Of a DNA stretch of 64,000 nucleotides, positions 1 through 64,000 are shown piece after piece (position 1 is the stretch's first letter; the number at the start of each line of letters is the position of its first letter). Source of the DNA: Alitabrizicola rongguiensis (GTDB lineage Bacteria; Pseudomonadota; Alphaproteobacteria; Rhodobacterales; Rhodobacteraceae); assembly GCF_021491355.1 (NCBI RefSeq), contig NZ_JAKENF010000002.1, positions 620,001 through 684,000 on the forward strand, read 5' to 3'. The notes under the pieces are model-generated. The model was not told the origin of the DNA, did not search any database, and saw nothing but the letters and a program-made list of their open reading frames with translations. Both the position numbers and the translations under genes were made by a program.

Positions 1-2
1 TG

Positions 3-419
3 CGGTCCCCCTACCTGTTCGAGGGGTATGCCGGCGATCCAGGACCGGCCCAGTGGCAGGAAGACTGGTTGTCGATCGGAGAGTACGGGCGGCTCGAGGA
101 TGGATACCTCTACCTGCACGGCCGCGCGGGCAGGATGGTCACGGTGGCCGACCAGAACGTCTTTCCCGAGGCTGTCGAGAGCTTTCTTCTGTCCCTTCCG
201 GGTGTAACCCGCGCCGCCGCCCTCGCCCGCCCGGACCAACGGCGTGGCCATGTCATCGAGGCCTTTGTCGCAGGGGGTGACGTGGAAGCGGTGCTTTCAG
301 CCTGCCGCTGCCAGCTTGGGCCGCTGGCCGCGCCCCGCCGCATCCATCGCATAGCCGACTGGCCTTTGCTCCCATCCGGCAAGACAGACCTAGCGGCGCT
401 GGAGCGCGCGCTGCCGTGA
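3..419 (+). CDS. Acyl-CoA / acyl-acid synthetase, C-terminal part (5' end outside window)
   Basis: The frame is open from the first bases, so only about 138 C-terminal residues of an ANL-superfamily (AMP-forming) acyl-CoA synthetase are present. The hinge region reads GRAGRMVTVADQNVFPEAVE-like, matching the family pattern GRxxxxIKxxGxxVxPxEIE that begins the mobile C-terminal domain. Near the end PSGKTD carries the lysine needed for adenylation. Such enzymes join a carboxylic acid to CoA using ATP in the cytoplasm. The stop codon overlaps the GTG start of the thiolase downstream, so the two are probably cotranscribed. The substrate cannot be told from this fragment. Confidence 0.85.
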   Translation, partial: RSPYLFEGYAGDPGPAQWQEDWLSIGEYGRLEDGYLYLHGRAGRMVTVADQNVFPEAVESFLLSLPGVTRAAALARPDQRRGHVIEAFVAGGDVEAVLSACRCQLGPLAAPRRIHRIADWPLLPSGKTDLAALERALP

Positions 420-1510
420 ACGCATGGATCACGGCAGCCTTCCGCACCCCTGTCGCATCGCGTGGCGGTGGCCTTGCCGGGCTGCACGCCCACGAACTTG
501 CGGCGCCGCTTGTGGCCCCCTGTCTGGCCGCCGCGGGACTGGCACCGGATCAGGTGGACGAGATGATCCTGTCGAACGTCCTGGGCGAAGGCGGCAACCC
601 CGCGCGTCTCGCGGCGCTCGCCGCAGGTCTGCCCGAGCGCGTGGCCGGGCTGACGATCGACCGGCAATGCGCCGGCGGGCTCGACGCGATCCTCTTGGCG
701 GCTGCTTTGGTCAATTCAGGTCAGGCCGATGCCGTTCTGGCAGGCGGGAGCGAGAGCTATTCGCGTCGCCCGTTGCGGCTGCGCACCGATCCTGCCGGGG
801 GCGCACCGACGGCCTATGATCAGGCGCGCTTCACGCCCTGGCCAGATCGCGACCCCGATATGGCGGCGGCATCCGCGGCGCTTGCCGAACGCCTCGGCAT
901 CGCCCGTGCCGAGCAAGAGGCCTGGGCCGTGTCCAGCCACGCCAAGGCCCTCGCGGCGCAGGAGCGGCTGCGTTCCGAAATCATACCACTTGCCGGCCTG
1001 ACCGATGATGCCTTTACCCGCAGGCTGTCGCCGGCGATCGCGGCACGGGCACGCCCCATCGCCGGCAGCATCACCGCGGCGACGGCGGCAGTGGCGGCAG
1101 ACGGGGCGGCGCTGTGCCTCGTTGTCTCGGACAAGCTGATGCGGCGTGCCCCCAAGGCGTTGCGCATTCTGGGCGGCGTCACACTCGGCGCCCGGCCCGA
1201 TGAACCGGGTCTTGCCCCAATTCCGGCGATCAAGGCGTGTCTCGCAAAGGCGGGCGTGGCGACCGATCGCATCGGGCAGGCCGAGATCATGGAGGCCTAT
1301 GCCGTTCAGGCCATGGCCTGCATCTCTGGCGCGGGCCTTGATCCGGCACGGGTCAATCCCGGTGGCGGGGCGCTGGCACGCGGCCATCCGGTCGGCGCGT
1401 CGGGGGCGATCCTTGCTACGAGGCTGTTTCACGACCTGTCGGGCGGGATCGGCCTAGCCGCCATCGCGGCGGCGGGCGGGATCGGCACTGCCCTGTTGGT
1501 TCAGGACTGA
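416..1510 (+). CDS. Thiolase-family protein with an incomplete catalytic set
   Basis: This 364-residue protein is a thiolase (acetyl-CoA acetyltransferase fold), a little short for the usual ~390. The nucleophile is visible as Cys85 in QCAGG, and His324 lies in GHPVGASGA. Two other catalytic positions are changed. The NEAFA motif reads MEAYA (Met292 in place of Asn), and the C-terminal CxGGG loop reads AAAGG, with Ala351 where the second cysteine belongs. It therefore may not run the ordinary thiolase cycle. The GTG start overlaps the stop of the acyl-CoA synthetase, which suggests the two act on the same acyl chain. The pathway is unknown. Confidence 0.85.
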   Translation: MNAWITAAFRTPVASRGGGLAGLHAHELAAPLVAPCLAAAGLAPDQVDEMILSNVLGEGGNPARLAALAAGLPERVAGLTIDRQCAGGLDAILLAAALVNSGQADAVLAGGSESYSRRPLRLRTDPAGGAPTAYDQARFTPWPDRDPDMAAASAALAERLGIARAEQEAWAVSSHAKALAAQERLRSEIIPLAGLTDDAFTRRLSPAIAARARPIAGSITAATAAVAADGAALCLVVSDKLMRRAPKALRILGGVTLGARPDEPGLAPIPAIKACLAKAGVATDRIGQAEIMEAYAVQAMACISGAGLDPARVNPGGGALARGHPVGASGAILATRLFHDLSGGIGLAAIAAAGGIGTALLVQD

Positions 1511-1513
1511 GCG

Positions 1514-1777
1514 CTATTCGGCCGGGCTTTGCTGGAAGACTCGCTTGCGGACACCGCGCCACAGATAGATCAGCGGCCAGCGCAGCACCGACGAGCCTGC
1601 AGCCAGCGCGAGCATGCCGATCCATGGGCCGTTCTCGTAGGTGACCCAGCCGAGAATGGGGATGCCGACGGAGATCAGCAGATAGGCGGCGCGCCAATGC
1701 TGGTCGCGGCTGGGCAGCATGGCAATCACGTTCGCGACGATGAGCCAGATACAGACGGCAACAAGAGACAGGCTCAT
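1514..1777 (-). CDS. DUF2484 family small membrane protein (second copy)
   Basis: This 87-residue protein is mostly hydrophobic, with about three membrane segments, and ends in WPLIYLWRGVRKRVFQQ. It belongs to the DUF2484 type found after murC in Rhodobacteraceae; no function is known. The ATG at 1777 overlaps the stop of the preceding DUF2484 gene by four bases, so translation is probably coupled. A longer reading frame extends upstream but lacks sense beyond this ATG. It is the last gene of the murC-side dcw block and ends three bases from the convergent thiolase gene. Confidence 0.75.
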   Translation of the reverse strand: MSLSLVAVCIWLIVANVIAMLPSRDQHWRAAYLLISVGIPILGWVTYENGPWIGMLALAAGSSVLRWPLIYLWRGVRKRVFQQSPAE

Positions 1778-2040
1778 TGGTTCTGCTCCCCGACCCGTTC
1801 GACCGGCAGACCGACTGCCCTGCGACCGAAGTAAATCAGCGGCCGGCGGAACATCGACCCGAACCCCAGCAGCGCCAGGGCAGCCCAGACCCAGCCATGT
1901 TCCCAGCCGATCCAGCCGATCAGCACCGGTGCGGCAATAAGCAGCGCCAATCCCGGCGCCATCTGGCGGCGGAACGGCAGCAAGGCCACGGCCGTGGCGG
2001 CCAGCACCCAGATGCAGGCGAGCGTCAGTGGAGCGGACAT
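1774..2040 (-). CDS. DUF2484 family small membrane protein (first copy)
   Basis: This 88-residue membrane protein is clearly related to its downstream neighbour: both begin with LxxACIWxxxA-like helices, carry WxxxEHGWVW or YENGPWIG, and share RRPLIYFGRR or RWPLIYLWRG near the end. It looks like a tandem duplicate of DUF2484, a family known from the murC region of Rhodobacteraceae and of unknown function. The start at 2040 was chosen because the family begins with the hydrophobic helix; the frame also has an in-frame codon 13 residues earlier. It lies 78 bases after murC on the same strand. Confidence 0.75.
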   Translation of the reverse strand: MSAPLTLACIWVLAATAVALLPFRRQMAPGLALLIAAPVLIGWIGWEHGWVWAALALLGFGSMFRRPLIYFGRRAVGLPVERVGEQNQ

Positions 2041-2118
2041 GCCGGCGTCTCCTCCCTGACACTGGGTAGCGCAATCCACACGCGGAAGGCGATTGTTCTT
2101 TGGGATAGGGCGCTCATC

Positions 2119-3525
2119 TCAGGCCCCAAGCCGCGCCGGCAGAGCATTGGCCCAGGCCGAGATCGTGCCCGCGCCAAGACAGACGACCATATCGCCCGGT
2201 CGTGCCTGCTCCTTGACCAGTCGCGCCAGATCCTCTTCCGACAGGATTGCCCGTGCGTGGCGGTGCCCGTGGGCGATCAGGCCCGCGACCAGATCGTCTC
2301 GCGTGGCTCCGGGGATCGGATCCTCGCCTGCAGCGTAAACCTCGGCGATGGCGACGACGTCGGCCTCGTTGAAGCAGGTGCAGAAGTCCTCGAACAGGTT
2401 CGACAGTCGGGTATAGCGATGCGGCTGGTGGACGGCGATGATGCGCCCCTTGGTTGCCTGACGCGCGGCCTTCAGCACAGCGGCGATCTCGACCGGGTGG
2501 TGGCCGTAATCGTCGATGATGGTGACGCCGCCCAGCACCTCGCCCACCTTGGTGAAGCGGCGGTTGACGCCACCGAACTTGGCCAGGGCCTCGCGGATTT
2601 CCTCTTTCTTCATGCCGAGATGGCGGGCAACCGCAATCGCCGCCAATGCGTTCGACACGTTGTGGTCGCCCGGCATCGGCAGGGTCATGCCCTCGATAAT
2701 GCTGCTGTCGCCCTCGTTCTGAAGGGCGACGTCGAAATGCGCCGTGCCGTTCTCGAACCGCAGGTTCAGGGCGCGAACATCCGCCTGCGCATTGAAACCG
2801 AAGGTCACGACCCGGCGATCAGTGACGCGGCCGACCAGAGCCTGCACCTCGGGATGGTCGGTGCAGCAGACTGCCAGTCCGTAGAAGGGCACGTTCGAAA
2901 CGAAGTCGAGGAAACCCTTCCGCAGCGCGTCGAAGCTGCCCCAATGCTCCATATGTTCGGGGTCGATGTTGGTGACGATGGCGATTGTGGCGGGCAGGCG
3001 GTTGAAGGATCCGTCCGACTCATCGGCCTCGACCACCATCCACTCCCCTGCCCCGGCGCGGGCATTGGAGCCATAGGCGTGGATGATGCCGCCGTTGATG
3101 ACGGTCGGGTCAAAGCCGCCCTTGTCGAGCAGCGTGGCGACCATGGTCGTCGTGGTGGTCTTGCCATGCGTTCCGGCGATGGCGATGTTCGACTTCAGCC
3201 GCATCAGTTCGGCCAGCATCTCGGCCCGGCGCACCACCGGCAGCTTGCGCTTGCGCGCTTCTTCCAGTTCGGGGTTGCCCTTCTTGATGGCGGACGAGAT
3301 GACGACCACCGCCGCGTCGCCGATATTCTCGGCCCGCTGGCCTTCGAAGAAGGTCGCGCCAAGTTCCACCAGCCGGTCGGTGATCTTCGAGGCCTTCGCG
3401 TCCGACCCCTGCACGGTGTAACCGAGCGTGATCAGCACCTCTGCAATGCCGGACATACCGATGCCGCCGATGCCGACGAAATGGATTGGTCCCAGTTCGA
3501 GCGGAAGTTTGGTTGCCGCGTTCAT
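2119..3525 (-). CDS. murC: UDP-N-acetylmuramate--L-alanine ligase
   Basis: MurC adds the first amino acid, L-alanine, to UDP-MurNAc with ATP in the cytoplasm, starting the peptidoglycan stem peptide. The 468 residues fit the family. An N-terminal UDP-binding glycine motif ([12 protein letters not shown], ~18-29), the Mur-ligase P-loop GTHGKTTTT (118-126) and the DEPD-like DEYGHHP-type region (DDYGHHP) are visible. Its ATG overlaps the murG stop by four bases (ATGA), indicating translational coupling in the dcw operon. Two DUF2484 genes follow in place of a direct link to murB. Confidence 0.97.
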
Positions 3526-4658
3526 GCGCCGCCTTTCTTGTATTGGGCCGCCGGGATGCCGGCTGCCAGTCGTTCCACAATCTCTACGAGCCGCTCCGTG
3601 GCATCGGGTCGGCCCTGCGACAGGGCGGCCCGCGCCATTGCCTCGGCCTTGGCAGGATTACCCAAAATCGCGGCGATATGGCCGGAAAGCCCGGCGGGAT
3701 CAAGCTCGGATTCCCGGATGACGATTGCTGCCCCTGCGTCAGAAAGGCCCCTGGCGTTGGCGGCCTGATGGTCGCCGGTGGCTGCCGCGAAGGGGATGAG
3801 GATCGAAGGCCGGCCCACCACCGATATATCTGCGACCGATGAAGCGCCAGAACGCGAGATGACCAGCTGCGCCTCGGACAGGCGGCGCGGGATGTCGGTA
3901 AAGAAGGGCTCGATCTCGGCCTTGATACCGGCGGCATCGTACGCGGCCTGCGCCCGTTCGGCATCTTCCTCACGCGCTTGGTGGGCGACGCGAAGCCGGA
4001 TGCGCAGCGCTTCGGGCAAGGCCGCGACGGCGGCGGGCACCACGTCAGAAAGAATGCGCGCCCCCTGGCTGCCGCCAATCACCAGAAGGCTCATCGGGTA
4101 GTCGCCCGGCGCGATGTACCCTGCCCCCGCCCGGTCAAGCACGGCCTGCCGCACGGGATTGCCGGTATGGATACCCTCGACCCCGGTCGGCAACGCGGTC
4201 GGCCACGTGCCACAGGCGACTGCATCCACGCGAGATACGAAGGCGGTGTTGACCTTGCCAAGCACCCCGTTCTGTTCGTGGATCATGCGGGGAATGCGCA
4301 ACACCGTCGCTGCGGACAGCGCAGGGATCGTCGGATAGCCGCCAAAGCCAACAATGACTGTTGGCCGGTCGCGCAGCATCTGCCCCGCTGCGCCAAGCAC
4401 TCCGCCGGCAATGCGGAACGGCACGGCCAACTTCGCCGCCGCGCCGCCGCGTGCGAAGGTGGCCGAGGAGATTTCCTCGATCACGACCTGTTCCGGAAAG
4501 GCGATGGCATATCGGGCGCCGCGCACGTCTGTCGACAGCTTTACCCGCCAGCCCTTGGCAATCATCGCTTCGGCCAGGGCCTGGGCGGGGAACATGTGCC
4601 CGCCCGTGCCGCCGGCTGCGATCAGCAGCAGCGGCGCGCGCTCGCCCCGCCCCGCCAT
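3522..4658 (-). CDS. murG: UDP-N-acetylglucosamine--MurNAc-(pentapeptide) pyrophosphoryl-undecaprenol GlcNAc transferase
   Basis: MurG adds GlcNAc to lipid I to make lipid II on the inner face of the membrane. The 378-residue protein shows the N-terminal [10 protein letters not shown] loop, the GFGGYPTIP segment, HEQNGVLGK, and the GGSQGA nucleotide-sugar motif, all typical of GT28 MurG. The ATG at 4658 was preferred to an upstream in-frame codon because the family starts just before the [12 protein letters not shown] strand and because it sits one base from the ftsW stop. It ends by overlapping murC. Confidence 0.97.
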
Positions 4659-4659
4659 C

Positions 4660-5826
4660 TTACCGGCCCCGCTTGAACAGGATGTCGCCCATCTCGCCCT
4701 GCGGCCTCTGCCGCGTGAAGGCAAGCAGCATGCCCACCGTTATTCCGGCGGCGATCACTGAAGACCCGCCGTAGCTGACGAAGGGCAAGGTCATGCCCTT
4801 GGCAGGCAGCAGGCGTACAGCGACGCCCATGTTGATCATCGCCTGAACGCCGAACATACACGCAAGCCCGGTTCCGGCCAGCCGGCTGAACGGATCGCGC
4901 TCGCGCGTCAGCCGCCAAAGCGAGCGGACAGTGATCGCCGCGTAGAGGGCGATGATGATCAGAACCAGCACGAGGCCATATTCCTCGGCCGCGACGGCGA
5001 TGATGAAATCGGTATGAGCATCGGGCAGCGACCACTTCACCTGCCCCTCGCCCACGCCAACACCAAAGAAACCACCCTCCTGGATGGCGTTGGCCGCATA
5101 GCCAAGCTGGGTACGGGGATCGACATCGGGGGTCAGGAAGCCGTCGATGCGGCGGGCGAAGTGTTCGGAATTGGCGTAGGCAAACATCCCGCCCGCCGTA
5201 ACCAGCCCGCCAATCGTGGTAATGAGCAGGAAGGGCGCACCTGCGACGAAGTACATGACTCCCCAGCCGAACAGCACCAGCGCCGCTTGCCCGAAGTCGG
5301 GCTGCAGGGCCAGAAGGACGACGACGACCACCGCGACGACAAAGGAGATCAGCTTTCCGGGCGGGCCGTTCAGGTCCTGCCCCGCTGCGATCAGCCAGGC
5401 GCAAACGACGACGAAGAAGGGCTTGAGGAACTCCGACGGCTGGAACGACAGGAAGCCCATCGAGAACCAGCGCGTGGCCCCCTTTCCGAAATCGGTTCCG
5501 AGGAAGGGAAGAAGGCAAAGTGCCACGAAGAAGATGCCGAAGCCGATCACCGACAGCCGGCGGACCAGTTGCGGCGTCATCATTGAGGTCGCCATCATCG
5601 CAACCATCGCCATGCCGCCAAAGATTGCCTGGCGCTGGACATAGTGGAAGGGATCCAGGCCGTTGCGCGTCGCCAGCGGCACCGAGGCCGCCAGGCCCAG
5701 AAGCAGTCCGATGCCGAAAAGCATCATGATCGAAGTCATCGACCATTTGTCGATCGTTCGCCACCAACGGGGGAGTACCGGCTCGCCCACCCGTGCGGGC
5801 ATGGAGCCATAGACCATCTCAGTCAT
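4660..5826 (-). CDS. ftsW: Peptidoglycan glycosyltransferase FtsW (SEDS family)
   Basis: FtsW is the SEDS-family polymerase of the division septum, working with FtsI. The 388-residue protein has about ten membrane helices and the SEDS signatures [24 protein letters not shown] and the C-terminal [12 protein letters not shown] segment. It is followed after one base by murG. The gene begins a block separated from murD by a lipoprotein, a transporter and a GFA gene, so it probably has its own promoter in the 140 bases upstream. Confidence 0.96.
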
Positions 5827-5966
5827 GGTGCGTCGCCTGTTCCGCCTTCATGCAGGGCTGCTCACCCCGCCACTGCCTCGATCGCCCGGTTTTCCGGGTC
5901 TGGCGGAAGAGTAGCGGATAAGCCCGCGCAAGGCCAGAGAAAACCCGGCCGAAAACCCGGCTGTGC

Positions 5967-6422
5967 TTACGCCTTCAGTGCCTCGCGGCGGGCGAGGCTG
6001 GTAGCCGGCCAGAGCTGGCTGGTGCTGTAGTATTCCTCAAAAGCCGGAACGCCTTCGGGCAGCAGGACCCAGGGCAGTTTCGTCGAGGTGAAGATGTGAA
6101 CATCGGGCGGGCATCCGGCGGGATCGCGCAGGGTCCCGACGCGGACGAAAGCAAGCTTGCGGCGCAGGCTGCCATAGTGCGACCAGAGCGCGACGAGGCA
6201 ATCCGGACAACGCGCGATCTCCTGCCCCTTGCCAGAGGCTGACGGCGTCATGACGTAGTCGACCGCGCCATCGACCTCGAGCCGGCTCGTCTCGATCAGC
6301 GCGTTCAGGGCAAAGGCCGATCCGGTTTCTCGCTGGCACCAACTGCAATGGCAGGCATGAACGAATAAAGGACGGTCGGTCATCCGGTAGCGGATGTGGC
6401 CACAGGTGCATTGCCCTTCCAT
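5967..6422 (-). CDS. GFA-family zinc-binding protein
   Basis: A 151-residue protein of the GFA/DUF636 family (beta-tent fold), named after glutathione-dependent formaldehyde-activating enzyme. Predicted zinc ligands are Cys5 and Cys7 (CTC), Cys24, Cys26 and Cys29 (CHCSWC), and Cys72 and Cys75 (CPDC). Most members have no proven activity; the formaldehyde assignment rests on one enzyme. It is transcribed away from the MFS transporter gene, with a shared 185-base spacer between them. Confidence 0.85.
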   Translation of the reverse strand: MEGQCTCGHIRYRMTDRPLFVHACHCSWCQRETGSAFALNALIETSRLEVDGAVDYVMTPSASGKGQEIARCPDCLVALWSHYGSLRRKLAFVRVGTLRDPAGCPPDVHIFTSTKLPWVLLPEGVPAFEEYYSTSQLWPATSLARREALKA

Positions 6423-6607
6423 CTGCCTTTGTCCTCCACGCTGCCGCCTCTGGTATCATCGCCTCGCCACTGGCCGCCGACAAGCACCAGAGAGCACTTC
6501 TGCCTGTGACATGTGCTGCGCAGAGAATCGTGTATCATTGCCATCTGATTGAACGCATCATCCGGCTGCGACGCGAATGGGCTCGTTTCGCGGCCACGGA
6601 GGCTCGG

Positions 6608-7819
6608 ATGTCGCAGACGGCCTATCGCTGGATCGTTGTCGCAGCAGGCGGCCTGATGGGCTGCGTTGCGATGGGCGCGCTGTTTGCCCTGCCGGTCCTG
6701 CTGACGCCGATGGCTGAGGCAACGGGCTGGTCCCGAACGGGCATTTCTTCTGCCATGACGATCGGATTTCTCGCCATGGCGCTCACGTCGATGGGCTGGG
6801 GCGCCCTTTCCGACCGCTACGGCGCCCGCCCGGTGGTCATGGCGGGGGCGGCCCTGTTCGCGGCCAGCCTGTTTCTTGCCAGCCGGGCGCCCAGCCTGCT
6901 GGTGTTCCAGTTCTGCTTCGGCGGGCTTGTCGGGGGGGCAGTCGCGGCGTTCTTCGCCCCGATGATGGCAACGGTCACCGGCTGGTTCACGACGCAGCGC
7001 AGCCTTGCCGTCTCGCTCGTGTCGGCGGGGATGGGCCTTGCCCCTGTGACCATGTCGCCCCTGGTCGCCAGTCTGATCCAAACGAATGACTGGCGCACCG
7101 TGCTGGCCATTCTCGCGCTGATCGTCTCGGCGGTAAACATCCCGACCGCGCTGCTGCTGCGCCCGCCACCTCGGCAGGAGGAAAGCGCGGTCAAGATGCA
7201 GGAGGGGCCGTCAGACGACATGACCGTGCGCGAGGCTCTGACCTCGCTGCCTTTCCTGGTTCTGGTGGCGACCAACTTTTTCTGCTGTGCGACCCATTCC
7301 GGCCCGATCTTTCATACGGTGAGCTATGCCGAACTCTGTGGCCTGACGACCATCGTTGCCGTGTCGATCTACTCGGTTGAAGGCATTGCAGGACTGTTCG
7401 GCCGGATCGGCTTTGGCGTGATGGGCGACAGGTTCGGCGCCAAGCGGGTTCTGGTGGCGGGGCTCCTGGCACAGGCCTTCGGGGCGCTCGGCTATTTCTT
7501 CGCCCATGAACTCCTGCAGTTCTACACGGTCGCAGTGATCTTCGGCTTCATCTATGCCGGGATCATGCCGCTTTATGCCGTGCTGATCCGCGAAAACTTC
7601 CCGATGAAGATGATGGGAACGATCATGGGCGGCACCGGCATGGCCGGATCGCTCGGGATGGCCAGCGGCCCATTGCTCGGCGGCTGGATTTTCGACACGA
7701 CCGGTGGATACGGCGCGCTCTACATCACGAGCTTTGCCTTCGGCCTGATGGCCTTTGCCATCTCAATGACCTTCAGGCCGTTCCCGAACGCCGCCCAGAC
7801 CCCTTCGGTTGCCCGCTAG
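6608..7819 (+). CDS. MFS transporter
   Basis: A 403-residue major facilitator with about twelve membrane helices. The loop after helix 2 reads GALSDRYGARPVV and the equivalent second-half loop reads FGVMGDRFGAKRVL, the duplicated MFS-A motif. Similarity in layout is to the oxalate/formate (OFA) or monocarboxylate group, but the substrate is unknown. The ATG at 6608 is chosen because GGAGG lies just upstream (about 6598-6602); the frame stays open further 5' without a better start. It sits inside the interrupted dcw cluster, on the opposite strand to the mur genes. Confidence 0.85.
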   Translation: MSQTAYRWIVVAAGGLMGCVAMGALFALPVLLTPMAEATGWSRTGISSAMTIGFLAMALTSMGWGALSDRYGARPVVMAGAALFAASLFLASRAPSLLVFQFCFGGLVGGAVAAFFAPMMATVTGWFTTQRSLAVSLVSAGMGLAPVTMSPLVASLIQTNDWRTVLAILALIVSAVNIPTALLLRPPPRQEESAVKMQEGPSDDMTVREALTSLPFLVLVATNFFCCATHSGPIFHTVSYAELCGLTTIVAVSIYSVEGIAGLFGRIGFGVMGDRFGAKRVLVAGLLAQAFGALGYFFAHELLQFYTVAVIFGFIYAGIMPLYAVLIRENFPMKMMGTIMGGTGMAGSLGMASGPLLGGWIFDTTGGYGALYITSFAFGLMAFAISMTFRPFPNAAQTPSVAR

Positions 7820-7845
7820 ACCCCGGATGCCTGCGGCCACCCGGC

Positions 7846-8427
7846 TCAGCGGATGTTGAACGAGCCCTGCGTCACGACCATCGAGGAGCTTCCCGGCGCG
7901 GTCGCGATCCCCTCGAAGCTTGCGCTGACCGTATCATTCGACCGGTTTTGGCCGGTGATGGTGGACTTGAAGTAGCCGCCGGGCGAGTCGGTCGAGTAGT
8001 TGGTACCGTCGACCGTGACCGCAAGCCGCATCTGGTCCGTGGTGCTTCCGACCCCAAGCGCCTCGCTTGCGCCGCCGACATTGATCGAAAGCGCGGTGAT
8101 CGCCGGACAGGACGGATCATTGGTCGCCGCATTGGCCGGGTTCGAGGAATTCACCGTGATGTTGAAGCCTGTCTGCCCGAGCGTCCCGCTTTTCGTCGAC
8201 TGCAACGGTGTCGCGTCATTGTCGACCGTCAGCAGGCAGGGCGTGCCGGTGAAGATCTCCGATATCTGACGATCCCCACGCCGCACCTCTGACACGAAAG
8301 CGGGGCTTTCGGGAGCGACCTTGTAGCTGGTCATCAGGAACTCGTCGCTGCAACCGGCGAGAAAGACAGGTGCGAGACAGGCAACGAAAGGCAATCGCCC
8401 CATGCTCAGACGGAAAAGCGCGGTCAT
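7846..8427 (-). CDS. Putative secreted lipoprotein of unknown function
   Basis: The 193-residue product starts at 8427 with an AAGGAGGG ribosome site just upstream. It opens with a hydrophobic signal sequence ending FLAGC, a type II (lipoprotein) cleavage site with Cys26. The mature part is rich in Ser, Thr, Asn and Gly and predicted to be beta-rich, with paired cysteines (PCLLTVDN and DPSCPAI). No family was recognised. It lies between murD and the convergent MFS gene, on the dcw strand. Confidence 0.65.
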   Translation of the reverse strand: MTALFRLSMGRLPFVACLAPVFLAGCSDEFLMTSYKVAPESPAFVSEVRRGDRQISEIFTGTPCLLTVDNDATPLQSTKSGTLGQTGFNITVNSSNPANAATNDPSCPAITALSINVGGASEALGVGSTTDQMRLAVTVDGTNYSTDSPGGYFKSTITGQNRSNDTVSASFEGIATAPGSSSMVVTQGSFNIR

Positions 8428-8557
8428 CGAACCCTCCTTCCTTTCGAACCTTGGCTGCACATGGAGCATAGCACAGAAAACGTCTGGAAAGAACGCCCGA
8501 GGACGACGGCAGCCCCAGGCCGACACGGCAGGCTGACAGTTAGGCTGTGAGACCGCG

Positions 8558-9961
8558 TCAGGCCTGAAGCAGGGCCTTCACCTGCGCCATGAAGTCCTCG
8601 CCACGCTTTTCGAAGTTGGGATACTGGTCGAAACTCGCGGCCGCGGGGGCAAGCAGCACGACCTCGCCCGCCTCTGCTTCTTCTGCCGCCCGCGCGACGG
8701 CGCGCTCCATCGTCTCGCAGATTTCGTGCGGGGTGTCGCCGATCTGGAGGGCAAAATCGCGCGCCGAATGGCCGATCAGGTAGGCCTTCACCACCGAGTC
8801 CAGATAGGGCAAGAGCGCCGTGATGCCGCCATCCTTGCCAAGGCCGCCGGCGATCCAGCGGATCTTCGGAAAGGCCTGAAGCGCCTTCGCGGCACTGTCC
8901 ACGTTGGTGGCCTTGCTGTCATTGATGAAGCGCACGCCACCCCTTTCGCCCACAAGCTGACTGCGATGCGGAAGTCCCGCAAAAGAGTGAAAGGCTTGCT
9001 CGATCAGTTTCGGGGCAACCCCGAGCGCCCGGGTGGCCGCATAAGCTGCGCAGGCGTTCTGATGATTGTGGGCGCCGGGCAGGCCTGAGACTTCGCGCAG
9101 GTCGATCGAGGCCACCTGCCTGCCCTTTCGCCATTCGGCCAGAAACCCCTTGCGGGCAAAGACCGTCCAGCCGTGATCGTCAAGCTTCTGGCCGGAGGAA
9201 ATACGGATCACCCGGTCATCCCCGGGGCCCTCGGACATCTGGTTGGCAAGGAAGCGACCTTCGAGTTCATCCACGCCGATCACCGCCCGGTCCGGTCCGC
9301 CCTCGGCAAAGAGCCGGCGCTTGGCGGCGAAGTAGCCGCCCATGCCGTTGTGCCGGTCGAGGTGGTCGGGCGAGAGATTGGTGAAGACCGCGATATCCGG
9401 GGTCAGCGCCCGGGCCAGATCGGTCTGGTAGCTCGACAGTTCCAGCACCACCACCTCGCCATCCTGCGCCGGATCGATGTCGAGGACGCCGCGCCCGATA
9501 TTGCCGGCCATTTGCGTCGGCCGACCCGCGACCTGCAGGATGTGATGGATCAGCGCGGTCGTGGTCGACTTGCCGTTCGACCCGGTGACGCAAACCACGC
9601 GCGGGGCCTGATCGAAGTTGTCCCAGCCCTTGGTGGCGAAGGAGCGGAAGAACAGCCCGATGTCGTTGTCGACCGGGATGCCCCTGTCCAGCGCCAGAGC
9701 GATCACCTTGTTGGGCTGCGGATAGAGATGCGGTATGCCGGGCGAGACGACAAGCGCCGCCAGGTCGTCCATCACCCCGCCTCGCGACAGGTCAATCGGG
9801 GCAAAGCCCTCGGCTTCGGCCTTGGCACGGGCCTCGGGGCTGTCGTCCCAGACCACCGGCTCAGCGCCGCCGGCGATCAGGGCGCGGGCCGTCGCAAGCC
9901 CGGACCGGCCCAGTCCCAGCACGCCGACCTTGCGCCCTTCATAGCCCGTGACCGGAATCAT
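8558..9961 (-). CDS. murD: UDP-N-acetylmuramoyl-L-alanine--D-glutamate ligase
   Basis: MurD adds D-glutamate to UDP-MurNAc-Ala in the cytoplasm. The 467 residues show the N-terminal [10 protein letters not shown] dinucleotide-like motif (~16-25), the Mur-ligase P-loop TGSNGKSTT (126-134), the [10 protein letters not shown] motif and FINDSKATN. It is on the same strand and in the usual order (mraY, murD, ftsW), but it stands alone: about 6.5 kb of unrelated genes separate it from mraY and 2.7 kb separate it from ftsW. Confidence 0.97.
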
Positions 9962-10029
9962 CTGCCGCCCTCCTTGCCGTTCCGAGGCACAATGGGCAGG
10001 GCGGCGGCGGGCCGCAAGGGTGGCTGGCG

Positions 10030-11454
10030 TCAGCCGACCGGCACGATGTTCTGGTTCATCCGGAAGACGTTGTGCGGATCGTAGCGGCGCTTGACCTGCT
10101 GCAGCCGCGCATAGGTCGCCGCCCCGAAGGCGTCACGCACCAGAGTGTCGCCCTCACCAAGGCCGGGGAAATTGAGGTACATCCGCCCGGTCGAATGGGC
10201 CTGCATCGCCGACCAGGCCGACCGGACCCAGCCGATATTGGCCTCGTCCCCGTCGGCCCCCTGCCAGATCGCATCGAGGCTGAACATGAAGGGCATCGAC
10301 CGGTCACCGAAGGCGGTGGCATCGGGCGCAACGCGCTGCACCGCACCGCCGAACTTCCAGACCGAGGCAAAGGTCATCTCGGAGGGCCGGCGGGACAGGT
10401 GGCCAAGGATGTCGGCAATGACCTGGTCATCAAGCCCACGAAGATAGGTCGACTTCCAGTAGCAGCGGTCCCTGCCCTTGGGAAAGATCCCGTCATAGAG
10501 CGTCTGGATCGTCGCATAGGGCATGGCGCCGCTGAAGTCGGTCAGCATCGGTCCGAAGGCACGCAGGGGCGCCGTGACGCGTTCGCCCTCTTCTGCGGGA
10601 CCGTCATAGACATGGGCCAGCGCGACCACGCGACGACCCCAGATCTCTTCCGGATAGGCCGGATCGGCGGGAATGGTCGAGAATTCGGCCAGCCCGCTCA
10701 GCTCATCCGGCGCGGTCGTCATGAAATCTCGCCAGAGCGGCAGGATCTCGGCGGCGCGCTCCTCGGCATAGATCGGGGCGCAGAAGAAGACCTCCGGTGC
10801 GATCGCGTGCAGCCGGAACTCGAAATTCACCACCACGCCGAAATTGCCCCCGCCCCCGCGCAGGGCCCAGAGAAGGTCAGCGTTCTCGGTTTCACTTGCG
10901 TGGATCAGCCGGCCTTCGGCGTCGATCAGGTCGGCGGCCACAAGGTTGTCGCAGGCAAGGCCATGAGTTCCGCGCAGCCAGCCGATGCCGCCAGACAGTG
11001 TCAGACCGGCGACCCCGGTGGCCGAGATAAGCCCGCCCGGCGTCGCGCGACCAAACGGCGTCGTTGCCCGGTCCACGGCGGCCCAGGTCGCACCGCCCTC
11101 GACCCATGCCCGATCGAGCGCGGGGCTGACTCGGACGCCGTCCATCAAGGACATGTCGATCATCAGGCCGCCCTCGCAGACGGCATAGCCCGCCACGTTG
11201 TGCCCGCCGCTGCGCATGGCGATCGTCAGACCCTGTGCTCGCGCGAAGCGAACGCTGGCCGAGACATCCGCCGCATTCACGCAGCGGGCGATAAGCGTAG
11301 GCCTCCGGTCGATCATCGCATTCCAGATCACGCGAGTCTCGTCGTAAGCCTCGCTGGCAGAATCAAGCACTTCGCCCCGCATTTCGGCGCGGAACGCCTC
11401 CACCGCTTCTGGATCAAGCGCGCGGGCCGCAGGTTTCGCTTCATGCTTGGTCAT
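10030..11454 (-). CDS. FAD-binding oxidoreductase (berberine bridge enzyme / PCMH type)
   Basis: A 474-residue flavin oxidase. The PCMH FAD domain carries RSGGHN (81-86), whose His85 is the usual site of covalent FAD attachment, and [13 protein letters not shown] further on. The second covalent cysteine of bicovalent members is not seen at its expected place. The C-terminus [14 protein letters not shown] is the BBE domain. These enzymes oxidise alcohols, sugars or alkaloid-like substrates; this one's substrate is unknown. It is divergent from the GlxA-type regulator, which may control it. Confidence 0.88.
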
Positions 11455-11543
11455 GACGTGCCTCCCTGATTGATGTAGAAAGGCTAAGGTTGTTTCGTGT
11501 GTGACCCCAAAGCTGATCCTGCAGGAAAGCGTTCGTTTCTGCC

Positions 11544-12578
11544 ATGCCGGATGAACAGGGACGACTTTACGTGGCCATCGTGGCCGTGCCCGAAGTAACC
11601 GCTTCGGCGCTTTACGGCATGTTCGACCTTTTTTCCTCGCCCGGGCGGGATTTCAGTTTCGTAACCCGGGGCGAGGCGGGCGAGCAGCGGATGCGGCCTT
11701 TCATCGTCGCGCGGAGCAGGGAACCGTTCCTTGCCGCCAACGGCATTCCCGTGCAGCCGGAGTTCGATTTCTACAGCGCGCCCATGCCGGACATTGTCTG
11801 CATCCCGGACTTCTTCGTTGATCCGGGCGCCAGCGTCGCCGGTCAGTATGCCCCGGAGGCCGCCTGGCTCGCCCAAGTGCATAAGGGCGGCGGGATGCTG
11901 GCCAGCGCCTGTTCCGGGGCCGTCCTTCTGGGCGAGGCCGGCCTGCTCGATGATCGAGACGCCACGATCCATTGGGCCTATGTCGCGACTCTGACCAACA
12001 ATTATTCCGGAGTTCGCGTACGTCAGAACCAGACGCTGGTCCTAACCGGCGAGGCGCAGCGCATCGTCATGGCCGGCGGCGGGACCAGCTGGCAGGACCT
12101 CGCGCTTTACCTGATCGCCCGCCATGTCGGGCTTAAGGAGGCGATCGAGGTCGCGCGGGTCTATCTGCTGCAGTGGCATGACATCGGCCAGATGCCCTTC
12201 GCCGCGCCCGTGAACTTTCGCCAGAGCGACGATGCGGCGGTCCGCAAGAGCCAGGACTGGGTTGCCGAGAACTACGGCCAGCCGGCCCCCGTCGCCGCGA
12301 TGATCGAGCAGTCGGGCCTGCCGGAGCGGTCCTTCATGCGGCGCTTCCGTACCGCGACCGGCATGACGCCGCTCGACTATGTCCATGCCCACCGGCTGGA
12401 AGAGGCAAAGCAGATGCTCGAGCGCAGCGATCTGCCGGTCGAGGCGATCGCCGAGGAAGTGGGCTACGAGGATCCGAGCTTTTTCGGGCGGCTGTTCCGG
12501 CGGCGCGTCGGGTTGACCCCCACCCAGTACCGGATGCGCTTCGGCGCGCTGCGCCGGGCGCTGGCGCCCCAAGCCTGA
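11544..12578 (+). CDS. GlxA-family transcriptional regulator (DJ-1/PfpI + AraC HTH)
   Basis: A 344-residue regulator. Residues ~1-190 form a DJ-1/PfpI-like domain with the nucleophile-elbow-like ACSGAVLLGEAG; residues ~225-335 form an AraC helix-turn-helix pair (LPERSFMRRFRTATGMTPLDYV and IAEEVGYEDPSFFGRLFRRRVG-type repeats). Members of the GlxA/FtrA group act as cytoplasmic activators. Its 89-base divergent spacer with the flavin oxidase suggests that gene is a target. The SDR gene follows convergently after six bases. Confidence 0.9.
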   Translation: MPDEQGRLYVAIVAVPEVTASALYGMFDLFSSPGRDFSFVTRGEAGEQRMRPFIVARSREPFLAANGIPVQPEFDFYSAPMPDIVCIPDFFVDPGASVAGQYAPEAAWLAQVHKGGGMLASACSGAVLLGEAGLLDDRDATIHWAYVATLTNNYSGVRVRQNQTLVLTGEAQRIVMAGGGTSWQDLALYLIARHVGLKEAIEVARVYLLQWHDIGQMPFAAPVNFRQSDDAAVRKSQDWVAENYGQPAPVAAMIEQSGLPERSFMRRFRTATGMTPLDYVHAHRLEEAKQMLERSDLPVEAIAEEVGYEDPSFFGRLFRRRVGLTPTQYRMRFGALRRALAPQA

Positions 12579-12584
12579 ACCGCG

Positions 12585-13256
12585 TCACCAGCCGACCGGC
12601 TCGCGGCGGCGGAAGAAGCCGCCGGTCGGGCCATCCTCGGGCAGAAGGGCGAGCCAGAGGGCGGTATCTGCCCCCTCTTCGGGGCTGAGCGGGGCCGAGG
12701 CTCCGCCCATCCGGGTCCTGGCCCAGCCCGGATCGCAGGCGTTGATCTTCACCCCTGGCGGCAGGTCGCGCGGCAAGGCCTTGGTCAGCGCGTTCAGCGC
12801 CGCCTTTGCCACGCCATAGGCGCCCGGACCGCCCAGGCCCTGCGTAAAGCTGCCCCAGCCCGAGGACAAGTTGACGATGCGGCCCCAGCCCGTCTCGCGC
12901 CAATGGGGAACGTTGAGCCGGATCAGGTCGAGCGGCGCCGCCACCATCACCTCCATCGCCTCGGCAAAATCGCTTTTCGGCGACAGGAGCGAGCCATGGT
13001 TCAGGATGCCGGCGTTGTTCACGAGGATGTCGAAGCCGCGGGCCTGCATCACCGCGTCGAAATAACTGTCGGGCTCGGTCAGGTCGAGGCGCACGAAGGC
13101 CATGCCCAACTCTGCCGCGGCCTGCCGTCCATCCTCTTCTGACCGCGCACCAATCGTCACCCGACAGCCCTTCGCCTTCAATCCGGCTGCAATCGCCCGG
13201 CCCAAACCGCGATTTCCGCCGGTGACAAGGGCGCTAGGATGCAAAGGGCGGGTCAT
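12585..13256 (-). CDS. Short-chain dehydrogenase/reductase
   Basis: A 223-residue classical SDR. The cofactor motif TGGNRGLG lies near the N-terminus, NNAG follows at mid-length, a serine sits in VNLSSGWGS, and the catalytic YGVAK gives Tyr-x-x-x-Lys. The sequence resembles carbonyl-reductase-like SDRs that use NADP(H). It probably reduces or oxidises a small carbonyl or alcohol; the substrate is not evident. It is transcribed toward the regulator gene and downstream of the WYL regulator on the same strand, 76 bases away. Confidence 0.9.
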   Translation of the reverse strand: MTRPLHPSALVTGGNRGLGRAIAAGLKAKGCRVTIGARSEEDGRQAAAELGMAFVRLDLTEPDSYFDAVMQARGFDILVNNAGILNHGSLLSPKSDFAEAMEVMVAAPLDLIRLNVPHWRETGWGRIVNLSSGWGSFTQGLGGPGAYGVAKAALNALTKALPRDLPPGVKINACDPGWARTRMGGASAPLSPEEGADTALWLALLPEDGPTGGFFRRREPVGW

Positions 13257-13332
13257 TCCGGGCTCCTGTCAGGCGGGAAGGGCAAGGATGGCTCGGCGGG
13301 CGGCGGGCGGCAAGGCCCCGGATCCTCGCGCC

Positions 13333-14070
13333 TCAGGGGTTAAGCGCCTCGACCCCTGCCATCGCCTCGGCGAAAATCGCCGGGGGGCGAAGGGTGAACC
13401 GGTTCGGCATGGAGCGTGCGTTTCGGATCCGGTCGCAGCGGAAGGTCCGGACGGCCTCGCTGTCGATGTCCCAGGCCAAGAGATACCAGACCGGATAGTT
13501 GAGCAGCAGAAGTTGCGGCTCGACATGGCGCGCGCGCTCCTCTCCCACCGCCCCGGCATAGCGGAAGGCAAGTTCCCGCTGCTCGAGAAAGGCCGAGAAC
13601 AGCGCAGCGACTTCGGTCTGTTCTGGCGGCGTGAAGCCGCCAACCACCTGCGCGGAGGCAGAGGTCCCGATCAGGAGGCGCCGCCGTAGACCGCCGATCT
13701 GGTCGCGCAGGGCCGGCGAGAACGAGGCGGCGAGCTTGCGCCGGATCGGATCGAGATTGGCCAGAAGCCAAGGCGCCCGCATCTTCTCTGCAATGGCAAG
13801 GCTGACGAGCAGGTTGATCGCCTCGGGTGCGGTCAGGGTCAGCCTGCCGACACCCCAGAGCCGATGCAACCGCACGCCGCCGCCCCGGCCGCGATCCGCC
13901 TCGACCGGCAGCCCCCGAGCGCGCAAGACCTCCAGATCGCGGGCCAGGGTGCGCTCGCTGACGGCAAATTCGGCGGCGAGTTCTGCGACCGTCATCGGCT
14001 CGTCGGCCTTCAGGCGGCTCGCCAGCAGGTCGAGACGGTCCAGGCGGCCAAGGGTGTCCGGGCGGGGCAT
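13333..14070 (-). CDS. YafY-family transcriptional regulator (HTH + WYL domain)
   Basis: A 245-residue cytoplasmic regulator. An N-terminal winged helix-turn-helix (MTVAELAAEFAVSERTLARDL, trimmed here) is followed by a WYL domain containing YPVWYLLAWD and the FRCDRI segment. WYL domains sense ligands, often nucleotide-like. The ATG at 14070 is preferred to an in-frame TTG twelve bases upstream; neither has a strong ribosome site. It is divergent from the small monooxygenase-fold gene with 80 bases between them, the common arrangement of a YafY repressor and its target. Confidence 0.85.
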   Translation of the reverse strand: MPRPDTLGRLDRLDLLASRLKADEPMTVAELAAEFAVSERTLARDLEVLRARGLPVEADRGRGGGVRLHRLWGVGRLTLTAPEAINLLVSLAIAEKMRAPWLLANLDPIRRKLAASFSPALRDQIGGLRRRLLIGTSASAQVVGGFTPPEQTEVAALFSAFLEQRELAFRYAGAVGEERARHVEPQLLLLNYPVWYLLAWDIDSEAVRTFRCDRIRNARSMPNRFTLRPPAIFAEAMAGVEALNP

Positions 14071-14150
14071 GTCGCAATCCAACAGAGAAATTTGCCGTTA
14101 GATGACATATTTTCGGGCATTCCGTCCAGGTCACAGCAAGGAGACCTGAG

Positions 14151-14483
14151 ATGACAACACCTGAATCCGACATGACAGTGGTCGAGCTCGCCCGGATCCG
14201 CCTGAAACCCGGCGTGAGCGAAGACCGCCTGATTGCCGTTTCCGACCAGTTCCAGACCGAATTCCTGGCACATGTCGACGGCTTTCTCGGCCGCGACCTG
14301 ATCCGTGGCGCCGATGGCGGCTATATGGACCTCGTCCGCTGGTCGTCGCCGAACGCGGCCGAGGCGGTGATGGCGACCGCGATGCGATCGCCCGCGTGCC
14401 TGGCCTATTTCGACTTGATGGAGATGGGCAGCGATCCGGGCGAAGGCGTGTTGCACATGCAGGTCCTGCGCCGCTACGGCTGA
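14151..14483 (+). CDS. Antibiotic-biosynthesis-monooxygenase-like (ABM) small protein
   Basis: A 110-residue protein with the layout of the dimeric alpha/beta-barrel (ABM) fold: a first strand VVELARIRLKPG, a helix, and the LGRDLIRGADGGYMDLVRW strand pair. Such proteins are often small cofactor-free oxygenases or heme-binding or unknown proteins. An ideal ribosome site AAGGAGA precedes the ATG. It is divergent from the WYL regulator and overlaps the 3' end of the convergent aminotransferase gene by ten bases. Confidence 0.7.
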   Translation: MTTPESDMTVVELARIRLKPGVSEDRLIAVSDQFQTEFLAHVDGFLGRDLIRGADGGYMDLVRWSSPNAAEAVMATAMRSPACLAYFDLMEMGSDPGEGVLHMQVLRRYG

Positions 14484-15751
14484 CAGGCGTCTGCCGCGGC
14501 TTCAAGGATCGACAGGGCGCGATCCAGATCGGACCAGTCGATGACAAGGGGCGGCGAAAGCGTGATCGTCGCCCCGTTCGAGAGCTTGAAGTTCAGCCCG
14601 GCCTCGAGCGATGCCTTGCGGATGCGCTCTGCCCGCGCCGCATCCGGGCGACCCGAAGCATCGGTGACCTCGATCCCGAGCAGCAGCCCGCGCCCTCGTG
14701 CATGGCGCAGGCCTGTCGCGGCCCCTTCCATGCCGACAAGTCGCTCCAGCGCCAGCGCACCCAGTTCTGCCGAACGGTCGGCCAGACCCTCTTCGGCGAT
14801 CACTCGCAGGACTTCGAGACCGACGCGAGTTGTGACGGGATTCTTCTCGTGTGTGAAATGACCGATGGACCACGGCGCGGCCCGGTCCAGATCGCGCCGC
14901 GCGATGACCGCCGCGAGGGGCAGGACCGCCCCGCCAAGCGCCTTTCCCAGCACCAGGATATCGGGCACCACACCCTCATGCGAAGAGGCGAACATGCGGC
15001 CGGTCTTGCCAAGACCCGTCGGAATCTCGTCGAAGATCAGGAGCGTTTCGGTCTCATCGCAGGCGCGGCGGACGTCGGCCCAGAAGCCTGACGGGGGGAT
15101 CAGCGGCCAGGACCGCATCGGTTCGGCGACAACCGCCGCCACGTCCCCCTCGCGCCGCAGGATGTCGGTGACAGCCCGGGCGCAGGCGAGGCCGCAGGCG
15201 TCGGGACCGGGATGGTTGTAGGGGCAGGCGTGGCAGTCATATTGCGCGACATGCTCGGCCCCGGTCGGCAGCGGACCCGTCGCGCGGTTCCGCCAGGCCG
15301 GATCGCCACCCACTGCCGCCGCGCCAAAGCCCGAACCGTGGTAGGAGCCCCAGAATGACACCGTCTTCCACCGCCCGGTCACGGCGCGGGCCAGACGCAG
15401 GGCGGTTTCAACCGCGTCCGAACCCGAGGGCAGGAACAGCGAGCGTCCCAGATCGCCGGGCGCGATCCGCGCCAGTTCCTCGGCAAGCTCCGTCGCCGGC
15501 TCGCAGGCGAAACGCCGCGGCGCGAAGGTCAGTTGGTCAAGTTGCTCGCGGATCGCGGCCAGGATGCGCGGATGGGCATAGCCGAGGTGATGCGCCGAGT
15601 TGCCATGGAAATCCATGAAACGTCGGCCGGCATGATCCTCTATCCAGATCCCCTCGGCGCGCCGGACGCTTGAGGTGCAGGGCGAGGACAGGTCCTGGCT
15701 CAGAAAGACCGCCGCATCGCGCGCAATGAGCGGGGCGGTCCGGTCGGTCAT
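14474..15751 (-). CDS. Class-III PLP-dependent aminotransferase-family enzyme (PbfA-like candidate)
   Basis: A 425-residue class-III PLP enzyme. LFDE-type FDEIPTGLGKTGRMF and the PLP lysine Lys270 in LGKALGG are seen. The N-terminal SSPCTSSVRRAEGIWIEDHAGRRF and MDFHGNSAHHLGY stretches and the insertion with four cysteines (Cys173, 176, 186, 190) resemble PbfA, the (R)-1-hydroxy-2-aminoethylphosphonate ammonia-lyase, more than ordinary GABA or ornithine transaminases. That assignment is inference from remembered motifs. It begins three bases after the LysE gene stop, so the two form an operon. Confidence 0.7.
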   Translation of the reverse strand: MTDRTAPLIARDAAVFLSQDLSSPCTSSVRRAEGIWIEDHAGRRFMDFHGNSAHHLGYAHPRILAAIREQLDQLTFAPRRFACEPATELAEELARIAPGDLGRSLFLPSGSDAVETALRLARAVTGRWKTVSFWGSYHGSGFGAAAVGGDPAWRNRATGPLPTGAEHVAQYDCHACPYNHPGPDACGLACARAVTDILRREGDVAAVVAEPMRSWPLIPPSGFWADVRRACDETETLLIFDEIPTGLGKTGRMFASSHEGVVPDILVLGKALGGAVLPLAAVIARRDLDRAAPWSIGHFTHEKNPVTTRVGLEVLRVIAEEGLADRSAELGALALERLVGMEGAATGLRHARGRGLLLGIEVTDASGRPDAARAERIRKASLEAGLNFKLSNGATITLSPPLVIDWSDLDRALSILEAAADACQP

Positions 15752-15754
15752 GAC

Positions 15755-16387
15755 TCAGGCTCTTTGCGTTGCCACATGCAGGCCGAGACCGACAAGGATC
15801 ATGCCGCCCGTGCGTTGCATCCACTTCGCCAGGCGCGTCGACCGGGCCAGACGTCCGGCCACTGCCGAGGCCGCGAATATGGCCACAAGGTCCATCGCGC
15901 TGAACATCAGGCAGGCGATGCCACCCAGCACGAGAAGCTGTGACCAAACCGGCAGCATGGCGGCAGGATCGGCGAACTGCGGCAGGAACGCCACGTAGAA
16001 CAAAGCCGTCTTGGGGTTCAGAAGCTCGACCATGACGCTTTGCCGGAACGCCTTGCCCGCTGACATGGAGGGCAATCCGGTGGGCAACGCGCCCAGACCT
16101 TCGCGGCTGCGGATCATTCCGATCCCCAGCCAGACCAGATAGCCTGCGCCGATCAGCTTGACCGCGAAATAGATGGTCGGAACCGCATGGAACAGCACCG
16201 ACAGGCCGGCGGCGGCGGCGATGACATGAACGCAGCAGCCAAGAAGAATGCCGAACGCGGCGCCAAGTCCCGCGCGGCGACCGCCCGCGATTGTCCGCGC
16301 CGCAGTATAGAGCATCGCGGGGCCAGGCATCAGGGCGAAGATCGCGGTCGCCAGCAGGAAAGCCAGTAAGGTATCGCTCGATGCCAT
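15755..16387 (-). CDS. LysE/RhtB family amino acid exporter
   Basis: A 210-residue membrane protein with about six helices. The N-terminal ALMPGPAMLY segment matches the conserved PGP motif of LysE/RhtB exporters, and VELLNPKTALFYVAFLPQF is the second family signature. It exports amino acids or similar amines across the inner membrane. It is directly upstream of the PLP enzyme with a three-base gap, which suggests it moves that enzyme's substrate or product. It is the gene next to mraY at the edge of the larger interruption in the dcw cluster. Confidence 0.9.
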   Translation of the reverse strand: MASSDTLLAFLLATAIFALMPGPAMLYTAARTIAGGRRAGLGAAFGILLGCCVHVIAAAAGLSVLFHAVPTIYFAVKLIGAGYLVWLGIGMIRSREGLGALPTGLPSMSAGKAFRQSVMVELLNPKTALFYVAFLPQFADPAAMLPVWSQLLVLGGIACLMFSAMDLVAIFAASAVAGRLARSTRLAKWMQRTGGMILVGLGLHVATQRA

Positions 16388-16448
16388 TCCTACCCCCGAG
16401 TTCAGTCCGGGGACAGTTGCACAGGCCGACCGCTTACGCCAGCCGTTC

Positions 16449-17531
16449 TCACCGGACCTTGAGCGTGGCGAGGCCGATCAGTGCAAGGATCAGCGAGATG
16501 ATCCAGAAGCGGATGACGATCTGCGGCTCGGCCCAGCCCTTCTTCTCGAAGTGGTGGTGGATCGGTGCCATCAGGAACACTCGCCGCCCGGTGCGCTTGT
16601 AGTACATCACCTGGATGATGACCGAGAGCGCCTCGACCACGAAAAGCCCGCCGACGATCGCCAGCACGATCTCATGCTTGGTGCAGACGGCGATCGCGCC
16701 AAGCGAACCGCCCAGGGCCAGCGAGCCGGTATCGCCCATGAACACCGCTGCTGGAGGCGCGTTGTACCACAGGAAGCCCAGGCCACCGCCGATCAGTGCG
16801 GCGGTGAAGACCAGAAGCTCGCCCGTTCCGGGTACGAAATGGACACCAAGATACTCGGCGAAATTGGCGTTGCCGACGACATAGGCAATCGCGCCGAGCG
16901 TCGCTGCAGCTATCATCACCGGCATGATCGCCAGACCGTCCAGGCCATCCGTGAGATTCACCGCATTCGCCGCACCAACGATCACTAGCATCCCGAAAGG
17001 CACGAAGAAATAGCCGAGGTTGATCAGCACGTTCTTGAAGAACGGCACGGCAAGCTGGTCGGTCAGCGGACCGGGATGGAAGCGCGCGGCGGCATAAGAG
17101 GCGAGTGCCGCGATAAGAAGGCCCAACAGGAATCGCGCCCGGCTGGAAACGCCTTTTGTGTTCTGCTTGGTGACCTTGGCGAAATCGTCGGCAAAACCGA
17201 TCAGGCCGAAGGCCAGCGTCACGAAGACAACGATCCAGACGTAGGGGTTGTCCAGTCGCGCCCAGAGTATGGTCGAGAATGTCAGCGCCGACAGGATCAG
17301 CAGCCCTCCCATGGTCGGGGTTCCGGCCTTGGCGAAATGGGTCTGCGGGCCGTCATCGCGGATGGGCTGGCCCTTGCCCTGTTTCCGCCGAAGCATGTTG
17401 ATGAGCGGTCGGCCGAAGAGGAAGCCGAAGACCAGCGCCGTGAAGAACGCCGCGCCGGCACGGAACGTGATGTAGCGGAAGAGGTTGAGGACACCGCCCC
17501 CGTCCGAAAAATCGGCCAACCAGTAGAACAT
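16449..17531 (-). CDS. mraY: Phospho-N-acetylmuramoyl-pentapeptide-transferase
   Basis: MraY transfers phospho-MurNAc-pentapeptide to undecaprenyl phosphate to make lipid I at the inner membrane. The 360-residue protein has about ten helices. Family motifs are [18 protein letters not shown] (catalytic Asp pair), [13 protein letters not shown] and the C-terminal [12 protein letters not shown]. The ATG at 17531 fits the family N-terminus (MFYWLADFS); upstream in-frame codons are not convincing. murF ends 25 bases before it. The next gene downstream is the unrelated LysE exporter rather than murD. Confidence 0.97.
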
Positions 17532-17556
17532 GCCTTCGCCCCTCTCGTCCGCGCCG

Positions 17557-19002
17557 TTATTCGGCGCCTGTCGTATCCTGCGCGATCGCCTGCCCCAATT
17601 TTCGGAAGCCGTCAACGACCTGCGAGACCTTGATTCCCTTCGACCCCTTGACCAGCACGATGTCGCCGGCATCGACAAGCTGGCGAAGCTGGGGCACCAG
17701 TTCGGCGGCGGTTTCGACCCAAAGACCGCGCTTGTTCGGCGGCAACACGGCGTGCAGTGCCCGCATCCGCGGACCGACGCAGTGCACCGTCACGATACTT
17801 GCCATTGACGGGTGAGCGGCGATGGCCGCGTGCAGGTCCAGTTCGGTCCGGCCGAGTTCCAGCATGTCGCCAAGGATGGCAATGCGCCGGCCCGGATGGA
17901 TGCGCCCGACTCCGTCAACCGGCGGGATTGCTGCCAGCAGGTCAAGGCTCGCCGCCATCGAGGCCGGATTGGCGTTGAAGGCATCGTCGATCAGTTCGAA
18001 GCCGCGATCTTCGACAGCGTCCAGCAGGATACGCTCGCGGGTGCCGCGCCCCTTCGGCGGCAGCCAGTTGCCGATGTCACAGGCGGCAATCGAGGGATCA
18101 AGTCCAAGTGCCGAGGCCACAGCAAGAACGGCCAGCGCATTCGGCGCGAAATGGCGACCGGGGCTGCGGACCTTGAACAGCAGCGGCTCACCATCTGCGA
18201 TGGCCCGGACGACCGTTGCATCGGGGGTCAGCGAGACGTCGGTGAGCCGGAAGTCGGCAGTCTCAGAGGTGCCAAACCGGATGACCCGCGCGCCGACTTC
18301 AGCCGCCTTGGCCAAAAGGATGGGGCTCACGCCAAGGTCGGCAGGAAGCACGGCCGTGCCGCCGGGTTTCAGCCCCTCCATGATCGAGGCCTTTTCGTGG
18401 GCGATCCCCTCGATGCTTTCGAACGCCTCCAGATGGGCTGCGGCAACGGTGGTGATCAGCGCCACATCAAGTTGTGCGAGTTCGGCCAGAGGAGCGATCT
18501 CGCCCGGGTGGTTCATCCCGATCTCGACCACGGCGAAATCGGTGTCGACCGGCATCCGCGCCAGCGTCAGCGGCACGCCCCAGTGGTTGTTGTAGCTTGC
18601 CTCTGCGGCATGGGTCTTTCCCTGCCCGCCCAGCACCGCGCGCAGCATGTCCTTGGTGGAAGTCTTTCCGACCGACCCGGTGACGCCGACCACCTTCGCC
18701 TTCGTCCGCGCCCGCCCCGCGCGTGCAAGGCCGCGAAGCCCCTCAAGCACGTCCGGGACGATCAGAAGAGGGGCATCGATCCCCACCCCTTCCGGCACGT
18801 GGGTGACAATTGCTGCGGCCGCCCCCTTGTCGAGCGCCTGACCCACGAATTCGTGCCCGTCGCGCACGTCTTTCAGTGCCACGAACAGATCGCCCGGCTG
18901 AAGGGTGCGCGTATCGATCGAAACACCTTTCGCCACCCAGTCGCAGGTGATCCGTCCGCGGGTAGCGGCTGCGGCGTCGGAGGCTGTCCAGAGCGCGGCC
19001 AT
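17557..19002 (-). CDS. murF: UDP-N-acetylmuramoyl-tripeptide--D-alanyl-D-alanine ligase
   Basis: MurF adds D-Ala-D-Ala to the UDP-MurNAc tripeptide, completing the pentapeptide in the cytoplasm. The 481 residues carry the N-terminal [16 protein letters not shown] substrate region, the P-loop GSVGKTS (109-115), the [11 protein letters not shown] motif and [10 protein letters not shown]. The ATG overlaps the murE TGA by one base (TGATG), so the two are translationally coupled. It is followed closely by mraY. Confidence 0.97.
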
Positions 19003-20483
19003 CAGATCAGCCCGTCCAGCGCTGCCACCGCGACGCTGGCCTGTTCCACATCGTCGAAGGGATAGACATGCCCGGCGATCGTCTGTCCGCTTTCATGGCC
19101 CTTCCCGGCCACCAGCAGCGCGTCGCCGGGGCCAAGCGCGTCGACGCCGCGCAGGATCGCCTCGGCCCGGTCGCCGACCTCGTTCGCCTCGGGACAGGCT
19201 TCCATGATCTGCGCCCGGATCGAAGCCGGATCCTCCGATCGCGGGTTGTCGTCGGTGACGAAGAGGATGTCGGCATTCTCGGCAGCAGCCTTGCCCATCA
19301 GAGGGCGCTTGGACCGGTCTCGGTCGCCGCCTGCGCCGAAGACGACGACGATCCGACCCATGACATGCGGCCGCAGGGCCTTGAGCGCGGTCTCGATTGC
19401 ATCGGGGGTATGAGCGTAATCGACGAAGACGCTTGCGCCATTCTTGCGCCGACCGGCCAGTTGCATCCGGCCTCGCACGGTTGAAAGCTGCGGCAGGACC
19501 GAGAAGACGTCTCCGGGGGCCGAGCCCGAACCGATGGCAAGTCCCGCGGCCACTGCCACGTTCTCGGCCTGGAAGCCGCCGATCAGGTTCAGGCGAACCT
19601 GATGGGGTGTGCCTTTCCAGGCGAACCGGACATCCTGCCCGGTCGCATCGAAGCGCTGGCCCAGGATACGCAGGTCGGCATCCTCGCCATGGCCGGTGCG
19701 GATGATCTTCTGCCCGCGCGCCGTTGCGATCAGCGCCAGGTCGATGCTCTTGGGATCATTCGTGTTCAGAACCGCCGTGCCGTCCTCGGGCAGGACCCGG
19801 GTGAAAAGTCCCGCCTTTGCCGCGAAATAGGCCTCGAACGTGCCGTGATAGTCGAGGTGGTCCTGGGTGAAGTTGGTGAATCCCGCCGCCTTGAGCCGCA
19901 CGGCGTCAAGCCGGCGCTGGTCCAGCCCATGCGAAGAGGCTTCCATCGCTGCATGCGTAATTCCGGCGTCGGCCGCTTCGGCCAGCAGGCGGTGCAGGGT
20001 AATGGGCTCGGGCGTGGTATGGCCCGAAGGAGCGTCCCATGCCCCTTCGACCCCGGTTGTACCGATGTTGATCGCGGGCAGCCCGAGCGCTGACCATATC
20101 TGACGGGTGAAGGTGGCGACGCTTGTCTTGCCGTTGGTGCCGGTGACCGCGACCATGGTCTCGGGCTGGCGGCCGAACCAAAGCGCGGCGGCGAAGGACA
20201 GCGCCTCGCGCGCATCCTCGGCCACGACAAGCGCGACGGTCGCGATCCCCGGCAGGCCCTGAGCGAGCCGTGCGCCTTCGGCATCCGTCAGCACTGCTAC
20301 CGCGCCAAGATCCAGGGCGGCGGAGATGAAGGCTGCGCCATGCGCCTTGCTCCCCGGCAGCGCCGCGAACAGATATCCGGGACGCACCGCGCGGCTGTCC
20401 ACCGCCAGCCCGGTGATCCGCGCCTCGCGCCCGCCGCGGGCCGTCAGGCCCAGTTCGGCGAGGGATTTCACGACTTGGGTCAT
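19002..20483 (-). CDS. murE: UDP-N-acetylmuramoyl-L-alanyl-D-glutamate--2,6-diaminopimelate ligase
   Basis: MurE adds meso-diaminopimelate to the stem peptide. The 493-residue protein has SRAVRPGYLFAA, the P-loop TGTNGKT (114-120), NFTQDHLDYH, and DNPRSEDP at about residue 405, the motif that marks DAP rather than lysine specificity, as expected for a Gram-negative wall. An in-frame GTG lies six bases upstream of the chosen ATG; a GGAG lies at good distance from the ATG. It starts 24 bases after ftsI and overlaps murF. Confidence 0.97.
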   Translation of the reverse strand: MTQVVKSLAELGLTARGGREARITGLAVDSRAVRPGYLFAALPGSKAHGAAFISAALDLGAVAVLTDAEGARLAQGLPGIATVALVVAEDAREALSFAAALWFGRQPETMVAVTGTNGKTSVATFTRQIWSALGLPAINIGTTGVEGAWDAPSGHTTPEPITLHRLLAEAADAGITHAAMEASSHGLDQRRLDAVRLKAAGFTNFTQDHLDYHGTFEAYFAAKAGLFTRVLPEDGTAVLNTNDPKSIDLALIATARGQKIIRTGHGEDADLRILGQRFDATGQDVRFAWKGTPHQVRLNLIGGFQAENVAVAAGLAIGSGSAPGDVFSVLPQLSTVRGRMQLAGRRKNGASVFVDYAHTPDAIETALKALRPHVMGRIVVVFGAGGDRDRSKRPLMGKAAAENADILFVTDDNPRSEDPASIRAQIMEACPEANEVGDRAEAILRGVDALGPGDALLVAGKGHESGQTIAGHVYPFDDVEQASVAVAALDGLI

Positions 20484-20507
20484 TGGCACGGCGCTCCAGC
20501 TTTGGGG

Positions 20508-22295
20508 TCAGTTGCTGGCGAGTGTTACCTCGGTGGCAGAGGCGGTTTCAACCTCGGGCCGGAGCCCGAGCAACGGCGCGACGCGGCGGATCACCTCGGC
20601 GGCGACCGGCACGGCTGTCCAGCCGGCGGTGCGGCGCACCTGCGACCCGACGATCTCCATCGGTTCGTCCAGCGTCAGGATCAGAACGTATTTCGGGTTG
20701 GTCGAGGGGAAGGTACAGGCGAAGGTGTTCACCACCTTGTCGTGATAGTAGCCGCCGCCCTTCTTGGGCTTGTCGGCGGTTCCTGTCTTGCCGGCGACGG
20801 AGTAGCCCGGAACATCCCCGAGGCTGGCCGTCCCTTCGGTCACAACGCCGCGAAGCATCGCGACCGCCTCTTGCGAGGTCTTGGGCGAGATGATGCGCGG
20901 TCCATTTTCGACGACATCGGACTTGAGCAATGTGGGCCGCACCAGAGTGCCGCCATTGGCGATGGTGGCATAGGCCGCAGCAAGGTGCATCGGGCTGGCC
21001 GAGATGCCATGGCCATAGGCGGTGGTGATGGTGGTGATGTCCGGCCAGCGCGAGGGGACCAGCGGCTTGGCATAGGGCGCCTCGATCAACTCGACCGGGG
21101 TCGGATCGAAAAAGCCGAGCGATTTCAGGAAGGCTTGCTGCCTTACCCCGCCAATCATCAGGGCCAGCCGGGCGGCACCGACGTTCGAGGATTTCACGAT
21201 CATGTTGCGGACCGACAGCAGCGGCCCGTAATTGTGGTTCTCGAATTCCTTGATCTTGAACTTGCCCCAGATCATCGGAGCATCGGCGTCGATCATCGTT
21301 TCGGGGTTCACGAGACCAAGGTCCAACGCCTGGGCTGCCGCGAATATCTTGAAGGTCGAACCCAGCTCATACACCCCCTGTACCGCGCGGTTGAACAGCG
21401 GGCTATCGGCGGGGTCGCCTTTGACCATCGGCTGCGGACGGTCGTTCGGATCGAAATCGGGAAGAGAAACCAGCGACAGGACCTCGCCTGTCCGAATGTC
21501 CAGAAGGACGGCGGCGGCGCCCTTGGCCTGCATCATCTTCATGCCGCCTTCCAGCACTTCCTGCACGGTGGCCTGCACCGTGAGGTCAAGCGACAACGCC
21601 ACCGGCTTGCCGGCATTGGCCGGATCGCGCAGACGGGCGTCGAGCGCCTTTTCGATGCCGGCGGTGCCTATCACCTCGGCCGAATTCACGCCTTCAGCGC
21701 CGAAACTCGTGCCGCCAAGAACATGCGCGGCAAGACGCCCGTTCGGATAAAGCCGCATCTCGCGCGGGCCGAACAGCAGGCCGGGATCGCCAATGTCATG
21801 AACCTGCTGCATCTGTTCGGGGGACAACTTCTTCTTGATCCAGAGGAAGCTGCGGCCATCGGTGAAGCGGGCAAGAAGCTGCTTCTCGTCGAGGTCGGGG
21901 AAGATGCCGACCAGTTCATGCGCCACGCGGGCCGGATCAACCATGTCCTTGGGCTGGGCGTAAAGCGAATGGGTCAGGATATTGGTCGCAAGGATGCGAC
22001 CGTTGCGGTCGGTGAGATCGGCGCGCTGCGCCTCGATCTGGGCGCCGGAGCTGGCGTTGCGCGGTTCGGTCGGCATCGTCGCCGCCATCATCCCCATCCG
22101 TGCCCCGATGCTGGTGAAGGCCATGGTGAAGGCCACCCCCAGCAGGAGCAGACGACCCTGAGCGCGCGCACGCGCGCGGTCGTGGGTCTGCTTCTGGCGA
22201 AGACGGATGTTCTCGCGTTCGATCGTGTCGGGATTTTCGCCACGCGCACGGGCGGACAGGATGCGGGCAAGGGGGCGCAGCGGAATGCGGGTCAT
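20508..22295 (-). CDS. ftsI: Peptidoglycan D,D-transpeptidase FtsI (penicillin-binding protein 3)
   Basis: FtsI cross-links septal peptidoglycan in the periplasm. The 595-residue protein has a short cytoplasmic N-terminus, one membrane helix (~49-71), a pedestal domain, and the transpeptidase domain with the catalytic triad motifs STFK (Ser313, Lys316), SSN (369-371) and KTG (503-505). Its start overlaps the ftsL stop by four bases, so the membrane partner and the enzyme are probably made together. Confidence 0.97.
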   Translation of the reverse strand: MTRIPLRPLARILSARARGENPDTIERENIRLRQKQTHDRARARAQGRLLLLGVAFTMAFTSIGARMGMMAATMPTEPRNASSGAQIEAQRADLTDRNGRILATNILTHSLYAQPKDMVDPARVAHELVGIFPDLDEKQLLARFTDGRSFLWIKKKLSPEQMQQVHDIGDPGLLFGPREMRLYPNGRLAAHVLGGTSFGAEGVNSAEVIGTAGIEKALDARLRDPANAGKPVALSLDLTVQATVQEVLEGGMKMMQAKGAAAVLLDIRTGEVLSLVSLPDFDPNDRPQPMVKGDPADSPLFNRAVQGVYELGSTFKIFAAAQALDLGLVNPETMIDADAPMIWGKFKIKEFENHNYGPLLSVRNMIVKSSNVGAARLALMIGGVRQQAFLKSLGFFDPTPVELIEAPYAKPLVPSRWPDITTITTAYGHGISASPMHLAAAYATIANGGTLVRPTLLKSDVVENGPRIISPKTSQEAVAMLRGVVTEGTASLGDVPGYSVAGKTGTADKPKKGGGYYHDKVVNTFACTFPSTNPKYVLILTLDEPMEIVGSQVRRTAGWTAVPVAAEVIRRVAPLLGLRPEVETASATEVTLASN

Positions 22296-22678
22296 GGAAT
22301 CTGCACCTCATTGGTCGGCACGATGTCGAGCTGGCCCTGCACCGAAATCGGGGCCGAAAGGGAGAGATCGGACGGCAGCGAGGCCGCCGGCGGCGGCGGA
22401 TAGGGAATATCCTTGGCGTCCCCGAACTGCGACGGCTCCATCGGCAGAAGCCCCAGCTTGTCGAAACTGATGGCGGCGAGTTCGCGAATCCGGTCGGGGC
22501 GGTTCAGATAGGCCCACTCCGCCTTCTGCATCGCGAGTTCATCGCGAAGGTCGGCGATCTCGTTCTGAAGCCGGTCGACGTTCCGGAGCGCGTCCTGGGT
22601 GGCATAGTTCTCGCGATAGGCCCAGAAGGCCAGCCCCATGACAGCAAGGAACGAGACGGCATAGAGGACGGAACGCAT
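22292..22678 (-). CDS. ftsL: Cell division protein FtsL
   Basis: A 128-residue bitopic membrane protein. Residues ~3-20 form the single membrane helix, and residues ~25-60 form a coiled coil (DALRNVDRLQNEIADLRDEL region, shown trimmed) typical of FtsL, which bridges FtsQ/FtsB to FtsI and FtsW. Sequence is poorly conserved in the family, so position is the stronger evidence: it lies between rsmH (one-base overlap) and ftsI (four-base overlap). A proline-rich C-terminal tail (IPYPPPPAAS) follows the coil. Confidence 0.9.
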   Translation of the reverse strand: MRSVLYAVSFLAVMGLAFWAYRENYATQDALRNVDRLQNEIADLRDELAMQKAEWAYLNRPDRIRELAAISFDKLGLLPMEPSQFGDAKDIPYPPPPAASLPSDLSLSAPISVQGQLDIVPTNEVQIP

Positions 22679-23679
22679 TACCGGCGACCTTTGCGCTGAA
22701 GAAGGGGGACACCTAGCGCGGCGGGATCGACCTGACCCGCCGGGGCATCGGTGCGCTGTGCAACGCGGAGCTTTGCAGACCGGGCGCGGGGGTTCTCGGC
22801 CAATTCCTCATCGTCCGGACCGACCGCCCGGCGCGTCACCAGTTGAAAGCGCGGTTTGTCGGGGCTGTTGGCAGGGGCGTAGCGGTTGCTTTGCGCCTCG
22901 CCACCAGAGCGCAGTTGCAGGAAGCGCTTCACGACGCGATCCTCGAGAGAGTGGAAGGTGACGACGGCCAGCATGCCCCCCGGCCTAAGCGCCCTTTCAG
23001 CTGCCATCAGGCCTTCCGCGAGTTCTTCGAACTCGGCGTTCACGGCGATGCGGATAGCCTGGAAACTGCGCGTTGCGGGATGGCTTTGCCCGGGTTTCGG
23101 GCGAGGCAGGCAGCGGGCCACGATCTCGGCCAGACGCAGGGTTGTCTCGATCCGCGCTTCGCCGCGGGCCGCCACGATCGCCCGTGCAATCCGGCGCGAT
23201 GCGCGTTCCTCTCCATAGAGATAGAGGATGTCGGCCAACACCTCTTCCGAGGCTGTGTTGACCAGATCGGCGGCACTGTCACCCGACTGGCTCATCCGCA
23301 TGTCGAGAGGGCCATCCTTGAGGAAGGAGAATCCGCGCTCGGCCTGGTCGAGTTGCATGGACGACACGCCGAGGTCCAGCACCACGCCATCGACCGGACC
23401 GTCCGCAACAGTGTCGAGGTCCGAGAAGGTTCCGGCAACGAGCCGCAGCCGCTGGCCATAGGTCGCCGACCACCCCGCCGCCATTTCAAGTGCCAGCGGA
23501 TCACGGTCGATCCCGATGACCTGATCCGCCCCGGCCTCGAGCAGGCCGCGCGCATAGCCACCCGCACCGAAGGTGCCATCGATCCAGATGCCGTGAACGG
23601 GAGATACCGCCTGCAGAAGCGGGCGCAGGAGAACGGGGATATGCGGCGGGCGGGCGTCGGCGGGACCGCTCGTCACCAT
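22678..23679 (-). CDS. rsmH: 16S rRNA (cytosine-1402-N4)-methyltransferase
   Basis: RsmH (MraW) methylates C1402 of 16S rRNA with S-adenosylmethionine. The 333 residues include [13 protein letters not shown] at the N-terminus, the SAM-binding [17 protein letters not shown] region, [18 protein letters not shown], and the C-terminal [16 protein letters not shown] at 23679 is chosen because GGAGG sits seven bases upstream; an in-frame GTG six bases earlier is too close to it. The start lies three bases downstream of the mraZ stop. Confidence 0.97.
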
Positions 23680-23681
23680 GC

Positions 23682-24221
23682 TCACGCCTCCGGATCCGGC
23701 AGGAGTGACAGGATATCGAGCCCCTCTGCCAGTTCTTCCATTTCTTCAAGGGATTGCGCCGCGATCTCATCCTCGTAGGCGTCGCGCTTCCAAAGCTGGA
23801 AGGTTTCCAGCGCGCCGGCGAACATCGCCTCGAACCCGCCGGAAAATTCCTCGGGCGCGGCACCGATCTTTTCGCGCACCTTCTGCGGCAGCACGATCCG
23901 ACCGTCCTCGTCAACCTCTACGGTGACCGACAGGGTGATGAGGTTACGCTCGAGCGCCCGGCGACGAGGCGAACCCTTGGGAAGGCGCGCGATCAGCGCC
24001 TCGACCCGTTTCATCTCGTTGATCGGGTAGCATTCGACGAAACGGCGGCGCTCGTCGCCATAGACCATGATCACGCGCGGGCGGGGGCTTTCGGGCCAGG
24101 AGGGATCGCCATTTTCCAGGACGCGACGGAAGGCGGCGGGGATCGAGACCCTCGCTTTGGCGTCCACCTTCTGGACGACCTCGCCTCTGAAGCTCTCCGC
24201 CACGCTGTGCGGCTCCTTCAC
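23682..24221 (-). CDS. mraZ: Transcriptional regulator MraZ
   Basis: MraZ is a SpoVT/AbrB-fold DNA-binding protein that controls the dcw operon from its own promoter. The product from GTG 24221 is 179 residues, with [23 protein letters not shown] (trimmed) forming the first fold unit and [17 protein letters not shown] the second. The frame is open further upstream, but that part includes a palindrome and looks untranslated. Candidate MraZ sites lie 280-620 bases upstream. It is the first gene of the operon. Confidence 0.92.
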
Positions 24222-24281
24222 TCGCGCCCCGCCCTTGCGTCGGGGTCTTGTCCCTCGTTTGCCCGGCCCTGAAACGGACAA

Positions 24282-24317
24282 CGGCGGATCGGGACTGCTG
24301 CCACGCCCGATCCGCCG
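24282..24317 (-). other. Perfect 12-bp inverted repeat in the mraZ leader
   Basis: CGGCGGATCGGG at 24282-24293 is matched exactly by its complement at 24306-24317, with a 12-base loop. It lies 60-95 bases upstream of the GTG chosen for mraZ, so the mRNA leader could form a strong hairpin. No U-tract follows, so it is not an ordinary terminator. A role in transcript stability, pausing or translation is possible but unproven. Confidence 0.6.
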
Positions 24318-24494
24318 CCCTCGTCCCATCGCTGGGTCCGTCCAGCTGCGCGCGCCACCTGGGGGGATGTCTGCTCGCTCGCGCGCCGGATCTCAGTTTT
24401 TCGAAAGCGGCGGCTGCCTGTATGAAACCTGACTTTCGCCTGTTCGGGGTCTTGGCTGCCCCTGCTTGTCATTCGCTGCCGCCTTCGATGGACA

Positions 24495-24519
24495 AGGGAT
24501 GCCATGGGAAAGCATGGGA
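24495..24519. promoter_or_regulatory. Candidate MraZ operator: three 10-bp-spaced (T/A)GGGA repeats
   Basis: On the plus strand AGGGA (24495), TGGGA (24505) and TGGGA (24515) recur with exact 10-bp spacing; the last two share a ten-base direct repeat TGGGAAAGCA. MraZ is known in E. coli to bind TGGGN repeats separated by five bases upstream of mraZ, which is this spacing. The repeats point opposite to mraZ transcription and lie about 275 bases before the GTG. Confidence 0.6.
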
Positions 24520-24562
24520 AAGCAAACCCTTTCTTTGGTGTCTTTCAGCAGGAACTCAGCGG

Positions 24563-24592
24563 AGTATCGCTAACGCGCTTGTGATTAGACAA
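24563..24592 (-). promoter_or_regulatory. Possible mraZ (dcw) promoter
   Basis: On the minus strand TTGTCT (24592-24587) and GATACT (24568-24563) are separated by 18 bases, an acceptable sigma-70-type promoter. The start of transcription would be near 24556, leaving a leader of about 330 bases and placing the 24495-24519 repeats just downstream of the start. It is only a sequence match. Confidence 0.3.
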
Positions 24593-24676
24593 GATTCTGA
24601 GAAGCTTAGCCCACAAATCGGAGTCATCTGAGCACAAGGCACAAGATATAGATCCACGTTACGCTCAACCACAAAA

Positions 24677-24691
24677 TCCCATGAATTCCCA
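24677..24691 (-). promoter_or_regulatory. Second candidate MraZ box pair
   Basis: Read on the minus strand, TGGGA occurs twice (24691-24687 and 24681-24677) with the same 10-bp spacing as the cluster at 24495. This pair is oriented with mraZ. A third, weaker pair (TGGGA plus CGGGA, 24823-24837) lies next to the mrp gene end. The rest of the 24222-24851 gap shows no gene. Confidence 0.45.
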
Positions 24692-24822
24692 GATATATGT
24701 CTCGCCCCAGGCCGCCCTGCTGAAGAGTGGAGAACAAACAACGAATATGAGGAGGACACGCAGCGAATCACGGCGCGTCACGCGTCAGTGATTCGGCGTG
24801 TCGCTCACCTGGAAGGGGCAAA

Positions 24823-24837
24823 TCCCATGATTTCCCG
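24823..24837 (-). promoter_or_regulatory. Third, weaker TGGGA-type repeat pair
   Basis: On the minus strand CGGGA (24837-24833) and TGGGA (24827-24823) are again 10 bp apart, flanked by the same kind of A/T-rich bases as the pair at 24677-24691. It lies only 15 bases beyond the mrp stop codon and about 600 bases upstream of mraZ, so a role in mraZ control is less certain. Confidence 0.3.
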
Positions 24838-24851
24838 TGCGGCTCGGGCCC

Positions 24852-25919
24852 TCAGGCCATGCCGCCGGCCACCAGTCCCGCCGCGATCCGCGCATAGGCG
24901 TCAGCCGCCGGCCCTTCGCCCGCCGCGACCGGGGTGCCGCTGTCACCTGCGAGCCGCACATCGAGACTCAATGGCAATTCCCCGAGGAAGGGCAGCCCCA
25001 GCTGCTTGGCCTCGGCCCGTACGCCGCCATGGCCGAAGATATGCTCCTCATGGCCGCAATTGGGGCAAATGAAGGTCGACATATTCTCGATCAACCCCAG
25101 GACAGGGGTGTTGAGCTTGCGGAACATGTCGAGCGCCTTGCGCGCGTCGAGCAGAGCGACGTCCTGCGGCGTCGAGACCACGATCGCCCCGGTCAGCCTC
25201 GTCCGCTGGCAAAGCGTGAGCTGGATGTCACCGGTGCCCGGTGGCAGATCGACGATCAGCACGTCAAGCCGTCCCCACTCCACCTGGGTCAGCAATTGCT
25301 GAAGCGCCCCCATGATCATGGGGCCCCGCCACACCACCGCCTCGTTCTCCTTGAGCATCAGCCCCATCGACATCATGACGACGCCGTGCGCCTCGAGCGG
25401 CAGGATCGTCTTTCCGTCCGGTGAAGCCGGGCGCTTGCTCACCCCCATCATCCGGGCCTGCGACGGACCATAGATGTCGGCATCGAGCAGCCCCACGCGC
25501 CGCCCCTGCCGCGCCAACGCGACGGCAAGATTTGACGAGACGGTAGATTTGCCCACTCCACCCTTGCCGCTGGCGATCGCGAGGATGCGGTCGACGCCGG
25601 ATACGGGCTGAGGCCCGCCTTGCTGAGGCGTCGGGTGCTGGCCGATCTTCAGGCTCGGGGGTGCCGCCTTGGTCGCCGGTGCCGTCAGCACGATCTGGAC
25701 GGAGGTCACCCCCGGAAGTTCACGCAAGGCTGCCTCGGCGCGCGCACGGGCCGGCTCCAGCGCCTGCGCCGTTGCGGCGTCGGCAACCTCGATGACGAAA
25801 CGCACCAGCCCGGCCTCGACCGTCAAGGCACGGACCAGGTCCCGCGAAACAAAGTCGCCGCCTCCGGGGACGTCGATTCCCGAAAGCACCTTGATCACGG
25901 ACTCACGCGACACCGACAT
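24852..25919 (-). CDS. apbC: Mrp/ApbC-family iron-sulfur carrier ATPase
   Basis: A 355-residue cytoplasmic P-loop ATPase that carries and delivers Fe-S clusters. The N-terminal ~80 residues form a DUF59 (MIP18-like) domain; the P-loop SGKGGVGKST is at 117-126 (deviant Walker A of the Mrp/MinD group), followed by DADIYGPS, DLPPGTGD, and the FICPNCG motif whose CxxC binds the bridging cluster. It lies upstream of the dcw cluster on the same strand, 630 bases from mraZ, and is probably a separate unit. Confidence 0.95.
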   Translation of the reverse strand: MSVSRESVIKVLSGIDVPGGGDFVSRDLVRALTVEAGLVRFVIEVADAATAQALEPARARAEAALRELPGVTSVQIVLTAPATKAAPPSLKIGQHPTPQQGGPQPVSGVDRILAIASGKGGVGKSTVSSNLAVALARQGRRVGLLDADIYGPSQARMMGVSKRPASPDGKTILPLEAHGVVMMSMGLMLKENEAVVWRGPMIMGALQQLLTQVEWGRLDVLIVDLPPGTGDIQLTLCQRTRLTGAIVVSTPQDVALLDARKALDMFRKLNTPVLGLIENMSTFICPNCGHEEHIFGHGGVRAEAKQLGLPFLGELPLSLDVRLAGDSGTPVAAGEGPAADAYARIAAGLVAGGMA

Positions 25920-26055
25920 GGCTGTCTCCCCAGGCTTTGCTTGGGCGAATACGTCGCGCTTTGATCGCGTCAGGGCAAGGCCCGTTCGTACGCTGCACAG
26001 ATTTCAGGCGCGCCAGTCGCCGCAATGTCAAAATTACGTAAAGGAAGCCATGCAC

Positions 26056-26084
26056 TTGCCGCATGGCAGCATTGATGACCTAAC
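26056..26084 (+). promoter_or_regulatory. Possible RpoH-type promoter of the DUF1127-sRNA operon
   Basis: TTGCCG (26056) and CCTAAC (26079) are 17 bases apart and fit loosely the TTG...C-rich -10 pattern of RpoHI/RpoHII promoters in Rhodobacter, where the homologous operon is under RpoHI/RpoHII control. Transcription would start near 26091. The match is weak, and the assignment leans on the known behaviour of the homologous locus. Confidence 0.3.
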
Positions 26085-26169
26085 TTATTGTGCATCTGCA
26101 GCATTGGGTTATGTTTGCCCTAACAGCGCGAAACTAAACAAGCGCACGCGAGACGATAGAGGCAAGACG

Positions 26170-26385
26170 ATGAGCTACGTAACCACTTCCACCGCTGTAC
26201 GCGCCGGCCTTCCGGACCGTCTGTCGGCGATGCGGAAAGCAGTGGCCGACATGCTTCGCAAGCGGCGACTGTACAACCAGACCTTCCGGGAACTCGCGGT
26301 CCTGACCGACCGTGAACTCGCGGACCTCGGCATCAATCGCACGCTGATCCCCGAGATCGCTGCGCAGGCTGCCTACGGCAAGTAG
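26170..26385 (+). CDS. DUF1127 small RNA-associated protein (CcaF1-like)
   Basis: A 71-residue basic protein. The C-terminal half holds the DUF1127 core, RRLYNQTFRELAVLTDRELADLGI with the LxDRxLxDxGI signature (trimmed here). The ATG at 26170 follows AGAGGCAAG. Directly after it come four CCTCCTCCC-loop sRNA units. In Rhodobacter sphaeroides this arrangement is RSP_6037 (CcaF1) with CcsR1-4: one stress-induced transcript processed by RNase E, with CcaF1 affecting sRNA maturation and turnover. The same role is inferred here from the identical layout. Confidence 0.85.
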   Translation: MSYVTTSTAVRAGLPDRLSAMRKAVADMLRKRRLYNQTFRELAVLTDRELADLGINRTLIPEIAAQAAYGK

Positions 26386-26392
26386 GATTATT

Positions 26393-26475
26393 GCTGGACC
26401 CCTCTCCTCCTCCCCGGGGTCCATAGCAAAAGCGGCGGCACTTCTCCTCCTCCCTGGTGCCGCCGCACTTTCTTC
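26393..26475 (+). ncRNA. CcsR/cuckoo-type small RNA, unit 1
   Basis: Two hairpins. The first pairs 26395-26402 with 26416-26423; the second pairs 26432-26441 with 26457-26466 (perfect 10 bp). Each loop exposes CCTCCTCCC (26406-26414 and 26446-26454), which can pair with Shine-Dalgarno-like GGGAGGAGG. The second hairpin is followed by ACTTTCTT. It starts only eight bases after the DUF1127 stop, so it is likely released by processing of that mRNA. Ends are approximate. Confidence 0.85.
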
Positions 26476-26502
26476 GGAAGCCCTTGCTTCCACCGGCGTA
26501 CG

Positions 26503-26575
26503 AAAGGCCCCTCCTCCTCCCTGGGCCGATCGGACCAGCGGCGACCCCCTCCTCCTCCCTGGGGTCGCCGCGCCA
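26503..26575 (+). ncRNA. CcsR/cuckoo-type small RNA, unit 2
   Basis: First hairpin: GGCCC at 26506-26510 with GGGCC at 26523-26527. Second hairpin: 26539-26548 with 26561-26570 (perfect 10 bp, CGGCGACCCC arm). Loops carry CCTCCTCCC at 26513-26521 and 26551-26559. Hairpin starts are 111 bases after those of unit 1. Ends are approximate. Confidence 0.85.
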
Positions 26576-26616
26576 AGATCCGGGGATCGGGCGCAGGCCC
26601 GCCACCCCAAAGCAGA

Positions 26617-26695
26617 TGCGTTCGGCCTTCCTCCTCCCTCGGGCCGGGCGTAGCAGGCGGCGATACCCCTCCTCCTCCCTGGGTGTCGTCGCAGA
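26617..26695 (+). ncRNA. CcsR/cuckoo-type small RNA, unit 3
   Basis: First hairpin pairs 26620-26627 with 26642-26649 (two G-U pairs); second pairs 26659-26668 with 26681-26690 (two G-U pairs). CCTCCTCCC loops lie at 26630-26638 and 26671-26679. The stems differ from the other units in sequence while the loops are unchanged, which shows that structure and loop are what is conserved. Ends are approximate. Confidence 0.85.
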
Positions 26696-26726
26696 CATAC
26701 CGGGCCCATCGGGTCCGAGGGCTACG

Positions 26727-26806
26727 AAGGACCCCTCCTCCTCCCTGGGTCCGACGTGCAGAACGGCGGCGCTCCTCCTCCTCCCTGAGCGCCGCCGTTT
26801 CCTTTT
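26727..26806 (+). ncRNA. CcsR/cuckoo-type small RNA, unit 4
   Basis: First hairpin pairs 26729-26734 with 26747-26752; second pairs 26762-26774 with 26787-26799, a perfect 13-bp stem followed by CCTTTTCC, which probably ends the whole transcript. Loops show CCTCCTCCC at 26737-26745 and 26777-26785. This is the last unit before the transporter gene. Ends are approximate. Confidence 0.85.
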
Positions 26807-26882
26807 CCGCCCCCGTTGATTGCCTTCCGATTGCAACTCTGCCGCCACCCGCTAAAGGTCGGGCGAAAAGCAGGAGTTCGTG

Positions 26883-28034
26883 ATGCGCCTTTCGATGATC
26901 TCCGCGGCCCTTGTCGCCGCCCTCGTCGGATATGGCTCGACCATCACACTGGTACTTGCCGCCGCTGGCGCAGTCAGCGCAACTCCGGCGCAGACAGCGT
27001 CCTGGGTCTTTGCCGTCTGCCTCATCAAGGCGGCAGGCAGCGCGTTTCTCAGTGCAACCAGCCGGGTACCTGTTGTGCTGGCCTGGTCAACGCCTGGCGC
27101 AGCTCTGATCGCAGCCACGACCGGAATCAGCATGGCGCAGGCAGTCGGAGCCTTCCTGCTGGCCGGGGCGCTGATCGCTATGACAGGGGCTGTCCGCCCG
27201 CTCGGCAGGCTGGTTGCAGCAATTCCCGACGGTATCGCCGCAGGCATGCTCGCGGGCGTCCTCCTGCCTTTCGTGCTGAAACTCGCCGGCGCCGTGCAGA
27301 TCGCGCCGAAGCAGGTCCTGCCAATGGTGCTCATCTTTGCGCTGGTGCGGCTGTGGAACCCGTCCTTCGCCGTGCTGGTCGCGCTCGCGACCGGCGTCGT
27401 GACCGGCCTTCACCCCGAGGCACTGGCAGGGTTCAGCTTCGCCCTGCCCCGCCTGACCTTCATTGCACCCGAATTCACGCCGGGCGTGCTGATCGGCCTC
27501 GGCCTGCCGCTCTATCTGGTGACGATGGCCTCGCAGAACCTTCCCGGCTTCGCAACGCTCCGCGCCGCCGGATACGAACCACCCGTCCGCCCGGCACTCG
27601 CTGTCACCGGCGGGCTGTCAGCCCTCGGCGGCCTCTTCGGCTCGCACACGATCAGCATGGCCGCGATCACCGCCGCGATCTGTCTGGGCGACGACGTGCA
27701 CCCCGACAGGAACCAGCGCTGGAAGGTCGGGCTTGCCTACGCGGCAGTCTGGGTCTGCCTTGGCATCTTCGGCCCGCTGATCCTCGCGCTGATCGGCGCC
27801 CTGCCCGCCGCCACAATGACCGCGCTCGTGGCACTTGCGCTGCTCGGGCCACTGACCGGCGCGCTGACCGGCGCCTTCTCTCATCCGCCGCAGCGCTTCG
27901 CCGCAGCCGTGACGCTGACCACCACAGCCTCGGGTGTCGCCTTCTTCGGCATCGGCGCGGCCTTCTGGGGGCTGATCGCGGGCCTGACGATCTTCGGACT
28001 CGAGCACACGGCCAGCCGCCTCAAGAGACAGTAG
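26883..28034 (+). CDS. BenE-family (benzoate/H+ symporter-like) transporter
   Basis: A 383-residue inner membrane protein with about twelve helices, of the BenE family within the nucleobase-transporter-like APC superfamily. Characteristic stretches are TRVPVVLAWSTPGAAL-like SRVPVVLAWSTPGAAL, IPDGIAAGMLAGVLL, TMASQNLPGFATL and GSHTISMAAITAAIC. Members take up benzoate or related acids; the actual substrate here is not shown and no benzoate genes are nearby. ATG 26883 follows CAGGAG by six bases and is preferred to the GTG three bases earlier. Confidence 0.88.
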   Translation: MRLSMISAALVAALVGYGSTITLVLAAAGAVSATPAQTASWVFAVCLIKAAGSAFLSATSRVPVVLAWSTPGAALIAATTGISMAQAVGAFLLAGALIAMTGAVRPLGRLVAAIPDGIAAGMLAGVLLPFVLKLAGAVQIAPKQVLPMVLIFALVRLWNPSFAVLVALATGVVTGLHPEALAGFSFALPRLTFIAPEFTPGVLIGLGLPLYLVTMASQNLPGFATLRAAGYEPPVRPALAVTGGLSALGGLFGSHTISMAAITAAICLGDDVHPDRNQRWKVGLAYAAVWVCLGIFGPLILALIGALPAATMTALVALALLGPLTGALTGAFSHPPQRFAAAVTLTTTASGVAFFGIGAAFWGLIAGLTIFGLEHTASRLKRQ

Positions 28035-28038
28035 GCAT

Positions 28039-28101
28039 TTCTTCTGTTCCCAAATATCCCGGGTGTGAATGAGCCGCAGGCTCAGAGGGGGCGGCGCCCC
28101 C
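28039..28101. repeat. Dispersed intergenic repeat, copy 1 (double hairpin)
   Basis: A 63-base unit closely matching one at 41197-41264: both open TTCTTCTGTT(C/T)C(C/T)CAAATATCC and continue with two hairpins, here GAGCC-gca-GGCTC (28071-28083) and GGGGGC-ggc-GCCCCC (28087-28101). It lies exactly between the convergent transporter and uvrD genes and touches the uvrD stop, so it may serve as a two-way terminator. Confidence 0.75.
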
Positions 28102-30473
28102 TAGAACGGCACGTCATCCGCTTGCGCGGCGCCGACGACGAAGCGCGCGACGATCTTCTTCACGCCGGCCTTGTCGAAGGCCACGTCGAGCTTGTCGCCC
28201 TCGATCCCGACGACCGTGCCATAGCCGAATTTCTGGTGGAACACCCGGTCATCCAGCACGAAAGAGGACACCGCCGTGGCGTCGATCACCATGTTGCGCG
28301 CCTCCTGCGGCTGCGCCATGGGCCGCTCGGCCCCGCGCGCCTGCATTCGCTTCCAGCCCGGCGAGTTGTAGACATCGGCCTTTGCCGCCTTCTGCTCGAT
28401 GGTCGAGCCACCGCCAAACCCCGCCGCCATCCCCGCCGCGCCGAAGCCGCCGCCATAAAGGCCGGGCGGGGTCAGCACCTCGACATGCTCGCCCGGCAAT
28501 TCGTCGATAAAGCGCGAGGGCAGCGCCGACTGCCACTGGCCATAGACCCGGCGGTTCGCGGCGAAGGAGATCGTGCACAGCTCCTCGGCCCGGGTGATGC
28601 CCACATAGGCGAGTCGACGCTCTTCCTCGAGGCCCTTCAGCCCGCTCTCGTCCATGCTGCGCTGGCTCGGGAACAGACCGTCCTCCCAGCCCGGCAGGAA
28701 CACGGCGGGAAACTCCAGCCCCTTGGCGGCGTGCAGCGTCATGATCGACACCTTCTCGACCGCATCCTCGCTGTCATTGTCCATGATGAGCGAAACATGC
28801 TCGAGGAAGCCCTGCAGGTTGTCGAACTCTTCCAGACCCTCGATCAACGACTTGAGGTTCTCTAGCCGCCCCGGCGCCTCGGGCGTCTTGTCCTGCTGCC
28901 ACATCTCGGTGTAGCCGCTTTCCTCTAGGATCGTCTCGGCCAGTTCGATATGGCTCTGTCCGGGGCGCAGCGTCGCCTGATGCCAGCGCTCGATCCCGTC
29001 GAGGAAGGCGCGCAGCTGTCCCGCCCCCTTGCCCGAGATGCCCCCTTCCGCGAGCAGGATGCGCGCCGCCTCGGCCAGCGTAACACCATTCTGACGCGCG
29101 ATCACCTGAATGGTCTGCTGCGCCTTGTCACCGAGGCCACGCTTGGGCGTGTTCACCACCCGCTCGAAGGCAAGGTCGTCGTCGGGGGACACAGCCAGCC
29201 GGAAATAGGCCATCGCATCGCGCACCTCGAGCCGCTCGTAAAAGCGCGGACCGCCGATCACGCGATAGGGCAATCCGATGGTCAGGAAGCGGTCCTCGAA
29301 GGCGCGCATCTGGTGGCTGGCACGGACGAGGATCGCCATGTCGTTCAGCGACATCCGCCTAAAGTCGCGCGTACCCTTCTGCAGCCGCTCGACCTCTTCC
29401 CCGATCCAGCGCGCCTCCTCCTCGCCGTCCCAGTGGCCGATCAGGCGCACCTTGTGGCCGTCCTCGACCTCGGTCCAGAGCGTCTTGCCCAGCCGCCCGG
29501 CATTGGCCGCGATCACGCCCGAGGCGGCGGCAAGGATATGGGGGGTGGAGCGGTAGTTCTGCTCCAGCCGGATCACCGTGGCGCCGGGGAAATCCTTCTC
29601 GAAGCGCAGGATGTTGCCCACCTCGGCGCCGCGCCAGCCGTAGATCGACTGGTCGTCATCGCCCACGCAGCAGATGTTGTGATGCGCCTGAGCCAGCAGC
29701 CGCAGCCAGAGATACTGGGCGACGTTGGTGTCCTGATACTCGTCGACGAGGATGTAGCGGAACCAGCGCTGGTATTGCGCCAGCACGTCGGGATGGGTCT
29801 GGAAGATGGTCAGCACGTGCAGCAGCAGGTCGCCGAAATCGACCGCGTTCAGCGTCTTCAGCCGCTCCTGATATTGCTCGTAAAGCTCCGTCCCGCGATG
29901 GTTGAAGGCCGCCGCCTCGCTGTTCGGCACCTTCTGCGGGGTCAGCGCGCGGTTCTTCCAGCCATCGATCAGCCCGGCGAGCATCCGCGCCGGCCAGCGC
30001 TTCTCGTCAATGTTTGCGGCGACGATCAGCTGTTTCATCAGCCGGATCTGGTCGTCGGTGTCGAGAATGGTGAAGTTCGACTTGAGTCCGACGAGTTCCG
30101 CGTGACGGCGCAGGATCTTCACGCTGATCGAGTGGAAGGTGCCCATCCACGGCATCCCCTCCACCGCCTCGCCCAAGAGGCGCCCGACCCGATCCTTCAT
30201 CTCGCGAGCGGCCTTGTTGGTGAAGGTGACGGCAAGAATCTCGTTCGGGCGCGCCCGGCCTGTGGTCAGCAGATGCGCGATGCGCGCGGTCAGCGCCTTG
30301 GTCTTTCCCGTCCCCGCCCCGGCAAGCATCAGCACCGGTCCATCCAGCGCGTCGACCGCCGCGCGTTGCGCGGGGTTCAGGTCATCCAGATAGGGCGCCG
30401 GCCGCGCCGCCATGGCGCGGCGGCTTAGCGGCAGGGCGGCCTCGAAGGCCTCGCTTTCGTCAAACCCGGTCAT
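28101..30473 (-). CDS. uvrD: ATP-dependent DNA helicase UvrD/PcrA type
   Basis: A 790-residue superfamily-1A helicase that unwinds 3'-5' in nucleotide-excision and mismatch repair. Motif I AGAGTGKT is at 51-58; AVTFTNKAAREMKDR (Ia), LVDEYQDTN (II), GDDDQSIYGWRGA (III), RLEQNYRST (IV), MTLHAAKGLEFPAVFL (V) and YVGITRAEE (VI) follow in order. The C-terminus holds a Tudor-like VFHQKFGYGTVVGIEGDKLDV segment known to contact RNA polymerase in PcrA/UvrD. It is a single gene bounded by a convergent transporter and a divergent DJ-1 gene. Confidence 0.96.
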   Translation of the reverse strand: MTGFDESEAFEAALPLSRRAMAARPAPYLDDLNPAQRAAVDALDGPVLMLAGAGTGKTKALTARIAHLLTTGRARPNEILAVTFTNKAAREMKDRVGRLLGEAVEGMPWMGTFHSISVKILRRHAELVGLKSNFTILDTDDQIRLMKQLIVAANIDEKRWPARMLAGLIDGWKNRALTPQKVPNSEAAAFNHRGTELYEQYQERLKTLNAVDFGDLLLHVLTIFQTHPDVLAQYQRWFRYILVDEYQDTNVAQYLWLRLLAQAHHNICCVGDDDQSIYGWRGAEVGNILRFEKDFPGATVIRLEQNYRSTPHILAAASGVIAANAGRLGKTLWTEVEDGHKVRLIGHWDGEEEARWIGEEVERLQKGTRDFRRMSLNDMAILVRASHQMRAFEDRFLTIGLPYRVIGGPRFYERLEVRDAMAYFRLAVSPDDDLAFERVVNTPKRGLGDKAQQTIQVIARQNGVTLAEAARILLAEGGISGKGAGQLRAFLDGIERWHQATLRPGQSHIELAETILEESGYTEMWQQDKTPEAPGRLENLKSLIEGLEEFDNLQGFLEHVSLIMDNDSEDAVEKVSIMTLHAAKGLEFPAVFLPGWEDGLFPSQRSMDESGLKGLEEERRLAYVGITRAEELCTISFAANRRVYGQWQSALPSRFIDELPGEHVEVLTPPGLYGGGFGAAGMAAGFGGGSTIEQKAAKADVYNSPGWKRMQARGAERPMAQPQEARNMVIDATAVSSFVLDDRVFHQKFGYGTVVGIEGDKLDVAFDKAGVKKIVARFVVGAAQADDVPF

Positions 30474-30610
30474 GGACCGAGTCTAGCCTGCCTCGCTGCA
30501 AAGTTAAAGCTTTGTTCCTTTATTGTTCTTCGCCTCTGTCACAACCCGCTACCACCCGCTAGTCCCGGGTCAGGGCTAGGCTGATGTGGAAGCCATAACG
30601 GGAGGATGAC

Positions 30611-31168
30611 ATGGCCAAGATCCTGATGATCACCGGCGACTACACCGAGGACTACGAGACGATGGTGCCGTTCCAGATTCTTCTGGCCTGCGGCCACAAG
30701 GTCGACGCGGTCTGCCCCGACAAGAAGGCGGGCGACCGGGTTGCAACCGCGATCCACGATTTCGAGGGCCACCAGACCTATACGGAAAAGCCCGGCCACC
30801 TCTTTGCACTGAGCGCCGATTTCGCGACCGTCGACCCGGCGGACTACGACGCCCTAGTCGTGCCCGGGGGGCGCGCACCGGAATACCTGCGGCTGAACGC
30901 GAAGGTGCTCGAAATGGTCCGGCACTTCTTCACTGCCGACAAGCCGGTCGCCGCCATCTGCCATGGCGCCCAGATCCTGACCGCGGCAGGCGTGCTCAAG
31001 GGGCGGACCTGCTCGGCCTATCCGGCCTGCGGGCCGGAGGTGACGGCTTCGGGCGGCATCTATGCCGATATCGCCGTGGACGCGGCGGTGACGGATGGCA
31101 AGCTGGTGACAGCGCCCGCCTGGCCCGCGAATGCGGAATGGATGGCGCAGTTCATGCGGCTGCTCTAG
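30611..31168 (+). CDS. DJ-1/PfpI family protein
   Basis: A 185-residue cytoplasmic protein of the DJ-1/PfpI superfamily. The nucleophile elbow AICHGAQ contains Cys117 and His118, and EDYETM carries the acidic residue near the N-terminus, as in PfpI-like proteases, YhbO and glyoxalase III-type members. A protective role against glyoxals or a proteolytic role is possible; sequence alone does not decide. A GGGAGG ribosome site precedes the ATG. A ribbon-helix-helix gene follows 45 bases downstream on the same strand. Confidence 0.88.
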
Positions 31169-31213
31169 GCTGCCACGAGACCGTCGATACCGCTGCAACA
31201 AGGGGGGAGGCCC

Positions 31214-31609
31214 ATGTGCCAGCTGTTCATCGGGGCCGACCCCGACCACTGGAGTCAACGCACCAAATCGCTGCGCATCGATGGCGTGGCGACCTCGATC
31301 CGCCTTGAAGCTTTCTTCTGGGCGACGCTCGAAGATATCGGCGCGCGCGATGAGTTGACGGTGAATCAGCTCATCACCCGGCTCTATCGCGAGGCGCTGG
31401 AGGCGGATCACGACATGGGCAACTTTACCTCGTTCCTGCGGGTTTGCTGCGCGCGCTATCTGTCGCTCATGGCCGCAGGGGAAATTTCCTCCGATCCGTC
31501 GCGTCGGCTTCGCGAGGTCGACGCGGTGTCGATCCTGGCGCGCGAGCGACAGCGCGACCGCCTTCACCTCAGGCATACCAACGCCACGGTGCGTTCGCGA
31601 CCCGTCTGA
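31214..31609 (+). CDS. Ribbon-helix-helix (RHH_4) domain protein
   Basis: A 131-residue protein whose first ~85 residues match the RHH_4 domain: KSLRIDGVATSIRLEAFFW forms the strand and first helix, and ELTVNQLITRLYREALEA the second. Ribbon-helix-helix proteins bind DNA as dimers, but RHH_4 members have no defined role. The conserved NFTSFLRVCCARYL follows. The tail is basic and probably disordered. GGGGGGAGG precedes the ATG. Possibly cotranscribed with the DJ-1 gene. Confidence 0.8.
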   Translation: MCQLFIGADPDHWSQRTKSLRIDGVATSIRLEAFFWATLEDIGARDELTVNQLITRLYREALEADHDMGNFTSFLRVCCARYLSLMAAGEISSDPSRRLREVDAVSILARERQRDRLHLRHTNATVRSRPV

Positions 31610-31763
31610 GACCGAGTCGCCCTCGCACCCGGCGATGGGGACAGGGCGGCGACAAAAAAGGATCGCCTCTCACGTCAATCATGTACCCGAAATCGGCGCG
31701 GCGGGAGTCAGGCGGGGAACATGTGTCCCGCAATTCTTCGATCAGGATCGGGAATAGCCGCGC

Positions 31764-32540
31764 CTATTTGCCCATCGCCCGAGCCGTGGCCTCGGCGGCG
31801 GCAAGCGCGTCGTGCATCGTGCGGTCGAAAGCGGGTCCGGCAGCCGCCATGCCGGCGGCAGTCACACCGCGATAGGACAGGAAGCTGTCGAGAATCTCCC
31901 TCAGGCTACCCATGCGCCCCTCAAGAAACGGGGCCGACCCGCAGATGACCGCCTCGACCGCCCGTTCCGCGACCCACTGCGGCAGCCCCCGGGCCAGTGC
32001 ATCGGTCAGCATTGCCTGCGCGAGCAGCGCCGGATAGGCGGGACCCGACCCCGACAGGGCGGTCAGATAGTCGAGTTGTGACTCATCGGCGACTCGATCC
32101 TCGGCCCCCATTGCCGACAGGATTCGGGCGACCAGTGCCGTGTCGGCCTCCGACAGACTGGGCGCGACCCAGGGCGTATACGACTGCCCGATGCTCGCCC
32201 CGCCATTCGGCATGGCGCGCACGATCCGGGCCGTTGGCCAGCGCGCCGACAGTTTCGCCAGCGTCCAGGCGGTCATGAAGGAGATGACCAGCCGTCCGCC
32301 GGCATCGAAGCGCTCGGGCGGAAAATCCTCGGGCCGGGTGGACAGCACAAGGATGTCGGCCCGTGCACAAAGATCGGCCGCATCGCGCGCCCAGATCACC
32401 GGCTGGTCCGCATATCCGCCCGCCTTGCCAGACCTGTTCAACAGCACCAGCCGGTCGGCGGGCCAGAGGCCCTTCGCGATCAGTCCAAGGCCAAGTCCCT
32501 GCCCCAGCCAGCCCGTCGCCCCAAGAATTCCCAGACGCAT
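31764..32540 (-). CDS. Pyrroline-5-carboxylate reductase-like protein
   Basis: A 258-residue NAD(P)-dependent reductase related to ProC. The Rossmann start reads LGATGWLGQGL rather than the usual GxGxMG. RAMPNGGASIGQS and TALSGSGPAYP match the ProC motifs. The C-terminal signature SPGGTT-AG is changed to LSYRGVTAAGMAA. It may be a ProC paralog with another imine substrate, so the symbol proC is not given. It lies downstream of and on the same strand as the marR-like gene, 15 bases away. Confidence 0.75.
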   Translation of the reverse strand: MRLGILGATGWLGQGLGLGLIAKGLWPADRLVLLNRSGKAGGYADQPVIWARDAADLCARADILVLSTRPEDFPPERFDAGGRLVISFMTAWTLAKLSARWPTARIVRAMPNGGASIGQSYTPWVAPSLSEADTALVARILSAMGAEDRVADESQLDYLTALSGSGPAYPALLAQAMLTDALARGLPQWVAERAVEAVICGSAPFLEGRMGSLREILDSFLSYRGVTAAGMAAAGPAFDRTMHDALAAAEATARAMGK

Positions 32541-32555
32541 GACGCCTCCCGCAGT

Positions 32556-33110
32556 TTACCGGGCGGTCGGATACTGCGCCCGCATCCCATCGTTATAGCG
32601 CTTGAGCAGCCGGGCGAAGGCAAGAACATCTTCTTCCGGCCAGTCGCGGAACAGGCGCATCGTCCGCTGCCATTTCGCCCTCAGGAACGCGTCCAGAAGT
32701 GCCCGCCCCTCGGCCGTCGGCACCAGAACCGAGCGACGGCCATCCTCCTGGCTTGCGGCGCGCGCCACGAGACCGCGCTCGACCAGATCGGCGGCAATGC
32801 GGCTGGCGCGCGACGCATCGACCTGCATCTCTTCCGCCAGTAGCCCGACGGTCGGTTCTTCGGCAGGTCGGCCCCTGCCGGTCTCGATGCGGATGATCGC
32901 GGCCAGAGACAGGAACTGCATCGGTTCGATGCCAGCCCCCATCTCCTCCATGAGGCTTTGCGGAATGTCGCCTTTCTTGACACGCCGCATGTAGACGAAG
33001 TTCTCGCCGTCAATCTCCAGCAGCGCTTCGGCCGCAGCAGGGGAGAAGCCGTATTCGGCCAAGGCCACCGCCAGTTTGGCGGAATAGGGAGAGTCGGGTT
33101 TACTGCTCAT
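32556..33110 (-). CDS. MarR-family transcriptional regulator
   Basis: A 184-residue winged-helix regulator. The recognition region VGLLAEEMQVDASRASRIAADLVERG (trimmed) and wing ASQEDGRRSVLVPTAEGRAL match MarR. The N-terminal ~45 residues are an extra helical part. ATG 33110 is chosen; an in-frame ATG at 33149 has no ribosome site. It is divergent from a DHA2 drug exporter, the classic pairing of a MarR repressor and its pump, with an inverted repeat between them. Confidence 0.85.
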   Translation of the reverse strand: MSSKPDSPYSAKLAVALAEYGFSPAAAEALLEIDGENFVYMRRVKKGDIPQSLMEEMGAGIEPMQFLSLAAIIRIETGRGRPAEEPTVGLLAEEMQVDASRASRIAADLVERGLVARAASQEDGRRSVLVPTAEGRALLDAFLRAKWQRTMRLFRDWPEEDVLAFARLLKRYNDGMRAQYPTAR

Positions 33111-33139
33111 GATCGCGAGTTCGCCCAATCCGGTGCGCT

Positions 33140-33178
33140 TGTCAATCATATGATAAAGACATTTATATGCCATTGACA
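33140..33178. promoter_or_regulatory. Inverted repeat between marR-type gene and exporter (candidate operator)
   Basis: TGTCAAT (33140-33146) and ATTGACA (33172-33178) are perfect complements. Each arm contains a TTGACA-like -35 element facing its own gene: TTGACA at 33173 with TAGGCA 17 bases later would serve the exporter. A MarR dimer binding here would cover both promoters. The core between the arms is A/T-rich (ATATG repeats). Confidence 0.5.
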
Positions 33179-33233
33179 CATAATATGACCAAGCATAGGC
33201 ATGCGGTGCATCCTCTAACCGTGAGTCTTTCGC

Positions 33234-34763
33234 ATGCCGCACCCGATCCAGACGCCCCCTTCCCAGCACGCCCCGGCGCAGGCGGCGACGGGCTCGACCC
33301 GTCTGGTGATCGCCTCGATCGGCGTTCTGCTGTTGCTGGCGGCGATGGACCAGACAATCGTCTCGACCGCGCTGCCGACGATCGTCGCAGACCTTGGCGG
33401 GCTTGATCACCTGTCCTGGGTCGTCACGGCCTATGTCCTCGCCTCGACCGTGGTTGCACCGCTTTATGGCAAGCTCGGCGATCTCTACGGGCGGCGGCGG
33501 ATGGTCTTCATCTCGGTCGGGCTGTTCCTCTTCGGCTCGGCGCTGTGCGGACTGGCGACCTCGATGCTGTTCCTAATCGTCTCGCGGGCGATCCAGGGCC
33601 TGGGTGGCGGCGGCCTGTTCGTCCTCGCGCTCGCCGTCGTCGGCGACGTGATCGCGCCGCGCGACCGGGGCAAGGTGCAGGGCATCTTCGCCATCGTCTT
33701 TTCCCTTGCCTCGATGCTTGGCCCGCTGATCGGCGGATGGTTCGTGGAAGTCGCCAGCTGGCACTGGATCTTCTACGTCAACATCCCCTTCGGCCTGCTC
33801 GCCGTCCTTGGCTTTACCCTGAGCTTCCCGCCCTTCACCGCCCATCACGACCACAGGATCGACTGGGCCGGCGCCGCCGCGCTGTCGGTCGCGCTGGCCT
33901 CGCTGACACTGGTAACGAGCCTTGGCGGCGCGACGATCGACTGGCTGTCGCCGACCGCGGTTGGTCTGATCGTTCTGACGCTGGTCGCGGGTTGGCTGTT
34001 CTTCCGGATCGAGGCACGCGCGTCCGAGCCGATCCTGCCACCCTCGCTGTTCCGCCTGAACGTGTTCCGCAACACGTCGGCCATCGGGTTCATCTCGGGC
34101 GCGGCAATGTTCGGGGCGATCACCTTCCTGCCGATCTATCTTCAGATCGCGAAGGGCGCGACGCCCACGGTCTCGGGGCTTCTGCTCGTTCCGATGACGC
34201 TCGGCATCCTGACCGCCGCCAACCTGTCGGGGCGCTATATGGGCAAGACAGGCAAGTACCGCATCCTGCCGATGATCGGCACGGCAGTGATCGCCGTGGC
34301 TGGCGTCTTGCTGGCGACGCTGAGCAGCACCACAAACGAAGTGACCTTCGGCTTCATCATCGCGCTTCTGGGCATCGGCATGGGCTGTATCTTTCCCGTC
34401 GTCACCACTGCCGTGCAGAACGCGGTGCCACGGCAGCAACTCGGCACTGCGACGGCGGCCGGCGTGATGTTCCGCCAGATCGGCGGTTCGCTCGCCGTGG
34501 CCGCCTTCGGCGCACTGTTCACCGCGAGGATGGTGGCAAGCCTTGCGGCGCAGGGCGTGAACCTTCCCGCCGGGGTCGAGATCGGGCCGCAGCAGATGGC
34601 GGGGTTCGATCAGGCGCTTAAGGCCGAGGTCGCCGCGGCCGTGGTGTCGGCAATCCACCCGATCTACTGGGCAGTGGCCGTCCTCGGCGCGATCGGCTTC
34701 TTCGTGGCGCTCCGCCTCGAGGAGATACCGCTTGCCAATCGCGTCGTTCCTCGGGGCGAATAG
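33234..34763 (+). CDS. DHA2-family multidrug exporter (EmrB/QacA type)
   Basis: A 509-residue proton-driven exporter with about fourteen membrane helices. Family motifs are MDQTIVSTALPTI in helix 1, GKLGDLYGRRRM after helix 2, and QGLGGGGLF with the DHA2 motif C-like GPLIGGWFVE. It expels drugs or dyes from the cytoplasm. Divergent from the MarR regulator, which most likely represses it until an inducer binds. The ATG at 33234 has only a weak GTGAG upstream. Confidence 0.92.
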   Translation: MPHPIQTPPSQHAPAQAATGSTRLVIASIGVLLLLAAMDQTIVSTALPTIVADLGGLDHLSWVVTAYVLASTVVAPLYGKLGDLYGRRRMVFISVGLFLFGSALCGLATSMLFLIVSRAIQGLGGGGLFVLALAVVGDVIAPRDRGKVQGIFAIVFSLASMLGPLIGGWFVEVASWHWIFYVNIPFGLLAVLGFTLSFPPFTAHHDHRIDWAGAAALSVALASLTLVTSLGGATIDWLSPTAVGLIVLTLVAGWLFFRIEARASEPILPPSLFRLNVFRNTSAIGFISGAAMFGAITFLPIYLQIAKGATPTVSGLLLVPMTLGILTAANLSGRYMGKTGKYRILPMIGTAVIAVAGVLLATLSSTTNEVTFGFIIALLGIGMGCIFPVVTTAVQNAVPRQQLGTATAAGVMFRQIGGSLAVAAFGALFTARMVASLAAQGVNLPAGVEIGPQQMAGFDQALKAEVAAAVVSAIHPIYWAVAVLGAIGFFVALRLEEIPLANRVVPRGE

Positions 34764-34798
34764 CCGCAGTAGGCAGTCATGCACAAATTTTGGGCGAC

Positions 34799-34839
34799 TT
34801 GCGGACATGACAGGCACCCCCTGACCAGTCATGTCGCAA
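34799..34839. repeat. Imperfect inverted repeat before pyc
   Basis: TTGCGGACATGAC (34799-34811) is matched by GTCATGTCGCAA (34828-34839) with one bulged G. It lies between the exporter stop and the pyc promoter region. It could be the exporter's terminator without a U-tract, or an operator. Nothing else was recognised in 34764-34936 except the promoter listed next. Confidence 0.35.
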
Positions 34840-34867
34840 ATTGCTCAGCAAAGGGCTTTTCCCGCTC

Positions 34868-34895
34868 TTGCGCCGCACCGCAGCACTCCTAGAGT
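34868..34895 (+). promoter_or_regulatory. Possible pyc promoter
   Basis: TTGCGC (34868) and TAGAGT (34890) are 16 bases apart, giving a start near 34902 and a 35-base leader that contains the GGAGAG ribosome site of pyc. Sequence match only. Confidence 0.3.
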
Positions 34896-34936
34896 GCGAC
34901 AGTTAGCGCCACCGCCCTCGTTTCCGGAGAGCTCCC

Positions 34937-37900
34937 ATGCCCGAATTCCGCAAGATCCTTGTCGCCAACCGGGGCGAGATCGCCATCCGTGTGATGCGCG
35001 CCGCGAACGAGATGGGGAAGAAGACGGTCGCCGTCTATGCGGAAGAGGACAAGCTGAGTCTTCACCGGTTCAAGGCTGACGAAGCCTATCGGATCGGCGA
35101 GGGCCTGTCGCCCGTCGGCGCCTATCTTTCGATCCCAGAGATCATCCGGGTCGCCAAACTCTCGGGTGCCGATGCCATCCATCCGGGCTACGGCCTGCTG
35201 TCGGAGAACCCCGATTTCGTCGAGGCCTGCGATGCGGCCGGAATCACCTTTATCGGCCCGCGCGCCGAAACCATGCGCGCGCTTGGCGACAAGGCCAGCG
35301 CCCGCCGCGTGGCGATCGAGGCCGGTGTGCCGGTCATTCCGGCCACCGAGGTTCTGGGCGATGACATGGACCTCATCAAGACGCAGGCCGCCGAGATCGG
35401 CTATCCGCTGATGCTCAAGGCCAGCTGGGGCGGCGGCGGCCGCGGGATGCGCCCGATCAACGGTCCCGATGAACTGGCCGACAAGGTGCGCGAGGGCCGG
35501 CGCGAGGCCGAGGCCGCCTTTGGCAATGGCGAGGGCTATCTGGAAAAGATGATCCTGCGCGCCCGCCATGTCGAGGTGCAGATCCTCGGCGACAAACAGG
35601 GCAATGTCTGGCACCTGTGGGAACGCGACTGCACTGTGCAGCGGCGCAACCAGAAGGTCGTCGAACGCGCCCCAGCCCCATACCTCACGCAGGAGCAGCG
35701 CGAGGACGTCTGCGCGATGGCCAAGCGCATCTGTGCCCATGTCAGCTACGAATGCGCCGGCACGGTCGAATTCCTGATGGATATGGACACCGGAAAGTTC
35801 TACTTCATCGAGGTGAACCCCCGCGTCCAGGTCGAGCACACCGTCACCGAAGAGGTGACCGGCATCGACATCGTGCAGGCCCAGATCCTTGTCGAGGAAG
35901 GCAAGTCTCTGGCCGAGGCAACCGGCGTTGCCAGCCAGTCGGAGGTCAAGCTCAATGGCCATGCGCTGCAATGCCGGGTCACGACCGAGGATCCGCTGAA
36001 CAACTTCATCCCGGACTATGGCCGCCTGACCGCCTATCGCTCGGCCACCGGCAACGGGATCCGCTTGGATGGCGGCACGGCCTATGCGGGCGGTGTCATC
36101 ACCCGCTACTATGACTCTCTGCTCGTGAAGGTGACGGCCCATGCCCAGACGCCCGAGAAGGCGATCGCGCGGATGGACCGGGCGCTACGCGAATTCCGCA
36201 TCCGCGGCGTCGCGACGAACATCGAGTTCGTCATCAACCTGCTCAAGCACCCGACCTTCCTGAACGACAGCTACACGACCAAGTTCATCGACACGACGCC
36301 GGAACTCTTCCACTTCAAGCAGCGGCGTGACCGGGCGACCAAGATCCTGACCTACATCGCCGACATCACGGTGAACGGCCACCCCGAGACCGCGGGCCGG
36401 CCGAAACCGCCGGCTGAGGCGCGCGTGCTTCGCGTGCCGAAGCTGCGCGCCGAACCGGCCATGGGCACCCGCAACCTGCTGGAGCAGAAGGGTCCGCAGG
36501 CAGTCGCCGATTGGCTCAAGGCGCAGAAGAAGGTGCTGATCACCGACACCACCATGCGAGACGGCCACCAGAGCCTGCTTGCCACTCGCATGCGCTCGAT
36601 CGACATGATCCGCATCGCGCCGGTCTATGCTGCGAACCTGCCGCAGCTCTTCAGCGTCGAATGCTGGGGCGGCGCCACCTTCGACGTGGCCTACCGCTTC
36701 CTGCAGGAATGCCCCTGGCAGCGGCTGCGCGACCTGCGCGCGGCGATGCCTAACCTGATGACGCAGATGCTGCTGCGCGGGGCCAACGGCGTCGGCTACA
36801 CCAACTATCCCGACAACGTGGTGAAGTTCTTCGTCGCCCAGGCGGCCAAGACCGGCGTCGACGTATTCCGCGTCTTCGACAGCCTCAACTGGGTCGAGAA
36901 CATGCGCGTCGCGATGGATGCGGTTCTGGAAGAGAACAAGGTCCTGGAAGGCACGGTCTGCTATACCGGCGACATGCTCGACCCGAACCGGGCGAAATAC
37001 GACCTGAAATACTATGTCGCCCGGGCACAGGAGCTGAAGGCCGCCGGTTCACACATCCTCGGGCTCAAGGACATGGCGGGGCTTCTGAAGCCCGCCGCCG
37101 CACGTCAGCTCGTCAAGACGCTGAAGCAGGAGGTGGGCCTGCCGGTCCACTTCCACACCCACGATACGTCTGGTGCGGCCGCCGCCACGATCATCGCCGC
37201 CTGCGATGCGGGGGTGGATGCGGTCGATGCGGCCATGGACGCCTTCTCGGGTGGCACTTCGCAGGCCTGCCTTGGCTCGATCGTCGAGGCACTGAAGAAC
37301 ACCGACCGCGATACCGGGCTCGACATGGGTGCCATCCGAGAGATTTCGAATTACTGGGAAGCGGTCCGCCAGCAATACGCCGCCTTCGAGAGCGGCCTGC
37401 AGGCCCCTGCCTCCGAGGTGTACCTGCACGAAATGCCCGGCGGCCAGTTCACCAACCTCAAGGCACAGGCCCGGAGCCTCGGCCTCGAGGACCGCTGGCA
37501 CGAGGTGGCGCAGGCCTATGCCGATGCCAACCAGATGTTCGGCGATATCGTCAAGGTCACACCCTCGTCCAAGGTCGTGGGCGACATGGCGCTGATGATG
37601 GTGGCACAGGGTCTGACCCGCGCGCAGGTCGAGGATCCGGCCGTGGACGTGGCCTTCCCCGACTCCGTGGTCGACATGCTCAAGGGCAATCTTGGCCAGC
37701 CCCATGGCGGCTGGCCCAAGGGCATCCAGGCCAAGGTACTGAAGGGCGAGACGCCGTTCACCGACCGTCCCGGCCTTCTGGCCAGCGCGGTCGACATCGA
37801 GGCCACCCGCAAGAAACTCGTCAAGGATCTGGGCCTCGGCAAGGGTGACGCCGAGGGCGAGGTGATCGATGATGAGGACCTGAACGGCTACCTCATGTAT

Positions 37901-38398
37901 CCCAAGGTCTTCTCCGACTACCGCGCGCGGCATCGTACCTATGGCCCGGTCCGCGTGCTGCCGACCCGCACCTTCTTCTACGGCATGCAGCCGGGCGAAG
38001 AGATCACCGCCGAGATCGATCCCGGCAAGACGCTCGAGATTCGCCTGCAGACCGTGGGCGAGGTGGGTGACGACGGCGAGGTGAAGGTCTTCTTCGAGCT
38101 GAACGGCCAGCCGCGCACGATCCGCGTGCCGAACCGCGCCATTAAGGCCAAGACCGCCGCCCGCCCCAAGGCGGCAGAGGGCAATCCGGCCCATGTCGGC
38201 GCGCCAATGCCGGGCTCGATTGCATCGGTCGCGGTGATGGCCGGCCAGAAGGTGAATGCCGGCGATCTTCTCCTGACCATCGAGGCGATGAAGATGGAGA
38301 CCGGCCTTCATGCCGACCGCGCCGCAACCGTCAAGGCCGTGCATGTAACACCCGGCGTCCAGATCGATGCAAAGGATTTGCTGGTCGAGCTCGAGTGA
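34937..38398 (+). CDS. pyc: Pyruvate carboxylase
   Basis: A 1153-residue biotin enzyme that makes oxaloacetate from pyruvate and bicarbonate with ATP, refilling the TCA cycle. The biotin carboxylase part (~1-460) begins KILVANRGEIAIRV and contains KASWGGGGRGM and FIEVNPRVQVEHTVTE. The carboxyltransferase part (~535-800) has TTMRDGHQSLLATR, a metal-site HFHTHD and FDVAYRFL. The C-terminal carrier domain ends with EAMKMET, where Lys1119 takes biotin. All parts are on one chain, as in the alpha4 type. A GGAGAG site precedes the ATG. Confidence 0.98.
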   Translation: MPEFRKILVANRGEIAIRVMRAANEMGKKTVAVYAEEDKLSLHRFKADEAYRIGEGLSPVGAYLSIPEIIRVAKLSGADAIHPGYGLLSENPDFVEACDAAGITFIGPRAETMRALGDKASARRVAIEAGVPVIPATEVLGDDMDLIKTQAAEIGYPLMLKASWGGGGRGMRPINGPDELADKVREGRREAEAAFGNGEGYLEKMILRARHVEVQILGDKQGNVWHLWERDCTVQRRNQKVVERAPAPYLTQEQREDVCAMAKRICAHVSYECAGTVEFLMDMDTGKFYFIEVNPRVQVEHTVTEEVTGIDIVQAQILVEEGKSLAEATGVASQSEVKLNGHALQCRVTTEDPLNNFIPDYGRLTAYRSATGNGIRLDGGTAYAGGVITRYYDSLLVKVTAHAQTPEKAIARMDRALREFRIRGVATNIEFVINLLKHPTFLNDSYTTKFIDTTPELFHFKQRRDRATKILTYIADITVNGHPETAGRPKPPAEARVLRVPKLRAEPAMGTRNLLEQKGPQAVADWLKAQKKVLITDTTMRDGHQSLLATRMRSIDMIRIAPVYAANLPQLFSVECWGGATFDVAYRFLQECPWQRLRDLRAAMPNLMTQMLLRGANGVGYTNYPDNVVKFFVAQAAKTGVDVFRVFDSLNWVENMRVAMDAVLEENKVLEGTVCYTGDMLDPNRAKYDLKYYVARAQELKAAGSHILGLKDMAGLLKPAAARQLVKTLKQEVGLPVHFHTHDTSGAAAATIIAACDAGVDAVDAAMDAFSGGTSQACLGSIVEALKNTDRDTGLDMGAIREISNYWEAVRQQYAAFESGLQAPASEVYLHEMPGGQFTNLKAQARSLGLEDRWHEVAQAYADANQMFGDIVKVTPSSKVVGDMALMMVAQGLTRAQVEDPAVDVAFPDSVVDMLKGNLGQPHGGWPKGIQAKVLKGETPFTDRPGLLASAVDIEATRKKLVKDLGLGKGDAEGEVIDDEDLNGYLMYPKVFSDYRARHRTYGPVRVLPTRTFFYGMQPGEEITAEIDPGKTLEIRLQTVGEVGDDGEVKVFFELNGQPRTIRVPNRAIKAKTAARPKAAEGNPAHVGAPMPGSIASVAVMAGQKVNAGDLLLTIEAMKMETGLHADRAATVKAVHVTPGVQIDAKDLLVELE

Positions 38399-38424
38399 CC
38401 GGACGTCGACAAAAAAATCGCCGG

Positions 38425-38444
38425 GGGCGCAAAATCCCCCTTGC
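38425..38444 (+). terminator. Possible pyc terminator
   Basis: A short GGGGG...CCCCC stem with the loop CGCAAAAT follows the pyc stop by about 25 bases, then TT only. It is weak, and read-through toward the tRNA gene is possible. Confidence 0.35.
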
Positions 38445-38486
38445 GGCCTCCCGCCGGACTTTATAGATCACCGCTCACCCAAGGAT

Positions 38487-38561
38487 GCGGGCGTAGCTCA
38501 GGGGTAGAGCATAACCTTGCCAAGGTTAGGGTCGTGAGTTCGAATCTCATCGCCCGCTCCA
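38487..38561 (+). tRNA. tRNA-Gly (GCC)
   Basis: A full cloverleaf: acceptor GCGGGCG / CGCCCGC, D-arm GCTC..GAGC, anticodon arm TAACC-TTGCCAA-GGTTA with anticodon GCC at 38519-38521, T-arm GTGAG-TTCGAAT-CTCAT, discriminator T and an encoded CCA end. It reads glycine codons GGC and GGT. It lies between pyc and hisB and is followed at once by an intrinsic terminator. Confidence 0.97.
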
Positions 38562-38569
38562 ATCAAACA

Positions 38570-38598
38570 GGCCACCCTCCGGGGTGGCCTTTTGTTTT
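38570..38598 (+). terminator. Intrinsic terminator of tRNA-Gly
   Basis: Perfect stem GGCCACCC (38570-38577) / GGGTGGCC (38582-38589), loop of four, followed by TTTTGTTTT. It starts nine bases after the tRNA CCA end. Confidence 0.9.
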
Positions 38599-38664
38599 CG
38601 CTCGCTCTTTCCTCACGCCGCGACCATCCCTATAAGGCCCTGACACCATTGGCGGAGGCGCGCC

Positions 38665-39252
38665 ATGCGCAAGGCAGAGATCAGCCGCAAGACGGCCGAG
38701 ACCGAGATTTCGGTCGCCGTGAACCTCGACGGCACCGGCGCGCGCCGGGTGGCAACGGGCGTGGGCTTCTTCGACCACATGCTCGACCAGCTTGCGCGCC
38801 ATTCCATGATCGACATGGAAATCTCGGCCAAGGGCGACCTGCATATCGACGACCACCACACGGTCGAGGATACCGGCATCGCACTTGGCCAGGCGCTGAC
38901 CAGGGCGCTTGGCGACAAGCGCGGCATCCGCCGCTATGGCGAATGCACGCTGCCTATGGACGACGCGCAGGTGCGCTGCGCGCTCGACCTGTCGGGCCGG
39001 CCCTACCTCGTCTGGAACGTCATGCTGCCGACGCCGAAGATCGGCACCTTCGACACCGAACTGGTGCGCGAGTTCTTCCAGGCGCTCGCGACCCATGGCG
39101 GGATCACCCTGCACATCGACATGGTGCACGGGATCAACAGCCACCATATCGCCGAGGCGACCTTCAAGGCCGTCGCCCGCGCCCTGCGTCTGGCGGTCGA
39201 GCCCGATCCGCGTGCCGCCGATGCCATCCCCTCGACCAAGGGCACGCTGTGA
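38665..39252 (+). CDS. hisB: Imidazoleglycerol-phosphate dehydratase
   Basis: HisB dehydrates imidazole glycerol phosphate to imidazole acetol phosphate in histidine synthesis. The 195-residue monofunctional form (no phosphatase part) shows [32 protein letters not shown]-like [13 protein letters not shown] and the second half [14 protein letters not shown], with the histidine and glutamate ligands of the two manganese ions. GGAGG precedes the ATG. The stop overlaps the GTG of hisH (GTGA), so the two are coupled. Confidence 0.97.
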
Positions 39253-39890
39253 GCCTGACCGTCCTCGTCGATTACGAAAGCGGAAACCTGCACTCGGCCG
39301 AGAAGGCCTTCCAGCGCATGGCGCAGGAAACCGGGGCGGGGGCGGTGATCGTCTCGGCCCGGCCCGAGGATGTGGCCCGTGCCGACCGGATCGTCCTGCC
39401 CGGCGATGGCGCCTTCCCGGCCTGCCGCCGGGCACTCGGGTCGCATGGGGGGCTGTACGAGGCGATCGAGGAAGCCGTGCGCGACCGGGGCCGCCCCTTC
39501 CTCGGCATCTGCATCGGCATGCAGATGCTGGCGACGCGGGGGCTGGAATACGAACCGACACCGGGCTTCGACTGGATCGGCGGCGAGGTGGTGCGCATCA
39601 CTCCGACTGATCCGGCCCTGAAGGTGCCGCATATGGGCTGGAACGATCTGGTGATCGACAACGCCCACCCGGTCCTGGATGGCATCACCACCGGCGACCA
39701 CGCCTATTTCGTGCACAGCTACCACTTCCGCGTGGCCGATCCGGCGCATCTGCTCGCACATGTCGACTATGCCGGCCCGATCACCGCCATCGTGGGCGCG
39801 GAAAACGTGGTGGGAACCCAGTTCCATCCGGAAAAAAGCCAAAAGACCGGTCTGCGTCTGATCGCCAACTTCCTGCGCTGGAAGCCTTGA
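39249..39890 (+). CDS. hisH: Imidazole glycerol phosphate synthase, glutaminase subunit
   Basis: HisH releases ammonia from glutamine and passes it to HisF. The 213-residue class-I amidotransferase has the triad Cys88 (GICIGMQ), His193 and Glu195 (FHPEKSQ). The GTG start at 39249 overlaps the hisB stop; reading frames beginning further upstream run through hisB and are not real. The partner gene hisF lies 1.4 kb downstream, after a DUF2147 gene on the other strand and hisA. Confidence 0.97.
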
Positions 39891-39896
39891 GAAACC

Positions 39897-39920
39897 GTCG
39901 GGCGCACTGGCGCGCCCGAC
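39897..39920. terminator. Hairpin between hisH and the convergent DUF2147 gene
   Basis: GTCGGGCGC (39897-39905) pairs exactly with GCGCCCGAC (39912-39920). It begins seven bases after the hisH stop and lies seven bases before the DUF2147 stop. There is no U-run on the plus strand and only GGTTTC on the minus strand, so it is a possible shared terminator. Confidence 0.5.
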
Positions 39921-39927
39921 CCACTTG

Positions 39928-40317
39928 TCACTGCACCCGGGTCCAGGTGCCGCCATCGCGGCAGATCATCAGCACGCAGCCCGATACCGCGAGGCTGTTC
40001 CCGTCGAGCTGCATCTTCGAGCTGTAGGTCTTGTCGCGATCCGGGCTCCAGACCTTGCCGTCGCCATAGGCGCCGTCCCCCTGCGCCACCATGTCCCAGA
40101 CGATCTGCTTGCCAATATTGGGCGAGGCAATCTCGGCCCCCGCCTGATCGAAGGCCTTGACCAGACGGCCACAGAAGGCCGCGCCGCAAGGGTCGATCTG
40201 GACATAGCCGTAATGGCCGTTGTCATCTGGCTTGGTCTTCCACAGCCCTTCGACCGGATCGGCCGAGGCCGCCGTCGCCGCAGCGACCAGCCCCAGAGCC
40301 AGCATCATTGATTTCAT
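39928..40317 (-). CDS. DUF2147 family secreted protein
   Basis: A 129-residue protein with a cleavable signal peptide (MKSMMLALGLVAAATAASA) and a DUF2147 beta-rich body: DPVEGLWKTKPDDNGHYGYVQI start (trimmed), then CGAAFCGRLV and a C-terminal CVLMIC. DUF2147 proteins are periplasmic and of unknown function. GGAGGAG lies upstream of ATG 40317. It sits on the opposite strand between hisH and hisA, splitting the his genes in two transcription units. Confidence 0.85.
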   Translation of the reverse strand: MKSMMLALGLVAAATAASADPVEGLWKTKPDDNGHYGYVQIDPCGAAFCGRLVKAFDQAGAEIASPNIGKQIVWDMVAQGDGAYGDGKVWSPDRDKTYSSKMQLDGNSLAVSGCVLMICRDGGTWTRVQ

Positions 40318-40468
40318 CGGTTTCTCCTCCCTCGGAATGCCGCGATCCTCGGGCGGCCGTGCCGATTCCAGCAAGCCTGACGCAGGGTCACCGGCCCCGT
40401 AACCTTGCGTCTTGTCCCGGCCTGCGTCCCATGCCAAAGGGTCCGCGCCAGCCAGAGGAAGCCCGATC

Positions 40469-41188
40469 ATGATCCTTTATCCCGCCATCGACCTCAAGGA
40501 CGGCCAGTGCGTCCGGCTCCTGCGCGGCGAGATGGAGGCGGCGACCGTCTTCGGCGATGATCCGGCGGCGCAGGCGGCGAGCTTTGTGGCGGCCGGCTGC
40601 GAATGGCTCCATCTCGTCGACCTGAACGGCGCCTTTGCCGGCAAGCCGGTCAATGCGGCGGCGGTCGAGGCGATCCTCGCCCGCGTCACCGTCCCCTGCC
40701 AGCTTGGCGGCGGCATCCGCGACATGGCCACGATCGAGGGCTGGCTCGGCCGCGGCCTGAACCGCGTGATCCTCGGCACCGTCGCGGTCGAAAACCCGGG
40801 CCTGGTGCGCGAGGCCGCCCGCGCCTTCCCCGGCCATGTCGCCGTCGGCATCGATGCCCGCAAGGGGCGCGTCGCCACCCGCGGCTGGGCCGAGGAAACC
40901 GAAGTCATGGCGACGGACCTCGCGAAAAGCTTCGAGGATGCCGGCGTCGCCGCGCTGATCTACACCGACATCGACCGCGACGGCGCGATGCAGGGTCCGA
41001 ATGTCGAGGCGACCGCCGCCCTCGCCCGCGCCGTGTCGATCCCGGTCATCGCATCGGGCGGCGTCTCCGCGATGGCCGACCTGCTGGCGCTGCGCGATAC
41101 CGGCGTCATCGCCGGCGCGATCTCGGGCCGGGCGCTCTACGACGGTGCGATTGACCTCCGCGAGGCGATCGCGGCCCTGGGCGCCTGA
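40469..41188 (+). CDS. hisA: Phosphoribosylformimino-5-aminoimidazole carboxamide ribotide isomerase
   Basis: HisA opens the ribose ring of ProFAR to PRFAR in histidine synthesis. The 239-residue (beta/alpha)8 barrel shows [14 protein letters not shown] with the catalytic Asp, [14 protein letters not shown], and [13 protein letters not shown] with the second Asp. ATG 40469 follows AGAGGAAG; the frame upstream is open but nonsensical. A repeat with a terminator-like hairpin separates it from hisF. Confidence 0.97.
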
Positions 41189-41196
41189 CCGCCTCC

Positions 41197-41264
41197 TTCT
41201 TCTGTTTCTCAAATATCCTCGGGGGTGAGCGCCAAAGGCGCGAGGGGGCGGAAAGCCCCCTTTT
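41197..41264 (+). repeat. Dispersed intergenic repeat, copy 2 (double hairpin with terminator)
   Basis: The second copy of the element at 28039-28101, with the same opening TTCTTCTGTTTCTCAAATATCC. Hairpins are GCGCC-aaa-GGCGC (41229-41241) and GGGGGC-ggaaa-GCCCCC (41244-41260), here followed by TTTT, a good intrinsic terminator. It begins eight bases after hisA, between hisA and hisF. Confidence 0.75.
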
Positions 41265-41308
41265 CCCCGCTCCCGCATTGAGGCAAGAGAGAGCGAAGGA
41301 GCCCACCC

Positions 41309-42070
41309 ATGCTCAAGACCCGCATCATTCCCTGCCTCGACGTGGCCGACGGCCGCGTGGTCAAGGGTGTGAACTTCGTCAACCTGATCGACGCCGGCGA
41401 TCCCGTCGAGGCCGCCAAGGCCTATGACGCTGCCGGGGCGGACGAGCTGACTTTCCTCGACATCCACGCGACCCATGAAAACCGCGGCACGATGTTTGAC
41501 CTTGTCACCCGCACCGCCGAACAATGTTTCATGCCGCTGACCGTGGGCGGAGGGGTGCGTACGCCCGAAGACGTGCGCGCGCTTCTCCTGGCCGGGGCCG
41601 ACAAGGTCAGCTTCAACTCTGCCGCCGTCGCCAATCCCGATGTCGTGGCCGAGGCCGCCGACCGCTTCGGCAGCCAGTGCATCGTTGTAGCGATCGACGC
41701 AAAGACCGTCGCCCCCGGCCGTTGGGAGATCTTCACCCATGGGGGCCGCAAGCCGACCGGAATCGACGCGGTGGCGTTCGCAAGGACCGTGGCTGCCAAG
41801 GGCGCGGGCGAGATCCTGCTGACCTCGATGGACCGCGACGGCACCAAGGCGGGATTCAACATTCCCCTGACCCGTGCGATCGCCGACGCCGTGCCGGTCC
41901 CGGTCATCGCCAGCGGTGGCGTCGGCACGCTTGACCATCTGGTCGAAGGCGTGACCGAGGGCCATGCCAGCGCGGTGCTCGCGGCCTCGATCTTCCATTT
42001 CGGCACCTACACCATCGGCCAGGCCAAGGCCCACATGGCCGCCGCCGGCATCCCCGTGAGGCTGGCATGA
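41309..42070 (+). CDS. hisF: Imidazole glycerol phosphate synthase, cyclase subunit
   Basis: HisF uses ammonia from HisH to convert PRFAR to imidazole glycerol phosphate and AICAR. The 253-residue (beta/alpha)8 barrel has [17 protein letters not shown] with the catalytic Asp11, [13 protein letters not shown] and [13 protein letters not shown] with the second Asp. GAAGGAG precedes the ATG. The stop overlaps hisE by four bases. Confidence 0.98.
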
Positions 42071-42378
42071 GCGCGCTTGCCCGCCTTGCCGCCACCATCG
42101 CCAGCCGCAAGGGCGCCGATCCCGAGACCAGCTGGACGGCAAAGCTCCTGGCCAAGGGGCCGGAGAAATGCGCCGAGAAGTTCGGCGAGGAGTCTGTCGA
42201 AGCGATCATCGAGGCGGTCAAGGGCGACCGGGACAAACTGACCGCCGAGGCGGCCGATGTGCTGTATCACCTGCTCGTCATGCTTGCCGCGCGGGATCTG
42301 ACGCTTGCCGATGTCGAGGCGGAGCTGGAGCGGCGCGAAGGCACCTCGGGCATTGCCGAGAAAGCCGGGCGCAAATAA
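42067..42378 (+). CDS. hisE: Phosphoribosyl-ATP pyrophosphatase
   Basis: HisE hydrolyses phosphoribosyl-ATP to phosphoribosyl-AMP, step two of histidine synthesis. The 103-residue all-alpha MazG-like protein shows [21 protein letters not shown] and [14 protein letters not shown], the acidic helix residues that bind magnesium. It is separate from HisI. It is coupled to hisF by ATGA and ends the his block. Confidence 0.96.
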
Positions 42379-42380
42379 CC

Positions 42381-42424
42381 GATTTTTCTACGAAAAATCC
42401 CGCGCCGGCCTGAATTTTCGTAGA
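42381..42424. terminator. Overlapping hairpins between hisE and the convergent gene
   Basis: GATTTTTC (42381-42388) pairs with GAAAAATC (42392-42399), and the overlapping TCTACGAAAA (42387-42396) pairs with TTTTCGTAGA (42415-42424). The two structures exclude each other. Position between convergent genes suggests shared transcription termination. The A/T-rich arms stand out from the G/C-rich surroundings. Confidence 0.45.
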
Positions 42425-42436
42425 GAATTCGAAGGC

Positions 42437-42856
42437 CTAGAGCCCCAGCCGTGGAATCTCGATCGCCGGGCAGCGGTCCTGCACCACGGCAACACCCCTG
42501 GCTTCGGCCAGTGCCGCAGCCTCGGCATTCATCACGCCCAGCTGCATCCACACCGTCTTCAGCCCCGGCAGATTGGCCAGGGCCTGCTCGACCACCGGCA
42601 GCACCTCTTCCGAACGGCGGAAGATGTCGACCATATCCACCGGCTCGCCGATCTCGGCCAGGCTCGCCCGTACGGTGGTCCCCAGGGCCTCACGACCTGC
42701 CTGCCCCGGATTGACCGGGATCACCCGATAGCCGCGACCCACCAGATAACGCGCGACGCCATGGCTGGGGCGCGCCGGATTGGGCGACCAGCCGACAAGG
42801 GCAATCGTGCGGGTCGCACGCAGGATACGGGCGATGTCGGTGTCGGACGGGGTCAT
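42437..42856 (-). CDS. CoA-binding protein (YccU type)
   Basis: A 139-residue Rossmann-like CoA_binding protein: TIALVGWSPNPARPSHGVARYL holds the glycine loop (trimmed), then YRVIPVNPGQAG, DMVDIFRRSEEVLPVVEQAL and VWMQLGVMN. Such proteins bind CoA or acyl-CoA in vitro; their role is unknown. ATG 42856 fits the family start. A strong intrinsic terminator on the same strand ends only 15 bases before this ATG, so its transcript either starts very close to the ATG or passes through that structure. Confidence 0.85.
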   Translation of the reverse strand: MTPSDTDIARILRATRTIALVGWSPNPARPSHGVARYLVGRGYRVIPVNPGQAGREALGTTVRASLAEIGEPVDMVDIFRRSEEVLPVVEQALANLPGLKTVWMQLGVMNAEAAALAEARGVAVVQDRCPAIEIPRLGL

Positions 42857-42870
42857 GCGTGTCTCGGACG

Positions 42871-42901
42871 AAAAAGCGCCCGGACTTGGAGATCCGGGCG
42901 C
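42871..42901 (-). terminator. Strong intrinsic terminator after rlmB, next to the CoA-binding gene start
   Basis: On the minus strand GCGCCCGGA...TCCGGGCGC (42901-42893 with 42884-42876, perfect 9 bp) is followed by TTTTT (42875-42871). It lies 117 bases after the rlmB stop and 15 bases before the CoA-binding gene ATG. It may end rlmB mRNA, end a small RNA from 42902-43017, or act as an attenuator. Confidence 0.85.
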
Positions 42902-43017
42902 GAGTGTGGAACGAGGGACAGTGAAGGGAAACGGCGGTGTTCCAGGCTGCCATTCCTCACTTTCATATGGGACAGTTTCAGAGACATTAAAGAGGGGTCG
43001 CAAAAGCGTGAAGCCGC

Positions 43018-43794
43018 CTATCTTGCCGTAGCCGCATAGAGCGAAACCGCAGCCGCATTCGACACGTTGAGCGAGCCGAATACCCCGGCGTAAGGAATGC
43101 GCACCAGCCGGTCGCAGGTCTCGCGCGTCTTTTCGCGCAGGCCCGGCCCTTCGGCGCCGAGCACAAGCCCGACCGGTCGCGTGCCAGCAGCCGCCAGCCC
43201 CTCAGCCAAAGTCTCGCCCGCCTCCCCTTCAAGGCCAAGAAGCACGAAACCCATGCCCTTCAATGTCTCCATGGCATCGGACAGGTTCTGCACCCGCAGA
43301 TAGGGCTGCCGTTCCAGCGCCCCGCTCGCAGTCTTGGCCAGTGCCCCCGTCTCCGGGGCCGAGTGACGATGCGGCGCGATCACCGCGCGCGCGCCGAACA
43401 CTTCGGCCGAGCGCAGCACGGCGCCCACATTGTGCGGGTCGGTCACCCGGTCGAGCAGCACGACCAGCGGCGCGCCCTCGCCCGTCAGGCAGACTTCCTC
43501 AAGGCTGCCCCAATGGAGAGGCTTCGCCTCAAGTGCCGCGCCCTGATGCACCGATCCCTCGTCCAGCGGCACATCGAACCTGCGCGGATCGACGATCTCC
43601 GGCTCGATCCCTCCCGTGGCGATTGCGTCGCCCAGCTTGTCGGCGGCGTTCTTGGTCAACACCAGACGCAGCTTTTCCCGCTTGGGGTTCATCAGCGCAT
43701 CGCGCACGGCATGCAGGCCGAACAGCCAGACCGTTTCACGCGCATCGGCGCGCTTGGCGCGTTCCTTCTCGATCACCCAGGCCGGTTTCTTCAT
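43018..43794 (-). CDS. rlmB: 23S rRNA (guanosine-2'-O)-methyltransferase RlmB (TrmH/SpoU group 3)
   Basis: A 258-residue SPOUT methyltransferase that methylates a 23S rRNA guanosine with SAM. An N-terminal L30e-like substrate-binding part (FGLHAVRDALMNPKR) is followed by the trefoil-knot domain with DRVTDPHNVGAVLRSAEVFG, LVLGAEGPGLREKT and VRIPYAGVFGSLNVSNAAAVSLY. ATG 43794 is taken; longer frames run back through the tRNA-Tyr gene and are spurious. tRNA-Tyr lies divergently 134 bases upstream. Confidence 0.93.
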   Translation of the reverse strand: MKKPAWVIEKERAKRADARETVWLFGLHAVRDALMNPKREKLRLVLTKNAADKLGDAIATGGIEPEIVDPRRFDVPLDEGSVHQGAALEAKPLHWGSLEEVCLTGEGAPLVVLLDRVTDPHNVGAVLRSAEVFGARAVIAPHRHSAPETGALAKTASGALERQPYLRVQNLSDAMETLKGMGFVLLGLEGEAGETLAEGLAAAGTRPVGLVLGAEGPGLREKTRETCDRLVRIPYAGVFGSLNVSNAAAVSLYAATAR

Positions 43795-43928
43795 GGCAAG
43801 GCACCCTTTCGTTCCGCCGGACCTTTCCACTTCCCGGCCGCGTTCCGCAAGCGGAAAGCCCCTTGTACGGACCTGCCGTTTTCGCGCTTGACGCTCCCGG
43901 GGGCCTCTTATATTCCCCCGCCAGCGTC

Positions 43929-44012
43929 GGGCGACGAGCTGCAAGGTGCGGCAGCGGACTGTAACTCCGCCGGGGAGACCCATGCCTGGTTCGATTCCAG
44001 GGTCGCCCACCA
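43929..44012 (+). tRNA. tRNA-Tyr (GTA)
   Basis: An 84-base class-II tRNA: acceptor GGGCGAC / GTCGCCC, anticodon stem GCGGA / TCCGC with loop CTGTAAC and anticodon GTA at 43961-43963, a long variable arm (43971-43984, GGG-AGA-CCC core), T-arm CCTGG-TTCGATT-CCAGG, discriminator A and encoded CCA. It is divergent from rlmB. No clear terminator follows; GCTTGG-ttc-CCAAGC at about 44052-44066 is a weak hairpin. Confidence 0.95.
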
Positions 44013-44176
44013 TCTCCCCAATCCGTGACGGTGAAATCAGCTCCAGAAGCTTGGTTCCCAAGCCCCAGCCCTCCTGAAGTTCGTCGACGTCAGCCGGCAC
44101 GTCCAGCGGAGTTCTGGACGGGCGGCCCGGGTCATTCTGGTTCCAGCTCTGCGGCTCTAGGCCGACAGAACGCGGA

Positions 44177-44824
44177 TCAGCGGTTCAAGCGCAGCAGACC
44201 CGGCAGATCCTGGTAATCGTCAAACGCGAAATCGTGTGGCAGCTGTTCGACCGGGCTGTGCCGATAGCCCAAGGTGAACAGACCGAAGGGAACCTGCGCG
44301 GCCTCGGCGGTCTCGGCGTCAACCTCGCTGTCGCCGATATAGATGCCCCGCCCGCCCAGAGCATCGAAAGCGGCCAGCAAGGGCGCCGGATCCGGCTTCT
44401 TCTGCGGCAGGCTGTCGCCGCCAATCACGACGGCAAACTGGCGGTCGAGGTTGAAGGCGCGCAGAATCTCCATGGTCGGCGTTAGCGCCTTGTTCGTGCA
44501 CAGGCCAAGCGGATGACCGGTGCCAGCCAACTGTTCCAAGACCACGCGCACACCGGGAAACAGTCGGGAAAGCGATGCAGGGCTGGCAAGATAATGTTCG
44601 AACATCCGCTCGGTCATCGCAGGCTGACTTGCGGCATCGATCCCGCGCGCGCGGCGGGCGCGATCGACCAGGTTCGGAATTCCATGCCCGATGAAGCCAA
44701 TGACCTCGGCCAAGGTCAGCGCTGCAGCGCCCTCCTCGTCCAACACCTTGTTCAACGCAGCCTGCAGGTCGGGCGCGCTGTCGAGGAGGGTGCCGTCCAG
44801 ATCAAACACGATCGACATTGTCAT
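44177..44824 (-). CDS. gph: Phosphoglycolate phosphatase (HAD family)
   Basis: A 215-residue HAD hydrolase that removes phosphate from 2-phosphoglycolate, made by Rubisco oxygenation or DNA repair. Motif I is FDLDGTLLDS (nucleophile and acid Asp), motif II LCTNK, motif III the lysine in PQKKPDP, and motif IV GDSEVD. The helical cap holds GFIGHGIPNLVDRA. A GTG/ATG choice does not arise: ATG 44824 is followed by a second in-frame ATG at 44818. The family assignment is strong; glycolate specificity is likely, not proven. Confidence 0.85.
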   Translation of the reverse strand: MTMSIVFDLDGTLLDSAPDLQAALNKVLDEEGAAALTLAEVIGFIGHGIPNLVDRARRARGIDAASQPAMTERMFEHYLASPASLSRLFPGVRVVLEQLAGTGHPLGLCTNKALTPTMEILRAFNLDRQFAVVIGGDSLPQKKPDPAPLLAAFDALGGRGIYIGDSEVDAETAEAAQVPFGLFTLGYRHSPVEQLPHDFAFDDYQDLPGLLRLNR

Positions 44825-45225
44825 TGGGTCTTATCTCCTGCCCCTTTTTTCGTACTGTCGTTCCGCCCGCCGGCCGCATCGCGGCCTAGTCGCAGATCTG
44901 TCCCAGATCGACATGACGGCCAAGGCAGTGCGGGTACCTTCGTCGCGGATACAGATAACAGCGGAATCGATGTCGCACAGAGGAGCTTCCATTGCCGGAC
45001 AGAGGCAGCCGGGACCTTCCAAGACGGCCGCGTTGAAGATGTGCTGGCGAGCACTCCACTTGATGGCCTGGGCCGGATCGTCACCCGACCCGTCTTGGGC
45101 AATCTTGCAGAGAATCGCACTCCCATCGTCCTCTACGGGTGGCCTGCGCCGGACCCATTGGTTCCGAGAGCGCCTGCACTTTTATCGCCCCGGCCGAGAC
45201 ACCTGGCAACCCCGAGCAAAGGGGG
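44825..45225. other. Stretch without a recognised gene
   Basis: About 400 bases between gph and the GlsB gene. Open frames exist on both strands, but none has recognisable motifs, a good start, or consistent codon use. No tRNA, repeat or terminator was found except a CCTTTTTT run next to gph. It could hold the remains of a lost gene. Confidence 0.5.
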
Positions 45226-45303
45226 ATGATGGCCGACACGCCGCGGATGCCCCCCGGGTATGGCTGGATCGGCTACAAGGGTCGCTCCCGCGCCCCGCCT
45301 TGA
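45226..45303 (+). CDS. Possible small protein of 25 residues
   Basis: A short frame starts ATGATGG directly after AAAGGGGG and ends at TGA 45303, coding MMADTPRMPPGYGWIGYKGR and a short basic tail. The good ribosome site and the Gly/Tyr/Trp core are the only support. It lies 72 bases before the GlsB gene on the same strand. It may be chance. Confidence 0.2.
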   Translation: MMADTPRMPPGYGWIGYKGRSRAPP

Positions 45304-45375
45304 AACGACAGACTCGACTTTTCCACCGGCTGGTCCATCCTTCCCGTTCAAGCGGACACATTGGAGGTGGCAGAG

Positions 45376-45621
45376 ATGGCAGGCATGGGCTGGATTGCGG
45401 CAATCATCGTCGGGGGGCTGGCCGGCTGGATCGCCTCGTCACTGATGAAGAGTTCGACGGGCCTCCTGATGAATATCCTGCTCGGAATCGTCGGCGCAAT
45501 CGTTGCGAGTTTCCTGTTCGGCATGCTCGGGGTCAGCTTCGGTGGCATCATCGGAAACCTGATCGCGGGCGTCATCGGAGCCTCGATCCTGATCGCGATT
45601 GCCCGCGCAGTGAAGAGCTAG
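45376..45621 (+). CDS. GlsB/YeaQ/YmgE family small membrane protein
   Basis: An 81-residue, glycine-rich membrane protein with three predicted helices: MGWIAAIIVGGLAGWIASSLM, LLMNILLGIVGAIVASFLFG and IIGNLIAGVIGASILIAIA (each trimmed). The family (transglycosylase-associated, PF04226) is often stress-induced and of unclear role. ATG 45376 is preferred; TTGGAGG at 45361 is the ribosome site and not a start. Confidence 0.9.
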   Translation: MAGMGWIAAIIVGGLAGWIASSLMKSSTGLLMNILLGIVGAIVASFLFGMLGVSFGGIIGNLIAGVIGASILIAIARAVKS

Positions 45622-45687
45622 GCCAGACGCCTTGCAGACGATCGGTCGGCGCGATAGGCGGGGAGCGATCCCAGCCGGAGTCCCAGC

Positions 45688-46485
45688 ATGACCGACCGTT
45701 CCTTCCGATTCACTCACGCGATCACCCGCCGCCCGGGGGGCAGCATCACGGGCGGCCTGCGCGCGGTCGATACCGGCGCCCCGGACCTCGCGACCATGCT
45801 GGGCCATCATGCCGATTACATCGCTGCCCTTCGTTCGACCGGGGCGACGGTCTTGGAACTCGACCCGCTGGAGGCTTTCCCGGACGCGGTCTTTGTCGAG
45901 GATACCGCTCTCTGCCTGCCGGATGGTGCGGTGGTGATGCGCCCCGGTGCACCTTCCCGCCTGGGTGAGGCGGCAGAAATGGCACCGCATCTGAAGGCGC
46001 TCTATGCCGAGGTCGTCGCAATCGACGGGCCAGACAGCTTCATCGAGGGCGGCGACATCCTGACGACCGAGCGCGAGATTCTCGTCGGCCGTTCGGCACG
46101 CACCAATGCCGCCGGAATAGCCGAACTGACTCGGCAGGTCGCTCCGTGGGGCTACACCGTGCGCGAGGTTTTCACGCCGCCGGGCGTGCTGCATTTCAAG
46201 ACTGACTGCTCGCTGCTCGACGCCGAAACGATCCTTTCGACCGACCGCCTTGCCGCCTCCGGCTGCTTCGAGGGCTATCGGGTAATTTCGGTGGCCGAGG
46301 GCGAAGAGGCGGCCGCGAATTCGATCCGGTTCAACGACCTTGTCATCGTCCCCGCCGGGTTCCCGCGCACCGCCGAGCGGATCGCCAAGGCGGGCTACAC
46401 CCTCTGCGAGATCGGCAATAGCGAATGTGCCAAGCTGGACGGAGGCATGTCCTGCCTGTCGCTGCGGTTCACACCCAAGGGTTGA
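45688..46485 (+). CDS. ddaH: Dimethylarginine dimethylaminohydrolase
   Basis: A 265-residue guanidino-modifying enzyme (beta/alpha propeller) that splits N-omega-methylated arginines, or a related arginine-like compound, to citrulline and an amine. Catalytic residues fit the DDAH pattern: Glu71-Asp72 in FVEDTAL, His169 in LHFKTDCS and Cys256 in GGMSCLSLR; FIEGGDIL is also typical. No arginine-pathway genes are nearby. The symbol is used for the family and specificity is inferred. Confidence 0.85.
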   Translation: MTDRSFRFTHAITRRPGGSITGGLRAVDTGAPDLATMLGHHADYIAALRSTGATVLELDPLEAFPDAVFVEDTALCLPDGAVVMRPGAPSRLGEAAEMAPHLKALYAEVVAIDGPDSFIEGGDILTTEREILVGRSARTNAAGIAELTRQVAPWGYTVREVFTPPGVLHFKTDCSLLDAETILSTDRLAASGCFEGYRVISVAEGEEAAANSIRFNDLVIVPAGFPRTAERIAKAGYTLCEIGNSECAKLDGGMSCLSLRFTPKG

Positions 46486-46555
46486 GGGCTTCCGTCCGAC
46501 CCGCCCGGCGCATAGGATCGGGCTACGGCCGGCAAGCGGCGAATTCGGGGGCAGG

Positions 46556-47554
46556 ATGGCGAAGGCCAGGGCGAGGCAGCGCTTCAACATCGTCGCAATC
46601 CTGCAGGACGGGAGGCTTGGCTACGAAGCCGCGCTTCTCGTGGCCTCGCTGCGCCACTCCGATCCGGATTTTCCCGGCCGCCTGATCCTGGCGGAGCCTC
46701 TGCCCGGCGGACGCTGGCGCGCTGACACCCGGCTGCCGGACGGGCCGCTGCGGCGGTTCCTCGACGACCAAGGCGTTGAGTATCTGGGGTTCCCCGTGCG
46801 TCAGTTCGGGGCCGACTGGCCGCAAGGAAACAAGATCGAATGCCTCGCGCATCTGCCGGACGAGCCATTTCTTTTTCTCGACACCGATACGCTCGTCACC
46901 GGCAGCTTCGCGGATGTCGCCTTTGATTTCTCCCGCCCCTCGGCCTCGATGCGGCGCGAGGGGACATGGCCGCAACCTGATCTATACGGGCCGGGCTACG
47001 CCCAGATCTGGAAGTCGCTCTATGACCGGCTGGGGCTCGATTTCGCATCGACTCTCGATCTCAGCCAGCCGGACGAATACTGGCAGCGCTATCTCTACTT
47101 CAACGCGGGGTGGTTCTTCCATGAAAGCCCTAGGCTTTTGGGCGAGCGCTTCCTTGCCGCGGCCCTGATGATCCGCGATACCCCGCCGGCAGAGTTGACG
47201 GGACAGACGATCTATCCCTGGCTTGACCAGATTGCCCTCCCGCTTGCAATTCACGCCCTTGGAGGCGGGCGACCGGGCCCAGAGCTTGCCGGCCTTGATG
47301 GCGACGTGACCTGCCATTGGCGCACCCTGCCGCTGCTTTACGCCCGCGAATCCGACCGGACGGTTGCGGCGCTGGAAGAGATATGTGCCCCAAACCCGGT
47401 AAAGCGGGTCCTGAAGGACTACGAGCCGTTCAAGCGGATGGTCTATCAGGGTAAGGGCGCCGAGGTGCGGGCGCTGTTCGACCGCGACGACCTGCCAAGG
47501 CGGGAGCAGATGATCCGCAACACGATCAAGCGCGCGGGCTTGTGGATGCGATAG
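46556..47554 (+). CDS. Glycosyltransferase-like protein (GT-A fold)
   Basis: A 332-residue protein with a probable GT-A nucleotide-sugar domain: FNIVAILQDGRLGYEAALLVASL at the start (trimmed) and the metal-binding DxD in FLFLDTDTLV at about 104-113, then FNAGWFFHESP. No signal peptide or membrane helix is seen, so it is cytoplasmic. Donor and acceptor are unknown. The ATG at 46556 follows GGGGGCAGG; frames starting earlier run through the ddaH gene. It is 70 bases after ddaH. Confidence 0.65.
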   Translation: MAKARARQRFNIVAILQDGRLGYEAALLVASLRHSDPDFPGRLILAEPLPGGRWRADTRLPDGPLRRFLDDQGVEYLGFPVRQFGADWPQGNKIECLAHLPDEPFLFLDTDTLVTGSFADVAFDFSRPSASMRREGTWPQPDLYGPGYAQIWKSLYDRLGLDFASTLDLSQPDEYWQRYLYFNAGWFFHESPRLLGERFLAAALMIRDTPPAELTGQTIYPWLDQIALPLAIHALGGGRPGPELAGLDGDVTCHWRTLPLLYARESDRTVAALEEICAPNPVKRVLKDYEPFKRMVYQGKGAEVRALFDRDDLPRREQMIRNTIKRAGLWMR

Positions 47555-47557
47555 GCG

Positions 47558-48118
47558 TCAACTGTCGAAGCCCAGAACAGACTCGACCGTTTCCCAGCTT
47601 TCGTCCATCGCATAGGTGCGCGAGACATAAGGAAGGGCGAAATGGCCGTAGATGGGCGAAAGCTGCATTTCTGCGGCCTCTTCGCCCGCTCCCTTGATCA
47701 TCCCGACATAGATCGCGGCGGCCAGGCCTGTGCGGTCTGCCCCGTGCTCGCAGTGGATTAGCAAGGGCTTCGGAAGGTCACGCATCAGGCTGACAAGGGT
47801 TTCGATGTCGGTCCGCGTGAGTTCACGTGACGACTTCATCGGGAAGTTCGCATGCGTGATGCCAAGTTCTTCACTGGTACGAAGTTCGTTGTCGTACCAG
47901 GCCTCTCCCGGGTCCGGACCCCGCAGATTGAGGATGCTGCGAATGCCGTCCTTTTCGTGAAGCTCGCGAATACGCTTAGGATCAACCTGCGCGGCGCGAT
48001 AGAGTTCACCCTCGACAACCGTATGCACGTTGCCGGTGATCTGCAGGAACTGGGAATAGCCGTAAGCCGACAGCGCCAGCGCAATCAGAGCCACTCCAAG
48101 ATATGCCAGCTTCCGCAT
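47558..48118 (-). CDS. Membrane-anchored tyrosine / dual-specificity phosphatase
   Basis: A 186-residue protein with one N-terminal membrane helix (~5-22) and a cysteine phosphatase domain. The P-loop HCEHGADRTG gives Cys123 and Arg129 of CX5R; the general acid is probably in the NLRGPDPGEAW region. The catalytic part would face the periplasm. It resembles bacterial DSP/cell-division-inhibitor-like phosphatases; the substrate is unknown. The upstream open frame is antisense to the LysE gene region and is not used. Confidence 0.8.
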   Translation of the reverse strand: MRKLAYLGVALIALALSAYGYSQFLQITGNVHTVVEGELYRAAQVDPKRIRELHEKDGIRSILNLRGPDPGEAWYDNELRTSEELGITHANFPMKSSRELTRTDIETLVSLMRDLPKPLLIHCEHGADRTGLAAAIYVGMIKGAGEEAAEMQLSPIYGHFALPYVSRTYAMDESWETVESVLGFDS

Positions 48119-48192
48119 CCGTTCCGCCTGTATTGGCCTTGTCCTCGTGGTAAACCCGGCGCCTTGGCCCGGCAACACCTCTTTGCAACAGG

Positions 48193-48795
48193 TCAGGGTG
48201 CCAGTTGTCGCAGCGCAGGCAGCATCGACAAGACAAGAAGCCCAGCCATCGCCCAGTTGAACAGCACCAGCCTCCGACGGTCGGTCAGGAACCCGCGCAG
48301 CCCCTGCCCCGCCGCCGCCCAGACACTGACGGAAGGCAGGTTGACCGCGCCGAAGACGAGCGCGACGAACCCGACCGCCCAAACCGTCTGGTCGGGCGCG
48401 TAGAGCGCGCAGGCCGATAGGGCCATCGCCCAAGCCTTCGGATTGACCCACTGAAAGGCCGCCGCCTGCAGGAAACTGAGGGGGCGCGCCTTGGAAGATT
48501 GCGCCTGGGGCGGGGCGGCATGGGTGATCTTCCATGCCAGCCACAGCATGTAGAGAAGCGAGACAATGCCCAAAGCCTTGCCCAGGCGAGGCTCGGCCAG
48601 GAACAGGCCCGCAAGCCCGACACCCACGAGGAAGACCATCGCAGTAAAGCCGATGGCGATTCCCAGCATATGCGGGACCGTCCGGCGGAAACCAAAATTG
48701 GCGCCCGAGGCCATCAGCATCATATTGTTTGGCCCAGGCGTGACCGAGGTGACAAAGGCAAAGGCCAGAAGAGCGGGAAGGATCTGAAGCATCAT
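48193..48795 (-). CDS. LysE/RhtB family exporter
   Basis: A 200-residue exporter with about six helices. SVTPGPNNMMLMASG carries the PGPN signature, and FQWVNPKAWAMALSA the NPK motif of the second half. It exports amino acids from the cytoplasm. The start is one of two adjacent ATGs (48795, 48792). It is divergent from an Lrp-type regulator with 72 bases between, a frequent pairing in which the regulator induces the exporter when an amino acid is in excess. Confidence 0.9.
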   Translation of the reverse strand: MMLQILPALLAFAFVTSVTPGPNNMMLMASGANFGFRRTVPHMLGIAIGFTAMVFLVGVGLAGLFLAEPRLGKALGIVSLLYMLWLAWKITHAAPPQAQSSKARPLSFLQAAAFQWVNPKAWAMALSACALYAPDQTVWAVGFVALVFGAVNLPSVSVWAAAGQGLRGFLTDRRRLVLFNWAMAGLLVLSMLPALRQLAP

Positions 48796-48834
48796 TGCGA
48801 GATGATGCGGCGCAACGTGCGCAATTTTCTTGCT

Positions 48835-48868
48835 TTTGTTGTATACATCACCAATCCTGCGCAACAAA
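48835..48868. promoter_or_regulatory. Inverted repeat in the Lrp/LysE divergent spacer
   Basis: TTTGTTG (48835-48841) and CAACAAA (48862-48868) are exact complements around an A/T-rich GTATACAT core; the second arm touches the regulator start codon. A GCGCAAC-type sequence also occurs at 48820 and 48860. It is a candidate binding site for the Lrp-family protein, controlling both genes. Confidence 0.45.
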
Positions 48869-49320
48869 TGACCGATCTGGACGATATCGACCGTCGAATA
48901 TTGCGCGAGCTCACTCGCGATGGCCGCGTGACCAACACTGATCTTGCGGCAAGGATCGGTCTTTCGCCGTCGGCCTGTCTAAGGCGGGTGCAGGAACTGG
49001 AACGCAGCGGCGTCATCCGCGGCTATCGGGCCGTGCTCGACCCGTCCAAGATGGGCGTCGGCTTCGTCGCCTATGTCTCGGTCGGTCTTTCGGTGCATAC
49101 CAAGGCAGCTCAGCAGGCGTTCGAACAGGCGATGGCCGGTGCGCGCGAAGTACGTGAATGCCACAACATCACCGGCACCGTCGAATACCTGCTCAGGGTC
49201 GAGGCGGCCGACCTTGCCACCTACAAGCATTTCCACACCGACGTGCTGGGCACTGTTCCCGGAGTCGCGTCGCTTACGACCTATGTCGTGATCGAATCCT
49301 CGAAGGATGAGCGCGGGTAG
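48868..49320 (+). CDS. Lrp/AsnC family transcriptional regulator
   Basis: A 150-residue regulator. The N-terminal winged helix (DIDRRILRELTRDGRVTNTDLA, trimmed, then IGLSPSACLRRVQELE) binds DNA, and the C-terminal RAM domain (GTVEYLLRVEAADLATYKHF) binds an amino acid effector. ATG 48868 matches the family start MTDLDDIDRRIL. It is divergent from the LysE exporter. Confidence 0.93.
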   Translation: MTDLDDIDRRILRELTRDGRVTNTDLAARIGLSPSACLRRVQELERSGVIRGYRAVLDPSKMGVGFVAYVSVGLSVHTKAAQQAFEQAMAGAREVRECHNITGTVEYLLRVEAADLATYKHFHTDVLGTVPGVASLTTYVVIESSKDERG

Positions 49321-49364
49321 AAAAACCGTCTCCTTGGGCACGAAAAATCGGGAATGCGCCTCGC

Positions 49365-49393
49365 TTGTCTTGACTGCGGCCGGCGCCTAGTCT
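49365..49393 (+). promoter_or_regulatory. Possible promoter of the O-acetylhomoserine sulfhydrylase gene
   Basis: TTGTCT (49365) and TAGTCT (49388) are 17 bases apart. Transcription would start near 49400, giving a leader of about 23 bases with GGGAGGAGG. There is no room for a SAM riboswitch downstream of this start. Confidence 0.4.
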
Positions 49394-49422
49394 CGCCCCG
49401 TTCCAATTGGGAGGAGGACGCG

Positions 49423-50709
49423 ATGAGCGAGACCCTTGGCTTCGATACCCTGCAGGTCCATGCCGGCAACCGCCCCGACCCGGCGACGGGCGCGCGGCAG
49501 GTGCCGATCTACCAGACCACGGCCTTTGTCTTCCGCGATGCGGATCATGCGGCCAAGCTCTTCAACCTGCAGGAAGTCGGCTACATCTACTCGCGCCTGA
49601 CCAACCCCACGGTCAGCGCGCTGGCCGAGCGGGTCGCGGCGCTGGAGGGGGGCGCAGGCGCGGTCTGCTGCTCATCAGGCCACGCGGCGCAGATCATGGC
49701 GCTGTTCCCGCTCATGCAGCCGGGCTGCAACGTGGTCGCCGCCAACAAGCTTTATGGCGGCACGATCCAGCAGCTTGGCAATACGATCCGCAAGTTCGGC
49801 TGGTCAGCCAAGTTCGTCGATTTCGATGACCTGAAGGCGGTCGAGGCTGCGGTGGACGAGAACACCCGCGCGATCTTCTGCGAGTCGATCGCCAATCCCG
49901 GCGGTTACATCACCGACCTCGACGCGATCGCCAAGATCGCCAACAAAGTCGGCCTGCCGCTGATCGTCGACAACACCTCGGCCTCGCCCTATCTGTGCAA
50001 CCCGATCAAGCATGGTGCGACTTTGGTCGTACATTCGGCGACCAAGTACCTGACCGGCAACGGCACCGTCACCGGCGGCATTGTGGTGGACTCGGGCAAG
50101 TTCGACTGGTCGGCCTCGGGCAAGTTCCCGAGCCTCGCCGCGCCCGAGCCCGCCTATCACGGGCTGAACTTCCATGCGGCCCTTGGGGGGATGGCCTTCA
50201 CCTTCCACTCGATCGCCGTTGGCCTCCGCGACCTGGGCATGACGATGAACCCGCAGGGCGCGCATTACACGCTCATGGGCATAGAGACGCTCAGCCTGCG
50301 TATGGAGCGCCATGTCGCCAACGCGAAGAAGGTCGCGGAATGGCTTGAAAAGGATTCCAGAATCGACGCGGTGACCTATGCCGGCCTGCCGTCCTCGCCC
50401 TACCATTCCCGCATCGCGCGGATCTGCCCAAAAGGGGCCGGGGCGCTGTTCACCTTCGCGGTGAAGGGCGGCTACGACGCCTGCGTGAAGCTGATCGACT
50501 CGGTGAAGCTTTTCAGCCATGTGGCCAACCTCGGTGATGCGCGCTCGCTCATCATCCATTCGGCCTCGACCACGCACCGTCAGCTTTCGCCCGAACAGCA
50601 GATCGCTGCCGGCGCCGGGCCGAACGTGGTCCGCGTCTCGATCGGCATCGAGGATCCAGCCGACATCATCGCCGATCTGGATCAGGCGCTGGCAAAGGCC
50701 ACAGCCTGA
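49423..50709 (+). CDS. metY: O-acetylhomoserine aminocarboxypropyltransferase / sulfhydrylase
   Basis: A 428-residue PLP enzyme of the Cys/Met-metabolism family that makes homocysteine (or cysteine) from O-acetylhomoserine and sulfide. Features are QVPIYQTTAFVFRD, GYIYSRLTNPTVSALAERVAALEGG (trimmed), the PLP lysine Lys208 in HSATKYLTGNG, and SLRMERHVANA. The length near 430 fits the sulfhydrylase rather than the shorter cystathionine enzymes. Start 49423 follows GGGAGGAGG. A bidirectional-looking terminator follows. Confidence 0.93.
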   Translation: MSETLGFDTLQVHAGNRPDPATGARQVPIYQTTAFVFRDADHAAKLFNLQEVGYIYSRLTNPTVSALAERVAALEGGAGAVCCSSGHAAQIMALFPLMQPGCNVVAANKLYGGTIQQLGNTIRKFGWSAKFVDFDDLKAVEAAVDENTRAIFCESIANPGGYITDLDAIAKIANKVGLPLIVDNTSASPYLCNPIKHGATLVVHSATKYLTGNGTVTGGIVVDSGKFDWSASGKFPSLAAPEPAYHGLNFHAALGGMAFTFHSIAVGLRDLGMTMNPQGAHYTLMGIETLSLRMERHVANAKKVAEWLEKDSRIDAVTYAGLPSSPYHSRIARICPKGAGALFTFAVKGGYDACVKLIDSVKLFSHVANLGDARSLIIHSASTTHRQLSPEQQIAAGAGPNVVRVSIGIEDPADIIADLDQALAKATA

Positions 50710-50729
50710 TCGATCGGCCGAAAAGCAAG

Positions 50730-50760
50730 GGGCGCCCCGGATCACCGGGGCGCCCTTTCT
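50730..50760. terminator. Intrinsic terminator after metY
   Basis: Perfect 11-bp stem GGGCGCCCCGG (50730-50740) / CCGGGGCGCCC (50745-50755), loop ATCA, then TTTCT on the plus strand. It lies between convergent metY and the SIMPL gene, so it may serve both. Confidence 0.88.
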
Positions 50761-50763
50761 CAT

Positions 50764-51456
50764 TCAGTCACGCAAACCGAAAACGATGGTGACACTGGCC
50801 GTCGTCGCCACTTCGCCCGCGGCGACAGGCACGGCGGGGGCAGCAGCCGCATCCATGCGGTACATCGGCATCGGGCCGCCCTGATTGCCACCCTCCGCAA
50901 TTGAGATGACCGGGCCAAGCTTCAGCCCCGCCGCCTCTGTCAGCAGTTTGGCGCGCGCCATCGCATCGGCCACCGCCGCCTTGCGCGCTTGGTCCAGAGC
51001 TGGCTGCGGATCCGCCAGGCCGAAGGAGACACCGTTGAAGGTGTTAGCGCCATCGATCACCGCCTTGTCCAGCACCGCGCCGAGCGTATCGATGGCGCGG
51101 ACCCGCACCGTCAGCATGTTCGAGGCGACGTATCCGACAATCCGGGGCTGCGTTTCGCCCTCTGGCTGCTGCCAGTCGGGGTTCAGCGACAGACCGGATG
51201 TCTGGAGGTCCCGCTCTTCGATTCCGGCGCCGCGCAGGCGCTCCAGAACAAGGCCAAGCTGCACATTGTTCGCGGCCATGGCCTCGGCCGCGGTCTTGGC
51301 CTGCGTCGTCACGCCCAGGCTGACAGTCGCCATATCCGGCGCGCCAGTGACCTGGCCTTCGCCGGTTACGGTGATGCGGCCTCCGTCATGTGCCAGGGCG
51401 GCAACTGGCGAAATTGCAATAATCAGTGCGGTTAGGGCGCCCTTGATCGGCTTCAT
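50764..51456 (-). CDS. SIMPL-domain (DUF541) periplasmic protein
   Basis: A 230-residue secreted protein. The signal peptide MKPIKGALTALIIAISPVAA (cleavage near ALA-HD) is followed by the SIMPL fold: ITVTGEGQVTGAPDMATVSLGV (trimmed) and NNVQLGLVLERLRGAGIEERDLQTSGL (trimmed). Related proteins include BP26 of Brucella and YggE of E. coli, linked to oxidative stress or channel-like assembly; no enzyme activity is known. ATG 51456 follows AAAGGAGA. The longer upstream frame is antisense to the next gene. Confidence 0.9.
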   Translation of the reverse strand: MKPIKGALTALIIAISPVAALAHDGGRITVTGEGQVTGAPDMATVSLGVTTQAKTAAEAMAANNVQLGLVLERLRGAGIEERDLQTSGLSLNPDWQQPEGETQPRIVGYVASNMLTVRVRAIDTLGAVLDKAVIDGANTFNGVSFGLADPQPALDQARKAAVADAMARAKLLTEAAGLKLGPVISIAEGGNQGGPMPMYRMDAAAAPAVPVAAGEVATTASVTIVFGLRD

Positions 51457-51618
51457 TCGGATCTCCTTTGACATTATGCGACATTTTCCCGCGGCAACGG
51501 GCACTTCAAGCCCCGAAAGGGGCCTTTTCCTTTCATTTGGCGGAAACCTGCTGTAGGGAAAGTGCAGATGCCGCCGCCTACTCCCGTTCGGCGGCCCTCC
51601 CGTGCTAAACCGGCCGCC

Positions 51619-54450
51619 ATGAAGCCCGCATTCGCTCTCAACATTACCGACGACCGTATCAGTCTTCTGCACCGGACTTCCAGCGGCTGGCTGGAAGTTG
51701 GCGGTGTCGGATTGGACAGCGCCGAGATCACCGAGACAATCGGCTATCTGCGCAGTACGGCGCAAACGCTCGATCCGCGCGGTTTGACCTGCAAGGTCGT
51801 TATCCCGAATTCGCAGATCCTCTACCTCTCCGTCGAGGCGCCGGGCCCCGACGCCGCAAGCCGTCGCGCGCAAATCCGCGCAGGTCTGGAAGGGCGGACA
51901 CCCTATGCAGTCGATGATCTTGTCTTCGATTGGTGGGGCAAGGGCGACACTGTGCAGGTCGCCGTCGTCGCCCGCGAAACTCTGGACGAGGCTGAAGCCT
52001 TCGCCGTTTCGCAGAAGCTCAACCCGATGTCCTTCGTTGCCATCCCGCCGACAAGCCAGTTCGGCGGCGAGCCGTGGTTCGGGCCGACGGCCTTCGCGCC
52101 GACTCTTCTGGGTCCGGGCGAGAAGATCGAGCGCGATCAGGATCCCATCCACATCGTGGGGCGTGCGGCGATCCCCCTACCCGCATCCGCGCCCAACGAC
52201 GCCGAGGCTGAGCAAGAGCCTCTCGAAGCGATGGAAGAGGCCGAGGAGCCGATGATTCCCGTCGCTGTCGGGGAACCGCTGGCCGTCGAGCCCGACCCGG
52301 AGCCCGAAGCGCCGTTCTCCGAGGTCGACGAGCCCTTCGAAGAGATCGAGGCCCTGCCGGCGGTGACCGCGGCAGAGATCGTCGAGCCGCCGCTGGCTGA
52401 TCCTCTGCCCGTCACAGAGACAGAAGCCCCCGCCGAGCCCGAACCCGTGCTGGCCGAGACCGACCAGAAGGCGGTCAAGCGCGCCGCCGCCGCGGCCGTG
52501 CGCAATGCACGGGCGGCCGCACGTGCGGAGCCGCCGCGCGTTCCGCCCGCCGCGCCGCGCGCCCCGGCCATCGGCCCGGCAACGCGTCCTGCCGGCAAGG
52601 CAACGCGCCCTGCGGCCGAGGCGATCTCGCCGCTCGAACAGCTCACGGCAACCGTCAAGTCGCGGGGAGAGTCCGGCAAGGTCAAGGCGTCGGGTGCGAT
52701 GGTCACCGCCCAGACGATCGCCGTACCAAAAGAGCGCCGTCATTCCCCTGCGCCAGAGGCGACGCCCGCACCTCCGGCTCAACCACGTACGGAAACAGAG
52801 GCCGAGTCGATGACCGTCTTCGGCGCGCGGCGCGGCGGCACGCGCGGCAAGCCGAAGTATCTGGGCCTGATCCTGACGGCGATCCTGCTGGGATTCCTCG
52901 CCGCAGTTGCGGTCTGGTCGTCTATCTTCCTGGCGTCCTGGTTCAATCCCGACGAGCCCCGTGTGGAGATGGCGGCGGTCACGGCTGACGGCGTTGCGGC
53001 ACCTTCTCAGGACACGGTGGCCGACCAAACGGCGGGCGACGCAACGGCTGCGGATGTCGCGTCCCAAGGTACATCAGAGCTGCCTTCGCCCGAAGACGAA
53101 GCCCTTGCTGACGGCCAGGATATCGACCCCGAAGCCGAAGACATGCCGGCAGACGCCGCTGCAGTGGCTGGCGAAAGCCCCACTGAGACGGATAGCGGCG
53201 ATACGACAGCTGTGGCTGCCGCCACTCCGGCTGGCGATGGAACCTCGACCCCGGCAGACGAGGCTTCGGCCACGGTTCCGACGGCGGCGGCCACAGTCGG
53301 CACCGATACCACCCGCAATCCCGGCGACGAGCCGCAGGACGAGATTTTCCTGTCGACCGCCGCACCCGCTCCCGCCACGTCGGACGCAATCGCCCTTGCC
53401 GCGCCACTGACCGCACCCGATGCGGTGCCACCAGCGCAACCCGATCCGCCCCCGTTCGGCACGACTTATCAGTTTGACGCGGCCGGCCGGATCATTCCGA
53501 CCAAGGAAGGCATTGTCACGCCCGAAGGCGTGATGCTGGTCGCCGGCAAGCCCCCCATCGTGCCGCCCGTTCGTCCCGCAGCCGCTGCGGTGGTCGCGCC
53601 AGCGGCTACGACGGATGCGCTGTCGGATCTGCCCGCGGCCACGGCCGAAGCGGTCGCGCCGGTGCAGGTTGTCGACCCGGCATTGGCCAAGTTGAAGCCG
53701 AAGCTGCGTCCCGAGGGGCTGGTGCCCCCCCAGACCGCCGGACAGGATGACGACGGTGCCGCCCTGCCCGCCGAAACCGATACCCGCATGGCAAGCCTGC
53801 GCCCACGTGCACGGTCGGCTGAAGTCTTTGCCGCGAACAATGCCGCGCTCGAAGAGCAACAGGCCTCATCGGCAGCCGATGCGTCGCTGGTAACGGCCGC
53901 GCTCGAAGACGGTGGTAGCCCGCTGGCTGTGGCCGTGTCGCGCAAGCCGGCACCGCGCCCCATCGTAACCGATACATCGATCGAGAACGCCGTGGCCGAG
54001 GCCGCGGCGATGACCGTCGCCCTGCCCGATCCCAAACCGGCGCAGGAACCGACGCTGGCACTGGCTTTGCCCGAGCCCGATCCCGAACCGGTTGCTCAAC
54101 CAGCCCCGAAAGCTGGCAAGAAAGCTGCGGCTGCGCCGTCCGATGACACTGCAGCGGTCGAGGCGGACGAGGCGGATACGAAGGATGCGGCCCCCAACCT
54201 GCCGACCAAGGCAAGTGTCGCCAAGAAGGCCACCTTCGCGAATGCCCTGAACCTGTCGAAGACCAACCTGATTGGCGTTTATGGCACGCCATCCAATCGC
54301 TACGCGCTCGTGCGCCAGCCCTCCGGCCGCTACGTGAAGGTCGAAGTCGGTGACCGGATCGATGGCGGCCAGGTGGCGGCGATCACGCAAAGCGAGCTTC
54401 GCTATGTCAAGAATGGGCAGACCGTCACGCTGTCCATGCCGCGCGGCTAA
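51619..54450 (+). CDS. Large bitopic membrane protein: GspL/PilM-like N-domain, PilP/GspC-like C-domain
   Basis: A 943-residue protein. Residues ~1-165 resemble the actin-like cytoplasmic head of GspL/PilM (ALNITDDRISLLHR start, then LEGRTPYAVDDLVFDW). Residues ~190-400 are acidic, then Ala/Pro/Arg-rich linker. One membrane helix lies at ~414-441. The long outer part is Ala/Pro/Asp/Glu-rich and low in complexity. The last ~75 residues fold like a PilP/GspC HR domain: NLIGVYGTPSNRYALVR, GRYVKVEVGDRIDGGQV (trimmed). No secretion or pilus genes are near. Function is unknown; the domain reading is by eye. Confidence 0.65.
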   Translation: MKPAFALNITDDRISLLHRTSSGWLEVGGVGLDSAEITETIGYLRSTAQTLDPRGLTCKVVIPNSQILYLSVEAPGPDAASRRAQIRAGLEGRTPYAVDDLVFDWWGKGDTVQVAVVARETLDEAEAFAVSQKLNPMSFVAIPPTSQFGGEPWFGPTAFAPTLLGPGEKIERDQDPIHIVGRAAIPLPASAPNDAEAEQEPLEAMEEAEEPMIPVAVGEPLAVEPDPEPEAPFSEVDEPFEEIEALPAVTAAEIVEPPLADPLPVTETEAPAEPEPVLAETDQKAVKRAAAAAVRNARAAARAEPPRVPPAAPRAPAIGPATRPAGKATRPAAEAISPLEQLTATVKSRGESGKVKASGAMVTAQTIAVPKERRHSPAPEATPAPPAQPRTETEAESMTVFGARRGGTRGKPKYLGLILTAILLGFLAAVAVWSSIFLASWFNPDEPRVEMAAVTADGVAAPSQDTVADQTAGDATAADVASQGTSELPSPEDEALADGQDIDPEAEDMPADAAAVAGESPTETDSGDTTAVAAATPAGDGTSTPADEASATVPTAAATVGTDTTRNPGDEPQDEIFLSTAAPAPATSDAIALAAPLTAPDAVPPAQPDPPPFGTTYQFDAAGRIIPTKEGIVTPEGVMLVAGKPPIVPPVRPAAAAVVAPAATTDALSDLPAATAEAVAPVQVVDPALAKLKPKLRPEGLVPPQTAGQDDDGAALPAETDTRMASLRPRARSAEVFAANNAALEEQQASSAADASLVTAALEDGGSPLAVAVSRKPAPRPIVTDTSIENAVAEAAAMTVALPDPKPAQEPTLALALPEPDPEPVAQPAPKAGKKAAAAPSDDTAAVEADEADTKDAAPNLPTKASVAKKATFANALNLSKTNLIGVYGTPSNRYALVRQPSGRYVKVEVGDRIDGGQVAAITQSELRYVKNGQTVTLSMPRG

Positions 54451-54527
54451 AACGGGCTTTCGCATTCCTGACTGACATGAAAGGCTGATCCCCGGTCCGG
54501 CATGGGCCGCGCCTTGACGGGTCTCGG

Positions 54528-56396
54528 ATGGAACTCTTCATCACTCATGCCAGCATCTATCTGGCCGCCGCCGTGTTGCTGGTGCCTCTTTCGGTGCGGC
54601 TGGGCCTGGGGTCGGTTCTGGGTTTCCTGTCGGCAGGCATCGTGATCGGGCCGATTCTTGGTCTGGTCGGCGCCGAGACGGGCGAGATCCAGCACTTTGC
54701 CGAATTCGGCGTCGTCATGCTGCTCTTTGTCATCGGGCTGGAGCTTGAACCGCGCGCCCTGTGGGACATGCGCAAGAGGCTGATCGGCCTGGGCGGGCTG
54801 CAGGTGGCACTGACCAGCCTCGCCATCGGCGGGCTGGCGATGATTGTCGGTCTGAGCTGGCCTGCAGCGCTGACGGTCGGGCTGACTTTGTCCCTGTCCT
54901 CGACGGCGATCGTGCTTCAGACACTGACCGAGAAGAATCTGCTGCGGAGTCCGGGGGGGCGATCGGTCTTCGCCGTCCTGCTGAGCCAGGACCTTGCCGT
55001 GGTGCCGATCCTTGCGCTGGTGCCGCTTCTGGCAGGGATCGGCGGTCTGGTGCCGGCGGCGCCCGAGACCGCAGAGGCCTCGATGCCTGAAATCGCGACG
55101 CTGATCGACTCGCTTCCCGGCTGGGCCGCTACACTCGTGACACTCACGGTCGTGGTCGCAATCGTGCTGGGCGGGCATTTCCTGTCACGGCCGGTGTTCC
55201 GCTTCGTTCATGCCTCGCGCCTGCCCGAGATGTCGACCTTCATCTCGCTTCTGATCGTGTTGGGAATTGCCCTGGCCATGATGGCGGTCGGCCTTTCCCC
55301 CGCGCTCGGCACCTTCCTTGCCGGCGTCGTTCTGGCAAGTTCGGAATTCCGCCACCAGATCGAGGTCGACATCCAGCCCTTCAAGGGTCTGCTGATGGGC
55401 ATCTTCTTCATGACCGTCGGGGCGCAGATTGACCTCGGCATGCTGGCTGACAACCTTGTCCTCGTGCTGTGCCTGACGTTGGCGGTGATCGCCGTCAAGG
55501 TCGCCGTGCTCTTCGGCCTTGGCCTGGTCTTCGGGTTGCGGCGCGCAGACATCTGGCTTTTCGCGCTTGGGCTGGCTCAGGCAGGCGAATTCGCGTTCCT
55601 TCTGACCGGCTTTGCCAATCAGCAGCGCCTGCTGGCCGATCCTCAGTCGCAGATCCTGCTTTTGGTCATCGCCATGACCATGGTCCTGACTCCGCTGCTT
55701 TTCGTCCTGCAGGAGTGGATCAGCGCCCGGGCGGCCCGTGACGCGGCCGAGCGGGACCCCGACCGCATCGAGGAGCGCGGCCGGGTCATCATCGCCGGCA
55801 TCGGCAGGTTCGGGCAGGTCGTGAACCGGCTGGTGCGCACCAGCGGGCTGGAGACGGTCGTACTCGATGCCGACATCTCGACGATTGAGCTGATGCGCCG
55901 CTTCGGAGTGAAGGGGTATTTCGGCGATCCATCGCGCCACGAGCTGCTCGAAGCCGCGGGCCTGGCCACAGCCGAGGTGCTGGTCGTGGCCGTCGACAAA
56001 CGCGAGGCGGCGACGCAGATCGTGAGCCACGCACGCAAAGTTCGACCGGACCTTCACATCGTCGCGCGTGCCCGCGACCGGGTGCATGTCTACGAGCTGT
56101 TTCAGGCCGGCGCGAATGACATCGTGCGCGAAACCTTCGACTCGTCCGTCAGGGCCGGGCGCTATGTCCTGGAAAACATGGGCTTCACCGAATACGAGGC
56201 GGCGAAACTGTCGCAGACCTATTACAAGGTCGACCGTGCAGCGATGCGCGATCTGGCCCAGCTTTGGGTGCCGGGACAGCCCGTGCATCTGAACGAAGCT
56301 TATGTCGCCCGCGCAAAGCAACTCGACCGAGACCTTGAGACAGCGCTGATCGAGGAACTTGATCAGAACCGCCGCAACCCCGACGCGGCCGAATAG
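54528..56396 (+). CDS. CPA2-family cation:proton antiporter (KefB type)
   Basis: A 622-residue inner membrane protein. About twelve helices (~1-395) contain GFLSAGIVIGP, VMLLFVIGLELEPR, LSLSSTAIVLQTL and FLAGVVLASSEFRHQIE of the Na+/H+ exchanger fold. A cytoplasmic TrkA-N domain follows (VIIAGIGRFGQVVNRLV ... VVLDAD), binding NAD(H). KefB/KefC proteins release potassium against electrophiles under glutathione control; this is the nearest family. No KefG/F-like partner gene is adjacent. No strong ribosome site is seen before ATG 54528. Confidence 0.88.
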   Translation: MELFITHASIYLAAAVLLVPLSVRLGLGSVLGFLSAGIVIGPILGLVGAETGEIQHFAEFGVVMLLFVIGLELEPRALWDMRKRLIGLGGLQVALTSLAIGGLAMIVGLSWPAALTVGLTLSLSSTAIVLQTLTEKNLLRSPGGRSVFAVLLSQDLAVVPILALVPLLAGIGGLVPAAPETAEASMPEIATLIDSLPGWAATLVTLTVVVAIVLGGHFLSRPVFRFVHASRLPEMSTFISLLIVLGIALAMMAVGLSPALGTFLAGVVLASSEFRHQIEVDIQPFKGLLMGIFFMTVGAQIDLGMLADNLVLVLCLTLAVIAVKVAVLFGLGLVFGLRRADIWLFALGLAQAGEFAFLLTGFANQQRLLADPQSQILLLVIAMTMVLTPLLFVLQEWISARAARDAAERDPDRIEERGRVIIAGIGRFGQVVNRLVRTSGLETVVLDADISTIELMRRFGVKGYFGDPSRHELLEAAGLATAEVLVVAVDKREAATQIVSHARKVRPDLHIVARARDRVHVYELFQAGANDIVRETFDSSVRAGRYVLENMGFTEYEAAKLSQTYYKVDRAAMRDLAQLWVPGQPVHLNEAYVARAKQLDRDLETALIEELDQNRRNPDAAE

Positions 56397-56397
56397 G

Positions 56398-57414
56398 TCA
56401 GCCGCCCGAGACGCCTGCCTCGGCGAAGGTTGCCATGCCGGAATGGCAGGCGATCGCGCCCTTCAGCACCCCGATCGCAAGGGCCGCGCCAGAGCCTTCG
56501 CCCAGACGCAGACCAAGGCTCAGAAGCGGGTCCTTGCCGAGCGCGGCCAGCAGCTTCTGATGCGCCTGTTCGGCGCTGGCATGACCGGCGACCGCATGAT
56601 CGAGCGCGCCCGGCGCGGCCCGGTCGAGCACGGCAGCCGAAGCGGTGCAGATGAAGCCGTCGAGAATGACGGGGATCCGCTCTTCCCGCGCCCGGGCGAC
56701 CGCGCCGGCCATGGCGGCCAGCTCGCGCCCGCCAAGGCAGCGCATGACCTCTAGCGGGTCGCCGAGCACGTCGCGATGCAGGGCCAGCCCCTCCTCGACC
56801 ACGCTGGTCTTGAGCGACAGGCCCTTGTCGTCAAGGCCGGTACCCCTGCCCGTCCAGTCAGCCGCGGTGCCGCCGAACAGCGCACAGGCTAGCGCCGCAG
56901 CGGGCGTCGTATTGCCGATGCCCATCTCGCCGGTCACCAGAAGGTCCGCAGAAGGATCGACCGCCTCCCATCCCGCGGCCAAAGCGGCGACCAGTTCATC
57001 CTCGGTCATCGCCGGACCGGCGGTAAAATCCTGCGTCGGGCGATCGAGATCCAGCGCAACAACCGCCATTGTGGCCCCGAAGGCCTTGGACAGCTGGTTG
57101 ATCGCTGCCCCGCCTGCCTGGAAGTTCGCGACCATCTGCACCGTCACCTCGGGCGGAAAGGCAGAGACTCCGCGCGCCGCGACGCCATGGTTGCCAGCGA
57201 AGATCACGACCTGCGGGCGTTCCAGCAAAGGCCGGGGAGTGCCGCGCCAACCGGCATACCAGATCGCCAGGTCTTCCAGTCGTCCAAGCGCGCCCGGAGG
57301 CTTCGTCAGCTGTCCGTTCCGATCCTGCGCGCCGGCAATGGCCAAGCGATCCGGCCCTGGCAAGGCGTTCAGTCGATTGCGGAATTCGGCGATGCTCGAA
57401 AAGGGCGCGGGCAT
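56398..57414 (-). CDS. cobT: Nicotinate-nucleotide--dimethylbenzimidazole phosphoribosyltransferase
   Basis: CobT makes alpha-ribazole phosphate, the lower ligand precursor of cobalamin. The 338 residues include [39 protein letters not shown] (trimmed), [14 protein letters not shown] and [13 protein letters not shown], and the C-terminal [15 protein letters not shown] 57414 is preferred over the ATG twelve bases upstream because GAGG lies well placed before it. It is divergent from cobS, as in other Rhodobacteraceae-like layouts, with 78 bases between. Confidence 0.96.
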
Positions 57415-57492
57415 TGGTGACCTCATGGATTGCCTTGCGCGCCTTGGTTAGCGATAAGCCCGGACAAGGGCCAGCACGGAAAGGGCATTGCT

Positions 57493-58248
57493 TTGACCGG
57501 GAACGACAACGATCGCCCGCGGCTTGCGGATGTGAAGGCGGCCGTCGGGCTCTTGACCCGCTTGCCGGTCCCGATGCGCCCCAACACGTCGATGCGGGGC
57601 GGTGCAGCGGCATGGGCTTGGCCTCTGGCGGGCCTGACCATCGGCGCCCTCGGCGCTCTCGCAGGCTCTTTGGCCCTGGCCGTTGGACTTGGCGCCGGGC
57701 CCGCCGCGGGGCTGTGCATCCTGGTGCAGGTTGTGACGACGGGCGCGATGCACGAGGACGGGCTGGCCGATGTCGCCGATGGTTTCTGGGGCGGCTGGAC
57801 CCGGGCGCGGCGCCTCGAAATCATGAAAGACAGCCGTATCGGCACTTATGGCGTGCTGGCACTGGTTCTGGCCGTACTCCTGCGGTGGCTTGCATTGACC
57901 GCGCTGTTCGGATCGGGTCAATGGCAGGTGGTGATCGCCGCCGCCACGCTAAGCCGCGCGCCGATGGCGGTGCTTATGGCGGCTTTGCCGAACGCCAGAG
58001 GCGCGGGCCTGTCGCATGCCGTCGGCCGCCCTTCGGCTGCGGCTGCGGGCGGGGCTGTAGCGCTTGCCTTTGGTCTGGCGACGCTCTTTCTGGAGAAGGA
58101 CGTCCTTTATGCAAGCCTCGTTGCAGTGCTTGCGACCTTCGCAGTCGCGCTTGTGGCCCGGTCGAAGATCGGCGGCCAGACCGGCGACGTGCTGGGTGCC
58201 GCGCAGCAGGTCAGTGAGATCGCGATGCTGCTGATGCTTGCCCCTTGA
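57493..58248 (+). CDS. cobS: Adenosylcobinamide-GDP ribazoletransferase
   Basis: CobS joins alpha-ribazole to adenosylcobinamide-GDP at the inner membrane, the end of cobalamin assembly. The product from TTG 57493 is 251 residues with several helices; TRLPVPMRPNTS, HEDGLADVADGFWGG, MKDSRIGTYGVLAL and GGQTGDVLGAAQQVSE are family motifs. The TTG start is chosen because GGAAAGGG lies eight bases upstream and it gives the usual length; an earlier in-frame TTG is unlikely. No cobalamin riboswitch fits in the short spacer. Confidence 0.93.
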   Translation: MTGNDNDRPRLADVKAAVGLLTRLPVPMRPNTSMRGGAAAWAWPLAGLTIGALGALAGSLALAVGLGAGPAAGLCILVQVVTTGAMHEDGLADVADGFWGGWTRARRLEIMKDSRIGTYGVLALVLAVLLRWLALTALFGSGQWQVVIAAATLSRAPMAVLMAALPNARGAGLSHAVGRPSAAAAGGAVALAFGLATLFLEKDVLYASLVAVLATFAVALVARSKIGGQTGDVLGAAQQVSEIAMLLMLAP

Positions 58249-58262
58249 TCCACAAATGAAAA

Positions 58263-58287
58263 GCGCCGCACCCTTGGGGTGCGGCGC
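58263..58287. terminator. Hairpin between cobS and carD
   Basis: Perfect 11-bp stem GCGCCGCACCC (58263-58273) / GGGTGCGGCGC (58277-58287) with a three-base loop, fifteen bases after the cobS stop and 33 before the convergent carD stop. No long U-run is present on either side. Confidence 0.65.
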
Positions 58288-58319
58288 AAGTCATTCGATG
58301 GGATGAGCCGATCAGAGGA

Positions 58320-58829
58320 TCAGGCGGCGCGCGAAACCAGCACGTCGTCCACGGCCTTCTGCGCGCCAGCTTCGTCATAGCCGGCCACGGCGGCCACCTC
58401 GCGGGTCAGACGCTCAAGCGCCGCCTCATAAAGCTGACGCTCGGAATAGCTTTGCTCGCGCTGATCATCGGTGCGATGCAGGTCGCGCACCACTTCGGCG
58501 ATCGACAAGAGGTCGCCCGAATTGATCTTCTGCTCGTATTCCTGAGCGCGGCGCGACCACATCGCACGCTTCACCTTGGCCTTGCCCTTCAGCGTATCGA
58601 GCGCCTTCGTCACCACGTCCGGCGAAGACAGCTGGCGCATGCCGATCTCGGTCGCCTTGTGGGTCGGAACCCGGAGGGTCATCTTGTCCTTCTCGAAGGA
58701 GATGACGAACAGTTCCAGCTTGATCCCGGCGATTTCCTGTTCCTCGATCGAAACGATCCGACCGACGCCATGCGCCGGGTAGACAACGAATTCATTGGGA
58801 CGGAACTCTGGCTTCTTCGATTTGCTCAT
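58320..58829 (-). CDS. carD: CarD-family RNA polymerase-binding regulator
   Basis: A 169-residue protein of the CarD/CdnL type. The N-terminal Tudor-like RNA polymerase-interacting domain (FVVYPAHGVGRIVSIEEQEIAG, trimmed) binds the beta subunit; the helical C-terminal domain (KRAMWSRRAQEYEQKINSGDL, trimmed, then EVVRDLHR) holds the conserved Trp that inserts near the -10 element. It stabilises open promoter complexes. The fdxA, S4 and helicase genes upstream are on the same strand, a layout common in this family of bacteria. Confidence 0.95.
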   Translation of the reverse strand: MSKSKKPEFRPNEFVVYPAHGVGRIVSIEEQEIAGIKLELFVISFEKDKMTLRVPTHKATEIGMRQLSSPDVVTKALDTLKGKAKVKRAMWSRRAQEYEQKINSGDLLSIAEVVRDLHRTDDQREQSYSERQLYEAALERLTREVAAVAGYDEAGAQKAVDDVLVSRAA

Positions 58830-58983
58830 TCAGTCGCTTCCTCGGGTTGGAGGCCATCGAACCGACAACAATTCCATCGACCGCGGCGGGCACCTCGGCG
58901 ATGAAGATTAATTTGTCATCGGAAAGCCGCCCCAGATCAGCCAGTCTGGGCCGGTGTCAGGCTCCGTGCTTGTTTGTAACAAT

Positions 58984-59012
58984 GATATAGCACAAAAAAG
59001 GCGTGATTCCAA
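58984..59012 (-). promoter_or_regulatory. Likely carD promoter
   Basis: On the minus strand TTGGAA (59012-59007) and TATATC (58989-58984) are 17 bases apart, a good promoter pair. Transcription would start near 58977, leaving a leader of about 148 bases that contains the hairpin CCCAGA...TCTGGG (58931-58950). Nothing else was seen in the 295-base gap 58830-59124. Confidence 0.5.
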
Positions 59013-59124
59013 CTCCAGCAGCCCTACGCCGATGAGTTTTTACCCCGCGTAAAGTGTCGGTTTTGTGCATTTTGTCGTGATCGCCACCTTTGTCAGGTGC
59101 GAATCGGTTCGTTCTTGCGCCCGT

Positions 59125-59463
59125 TCAGCCGCCCGCTCCGGCAGCTTCCGAGAAGTACTTGGACAGCTTGTCAGGCTCACCGTCGCGGTCCTTGGCCTCG
59201 GGGAGCGGATCCTTCCGGGTCACGATGACCGGCCACATCTCGGAATACTTGCGGTTGAACTCGACCCATTTCTCCATATCCGGCTCAGTATCCGGCCGGA
59301 TTGCGTCAGCCGGGCATTCCGGCTCGCAGACGCCGCAGTCGATGCACTCGTCGGGATGGATGACGAGCATGTTCTCGCCTTCGTAGAAGCAGTCGACCGG
59401 GCACACCTCGACGCAGTCGGTGTATTTGCAGGCGATGCAGTTATCGATCACGACATAGGTCAT
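59125..59463 (-). CDS. fdxA: Seven-iron ferredoxin FdxA
   Basis: A 112-residue cytoplasmic electron carrier with one 3Fe-4S and one 4Fe-4S cluster. Cysteines at 9, 12, 17, 21, 25, 40, 43, 46 and 50 supply the ligands ([17 protein letters not shown] and [12 protein letters not shown]). The long C-terminal tail ([16 protein letters not shown]) is typical of the FdxA type in proteobacteria. Its partner enzyme is unknown. It lies between carD and the S4 gene on the same strand. Confidence 0.95.
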
Positions 59464-59515
59464 GGCTGGCCCCGGTTCGTTCCTTCCGCGCGTCTAGCTA
59501 GAGCACGGGCGCGGA

Positions 59516-59815
59516 TCATTCAAGCGGGCTTCGCGTCCCGTCCGTCGCATCGAGGTCGAGGTAGAGCGCCTGTGCTTCGCTGGCCGGTCCGCGCCTTGCA
59601 CCCAGGGTCAGCACCCGGATCAGCCGGATGCGTCCACCCTGAGGAAAGGTGAGGGTGTCGCCCTCGCCCACCGGATGTGCGGGCTTGGCGATCTTCTGTC
59701 CATTCAGCCGCACATGACCCGCCGCGACTTCCGCTGTGGCAAGGCTGCGAGTCTTGAAGAAGCGCGCATGCCAAAGCCACTTGTCGATGCGCTCGGTCGG
59801 GCGCGGGCCGGTCAA
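59516..59815 (-). CDS. S4-domain RNA-binding protein (HslR/Hsp15 type)
   Basis: A 99-residue protein with an S4 RNA-binding domain: RIDKWLWHARFFKTRSLATA (trimmed at the ends) and GHVRLNGQKIAKPAHPVGEGD. Hsp15 of E. coli binds stalled 50S subunits carrying peptidyl-tRNA after heat shock; this role is inferred. The start is TTG at 59815, supported by TTGGAGACGG eight bases upstream; no ATG is available. The helicase gene ends 18 bases before it, so the two are an operon. Confidence 0.88.
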   Translation of the reverse strand: MTGPRPTERIDKWLWHARFFKTRSLATAEVAAGHVRLNGQKIAKPAHPVGEGDTLTFPQGGRIRLIRVLTLGARRGPASEAQALYLDLDATDGTRSPLE

Positions 59816-59833
59816 CGGGCCGTCTCCAAGTGG

Positions 59834-62755
59834 TCAGCTCTTGGTCTTGAGCGCCGCCAGCACGGCAAAGGGGTTGTCCGGGTCGATCTTCTGCTCGCGC
59901 TGAGGACGGGACTCGAACACCTTGGGCTGGTGGTCGCGCGGCCGGTCGTTCGGCTTGCCCCCCTTTTGATGCGGCTTGCCGCCGCGCTCGGGCCGGTCGG
60001 GACGACCTTCCTTGCGGCTTTCGCCGCGATCAGGGCGCGGCGGACGTTCGCCACGCTCAGGCCGATCGCCCTTCGGGCGCGCCGGACGCTCGCCCTGCGG
60101 CGCCTCGCCGGCAGCCGCCTGCGGACGGTTCCTCTCGCCACGCTGGTTGCGCTGCTGATCACGTCCCTGCCCGCCTCTGGGGCGCGGCGCCCAGGTGAAG
60201 GTGTAATAGACCTCGGTCTCGACCGCGACCGGCTCAGCTGCTGACTCGACAGCGGCCGGGGCTTCCGCGGGCACCTCTGTGGCCGGTTCTGCAATGGCGA
60301 CCGGCTCGGTCAATGCGGCTTGGGCCTCTGCTTCGCCTTCAACGGCAGCGGCCGGAGCGTTTTCCGCGGTGGCGGGCCGGCTCTTCGGCCGCTCGCCTTT
60401 GTCGCCGCGGTAGCCGAGACCGCCCATCAGGTCGCTGAACTGCTCGAGCGTCATGCCGGTGATCGACAGCATCTCGGGCGTCGCCTCGAAGCCCGCGCGG
60501 CTGTCCTTGGCGCGCAGCAGGTCCGCGAGACGCTCCAGCATGTCGATGCGGATCGCCCGGGTCCCCGCCGGATGGTAACCGGCCAGAGTGTAATGGGCGC
60601 GTGGCACATCGGCAATGTTCGGAATGGTCACCAACCCCGGCGGCGGACTTTCGGGAAATTCCTGCAATCCGTCGGCCAGCGAGCGCAGCACCAGCCGCAG
60701 CCGGGTCGCAGCCGGCTTCAGCAGCGCCGGGAGAAAGATCGTGTATTGGCCGAAGCGCACGCCATGCTTGCGCAGCGCCGAGCGCGCCTCCTGATCCAGC
60801 GCCTTCACCTCGTCAGCAATCCCGTCGCGCGGCAGCACGCCAAGCGCCTCGGTCAGGCGGAAGGCGAAACCGCGCGCAAGTCCTGTCAGCGTCTCGTCCC
60901 GGCCCATCGCCAGGAGAGGTTCGAACAGGGTCGCCACCTTGCGATCGATGAAGTGCTGGAGGCGACGCCGAACCTTCTCGCCCACGTCAAAGCCCGCCTC
61001 TTCATCGACAAAGGCCTCGACCTGGGGCTTCATTACCTCGCCACCGGCCACCAGCTTGCCCACGGCCGAGCCGCCCCACATGAGGCCGCCCTGCTCGGTA
61101 AAGTCGAGCTCGGTATCCGGCGCGTTGTAGAAACGGTCCGCGCGCAGGTGGAATTCGGGCTTGAGCGCCTCATAGGCCGCCTGGCGCAGGGTGCGCGCCT
61201 CATCGGGCGAAGCTGAGCTATCCTGCCGGAACCGGAACCCTTCCAGACGTCCGACGAATTCGCCCTCGACCGTCACTTCACCCTTGTCGTTCACCTCGGC
61301 CACGAGGCTCTCCTTCTGCTTCAGCCGGCGCAGGAGCACGCTCGTGCGCCGGTCAACAAATCTTTGGGTCAGACGGGCGTGCAGCGCATCCGACAGGCGA
61401 TCTTCTACAGCGCGAGTCTCGTCGCGCCAATGGCTTTCGTCCGCAACCCATCCCTTGCGCTGCGCCACGTAGGTCCATGTGCGGATATAGGCCAGTCGCT
61501 TCGAGATCGCGTCGAGGTCGCCATCCTGCCGGTCGATCCGGGCGATGGCCTTGGCCATCCAGTCGGTCGGCACTTGTCCACCATTGGCCAGAAACCCCCA
61601 GATCCGCGCCAGAAGCGAGGCATGCTCGGCCTCCGAAATCGAGCGGAAGTCGGGAATCCGGCACACATCCCACAGGAGCCGCACCGCCTGCGGCCCTTTC
61701 AGACGGTCGCGGATCTCGGGCATCTCGGAGAGTGTCTTCAGCGCCACGACATCGTCGCTGTCCCGCGCCCGGCTGAGCCAGTCGTTTGCTGTCTGCTGCT
61801 CCAGGCTGGCGATCAGCCGAGCTGACGTGCCGAAATCCAGGTCGGCATTGCGCCATTGCAGCTTCTTGACCGGGGCGAAGCGATGGTTCTCGATCGCGTC
61901 GATCAACTCCTCGTCGAAGGGCCGCGCCTCGCCGGTAACGCCAAAGGTGCCGTTGTCGGTGTGGCGCCCTGCCCGCCCGGCGATCTGGCCGATCTCCTGC
62001 GGGTAAAGCGGACGCATCCGCCGGCCGTCGAACTTTGCGGTGGCAGAAAAGGCGATGTGGTGAATGTCGAGGTTCAACCCCATGCCGATGGCGTCGGTCG
62101 CGACCAGGTAATCAACGTCGCCATTCTGGTAGAGTGCGACCTGCGCGTTGCGGGTCCGGGGCGAGAGTGCCCCCATCACCACGGCGCAACCACCCTTTTG
62201 CCGGCGGATCAACTCGGCGATGGCATAGACATTTTCGACCGAAAAGCCGACGATTGCACTTCTGGGGGGCATCCGGCTTATCTTCTTCGAACCCGCCCAG
62301 CTAAGTTGCGACAGACGGTCCCGTTTCATGAAGGTCACATGGGGCACCAGCGCCGCAATGGCGCCGCGCATCGTCTCCGAGCCGAGGAACAGCGTCTCGT
62401 GCAGCCCCCGCGCCCGCAGAAGACGGTCGGTGAAGACGTGCCCGCGCTCGGCATCGGCACAGAGCTGGATCTCGTCCACAGCCACGAAATCCGCGCCGAT
62501 CTCGAGCGGCATCGCCTCGACAGTGCAGACCCAGTACTGCGTCCGCTCCGGCACGATCCGCTCTTCACCCGTCACCAGAGCCACCACCGAGGGGCCGCGC
62601 TGCGCAACGATCCGATCATAAACCTCGCGCGCAAGCAGGCGCAGCGGCAGGCCGATGACGCCGGTGCGATGGGCCAGCATCCGCTCGATGGCGTAATGGG
62701 TCTTTCCCGTGTTGGTCGGGCCAAGGACCGCAACGATCCTCGCATTCTCGCGCAT
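59834..62755 (-). CDS. SUV3/MgpS-like superfamily-2 RNA helicase with charged C-terminal tail
   Basis: A 973-residue helicase. The P-loop GPTNTGKTHYA is at 12-22; DEIQLCAD serves as motif II, and motif VI is IGQIAGRAGRH. The overall pattern resembles the mitochondrial SUV3 helicase and bacterial MgpS-like proteins, suggesting RNA unwinding, perhaps with a nuclease. The last ~130 residues are first Ala/Glu-rich, then a repetitive Arg/Gly/Pro/Asp/Glu tail (GERPARPKGDRPERGERPP) like disordered RNA-binding tails. It is first of the helicase-S4 pair. Confidence 0.85.
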   Translation of the reverse strand: MRENARIVAVLGPTNTGKTHYAIERMLAHRTGVIGLPLRLLAREVYDRIVAQRGPSVVALVTGEERIVPERTQYWVCTVEAMPLEIGADFVAVDEIQLCADAERGHVFTDRLLRARGLHETLFLGSETMRGAIAALVPHVTFMKRDRLSQLSWAGSKKISRMPPRSAIVGFSVENVYAIAELIRRQKGGCAVVMGALSPRTRNAQVALYQNGDVDYLVATDAIGMGLNLDIHHIAFSATAKFDGRRMRPLYPQEIGQIAGRAGRHTDNGTFGVTGEARPFDEELIDAIENHRFAPVKKLQWRNADLDFGTSARLIASLEQQTANDWLSRARDSDDVVALKTLSEMPEIRDRLKGPQAVRLLWDVCRIPDFRSISEAEHASLLARIWGFLANGGQVPTDWMAKAIARIDRQDGDLDAISKRLAYIRTWTYVAQRKGWVADESHWRDETRAVEDRLSDALHARLTQRFVDRRTSVLLRRLKQKESLVAEVNDKGEVTVEGEFVGRLEGFRFRQDSSASPDEARTLRQAAYEALKPEFHLRADRFYNAPDTELDFTEQGGLMWGGSAVGKLVAGGEVMKPQVEAFVDEEAGFDVGEKVRRRLQHFIDRKVATLFEPLLAMGRDETLTGLARGFAFRLTEALGVLPRDGIADEVKALDQEARSALRKHGVRFGQYTIFLPALLKPAATRLRLVLRSLADGLQEFPESPPPGLVTIPNIADVPRAHYTLAGYHPAGTRAIRIDMLERLADLLRAKDSRAGFEATPEMLSITGMTLEQFSDLMGGLGYRGDKGERPKSRPATAENAPAAAVEGEAEAQAALTEPVAIAEPATEVPAEAPAAVESAAEPVAVETEVYYTFTWAPRPRGGQGRDQQRNQRGERNRPQAAAGEAPQGERPARPKGDRPERGERPPRPDRGESRKEGRPDRPERGGKPHQKGGKPNDRPRDHQPKVFESRPQREQKIDPDNPFAVLAALKTKS

Positions 62756-62776
62756 GGGGATTCGGGCCTTCGGGGG

Positions 62777-63337
62777 TTAAAGTTCCTGTCCGCCGGTTTC
62801 GGCTTCCAGCCGTTCAACCGACTCCTTGGCGTTCTGAAGCCAGGGGTCAACTTCGAGCGCCGCCTTGTAGGCCGCGATGGCGCGCTGCTTGTCGCCGAGC
62901 TCCTCGAAGATCATCCCCAGACCGGACAGAGCGCCAAAATGTCGGGGATTGAGCGTCAGGGTCTTGGCGATCGCGTCGATCGACGGGCCGAACTCGCCCG
63001 CATCGTAATAGGCGGTGGCAAGCGCATTCCAGCCTTCGGCAAAATCCGGGGCATGGTCTACCAGTGCGGTCAGATGTTCGATGGCGGCCTGGGTGTCGCC
63101 TTCTTCCATCGCCTTGCGGCCGCGGATCAGCAAGAGGTCCATCGCGGGCGAACCGCTCTTGGACCATTCGTTCCAGATCTCCTGCTCTATGTCGGGTGCG
63201 CTGGTCGGATCGGCGTCCTGCAGCTTGTCAAAAAGCTCGTCAAGCCGCTCGGTCTGCCCCATGGCAGGCAGAGTCGCGGCGGCGAGAAGCAGAAATGCCG
63301 CAACGATACGATTGAACAGGGTCTGTCGCGCTTTCAT
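62777..63337 (-). CDS. TPR-repeat periplasmic protein
   Basis: A 186-residue protein with a signal peptide (LFNRIVAAFLLLAAATLPAMG, trimmed) and three or so tetratricopeptide repeats: AIEHLTALVDHAPDFAEGWNALA, YDAGEFGPSIDAIAKTLTLNPRHFGAL and ELGDKQRAIAAYKAALEVDPW (all trimmed). TPRs mediate protein contacts; no partner is known. It lies just upstream of the helicase on the same strand, 21 bases away, and is divergent from the SCP2 gene. Confidence 0.85.
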   Translation of the reverse strand: MKARQTLFNRIVAAFLLLAAATLPAMGQTERLDELFDKLQDADPTSAPDIEQEIWNEWSKSGSPAMDLLLIRGRKAMEEGDTQAAIEHLTALVDHAPDFAEGWNALATAYYDAGEFGPSIDAIAKTLTLNPRHFGALSGLGMIFEELGDKQRAIAAYKAALEVDPWLQNAKESVERLEAETGGQEL

Positions 63338-63404
63338 AACATTGCAAGTGTAGCGGAGGACCGGCGGATTACCATATCTCCCCGGTCACGATTGGAGGAA
63401 ATGC

Positions 63405-63692
63405 ATGAGCGATGTGATCGAGGCGGCCGTGGCGGCCCTGTCGAAGCGGGTGTCCGGAGGGTTTGACGGCGTGGCGAAGTTCGTCCTGACCGACGAAGGC
63501 GCCATCATGATCGACGGATCGGGCGTACGCGCCGGCGATGACGAGGCCGACGTGACGCTGACGGCCACGCCCGAGGTGTTCCGGGCGATCCTGGAAGGCA
63601 AGTTGAACCCGACGATGGCCTTCATGTCCGGCAAGCTGAAGGTCGACGGCTCGATGGGCATTGCGATGAAGCTGGGCTCGGTCCTGTCCTGA
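63405..63692 (+). CDS. SCP2 sterol-carrier-domain protein
   Basis: A 95-residue protein made of one SCP2 domain: GVAKFVLTDEGAIMIDG, ADVTLTATPEVFRAILEGKLN (trimmed) and the signature AFMSGKLKVDGSMGIAMKL. Such proteins bind lipids or acyl-CoA in a hydrophobic tunnel. GGAGGAA precedes the ATG. The hydrolase gene begins three bases after its stop, so they share an operon and perhaps a lipid substrate. Confidence 0.93.
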   Translation: MSDVIEAAVAALSKRVSGGFDGVAKFVLTDEGAIMIDGSGVRAGDDEADVTLTATPEVFRAILEGKLNPTMAFMSGKLKVDGSMGIAMKLGSVLS

Positions 63693-63695
63693 ACG

Positions 63696-64000
63696 ATGCG
63701 TGAGCCGGCGCCATTTCACGCCGCGCTAGCGGAAGGGCCGTCCGGCGGCCACGCAACGTGGTTCCGGGCCGCCGATGGCGTGCGGCTTCGCGCGGTGATC
63801 TGGCCGGAGGGGAAGAAGGGGACGGTCCTGATTCTTCCCGGCCGGTCGGAATCGGCCGAAAAATACGGTCGCACCGCAACGGAGCTGGCCGAACTTGGCT
63901 TTGCCTCGGTCTCGCTCGACTGGCGAGGGCAGGGGCTGGCCGACCGCCTGCTGCCGGTGGCGATGCAGGGCCATGTCGGGCGGTTCCGTGACTATCAGCT
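63696..64000 (+). CDS. Alpha/beta hydrolase (lysophospholipase-like), N-terminal part
   Basis: The first ~101 residues are present; the gene runs off the window. GTVLILPGRSESAEKYGRTA gives the start of the fold with the oxyanion HG-like turn replaced by PGRSE, and ELGFASVSLDWRGQGLADR (trimmed) is the next strand, as in PldB/monoglyceride lipase-type enzymes. The catalytic serine lies beyond the window end. It follows the SCP2 gene by three bases. Confidence 0.85.
   Translation, partial: MREPAPFHAALAEGPSGGHATWFRAADGVRLRAVIWPEGKKGTVLILPGRSESAEKYGRTATELAELGFASVSLDWRGQGLADRLLPVAMQGHVGRFRDYQ

Follow-up and report, generated by a model that had tools for sequence, protein, structure and literature searches.

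A ccaF1-CcsR1-4 operon in a Rhodobacteraceae genome and a putative LsrB/VtlR-type operator at its promoter

Gene content and hairpin array of the locus

The locus described here lies within a 64-kb stretch of DNA (the window) from a 4.2 Mb Rhodobacteraceae genome. Its first gene, a ccaF1-like gene on the forward strand (26170..26385), encodes a 71-aa DUF1127 protein (PF06568, 38.6 bits; cut-off 23.3) and is one of nine DUF1127 matches in the genome at E <= 0.01, seven of which exceed the cut-off. A divergent gene for an Mrp/NBP35-type iron-sulfur P-loop NTPase (24852..25919, reverse strand; PF10609, 331 bits) flanks it on one side, and a gene for a BenE-family transporter (26880..28034, forward strand; PF03594, 328 bits; TIGR00843, 260 bits) lies downstream. 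Directly 3' of the 71-codon gene are four two-hairpin units, or eight hairpins; the DUF1127 gene stands directly upstream of unit 1 on the same strand, the arrangement by which a CIN1 locus is recognised. A preliminary description had reported a DUF1127 gene followed by four tandem two-hairpin units with every loop intact, and both statements hold: gene and hairpins were recovered, and all eight loops (8/8) carry an exact CCUCCUCCC.

Exact copies of CCTCCTCCC were located on the forward strand at 26406, 26446, 26513, 26551, 26630, 26671, 26737, and 26777. Eight of the nine copies of this 9-mer in the window fall within 380 bases, while the ninth (49409, reverse strand) is separate from the array. 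Shuffled versions of the 64-kb window held a mean of 0.93 copies (maximum 4), and none of 100 shuffles reached nine. The array block folded at -209.8 kcal/mol compared with a shuffled mean of -170.5 (z -6.35; 0 of 100 shuffles equal), with each of the eight loops forming its own stem.

Unit 1 (CcsR1; 26386..26471, forward strand; loops at 26406 and 26446) scored 81.6 bits with the Rfam CcsR1 model RF02791, above the curated gathering cut-off of 65.3 bits. Below that cut-off, and in this respect unlike RF02791 CcsR1, were unit 2 (CcsR2-like; 26496..26576; loops at 26513 and 26551; 48.9 bits, E 1.1e-10), unit 3 (CcsR3-like; 26615..26697; loops at 26630 and 26671; 32.6 bits, E 7e-6), and unit 4 (CcsR4-like; 26721..26803; loops at 26737 and 26777; 48.6 bits, E 1.4e-10), all on the forward strand. 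The expectation that a covariance search with the cuckoo model would recognise the array was borne out for unit 1 and not, at the curated threshold, for units 2-4. Two of the distances first reported are revised. Measured from first loop to first loop, the units are spaced by 107, 117, and 107 bases, where a period of 109-114 had been given. The TAG stop ends at 26385 and the RF02791 match starts at 26386; since the match begins right after the stop, its Rfam structure leaves 6 bases, not eight, between the stop and the first stem.

Small hairpins were also observed between the units, three in number, within 26472-26725. The linker between units 1 and 2 holds GGAAGC-CCTT-GCTTCC (26476..26491, forward strand; -8.8 kcal/mol for 26472-26500), and the other linkers fold too (26572-26615 at -18.0 and 26692-26725 at -12.4 kcal/mol). 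These three hairpins, together with the promoter box and the LysR link treated below, were absent from the preliminary description. At the 3' end of the array, the last hairpin of unit 4 has arms at 26762-26774 and 26787-26799 (inverted repeat of 13 bp, 100%) and runs into TTTCCTTTT. Judged by this sequence, it may be the terminator of the operon; a terminator scan restricted to loops of 3-8 did not list it.

Identity and conservation of the operon

The interval is almost certainly the ccaF1-CcsR1-4 operon known from Rhodobacter sphaeroides, and it is a new copy of this already known stress system in a related Rhodobacteraceae genome. The layout had been likened to CcaF1-CcsR1-4 from the start, and the RF02791 match together with the 71-aa DUF1127 ORF identifies this as the right system. 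Features in common with R. sphaeroides are the 71-aa DUF1127 gene (the length given for CcaF1 in PMC10253847), four RNAs downstream, the CCUCCUCCC loops, and a first unit above the RF02791 cut-off. As described for R. sphaeroides, ccaF1 is co-transcribed with four CcsR RNAs from an RpoHI/RpoHII promoter and the transcript is processed by RNase E (PMC10253847); flhR is reported as a target, with effects on glutathione and pyruvate dehydrogenase (PMC8307010). By analogy, the sRNAs of the source genome would be released by processing, which fits the RNase E processing of R. sphaeroides (PMC10253847). The array also resembles alpha-r14 / NfeR1 of Sinorhizobium meliloti (RF02344), of the 'cuckoo RNA' family, in its CCUCCUCCC loops and variable stems; this cuckoo loop has been named an anti-Shine-Dalgarno motif (PMC3927594). 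NfeR1 differs in having three hairpins per RNA, a sigma-70 core, and an NtrC site, as described in PMC10746234, and the best RF02344 match of the window (55.4 bits) does not reach the cut-off of 58.8.

Matches to RF02791 at E <= 0.001 were found in 121 of 149 Rhodobacteraceae genomes, nine of them passing the cut-off. The 30 family loci that were read carry between 2 and 14 exact loops each, so the eight intact loops in the window are ordinary. In a comparison of eight genomes picked from the top RF02791 matches, unit 1 shared 80% identity with other first units and 72% with the other units of its own array; for later units, the values were 83% within a genome and 75% between genomes. By these identities, unit 1 is the orthologous unit across genomes, and the higher within-genome identity suggests that the later units arose by local amplification. 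Three loci (L009, L012, and L037) carry 12 to 14 loops, with later units of nearly equal score, a pattern that suggests recent tandem amplification.

Elsewhere in the source genome, four weak RF02791 matches (E 0.023-0.31) were considered as further CcsR loci; none had a CCTCCTCCC in about 3 kb each, and they look like chance. A link to phages was considered as well and rejected, with no exact CCTCCTCCC in flanks of up to 1 kb at 56 viral-contig DUF1127 loci (L038-L093).

Compensating stem changes had been noted between the units of the array, and among relatives they were borne out for hairpin 2 of unit 1. Across 65 sequences, two-sided changes occurred in 11 of 11 pairs, a count that none of 500 shuffles reached (mean 7.0), and 92.9% of cells paired compared with 77.0 in shuffles, the structure being that derived from a first sample of 44. 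This first sample, which omitted mostly diverged unit-1 sequences, had 96.5% of cells paired and two-sided changes in 7 of 11 pairs, where shuffles gave 2.9 (none of 500 as high). RNAalifold on the 44 unit-1 sequences predicted no consensus hairpin 1.

The scores of units 2-4 under the Rfam cut-off would be expected if the eight hairpins were a functionless repeat array, arisen by chance or decaying. Such a reading is extremely improbable given the exact loop motif in all eight hairpins, the two-sided compensating changes, the RF02791 matches in 121 of 149 family genomes, and the R. sphaeroides counterpart, which is reported to be expressed and processed (PMC10253847).

A conserved box in the ccaF1 promoter

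Upstream of ccaF1 lies a putative LsrB/VtlR-type operator of 25 bp, ATGCACTTGCCGCATGGCAGCATTG (26050..26074, forward strand), which contains an exact TGCA-N6-GCAT. The window thus holds the form of an LsrB/VtlR operator, TGCA-N6-GCAT / TGCATGGCTGCATTG, upstream of a promoter. Set against the reverse complement of the VtlR motif published for Brucella, the right half of the box agrees at 13 of 15 positions, and no other site on either strand of the 64 kb reaches 13/15. Compared by eye with the GCAT-N3-TG-N3-T form of VtlR, as given in PMC8844928 and PMC7486931, the box is one base off, with AG for TG. A second conserved promoter element, ATTGTGCATCTGCAGCATTG (26087..26106, forward strand), holds a -35-like TTGTGC (26088-26093), and a -10-like TATGTT (26110..26115, forward strand) follows 16 nt after it. 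This TTGTGC-16-TATGTT arrangement (26088-26115) is conserved in relatives; a sigma-70 consensus scan at the ccaF1 promoter gave no match.

Alignment of 21 family loci revealed a conserved block upstream of the DUF1127 gene, consisting of ATGC-N5-YYGCATRGCNGMRTTG, 12-13 nt, TTGTGCA-NN-YGCAGCA, and a -10-like element. The box pattern derived from these 21 CcsR-linked promoters occurs exactly at 82 sites in 81 of 149 family genomes, and the backwards pattern at none in the same 149; TGCA-N6-GCAT is exact in 54 of the 82. An exact loop follows within 1.1 kb on the same strand at 77 of the 82 sites, and two or more loops at 73. Because the pattern was drawn from CcsR-linked promoters, part of this association is built in. 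Genomes that did not supply the 21 pattern loci contain 66 of the sites, and loops follow 61 of these 66. Among the 77 loop-bearing loci, TTGTGC is found 12-13 nt past the box in 71, and TANNT occupies the -10-like place in 39 of these 71 aligned promoters. At 7 of the 77 sites the first loop is less than 150 nt from the box, too short a distance to fit a DUF1127 gene; the box therefore tracks the sRNA transcript.

The box was present in 79 of 121 genomes with a CcsR match versus 2 of 28 without (Fisher p 1.2e-8, kinship ignored), the presence lists having been read by eye and eight of the genomes without CcsR being those missing from the hit list. The exact box is missing from 68 of the 149 family genomes, 42 of which have a CcsR match. 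Among the five box sites without loops, three (L127, L132, and L171) precede a DUF1127 gene (Pfam 44-55 bits), one (L106) has a LysR gene on one side and a SorY-like core on the other, and one (L176; G107:C15:241136-241160) is an exact box before a 53-codon ORF with no Pfam match and no loops. At L127 (G085:C42:63867-63891), several CTCCTCC near-loops but not one exact CCTCCTCCC follow the box and DUF1127 gene; this may be a cuckoo array whose loops have changed. Another genome (L375/L388; G055:C1, 2821066-2821383) carries a pair of boxes separated by 293 nt: loops lie 95 and 134 nt past the first, which has 1 mismatch, and a DUF1127 gene follows the second.

A class-wide search for the extended box at <=1 mismatch found it at 30 sites across 25 of 190 genomes, against 4 for the reversed control; two of the 30 are from the source genome, two from another family member, and 26 from outside the family. 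None of these 26 precedes exact loops or a DUF1127 gene, as searched by regular expression; two lie behind a LysR ortholog and 24 have no recognised client. Since 0 of 26 outside sites mark cuckoo loci, the exact extended box is a feature of the family and not of the class. The source genome itself has three box sites at <=2 mismatches: the ccaF1 promoter (0 mismatches), one behind a LysR gene, and L095. In 345 bases inspected by eye, the last (2 mismatches) had neither a promoter element nor an sRNA feature, and it was put down to chance. No box within 2 mismatches lies near any of the genome's other eight DUF1127 matches.

Proximity raises the question of whether the box belongs to the divergent mrp gene and is near the sRNA operon by accident. 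In the window it begins 131 bp from the mrp start codon. Of the 82 box stretches, many with only about 400 nt upstream, 55 gave a tblastn Mrp match. The remaining 27, many likewise short upstream, have no Mrp; boxes also occur between LysR genes and SorY-like RNAs; and the gap from box to TTGTGC is held at 12-13 nt in most loop-bearing loci. An accidental placement beside the operon is therefore improbable, although the divergent mrp gene could be the client of the box in some genomes.

A LysR-type regulator and its adjoining SorY-like RNA

The LysR gene with a box about 100 nt behind it (G000:C7:731946-732839) is on another contig than ccaF1. The order across this region (G000:C7:731946-732962; L096 509-1662) is the LsrB-like LysR gene, the box, an RpoH-like promoter, and a SorY-like RNA. 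The RNA scored 72 bits (E 8.5e-14), short of the curated cut-off of 111, and is preceded by CTTGAA-16-CCTAGAT, which resembles the S. meliloti RpoH1 promoter by the consensus given in PMC8844928.

The best PDB match of the LysR protein was 9HH1 (247.7 bits; next 114.5), described as the structure of A. tumefaciens LsrB (PMC11975290). The closest named record among the matches listed was an unclassified Rhodobacter MAG, 91% identical. Of 100 family genomes, 97 each gave a single match at E <= 1e-60; at class level, 107 of 190 genomes had a match at E <= 1e-50. When a 52%-identical class member was used in the reverse search, the LysR protein was recovered at 315 bits and the next paralog at 119. 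An ortholog of LsrB, by reciprocal search, thus stands beside an anti-Shine-Dalgarno sRNA, as in the LsrB/VtlR regulon. LsrB has been stated to be unique to Rhizobiales (PMC11975290), and the reciprocal-search orthology would speak against this.

The linkage of regulator and sRNA is widespread. An sRNA core of the form CTCCC-N-GTTGG was found <=300 nt downstream in 72 of 80 named Rhodobacteraceae LysR loci, and in 29 of another 30 family LysR loci. The LysR-side box at <=4/19 mismatches was present in 58 of the 80 named loci (1.8% in shuffles), and box and core together in 57; most of the loci read have a degenerate box on the SorY side. The SorY-like RNA locus is a probable second client of the same LysR regulator.

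This arrangement resembles the LsrB/VtlR-AbcR locus of Rhizobiales, in which a LysR gene adjoins an anti-Shine-Dalgarno sRNA with the box in between; the lsrB-abcR layout of S. meliloti, with a LysR gene beside an sRNA, is described in PMC8844928 and PMC7143759. Rhizobiales LsrB/VtlR also controls DUF1127 genes: Brucella VtlR is reported to regulate AbcR2 and three of them (PMC12595884). For A. tumefaciens, PMC7486931 describes activation by VtlR of abcR1 and of atu1667, which is orthologous to VtlR-activated Brucella genes. Unlike the rhizobial locus, the neighbouring RNA here is SorY-like, and the other client joins a DUF1127 gene and cuckoo RNAs in one operon. The parallel extends to S. meliloti NfeR1, a CCUCCUCCC RNA that also has an upstream TGCA-N6-GCAT box: LsrB is reported to bind this sequence at -72 to -60 of the nfeR1 promoter, to activate transcription, and to be needed for it (PMC10746234). 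That S. meliloti LsrB drives NfeR1 and VtlR drives AbcR and DUF1127 genes, as these accounts have it, suggests a shared circuit. Within the open-licence PMC literature, none of the papers listed had both VtlR or LsrB and CcsR1 or CcaF1.

The R. sphaeroides operon, as described in the available text of PMC10253847 and PMC8307010, differs from this proposal of a LysR-type box, with only RpoHI/RpoHII named at this promoter and RpoE for other sRNAs. Such control by RpoHI/RpoHII alone, with the box as an extended sigma-factor promoter element and no operator, would also accommodate the conserved TTGTGC and -10-like TANNT downstream of the box. This reading is nonetheless unlikely, though not negligible. 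The palindromic part sits upstream of the -35-like element, the box holds the LsrB site published in PMC10746234, and the box variants behind the LysR gene precede the SorY-like RNA with a different core promoter, CTTGA(A/T) and a CCTAAAT-like element. Control by a LysR-type activator at the ccaF1-CcsR promoter, as read from these sequence comparisons, is probable.

Proposed regulatory circuit and candidate targets

Taken as a whole, a ccaF1-CcsR1-4 operon with a LysR step is quite likely the full explanation of the locus. A LysR-type regulator orthologous to rhizobial LsrB/VtlR would bind the box, activate the promoter jointly with an RpoH-type sigma factor, and also control the SorY-like RNA adjoining its own gene. 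Transcription may start near 26122, seven bases past the -10-like TATGTT, in which case the box would stand at about -72 to -48 from the start. A single transcript beginning upstream of the DUF1127 gene would then be expressed and cut into a short mRNA and four RNAs of about 80 nt, presumably as in R. sphaeroides by RNase E aided by the DUF1127 protein. The two CCUCCUCCC loops of each RNA would copy and extend the anti-Shine-Dalgarno tail of the ribosome (CCUCCU), and under stress could mask the sites at which ribosomes bind metabolic and transport mRNAs.

In a wider frame, LsrB/VtlR is fairly likely to be an alphaproteobacterial regulator of older origin, with anti-Shine-Dalgarno RNAs as its core clients, that drives ccaF1-CcsR and SorY in Rhodobacteraceae. 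If so, one LysR protein, together with RpoHI/RpoHII, would govern a DUF1127 RNA-binding protein and two families of stress RNAs that mask ribosome sites, and the literatures on Rhodobacter singlet-oxygen RNAs and on rhizobial AbcR/NfeR1 would join in one circuit. Should the box be an LsrB-type operator, control of CcsR and SorY, credited to RpoHI/RpoHII, would gain a missing activator of a type already characterised as redox-responsive in the rhizobial field.

The presumed 16S tail of the genome is GGATCACCTCCTTTCA (one match); by this sequence, the loop repeats the CCUCCU core plus three more C. Sites of the form GGGAGGAGG-N3-10-ATG number five in the genome (reversed control 0) and precede a propionate-CoA ligase-like gene, a Gfo/Idh oxidoreductase, an O-acetylhomoserine sulfhydrylase-like gene (window 49409), pyruvate dehydrogenase E1 alpha, and a solute-binding protein. 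Binding of these five perfect candidate targets would fit masking of strong ribosome sites, in a set too small to tell selection from ordinary strong Shine-Dalgarno sequences. The pyruvate dehydrogenase target recalls the effect described for R. sphaeroides (PMC8307010). Its site has the full 9-base match in 2 of 29 loci read, source genome included, and at least 7 bases in 10 of 29 versus 2 of 110 for a lysR control, a match that strong Shine-Dalgarno sites in general may explain. Within the window, the site at 49409-49425, GGGAGGAGGACGCGATG, is a perfect complement of the CcsR loop just before the O-acetylhomoserine sulfhydrylase-like gene.
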